The position numbers and the translations under genes were made by a program. Source: Acidimicrobiaceae bacterium (lineage in GTDB: Bacteria > Actinomycetota > Acidimicrobiia > Acidimicrobiales > UBA8190). From it: a stretch of 7,342 nt of DNA. This document shows, one piece after another, positions 1-7,342 of this stretch (position 1 is its first letter; every line of letters starts with the position of its first letter). Below the pieces are notes generated by a model. The model had not been told where the DNA came from. It made no database searches and saw only the letters and a program-made list of their open reading frames with translations. The stretch is from assembly GCA_003131945.1 (NCBI GenBank), contig PKWD01000107.1:212-7553 (forward strand), written 5' to 3'.

Positions 1-1
1 G

Positions 2-61
2 GGCTTCGAGGAGTACCTCGAGGTCAAGGCCATGGGCCTCCCCGGTACCGCCACGGCCTGA
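2..61 (+). CDS. 3' end of an unidentified gene (19 C-terminal residues)
   Basis: An open frame enters from the left edge and ends at a TGA at 59-61, giving a C-terminus that reads GFEEYLEVKAMGLPGTATA. Every third codon position is G or C except one T (GGT), as expected for coding DNA in this genome. The piece is too short to assign to a family. The gene converges on the FtsX-like fragment, with only 15 bp between the two stop codons. No hairpin terminator is visible in that gap. Confidence 0.5.
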   Translation, partial: GFEEYLEVKAMGLPGTATA

Positions 62-76
62 ACCGGTCGGACGCCG

Positions 77-655
77 TCACTCCATGCGGGCGTTTTCGGG
101 TCGGGTGATCCGCTCGAGCAGCGGAAGAGTGGAGGCGATGACCCCGAGTGACGCGCCGAGCCCGCCCAGCACGATCAGGTAGTACGCGAATCCCGGTGCT
201 CGCAGAGTTATCCCGAGTTGTGATCGTAGGAACAGATCGGCGGCCAAGAGACCGGTGCCCGCCGAAGCCAAGGCGATGACGACGAGGGGCACAGCGGTCT
301 CCAATGCGACCACCCGCCGCAGCACGGCCACGGGAACACCGGTGAGCCGCAACAGGCTGAAGGGGCGCTTGCGGTCGGTCACCCCGGCGGCCATGGTCAC
401 GGCCAGGCTGCAACCGGCGATGACCAAGCTGGCCAGGATCACCACCTCGGTCATGCGCTGCAACTCGGTCAGCGTGGCGGCGTTTTTGGGAGTGAGCGCA
501 CCGAAGATGCTCGGCGCTTCGACGAGTACGGGGACGTCGATGTCCTGAAGGTCGTGGAGGTGGCCCGACCGGTTCCCGGGCCAGGTCCTCGTGAAGGTCA
601 TGGCCGAACCCTGAACCGTCCCCGCCGGGCCACGATCACCGAGCCCACCGGCCAC
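77..655 (-). CDS. FtsX-like ABC transporter permease, C-terminal fragment (5'-truncated, probable remnant)
   Basis: The protein matches the C-terminal domain of FtsX-like (MacB/LolC-type) permeases, the membrane subunits of ABC systems that couple ATP hydrolysis to mechanical work or export. Recognisable features are the helix VVILASLVIAGCSLAV, the conserved cytoplasmic motif RKRPFSLLRLTGVP (about residues 95-108), two further hydrophobic segments (about 115-145 and 155-177) and the typical ending RITRPEN. Family members of this kind usually have about 800 residues. This frame gives at most 192, and only the last 130-150 look like the family. The frame is open back to the stop codon of the LysR gene at 671-673, so the rest of the permease is absent. 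Possible starts are GTG at 655 or ATG at 601; neither has a convincing ribosome site. No ATPase partner is in the window. A lone C-terminal domain is unlikely to transport, so I read it as a relic, although the frame is intact. Confidence 0.7.
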   Translation of the reverse strand: MAGGLGDRGPAGTVQGSAMTFTRTWPGNRSGHLHDLQDIDVPVLVEAPSIFGALTPKNAATLTELQRMTEVVILASLVIAGCSLAVTMAAGVTDRKRPFSLLRLTGVPVAVLRRVVALETAVPLVVIALASAGTGLLAADLFLRSQLGITLRAPGFAYYLIVLGGLGASLGVIASTLPLLERITRPENARME

Positions 656-670
656 CGGGCCGACCGGTGC

Positions 671-1543
671 TCAGAACTGGAACGCCAGATCATCCAAGGT
701 GTCGAGGAACGAACGGGTCGCCGCGCTGGCGGGACGGTCGGCGGTGATGACGGCGGCGTCGCATGACGGTGAGAACCCCTCGATGGGGACGTAGCAGATC
801 CCTGGTTCGGATTCGGTCGCCGCCTTCGGTAGGAGCGAGATGGCGAGCCCGTGGGCCACGAGGTCGAGCATGCTGGGAACGTCTTGCACCGTGAAGATCG
901 TGCGGTACTCCACGCCCGACCGGGCGAAGAAGGTGCTCACCGCGTTGCGGCTGGCGATATCACCCGGGTTGGCCACGAAGACCTCGCCCGCCAGTTGCGT
1001 GATGCCCACCTTCTTGCGCCGCGCCAGGCGGTGTCCGACGGCGCAGGCAATGCCCACCGGCACCGATCGTGTCGAGATCACGCGGATCCCGGTCGGCCAA
1101 CCCCGTGGCGGCAGGCCCACGAAGGCGAGATCGAGGCCGCCGCGCACAACGTCGTCGACGAGCGCCACCGACAGGCCCTGCCTGAGGGTGATCTCGACAT
1201 CGGGAAAGGCGGCGTGATACGGGATGAGGACAGGGCCGATGCTGCCCCAGACGAGGCCGATGGCGATGCTTCCCCGCACCCGGCCGATCGACTGGTCGAC
1301 GGCGTCACGGGCCGAGGCGGCGGCGGCCAGGACCCGCTGGGCCTCGGGGAGAAGAGCGTCTCCGGTCTCGCTCAGCTCGACCCGCCGGGTGGTGCGGATG
1401 AACAGCGGCGCACCCAGATCGCGCTCGAGAGCCCGGATGGAGGTGGAGAGCGCCGATTGTGCGATCTGGCACCGCCGCGCCGCGCGCGTGAAGTTTCGCT
1501 CCTCGGCCACAGCCACGAACTGCTCGAGCTGTTGGAGATCCAT
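671..1543 (-). CDS. LysR-type transcriptional regulator
   Basis: This is a complete LysR-family regulator of 290 residues, the usual length. The N-terminal winged helix-turn-helix covers about residues 1-60, with the typical pattern LQQLEQFVAVAEERNFTRAA, then QSALSTSIRALERDLGAPLF and the wing segment RRVELSETG. A linker helix follows, then a periplasmic-binding-protein-like effector domain from about residue 88 (GSIAIGLVWGS) with the motif LDLAFVGLP. The ATG at 1541-1543 is preferred because the protein then begins MDLQQLEQF, as most family members do. A GTG four codons upstream is possible. LysR regulators commonly control a divergent neighbour, so the small ABM-like gene starting at 1648 is the first candidate target. 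The effector cannot be deduced. The gene ends 15 bp before the permease fragment, which is read in the same frame after the stop. Confidence 0.93.
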   Translation of the reverse strand: MDLQQLEQFVAVAEERNFTRAARRCQIAQSALSTSIRALERDLGAPLFIRTTRRVELSETGDALLPEAQRVLAAAASARDAVDQSIGRVRGSIAIGLVWGSIGPVLIPYHAAFPDVEITLRQGLSVALVDDVVRGGLDLAFVGLPPRGWPTGIRVISTRSVPVGIACAVGHRLARRKKVGITQLAGEVFVANPGDIASRNAVSTFFARSGVEYRTIFTVQDVPSMLDLVAHGLAISLLPKAATESEPGICYVPIEGFSPSCDAAVITADRPASAATRSFLDTLDDLAFQF

Positions 1544-1577
1544 TGATCTTGTCACGCGATCAATCTATTCGAACTGG

Positions 1578-1593
1578 CTATCGCCGGAGATAG
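1578..1593. promoter_or_regulatory. Near-perfect palindrome, candidate LysR-regulator binding site
   Basis: The sequence CTATCGCCGGAGATAG is a 16-bp palindrome with 14 of 16 positions symmetric: arms CTATC and GATAG around a CCGG centre. It lies 35 bp upstream of the LysR ATG and 55 bp upstream of the divergent ORF's ATG. A second, wider inverted pair, ATCTAT (1564-1569) and ATAGAT (1590-1595), overlaps it. LysR-type regulators bind interrupted dyads of the form ATC-N-GAT in such divergent spacers. The TATC-N6-GATA arrangement is of this type, though the spacing is shorter than the textbook T-N11-A. The binding role is inferred from position and symmetry. Confidence 0.45.
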
Positions 1594-1647
1594 ATACGTA
1601 GCGTGCCCGGCTGTGGCTCTCAGACGATCTACGGCCCGGGACAGTGC

Positions 1648-1971
1648 ATGGCGACCTTCGCCCGGGTGCTGACGTTCCACCTGCCCTCCGAGCAGATCAC
1701 GTCGCTGCTCGAGATCTTTGACGAGAGGCTTGCCCCCCGCTACGCGAGCCACCCGGCCTTCGGTGGCCTGCTGTGTCTCGAGTTGCGTGAGGGTTCGAGC
1801 CGGAGCCAGATCTACGTCGTGTCCTTGTGGGACGACACCTTGGTCAAGGATTCCACCGACATCGCTGATCGGTGGTGGGACGACGCCTCCGAAGTCCTCG
1901 GTATCGGGATCGCGCGCCACCGGTGCCGGGTCCTGAGAGACATCCCGGGCCATACTCCGGACGGATCGTGA
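1648..1971 (+). CDS. Small ABM-like (dimeric alpha/beta-barrel) protein
   Basis: A 107-residue protein beginning MATFARVLTFHLPSEQ. The opening beta-strand (ARVLTFHL), a following amphipathic helix (EQITSLLEIFDERLAPRYASHPAF), then a strand pair (GGLLCLELREG, SQIYVVSLWDD) and a second helix match the layout of antibiotic-biosynthesis-monooxygenase-like small proteins, which form homodimeric ferredoxin-like barrels. The family includes quinone-forming monooxygenases, haem-degrading enzymes and many proteins of unknown substrate. No diagnostic catalytic residue can be named here. The frame can be extended to a GTG at 1603, but the added residues (PGCGSQTIYGPGQC) do not look like family sequence and there is no ribosome site there, so ATG 1648 is preferred. 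It diverges from the LysR gene across 104 bp containing a palindrome, so regulation by that LysR protein is plausible. Confidence 0.68.
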   Translation: MATFARVLTFHLPSEQITSLLEIFDERLAPRYASHPAFGGLLCLELREGSSRSQIYVVSLWDDTLVKDSTDIADRWWDDASEVLGIGIARHRCRVLRDIPGHTPDGS

Positions 1972-2114
1972 TCGCGCCGGGCCGTGATCGTGCGCCCCGC
2001 CGACCGGGCGGCCAGGGGGCCCGTGGCCAGCGCACGCACCGTCGTGTAGGACAGGGGCAACATGGCCAACTCCCTCGGGATCGCCGACACGCGCCTCGCT
2101 TGCTGATGGCGCAT
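1966..2114 (-). pseudogene. Possible relic of an unidentified minus-strand gene in the 1972-2248 gap
   Basis: The 277-bp space between the ABM-like gene and the ClpP-like gene holds no intact gene. Within it, the minus-strand frame starting at ATG 2112-2114 reads like real protein (for example SAIPRELAMLPLSYTTVRAL), and 44 of its first 47 codons end in G or C, the bias of the true genes here. It has no ribosome site, no recognisable family, and upstream of the ATG the frame decays to Arg/Gln-rich nonsense. Downstream it runs antisense into the ABM-like gene, so any original gene is broken at both ends. The remaining stretch, 2115-2248, shows nothing except a short direct repeat near 2236-2266. 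The relic reading is tentative. Confidence 0.25.
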
Positions 2115-2235
2115 CCGTTGTCGGTGTTGACGGCGCCGCCGCTGCTGACTAATCGCGCCGGCAGCGGGGAATCCGTCAGGGCGGCAGCTCGACCGGGAGT
2201 CCTCAGCGCCGGAAATACCTCAGTCCCCACCAAGC

Positions 2236-2266
2236 GATAGGGAGTCAGCTACACAGACAGGGAGTC
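2236..2266. repeat. 11-bp direct repeat bracketing the stop codon of the ClpP-like gene
   Basis: GATAGGGAGTC (2236-2246) and GACAGGGAGTC (2256-2266) are identical at 10 of 11 positions and spaced exactly 20 bp. The stop codon of the minus-strand ClpP-like gene (2249-2251) falls between the copies. It could be a small slipped duplication at the 3' end of the gene. It is not long enough to rule out chance. Confidence 0.3.
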
Positions 2267-2806
2267 GGCGTAGCCCAGGGCGATGGCGCTGGGGGCGTCG
2301 AGGTACCCGCCCCGGCCCCATTCCTCTTCGATCTCGATCTCCGGCCGTCCGGTGCGCTCGGCCAGGAGGCGCTGGAACTCGGCCTGGAGGGCGCTCTGGG
2401 CGTCGACCGTCCTGGTGATGTCCGACGGTCGACCCGACGCCGTGGTGTCGGGGTGGCGGAGGTGCAACCGGGCGTGCGGAGCGATGGACCGGTTCGACCC
2501 GGCGGCCAGGACGCCGACGGCGCCACCCCCGACGATGCCGAGGGCGACGGTGTGCACGGGCACGCCGAGGACGTCGATGACATCGATGAGCACACCGGCC
2601 GCCTCCCACGACGCCATCGGCGCCTGCAGTCGCAGTTCGACGTGCTCGTCACCCAGGGCGTCGAGGGTCAGGAGGGCGGCCGCCGTCTCCGACGCCTTGT
2701 CACTGGTGAGATCACCGTGGACGAAGACGATGCGGCGGGCGAACAGCGAGGAGAGCACCTGATCGCCGAAGCCGGGCAGGATCGACACCTCAGCCCCCGC
2801 CGCCAC
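2249..2806 (-). CDS. ClpP-fold protein with all three catalytic positions replaced (ClpR-like pseudoprotease)
   Basis: This 185-residue protein aligns along its length with the ClpP peptidase: LFARRIVFVHGDL corresponds to the ClpP strand LLKERIVFLG, VHTVALGIVGGGAVGVLAAG to the STICIGMAASMGAFLLAAG nucleophile segment, APHARLHLRHP to LPNSRIMIHQP, and GYLDAPSAIALGYADSL to the C-terminal FMSAEEAKEYGLIDEV. By this hand alignment the catalytic Ser is Gly94, the catalytic His is Arg117 (the next residue is His) and the catalytic Asp is Glu162. The SPGG oxyanion loop has become APMA (residues 62-65). The N-terminal axial-loop motif SL(I/V)PMVI is also missing. Length and hydrophobic pattern are kept and the frame is clean, so it looks like a maintained non-catalytic subunit and not a decaying gene. 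It overlaps the end of the XRE gene by 17 bp if it starts at GTG 2806. An alternative GTG at 2786-2788 sits just after that gene's TGA behind a G-rich stretch. Either arrangement implies translational coupling. It may mix with the ClpP encoded divergently. Confidence 0.85.
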   Translation of the reverse strand: MAAGAEVSILPGFGDQVLSSLFARRIVFVHGDLTSDKASETAAALLTLDALGDEHVELRLQAPMASWEAAGVLIDVIDVLGVPVHTVALGIVGGGAVGVLAAGSNRSIAPHARLHLRHPDTTASGRPSDITRTVDAQSALQAEFQRLLAERTGRPEIEIEEEWGRGGYLDAPSAIALGYADSLSV

Positions 2807-3053
2807 CGAGGTGCCAGTCGAGCACCTCGTCGACCGCCGCCGCGTAACGCTCGAGCGTGGAAAGACGCACGTCGACCTGGCCTGTCTCCAAGCGGGCCAC
2901 GGCTGACTGCGAGGTCCCCATGCGGGCCGCCACCTCGGTCTGCGACAGCCCCAGAGAGATCCGCCGCTCGACCAGCTCCTCGGCCAGGGCCCGCCGGCGG
3001 GCCGCCATCTCGGCGAAGCCAGGCAGTTTCGGTTCGTGCCGACGTTCGTTCAT
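2790..3053 (-). CDS. XRE-family helix-turn-helix regulator
   Basis: An 87-residue protein made almost entirely of one Cro/C1-type DNA-binding domain. The five-helix domain runs from about residue 27 to 80, with the helix-turn-helix LGLSQTEVAARMGTSQSAVARL at about 34-55 and the closing helix LSTLERYAAAV. A charged N-terminal helix (MAARRRALAEELVERR) precedes it, and the C-terminus is a short WHLGGGGG tail. There is no effector or sensor domain. The ATG at 3051-3053 is the natural start. The gene is followed with overlap by the ClpP-like gene and diverges from the active ClpP gene, so it probably represses one or both transcripts through the AT-rich palindromes at 3061-3086. There is precedent: actinobacterial clp genes are controlled by XRE-type regulators such as ClgR and PopR in Streptomyces. 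This one is much smaller than a two-domain regulator. A HigA-like antitoxin role is less likely, because no toxin is adjacent. Confidence 0.9.
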   Translation of the reverse strand: MNERRHEPKLPGFAEMAARRRALAEELVERRISLGLSQTEVAARMGTSQSAVARLETGQVDVRLSTLERYAAAVDEVLDWHLGGGGG

Positions 3054-3060
3054 TACGTCA

Positions 3061-3086
3061 GATATGATATCTCATATGAGAGATAC
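3061..3086. promoter_or_regulatory. AT-rich nested palindromes: divergent promoter and candidate XRE operator
   Basis: This short AT-rich island in GC-rich DNA lies between the XRE gene (ATG ends at 3053, minus) and ClpP (GTG 3123, plus). It holds three overlapping symmetries: GATATGATATC (3061-3071, odd palindrome), TCTCATATGAGA (3070-3081, perfect 12-bp palindrome) and TATCTC-N6-GAGATA (3068-3085). TATGAT at 3063-3068 matches the -10 consensus at five of six positions for plus-strand transcription. No good -35 box lies 17 bp upstream of it. On the minus strand, TATCAT (3069-3064) could serve the XRE gene with a very short leader. A dimer bound to these palindromes would cover both start regions, which fits autoregulation plus control of clpP. 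The binding is inferred. Confidence 0.6.
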
Positions 3087-3108
3087 CTGCGATGGGGCTC
3101 TCGCTGAC

Positions 3109-3114
3109 GAGAGG
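3109..3114 (+). promoter_or_regulatory. Ribosome binding site that decides the clpP start
   Basis: GAGAGG ends at 3114 and is 8 nt from the GTG at 3123-3125. The same frame also contains GTG at 3114 and 3117 and an ATG at 3147. The first two are too close to the site, and the ATG would remove the conserved SLIPMVI axial-loop segment, so GTG 3123 is chosen. Confidence 0.55.
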
Positions 3115-3122
3115 TGGTGCGC

Positions 3123-3797
3123 GTGCTCAGTCAATCTCTGATCCCCATGGTGATCGACCAGACGGCCCGGGGGGACCGCTCCTTCGACATCTATTCATTG
3201 TTGCTCAAGGAGCGGATCGTCTTTCTCGGCCAGGAGGTCGACGACCAGATCGCCAACCTTCTCGTGGCCGAGATCCTCTACCTCGACGCCGAGAACCCTG
3301 ATCGCGACATCGCCATGTACATCAACTCTCCCGGCGGCATGGCCTACGCCGGCATGGCCATCTACGACGTCATGCAGCACGTCCACTGCGACGTCTCCAC
3401 CATCTGCGTCGGCATGGGGATGTCGGCGGCGGCCATGATCCTGGCCGGTGGCGCCCCCGGCAAGCGTTTCGCCCTGCCCAATTCGAAGATCATGATCCAT
3501 CAGGGCTCCGCCGGCACCCGCGGTGCACCGAGTGACATGGCCATCCATCTGAAGGAGGTCCTGGCCACCACCAAGCGCATGGCCGAGATCATCGCCTTCC
3601 ACTCCGGCCAGTCCGTCGAGCGGGTCGAGCGAGACATCGACCGCGACTACTTCATGACCCCCGACGAGGCCAAGGTGTACGGCGTCATCGACGAGATCAT
3701 CGCCCCCACCCGGGGCCTGTGCGCCCCCCGCCCGGGCTCCGAGGAGGCCGGGGGAACGGTCGACGGACAACGCGAGCTCTCCGGTGCCAGCGCCTGA
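3123..3797 (+). CDS. clpP: ATP-dependent Clp protease proteolytic subunit ClpP
   Basis: ClpP is the serine peptidase that forms a double heptameric barrel and degrades proteins unfolded by ClpX or ClpC ATPases in the cytoplasm. The 224-residue product has the full family signature: axial loop SLIPMVIDQTARGDRSFDIY, strand LLKERIVFLG, oxyanion loop NSPGG (68-72), nucleophile Ser101 in CVGMGMSAAA, His126 in KIMIHQ, and Asp171 in ERDIDRDYFM. The nucleophile segment GMGMSAAA differs from the common GMAASMGA but keeps the Ser. The chain continues about 30 residues past the usual end (after VIDEIIAP) with a Pro/Gly/Ser/Glu-rich tail ending GASA. It is transcribed away from the XRE and ClpR-like genes and overlaps the downstream zinc-ribbon gene by 14 bp. 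No ClpX or ClpC gene is nearby, so it must use an ATPase encoded elsewhere. Its pairing with a pseudoprotease suggests an accessory ClpP, not necessarily the housekeeping copy. Confidence 0.95.
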   Translation: MLSQSLIPMVIDQTARGDRSFDIYSLLLKERIVFLGQEVDDQIANLLVAEILYLDAENPDRDIAMYINSPGGMAYAGMAIYDVMQHVHCDVSTICVGMGMSAAAMILAGGAPGKRFALPNSKIMIHQGSAGTRGAPSDMAIHLKEVLATTKRMAEIIAFHSGQSVERVERDIDRDYFMTPDEAKVYGVIDEIIAPTRGLCAPRPGSEEAGGTVDGQRELSGASA

Positions 3798-4122
3798 GCG
3801 TCGACGCCCGGCGCGTCGTCGCCCGAGCCGCCTGCGTTGCGAGACCTGCCTCGACGTGCTCACCCTCCGCCACGCCTGGGACGTCGCCAGCTGCAGCTGT
3901 GGGGCACTGACGCTGTCCGGTCGTCCGACCAGGCCCGTCGTCCACTGGTTGAGTCGCCCCGGCGGAGGGTGGACGGACCTCCGCTCCGAAGCGGTGGACG
4001 ACCGGTCGGCACCGGATGCCACGCCGGCGGACGCGACACCGGCGGACGCGTCACCGGCAGAGGGGTCACCGGCGCGCCGGATCGGGTTCGCGCCGACGCC
4101 GACGCCGACGGCGGCGGTCTGA
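3784..4122 (+). CDS. Small zinc-ribbon protein (DUF7695-like) with a Pro/Ala repeat tail
   Basis: A 112-residue product starts at GTG 3784 inside the clpP 3' end (14-bp overlap), a layout typical of translational coupling. After a basic N-terminus (ERRRPARRRPSRLR) comes a four-cysteine knuckle with Cys19 and Cys22 (CETC) and Cys37 and Cys39 (CSC), spaced CxxC-N14-CxC. The pattern CxxCxDVLxxxHxxDxxxCxCGA closely resembles small zinc-ribbon proteins annotated as DUF7695, whose consensus I recall as CxxCxxxIxSxxxHDFxxCxC; the assignment is from memory. The conserved part ends near GGGWTDLRS (residue 68). The rest is low complexity: a pentapeptide repeat of the TPADA/SPAEG type (about 80-96) and PTPTPT near the end. 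The role is unknown. A zinc ribbon next to ClpP could be an adaptor, as zinc-binding domains in ClpX and in some adaptors bind partners, but that is conjecture. The gene converges on the phosphoesterase gene. Confidence 0.65.
   Translation: MPAPERRRPARRRPSRLRCETCLDVLTLRHAWDVASCSCGALTLSGRPTRPVVHWLSRPGGGWTDLRSEAVDDRSAPDATPADATPADASPAEGSPARRIGFAPTPTPTAAV
4021..4080 (+). repeat. 15-bp tandem repeat encoding TPADA/SPAEG
   Basis: Four 15-bp units follow each other: acgccggcggacgcg, acaccggcggacgcg, tcaccggcagagggg and tcaccggcgcgccgg. The first two differ by one base and later units diverge progressively. In the zinc-ribbon frame they encode TPADA, TPADA, SPAEG and SPARR. The unit length is a multiple of three, so copy changes keep the frame. 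A second micro-repeat, GCCGAC three times, follows at 4092-4109 (residues PTPTPT). Confidence 0.75.
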
Positions 4123-4136
4123 TCCCTCGCCGGTTC

Positions 4137-5306
4137 TCAGCCTCGCGGCCGGGTGAAGACGTCGGCGCCGAAGGCGGCGAGGCCGGGAGCGGCCGCCTCG
4201 CCCAGATGGGGCAGGCCGAAGATGTCCTCGACGCTGCGCAGTAGCGAGAAGTGGTTGTAGGGCGTGGCCGTGGTCGAGCCCGGCTTGATGAACGGCGAGA
4301 TGGCCAGCAGGCCGATGCGGCCGCCCCCCGGTCCGCCCTGGCCGGCCAGCCCGTTCTGGACTCCGGAGGCGCTGATGCTCGGGGGTTCGCCGCAGCAGGC
4401 CGTGTCGTCCTGCAGCGTTCCGAGAGCCTCGGCTTCGTCGAAGGTGATGAGCAGGAGCCCGTTTTTCTTGTACGCCGGAGCATCGAGGATTTTCGGCACC
4501 CAGGTCTCGAGGAACGCGTTGATGCCGTCGAAGCCGGCCGGCCCGCCGGCGGCGCAGGTGGCGTCGTGGCCGTCGTCACAGAGGTTGGGCGTGATGAAGG
4601 AGTAGTTCGGTGTGGTCGACACCTTGGCCAGGTCCACCGGCAATTGTGTGAGGGCCACGTCGTCGTCGGCGCAGCTGGGCGAGCCGGTGATGGCCTGGAA
4701 ATAGACGAACGGGTTGTGCCGGGTGGCGTAGAGGCTGGTGGCGGTGGCCACCACGTTCGGATCGGGTTGGCCGAGCTGCGGGTGCTGGCAGGGCTGCGCC
4801 ATCGACTCCATGTAGCCCTTCCAGGTGAGTCCGGCCGTCTCGAGCTGGGTGGCGATGGTCCCGACGCTCGACGGGTAGACGCAGCCGGTCCCCGTGGCGA
4901 TGCCGTTGGCCACTGTCGGGGGCGAGACGTTCTCGTACGTGGCCACGCAGTCGGCCTGGGTGACGGGATTGGCCGGCTGGCCCGACACCATGGAGATGTA
5001 GTTGCCCAGACTGTCGTGGGAGGTGGCGTAGTACTCGGTGAGGAGATTGCCCATGTCCCTCAGGGTCGTCCCCAGATACGGCGCTCCGGGACTCGGTCCC
5101 CAGGTCTCGCTGTAGGACTTGTTCTCGAGCACGATGACAAAGACATGGCGGATGGCGGGGATCCCGAGGGCCGACGCCGCCGAGGTCGTGCTGGTGGTGC
5201 TGGCCACGGTCGAGGGGCTCGAGGACCCCGTGCCGTTGGCACACGACGCCAGGCCCGCCGCCAACGACAGGGCCACCACGGCGGCGCCGCTGCGGGTTCT
5301 ACTCAC
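4137..5306 (-). CDS. Phosphoesterase-family lipoprotein (acid phosphatase / phospholipase C-like)
   Basis: A 389-residue exported hydrolase of the phosphoesterase family (PF04185 type), whose members cleave phosphomonoesters or phospholipid head groups outside the membrane. The N-terminus is a lipoprotein signal: basic start MSRTRSG, hydrophobic core AAVVALSLAAG and lipobox LASC with the lipidated Cys22. A Ser/Thr-rich linker follows (about 25-46), so the enzyme is probably anchored on the outer face of the membrane. Family motifs are IRHVFVIVLENKSYSETWG with Glu61-Asn62 (52-70), the SHDSLGNYISMVSGQ segment (96-110), FITPNLCDDGHD (237-248), LLITFDEAE (285-293) and the terminal YNHFSLLRSVEDIFGLPHLG (350-369). 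Several cysteines (for example 120, 142, 173, 212, 243, 251, 304, 305) fit disulfides in an exported protein. The GTG start at 5304-5306 overlaps the thiolase stop by 8 bp (GTGAGTAG), so translation is probably coupled. The substrate is not identifiable from sequence alone. Confidence 0.88.
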   Translation of the reverse strand: MSRTRSGAAVVALSLAAGLASCANGTGSSSPSTVASTTSTTSAASALGIPAIRHVFVIVLENKSYSETWGPSPGAPYLGTTLRDMGNLLTEYYATSHDSLGNYISMVSGQPANPVTQADCVATYENVSPPTVANGIATGTGCVYPSSVGTIATQLETAGLTWKGYMESMAQPCQHPQLGQPDPNVVATATSLYATRHNPFVYFQAITGSPSCADDDVALTQLPVDLAKVSTTPNYSFITPNLCDDGHDATCAAGGPAGFDGINAFLETWVPKILDAPAYKKNGLLLITFDEAEALGTLQDDTACCGEPPSISASGVQNGLAGQGGPGGGRIGLLAISPFIKPGSTTATPYNHFSLLRSVEDIFGLPHLGEAAAPGLAAFGADVFTRPRG

Positions 5307-6450
5307 GTCCGAGGATGGCCGTCCCGGTGGAGGAGATCCAGCCCCCGGTGGCGTTGACGCAGGCCAGGGCGGCGTCGGCCACCTGACGCTCCCCGCACTC
5401 GCCCCGCAGCTGCTTCACGGCCTCGACCAGTAAGAAGATGCCGCGCATGCCGGGCTGGCAGGACGACAGCCCGCCGCCGTCGGTGTTGGTGGGCAGTTCG
5501 CCCCCCACCCGCAGGCGGCCGTTCTCCACGAAGGCGCCCCCCTCGCCCTTCTTGCAGAAGCCGAGGCCCTCCAGGGTGAGCAGCACGGTCAGGGTGAAGG
5601 AGTCGTAGACCTCGACCACGTCGATGTCCTCGGGGGTGACGCCGGCCTGGGCGAAGGCCTTCTTGCCCGACCGCACGCAGGGGGACTCGGTGAAGTCGGC
5701 CCACTCACTCATGGTCGTATGCGAGATGGCCTCTCCGGTGCCGAGCACCCAGATCGGGGTATTGGCACAGTCGCGGGCCCGCTCCTCGTGGGTGAGGACG
5801 ATGGCCCCGCCCCCGTCGGAGCGGATGCAGCAGTGCAGCTTGGTGAAGGGGTCGGCGATCATCTTCGAGGTCTGGACATCCTCGATGGTGATGGGGTCGC
5901 GGTAGTAGGCGTCGGGGTTGAAGCCGGCGTTGTAGCGGGCTGACACGGCGATCTCGGCCAGCTGCTCGATGGTGGTCCCGAACTCGGCCATGTGGCGCCG
6001 GGCCGACATGGCGTGCTTGGCGATGAGGGTGTGGCCGAAGGGGGCGTCGAACTGGATCGGGCCCTTGTTGCCGAAGAAGAGGTTGGCCGTCCGCTGGCGC
6101 CGCTTCAGGTCGGCCCTCGAGGTCGAGCCGTAGCTGAGCACGACGGTGTCGATCTGGCCCTGGGCGATGGCGGCCACGGCGTGCTCGAGGAACATCTCCC
6201 AGCACGACCCGCCCACCCCGGTGGAGTCGATGTAGTCGATGTGGGAGGCCAGCCCCAGGTACTCGGCCACCTCGATGGGGGGCAGGGCCCCGGTCCCGTG
6301 GGACATGAAGCCGTCGACCTCGCGGCGGTCGATCCCCGAATCGGCCAGGGCCCGGGAGGTGGCCTGGTGATGCAGTTCGAACGCCGACTTGTGGTCCACC
6401 CTGCCGACATCCGACAGCGAGGCGCCGACGATCGCCACCCTTCGTGCCAT
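5299..6450 (-). CDS. Ltp/SCP-x-type thiolase-fold enzyme (lipid-transfer protein family)
   Basis: A 383-residue thiolase-superfamily protein of the actinobacterial Ltp (SCP-x-like) branch, which acts on acyl-CoA or steroid side-chain CoA esters as thiolase or retro-aldolase. It opens with MARRVAIVGASLSDVG. Cys83 in STGVGGSCWEMF occupies the thiolase nucleophile position. VVEVYDSFTLTVLLTLEGLGFCKKGEGG (278-305) is the branch's hallmark, with Tyr282 where classical SCP-x thiolases have His. LPTNTDGGGLSS (319-330) and the C-terminal ATGGWISSTGTAILGRE replace the GHPxGxTG motif of ordinary thiolases. This makes a conventional thiolase mechanism doubtful. Ltp aldolases usually need a DUF35 partner, and none is in the window. 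The ATG at 6448-6450 is chosen because GAAAGG (plus-strand 6460-6465) lies 9 nt upstream; the frame is open to 6552, but that extension is not family-like. It is followed with overlap by the phosphoesterase gene and diverges from the DUF2889-like gene. Confidence 0.9.
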   Translation of the reverse strand: MARRVAIVGASLSDVGRVDHKSAFELHHQATSRALADSGIDRREVDGFMSHGTGALPPIEVAEYLGLASHIDYIDSTGVGGSCWEMFLEHAVAAIAQGQIDTVVLSYGSTSRADLKRRQRTANLFFGNKGPIQFDAPFGHTLIAKHAMSARRHMAEFGTTIEQLAEIAVSARYNAGFNPDAYYRDPITIEDVQTSKMIADPFTKLHCCIRSDGGGAIVLTHEERARDCANTPIWVLGTGEAISHTTMSEWADFTESPCVRSGKKAFAQAGVTPEDIDVVEVYDSFTLTVLLTLEGLGFCKKGEGGAFVENGRLRVGGELPTNTDGGGLSSCQPGMRGIFLLVEAVKQLRGECGERQVADAALACVNATGGWISSTGTAILGRE

Positions 6451-6459
6451 GTGATCATG

Positions 6460-6465
6460 CCTTTC
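6460..6465 (-). promoter_or_regulatory. Ribosome binding site of the Ltp-type gene
   Basis: On the minus strand GAAAGG is followed by nine bases and then ATG at 6450-6448. This decides the start against GTG/ATG codons farther upstream in the same frame. The rest of the 77-bp divergent spacer (6451-6527) shows no clear -35/-10 pair for either direction. Confidence 0.55.
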
Positions 6466-6527
6466 GTCGTCGCCCAGGAACCTGACGCCAGCGTCGGAGA
6501 ACGCGGCTGGAACGGTAGCGTGGCGCG

Positions 6528-7342
6528 GTGACCTCCCGCACACCGGTGACACCGCGCCAGCCCCTGGCCACGGTGGTGCCCCGGGCGCCCGGATCGGTCC
6601 GGCGCACGATGTCGATCGACATCGGGCCCCGCCGGGGCTTCAGCTCAGCCCTCGACATGACGGGGCTGGCCCGCGACATCCGCACCGGTCGACAGGGCCG
6701 GGACGACGTCACGGTGCTGGCCGAAGCGTCGGTAGCGGCCGGTTTCGACATGGCCCGGAACCTGATCACCTTGGAGACGACACCGGCGGCGACCTGGGCC
6801 CAAGACCTCATCGGGGCCCGGGCCGGCGGGGGCTTCCGTCGTCACCTGGCCGCCGTCGTTCCCGACGCCGAGGCCGGATCGCTGCTGCGTCAGGTCCTCG
6901 ACGACATGCCGGCGGCGGCGCTCATCTCGGGCTACGCCTGGATGCGGCTGGCCCGGCGCGAAGGCCATGACCCCTCCACCCTCGTTCCGGCCGACATGCT
7001 CGACCGGATGAGCGACCTCTGCTCGGGCTGGCGGACGGGGGGCGAGGCCGTGGCCAGTATCGAGACCTCCCACGGCATGCCCATCCAGGACTGCCCGCCG
7101 GCCCCGGTGGACACGTCGGATCCCTGGGGTTGGCACAGCACCGGCACCCTCGAGCGCGACTGGATGCGCCGGCGTCGCTGTCTCGATGTCACCGTCGACG
7201 AGGCCGGGGACTTCTCCATCTGGGCCATGTTCCGCGACACGGTGGGGGAGGAGGACGGCGACGAGGTCGTCCTCCACGAGTACGCGGTGACGGCATCGGG
7301 GATGGGCACGACCGTGGGCGCCGTGGCGGCCGAGCCCCGGGT
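6528..7342 (+). CDS. DUF2889-like protein, 3' end beyond the window
   Basis: From GTG 6528-6530 a frame stays open to the right edge for 271 codons with strong G/C third positions. Recognised blocks are RRTMSIDIGPRRG (25-37), a strand-rich N-terminal half with LAEASVAAGFDMARNLITLE (64-83), the segment GGFRRHLAAVVPDAEAGSLL and LDDMPAAALISGY (124-136), SDLCSGWRTGG (162-172), RRRRCLDVTVDEAGDF (214-229) and a late HEYAVTASG (250-258) running to AEPR at the edge. This order resembles actinobacterial DUF2889 proteins, as I recall them. Their biochemical role is unknown, though they are often found beside acyl-CoA or lipid-catabolism genes. That fits the divergent Ltp-type neighbour 77 bp away. No signal peptide or membrane segment is seen. 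The family assignment is from motif memory. Confidence 0.7.
   Translation, partial: MTSRTPVTPRQPLATVVPRAPGSVRRTMSIDIGPRRGFSSALDMTGLARDIRTGRQGRDDVTVLAEASVAAGFDMARNLITLETTPAATWAQDLIGARAGGGFRRHLAAVVPDAEAGSLLRQVLDDMPAAALISGYAWMRLARREGHDPSTLVPADMLDRMSDLCSGWRTGGEAVASIETSHGMPIQDCPPAPVDTSDPWGWHSTGTLERDWMRRRRCLDVTVDEAGDFSIWAMFRDTVGEEDGDEVVLHEYAVTASGMGTTVGAVAAEPR

What the first reader, a model, noticed from the sequence alone, without database searches (positions are those of the whole stretch)
2249..3797. Active ClpP paired with a ClpP homologue that has lost the whole catalytic triad
The minus-strand ClpP-fold protein has Gly94, Arg117 and Glu162 where ClpP has Ser, His and Asp, and APMA in place of the SPGG oxyanion loop. 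It nevertheless keeps family length, an intact frame and the surrounding fold motifs. The divergent neighbour keeps Ser101, His126 and Asp171. Non-catalytic ClpR subunits are established in cyanobacteria, plastids and apicomplexans, where they co-assemble with ClpP. An actinobacterial pair with its own XRE regulator would be a separate instance, possibly a mixed barrel with altered axial pores or partner binding.
Basis: partly seen in the sequence, partly recalled or inferred. Interest (0 to 1): 0.72.

Follow-up and report, generated by a model that had tools for sequence, protein, structure and literature searches.

The report
Dead ClpP twin beside active ClpP
In a group of actinobacteria, an active protein-shredding enzyme subunit (ClpP) is encoded back to back with a long-conserved, catalytically dead copy of itself that has also lost its docking sites and sometimes carries an imitation of the motor protein's docking peptide, which suggests a built-in regulator of the shredder.

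Summary
The minus-strand ClpP-fold protein (PSE) has Gly94 at the Ser position, Arg117 at His and Gly166 (not Glu162) at Asp. It is not a decaying gene: in 28 module loci the Ser column is Gly in 28 and none keeps His or Asp. PSEs form one clade, their active partners (ACT) another. ACT and PSE are divergent in 26 of 26 loci where ACT is visible, with XRE between in 25. A further feature, the operator TATCTC-N6-GAGATA (3068-3085), lies upstream of ACT in 22 of 26 loci at no more than 1 mismatch, 0 of 2600 shuffles. PSE also lost most of the pocket that receives Clp ATPases and the N-terminal axial segment. Ten of 28 module PSEs carry a C-terminal [ILVMF]G[FY] tail resembling the ClpX loop of these genomes. 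The window's PSE lacks it, but a small zinc-ribbon-like protein encoded after ACT carries [ILF]G[FY], as do 15 of 15 aligned members. Best reading: a regulatory pseudoprotease subunit, ClpR-like in principle, with pocket-ligand mimicry; I found no description of it. Complex formation is untested.

The parts
2249..2806 (-). PSE, catalytically dead ClpP-fold protein; G94, R117, G166 at the Ser, His, Asp columns. Start may be the GTG at 2806 or, by comparison with the 179-aa L001 protein, the GTG at 2788
2790..3053 (-). XRE (HTH_3) regulator, same direction as PSE and overlapping or abutting it; identical over 85 aligned residues in L001
3068..3085 (.). conserved inverted repeat TATCTC-N6-GAGATA between XRE and ACT, presumed XRE operator
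3114..3797 (+). ACT, active ClpP; S104, H129, D178 counted from 3114; start probably further in, e.g. GTG 3123
3784..4122 (+). small zinc-ribbon-like protein (24.8 bits to DUF7695, cut-off 25) overlapping the end of ACT by 14 nt; folded N-terminal part, low-confidence linker
4081..4089 (+). Ile-Gly-Phe tripeptide in the low-confidence tail of the zinc-ribbon-like protein, resembling the Clp ATPase docking loop

Best explanation
This is a conserved two-subunit accessory Clp module. ACT is by sequence a working ClpP serine peptidase. PSE is a pseudoprotease of the same fold that has lost the triad, most of the hydrophobic pocket for ATPase IGF/LGF loops, and the N-terminal axial segment. Both are probably controlled by the XRE protein through one shared operator (site shown by conservation, binding inferred). 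I think PSE acts as a regulatory subunit of ACT: it assembles with ACT in a heteromeric core or stacks on it, so that the particle has fewer active sites and faces that cannot be capped by ClpX or ClpC. Where the C-terminal [ILVMF]GF tail is present, I infer that it lies in neighbouring ACT (or housekeeping ClpP) pockets, displacing the ATPase or imitating its docking. In the window's lineage I infer that the zinc-ribbon-like protein supplies that docking peptide in trans. Shown: loss patterns, module conservation, operator, tails, selection against change. Inferred: complex formation, pocket binding, transcriptional control and effect on proteolysis.
For: Triad loss in 28 of 28 module PSEs; among listed homologues, Gly at the Ser column in 115 of 121 rows (120 listed of 150, plus the query) and in 120 of 120 (listed of 471), Asp at the Asp column in none. 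PSE rows one group (100/100) and ACT rows one group (100/99) in a 122-row tree. Divergent ACT / XRE-PSE order in 26 of 26 loci with ACT visible, XRE between in 25. In 395 class genomes, clear PSE in 6 and ACT orthologue in 8, including all 6. Operator at no more than 1 mismatch in 22 of 26 loci, 0 of 2600 shuffles; exact match in 5 of 7 genomes, in each only at the module. Pocket: Tyr62 column is Arg in 108 of 120 (first set), Gln or Arg in 105 of 120 (second set), and not Tyr in 25 of 28 module PSEs; ACT keeps Tyr62 and Leu48 in 24 of 24. Tail [ILVMF]GF in 111 of 120 of the second set, shuffles 3.7%; ClpX loops found in 6 of 7 of these genomes: GRKGIGFRAEVR three times, GRAGIGFRAEVR, GRKGMGFRAEVR, GRSGVGFTADV. 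Geometry from print: ClpP C-termini cover the pockets in apo Streptomyces ClpP1P2 (PMC11005422, passages); (L/I/V)-G-(F/L) tripeptides bind ClpP pockets (PMC8745299, passages).
Against: No interaction data and no multimer model. The tail is absent in 18 of 28 module PSEs, including the window's, and from the last 30 residues of 120 of 120 window-type homologues, so it cannot be the universal mechanism. The 111 of 120 figure comes from a search seeded with a tailed protein. ACT's own pocket is altered (Phe82 to His in 23 of 24), so its affinity for such peptides is uncertain. Two genomes (G350, G356) have an ACT-like ClpP and no XRE or PSE in the roughly 1.4 kb read on each side. The inter-ring Asp/Arg pair (role recalled) is poorly kept in PSE, which could mean that it does not stack on ACT in the usual way. 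PSE branches are long, so its one-group result could be helped by long-branch attraction. L116-L118 lack a good operator, and G235 and G802 have no exact one.
Confidence: 0.55

Rival explanations
1. PSE is a plain ClpR-like structural subunit of a mixed ACT/PSE barrel; the tail and the zinc-ribbon peptide are lineage-specific extras of little importance.
For: PSE and ACT are paired in every locus where both can be seen, ACT keeps its triad in 24 of 24, and 18 of 28 module PSEs lack the tail. ClpR precedents exist in cyanobacteria, plastids and apicoplasts (PMC7966870, passages).
Against: Pocket and axial segment are lost as well as catalysis, more than a passive filler seems to need; Gly and Phe of the tail are at least 90% conserved in a 37-row family-B alignment after a variable linker.
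Confidence: 0.25
2. PSE and/or the zinc-ribbon protein protect ClpP against pocket-binding natural products of the acyldepsipeptide type, by filling or replacing pockets.
For: An accessory ClpP gives self-resistance in the acyldepsipeptide producer Streptomyces hawaiiensis (PMC12607617, abstract); PSE lacks most of the pocket and ACT has Phe82 to His.
Against: I noticed no obvious biosynthetic cluster among the open frames listed around seven loci, but these were not annotated systematically. Host sensitivity is unknown.
Confidence: 0.08
3. PSE no longer assembles with ClpP: it is a re-used ClpP fold acting alone, for example as a sensor or partner of the XRE regulator.
For: PSE is in the same direction as XRE and overlaps or abuts it; ring-sensor residues are poorly conserved.
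Against: In L119 no XRE is detected, while ACT, PSE and an exact operator remain.
Confidence: 0.1
4. A decaying duplicate gene.
For: The triad is gone; the distant pair has pN/pS 0.68.
Against: Open frames, pN/pS 0.26 for the close pair, conserved replacement motifs, and two sets of 120 inspected homologues with the same losses.
Confidence: 0.02

Closest known systems
ClpR of cyanobacteria, plastids and apicoplasts
   Same: ClpP homologue without catalytic triad that works beside active ClpP (PMC7966870, passages)
   Different: PSE forms its own group in a tree that held no ClpR sequences and scores 40.9 bits against a cut-off of 263 for NF009204, which I recall as the cyanobacterial ClpR-type model; dedicated XRE and operator; pocket mostly lost; IGF-like tail in some members. 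I know of no IGF-like tail in ClpR and did not test it
ClpP1P2 of Mycobacterium and Streptomyces
   Same: Actinobacterial two-ClpP core; ATPases dock on one face; C-termini lie over the pockets in the Streptomyces structure (PMC4416901, PMC11005422, passages)
   Different: Both subunits there are active (recalled); here one lacks all three catalytic residues
ClpP-ADEP of Streptomyces hawaiiensis
   Same: Accessory ClpP that changes assembly and activity of other ClpPs (PMC12607617, abstract)
   Different: Different organism; whether that subunit is active, and any kinship to ACT or PSE, was not checked
IGF/LGF loops of ClpX and ClpC
   Same: Tripeptide and flanks resemble PSE tails and the zinc-ribbon tail
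   Different: Sits in the C-terminal tail of a pseudoprotease or of a small protein, with no ATPase domain

Membership tests
ClpP fold (Pfam CLP_protease) | Match above gathering score and ClpP fold | tested here: met
   70.3 bits vs 20.2; pLDDT 93.3; the 50 listed PDB matches are ClpP, TM about 0.9
Active ClpP peptidase | Ser-His-Asp triad in PSE | tested here: not met
   G/R/G in the window; none of 28 module PSEs has Ser, His or Asp at the Ser, His and Asp column respectively
Active ClpP peptidase | Ser-His-Asp triad in ACT | tested here: met
   24 of 24
ClpR (cyanobacterial, plastid, apicoplast) | No catalytic triad in a ClpP-fold subunit | tested here: met
ClpR (cyanobacterial, plastid, apicoplast) | Descent from the same ClpR lineage | tested here: inconclusive
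   All listed NCBIfam Clp models are below their cut-offs for PSE; no ClpR sequences could be put in the tree
ClpR (cyanobacterial, plastid, apicoplast) | Co-assembly with an active ClpP | not testable with these tools
   No multimer prediction and no experiment available
Clp ATPase pocket ligand (IGF/LGF) | (L/I/V)-G-(F/L)-type tripeptide in a flexible segment | tested here: met
   Met, counting M and F first and Y last, in 10 of 28 module PSEs, 111 of 120 second-set homologues and 15 of 15 zinc-ribbon-like proteins including the window's. Not met in the window's own PSE
Clp ATPase pocket ligand (IGF/LGF) | Binding to a ClpP pocket | not testable with these tools
   Needs a binding assay or structure

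The most novel reading that the evidence does not exclude
A pseudoprotease that imitates the ATPase: a dead ClpP subunit without the docking pocket presents an IGF-type peptide to the pockets of active ClpP, so that a ClpP-fold protein, or in the window's lineage a small zinc-ribbon adaptor, takes the ATPase's docking place and gates or redirects proteolysis without ATP.
Probability: 0.33. Interest if true: 0.87.

Novelty: new variant of a known kind. Interest (0 to 1): 0.72.

Why it matters
It adds what looks like a lineage of conserved non-catalytic ClpP subunits in actinobacteria, in a compact module that can be expressed in a laboratory strain. Loss of most known ATPase contacts, together with gain of the ATPase's docking peptide in many members, makes a sharp, testable prediction about how ClpP pockets can be controlled from inside the core or by a small adaptor, and the same pockets are an antibiotic target.

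Tried and rejected
Decay: rejected. Defence system: no PADLOC match up to E 0.1 for PSE, ACT or the zinc-ribbon-like protein; XRE has 14 matches there, most of them HTH or control proteins. Phage head-maturation protease: only weak PHROG matches, E 0.0025 and 0.0061. Members elsewhere in the phylum: 36 of 396 genomes passed 1e-33 with family-B alignment A2; besides G001, 9 loci of 9 genomes were inspected (L090-L098, 10 ClpP frames) and all keep Ser, His and Asp; the other 26 were not inspected. Zinc-ribbon fold search: nothing with E under 0.001. Strict either/or between PSE tail and zinc-ribbon protein: no locus has both, but flanks are short, L042, L105 and L112 show nothing after ACT, and relatives in L115-L118 show no such tripeptide in the part visible, so it is a lead only. 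The ZN hits printed for L107 and L119 were judged spurious, because the frames shown hold no zinc-ribbon motif. Tail counts: a laxer pattern gave 12 of 28; two of these (L116, L118) are the LGY of the ClpP core and were set to 'no tail' by hand, leaving 10; one of the 10 (L112) is VGY, not GF. The pattern used for the first set was narrower; one search repeats it on the last 30 residues, 0 of 120 (1 of 120 in the last 45). Sigma-70 promoter scan: nothing. Biopython dN/dS failed and was replaced by my own count. ACT pocket residues against PSE tail: position 112 differs between groups, but kinship explains it as well. In one search a shuffle that failed to keep dinucleotides fell back on single bases.

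Literature: the ten searches listed no paper on this pair by title or start of abstract; two searches returned nothing at all; the library holds only open-licence papers.

Full report
1. Observation. The window holds an active ClpP (ACT, 3114-3797 plus), a divergent XRE gene (2790-3053 minus) and, directly after it, a ClpP-fold protein without triad (PSE, 2249-2806 minus). PSE matches CLP_protease at 70.3 bits and models as ClpP at pLDDT 93.3. The Ser, His and Asp columns hold Gly94, Arg117 and Gly166. The statement that all three are lost is right.

2. It is a family. A search with the window PSE gave 150 proteins, 120 listed. In 121 rows (these plus the query) the Ser column is Gly in 115, the His column Arg in 104 and His in 5, and the Asp column is never Asp. 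A search with the PSE of locus L041 gave 471 proteins, 120 listed: Gly at Ser in 120 of 120, no His, no Asp. The unlisted hits were not seen. New motifs stand at the former active site (GQAxGPAVG, LRLxEP, GRF), which argues for selection on a new role. Window against L001 gives pN/pS 0.26 for PSE, 0.23 for ACT, 0.015 for XRE and 0.51 for the zinc-ribbon protein; window against L002 gives 0.68 for PSE and 0.27 for ACT.

3. It is a module. Loci were gathered; counting each genome once there are 28, including the window. ACT is visible in 26; L042 and L105 end too soon (for G172, whose PSE is L042, the ACT lies at the end of another contig with the start of an XRE beside it). In 26 of 26 ACT and PSE are divergent; XRE lies between them in 25 and is not detected in L119. 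In a draw of 395 genomes of the class, clear PSEs (E at most 1.1e-47) occur in 6 and ACT orthologues (71% identity or more) in 8, including all 6; at most 8 candidates per genome were scored, so some PSEs may be missed. A seventh triad-less ClpP, in G265, has no ACT orthologue at this level. The ACT-type ClpPs of G350 and G356 have no XRE or PSE in the flanks read. In a draw of 298 genomes of the order of G378, 29 pass 1e-36, one of them the G265 protein; G756, G797 and G923 were not inspected. In 396 genomes drawn from the phylum, 36 pass 1e-33; of the ten inspected only G001 holds a PSE. The two named records are Acidimicrobiaceae and Acidimicrobiales bacteria. In a 122-row tree the 78 PSE rows form one group (100/100) and the 25 ACT rows another (100/99); PSE branches are long.

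4. Shared operator. TATCTC-N6-GAGATA lies at 3068-3085. Within 260 bases before ACT it occurs with no mismatch in 8 of 26 loci and with at most 1 in 22 of 26, against 0 of 2600 shuffled regions; L116-L118 have no good site. An exact match was found in 5 of 7 whole genomes, at one place each and that at the module; G235 and G802 had none; the control (pattern read backwards) occurred at one place, in G235. XRE binding is inferred.

5. What PSE has lost besides catalysis. At the pocket residues that receive Clp ATPase loops (Tyr60, Tyr62, Phe82 in E. coli mature numbering; compare PMC4416901, passages) module PSEs have mostly Glu/Gln/His/Thr, Arg/His/Gln and Leu/Val; Tyr62 survives in 3 of 28 (L040, L102, L110). 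The N-terminal axial segment is missing in most window-type PSEs and replaced by unrelated sequence in the others; the inter-ring Asp/Arg pair is poorly kept (its role is recalled). ACT keeps the triad, Leu48 and Tyr62 in 24 of 24, but has His for Phe82 in 23 of 24.

6. What many PSEs have gained. In the second homologue set 111 of 120 have [ILVMF]GF in the last 30 residues, shuffles 3.7%, within a PGRxIGFxPR-like pattern after a variable linker. That search was seeded with a tailed protein. Among the 28 module PSEs, 10 have a tail (one of them VGY) and 18 do not; 0 of 120 window-type homologues have one in the last 30 residues. ClpX loops were found in 6 of 7 of these genomes: GRKGIGFRAEVR in three, GRAGIGFRAEVR, GRKGMGFRAEVR and GRSGVGFTADV. 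None of 24 ACT tails has the tripeptide.

7. The window's own lineage. A 112-residue protein overlaps the end of ACT by 14 nt. Its N-terminal 70 residues are modelled with good confidence, then comes a low-confidence linker and the IGF tripeptide at 4081-4089. All 15 aligned members (13 homologues, L001 and the window) have [ILF]-G-[FY] near the end, in a P-x-R-x-[ILF]-G-[FY] context (Trp for Arg in P0252), 1 to 28 residues before the last residue; shuffles 1.7%. Calling it a zinc ribbon rests on its CxxC and CxC motifs and a near-threshold DUF7695 match. No locus has both this protein and a tailed PSE, but flanks are short and more distant relatives in L115-L118 show no such tripeptide.

8. 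Mechanism. Active ClpP plus a dead ClpP without docking pocket, apparently under one operator, points to regulation of ACT by PSE. In apo Streptomyces ClpP1P2 the C-termini cover the hydrophobic clefts and are expelled by ligand (PMC11005422, passages), so a C-terminal tail is in the right place to fill a pocket. I infer that tailed PSEs fill neighbouring pockets, and that in the window's lineage the zinc-ribbon-like protein does so in trans. Whether this blocks ATPases or activates ACT is open. Assembly, binding and effect are not shown.

9. Known kinds. ClpR is the closest concept (PMC7966870, passages). PSE is ClpR-like in working principle; descent from ClpR was neither shown nor excluded. 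I therefore call it a new variant of a known kind. The papers were seen as passages (PMC7966870, PMC4416901, PMC8745299, PMC11005422, PMC10490939) or as abstract and outline (PMC12607617). A comparative paper on acidophile proteostasis that includes Acidimicrobiia has no occurrence of ClpR in its held main text (PMC10490939).

Noticed in passing
L056 (G356), ACT-like ClpP, end of frame 1444-2121: An ACT-like ClpP without neighbouring PSE whose own C-terminal tail contains RRGLGF; it may carry the docking tripeptide itself.
   Followed up: no
L055 (G350) and L056 (G356): ACT-type ClpP at 71% identity with no XRE or PSE detected in the roughly 1.4 kb on each side.
   Followed up: partly
L023 (G389): Two adjacent ClpP genes, one with Ser97 and Asp171 replaced by Ala but His and pocket residues Tyr62 and Phe82 kept; another ClpR-like pair.
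   Followed up: no
L016 / L045 (G265): A third type of triad-less ClpP (Gly, Arg, Gly) without tail, in a genome with no ACT orthologue detected.
   Followed up: partly
L119 (G820): ACT and PSE directly divergent with no XRE detected, yet an exact operator copy remains.
   Followed up: partly
ACT C-termini in module loci: ACT tails share P-x-R-G-[VLI] shortly after the ClpP core (23 of 24); function unknown.
   Followed up: no
window 1603-1971 (+): 122-aa open frame with no Pfam match up to E 1, function unknown.
   Followed up: no
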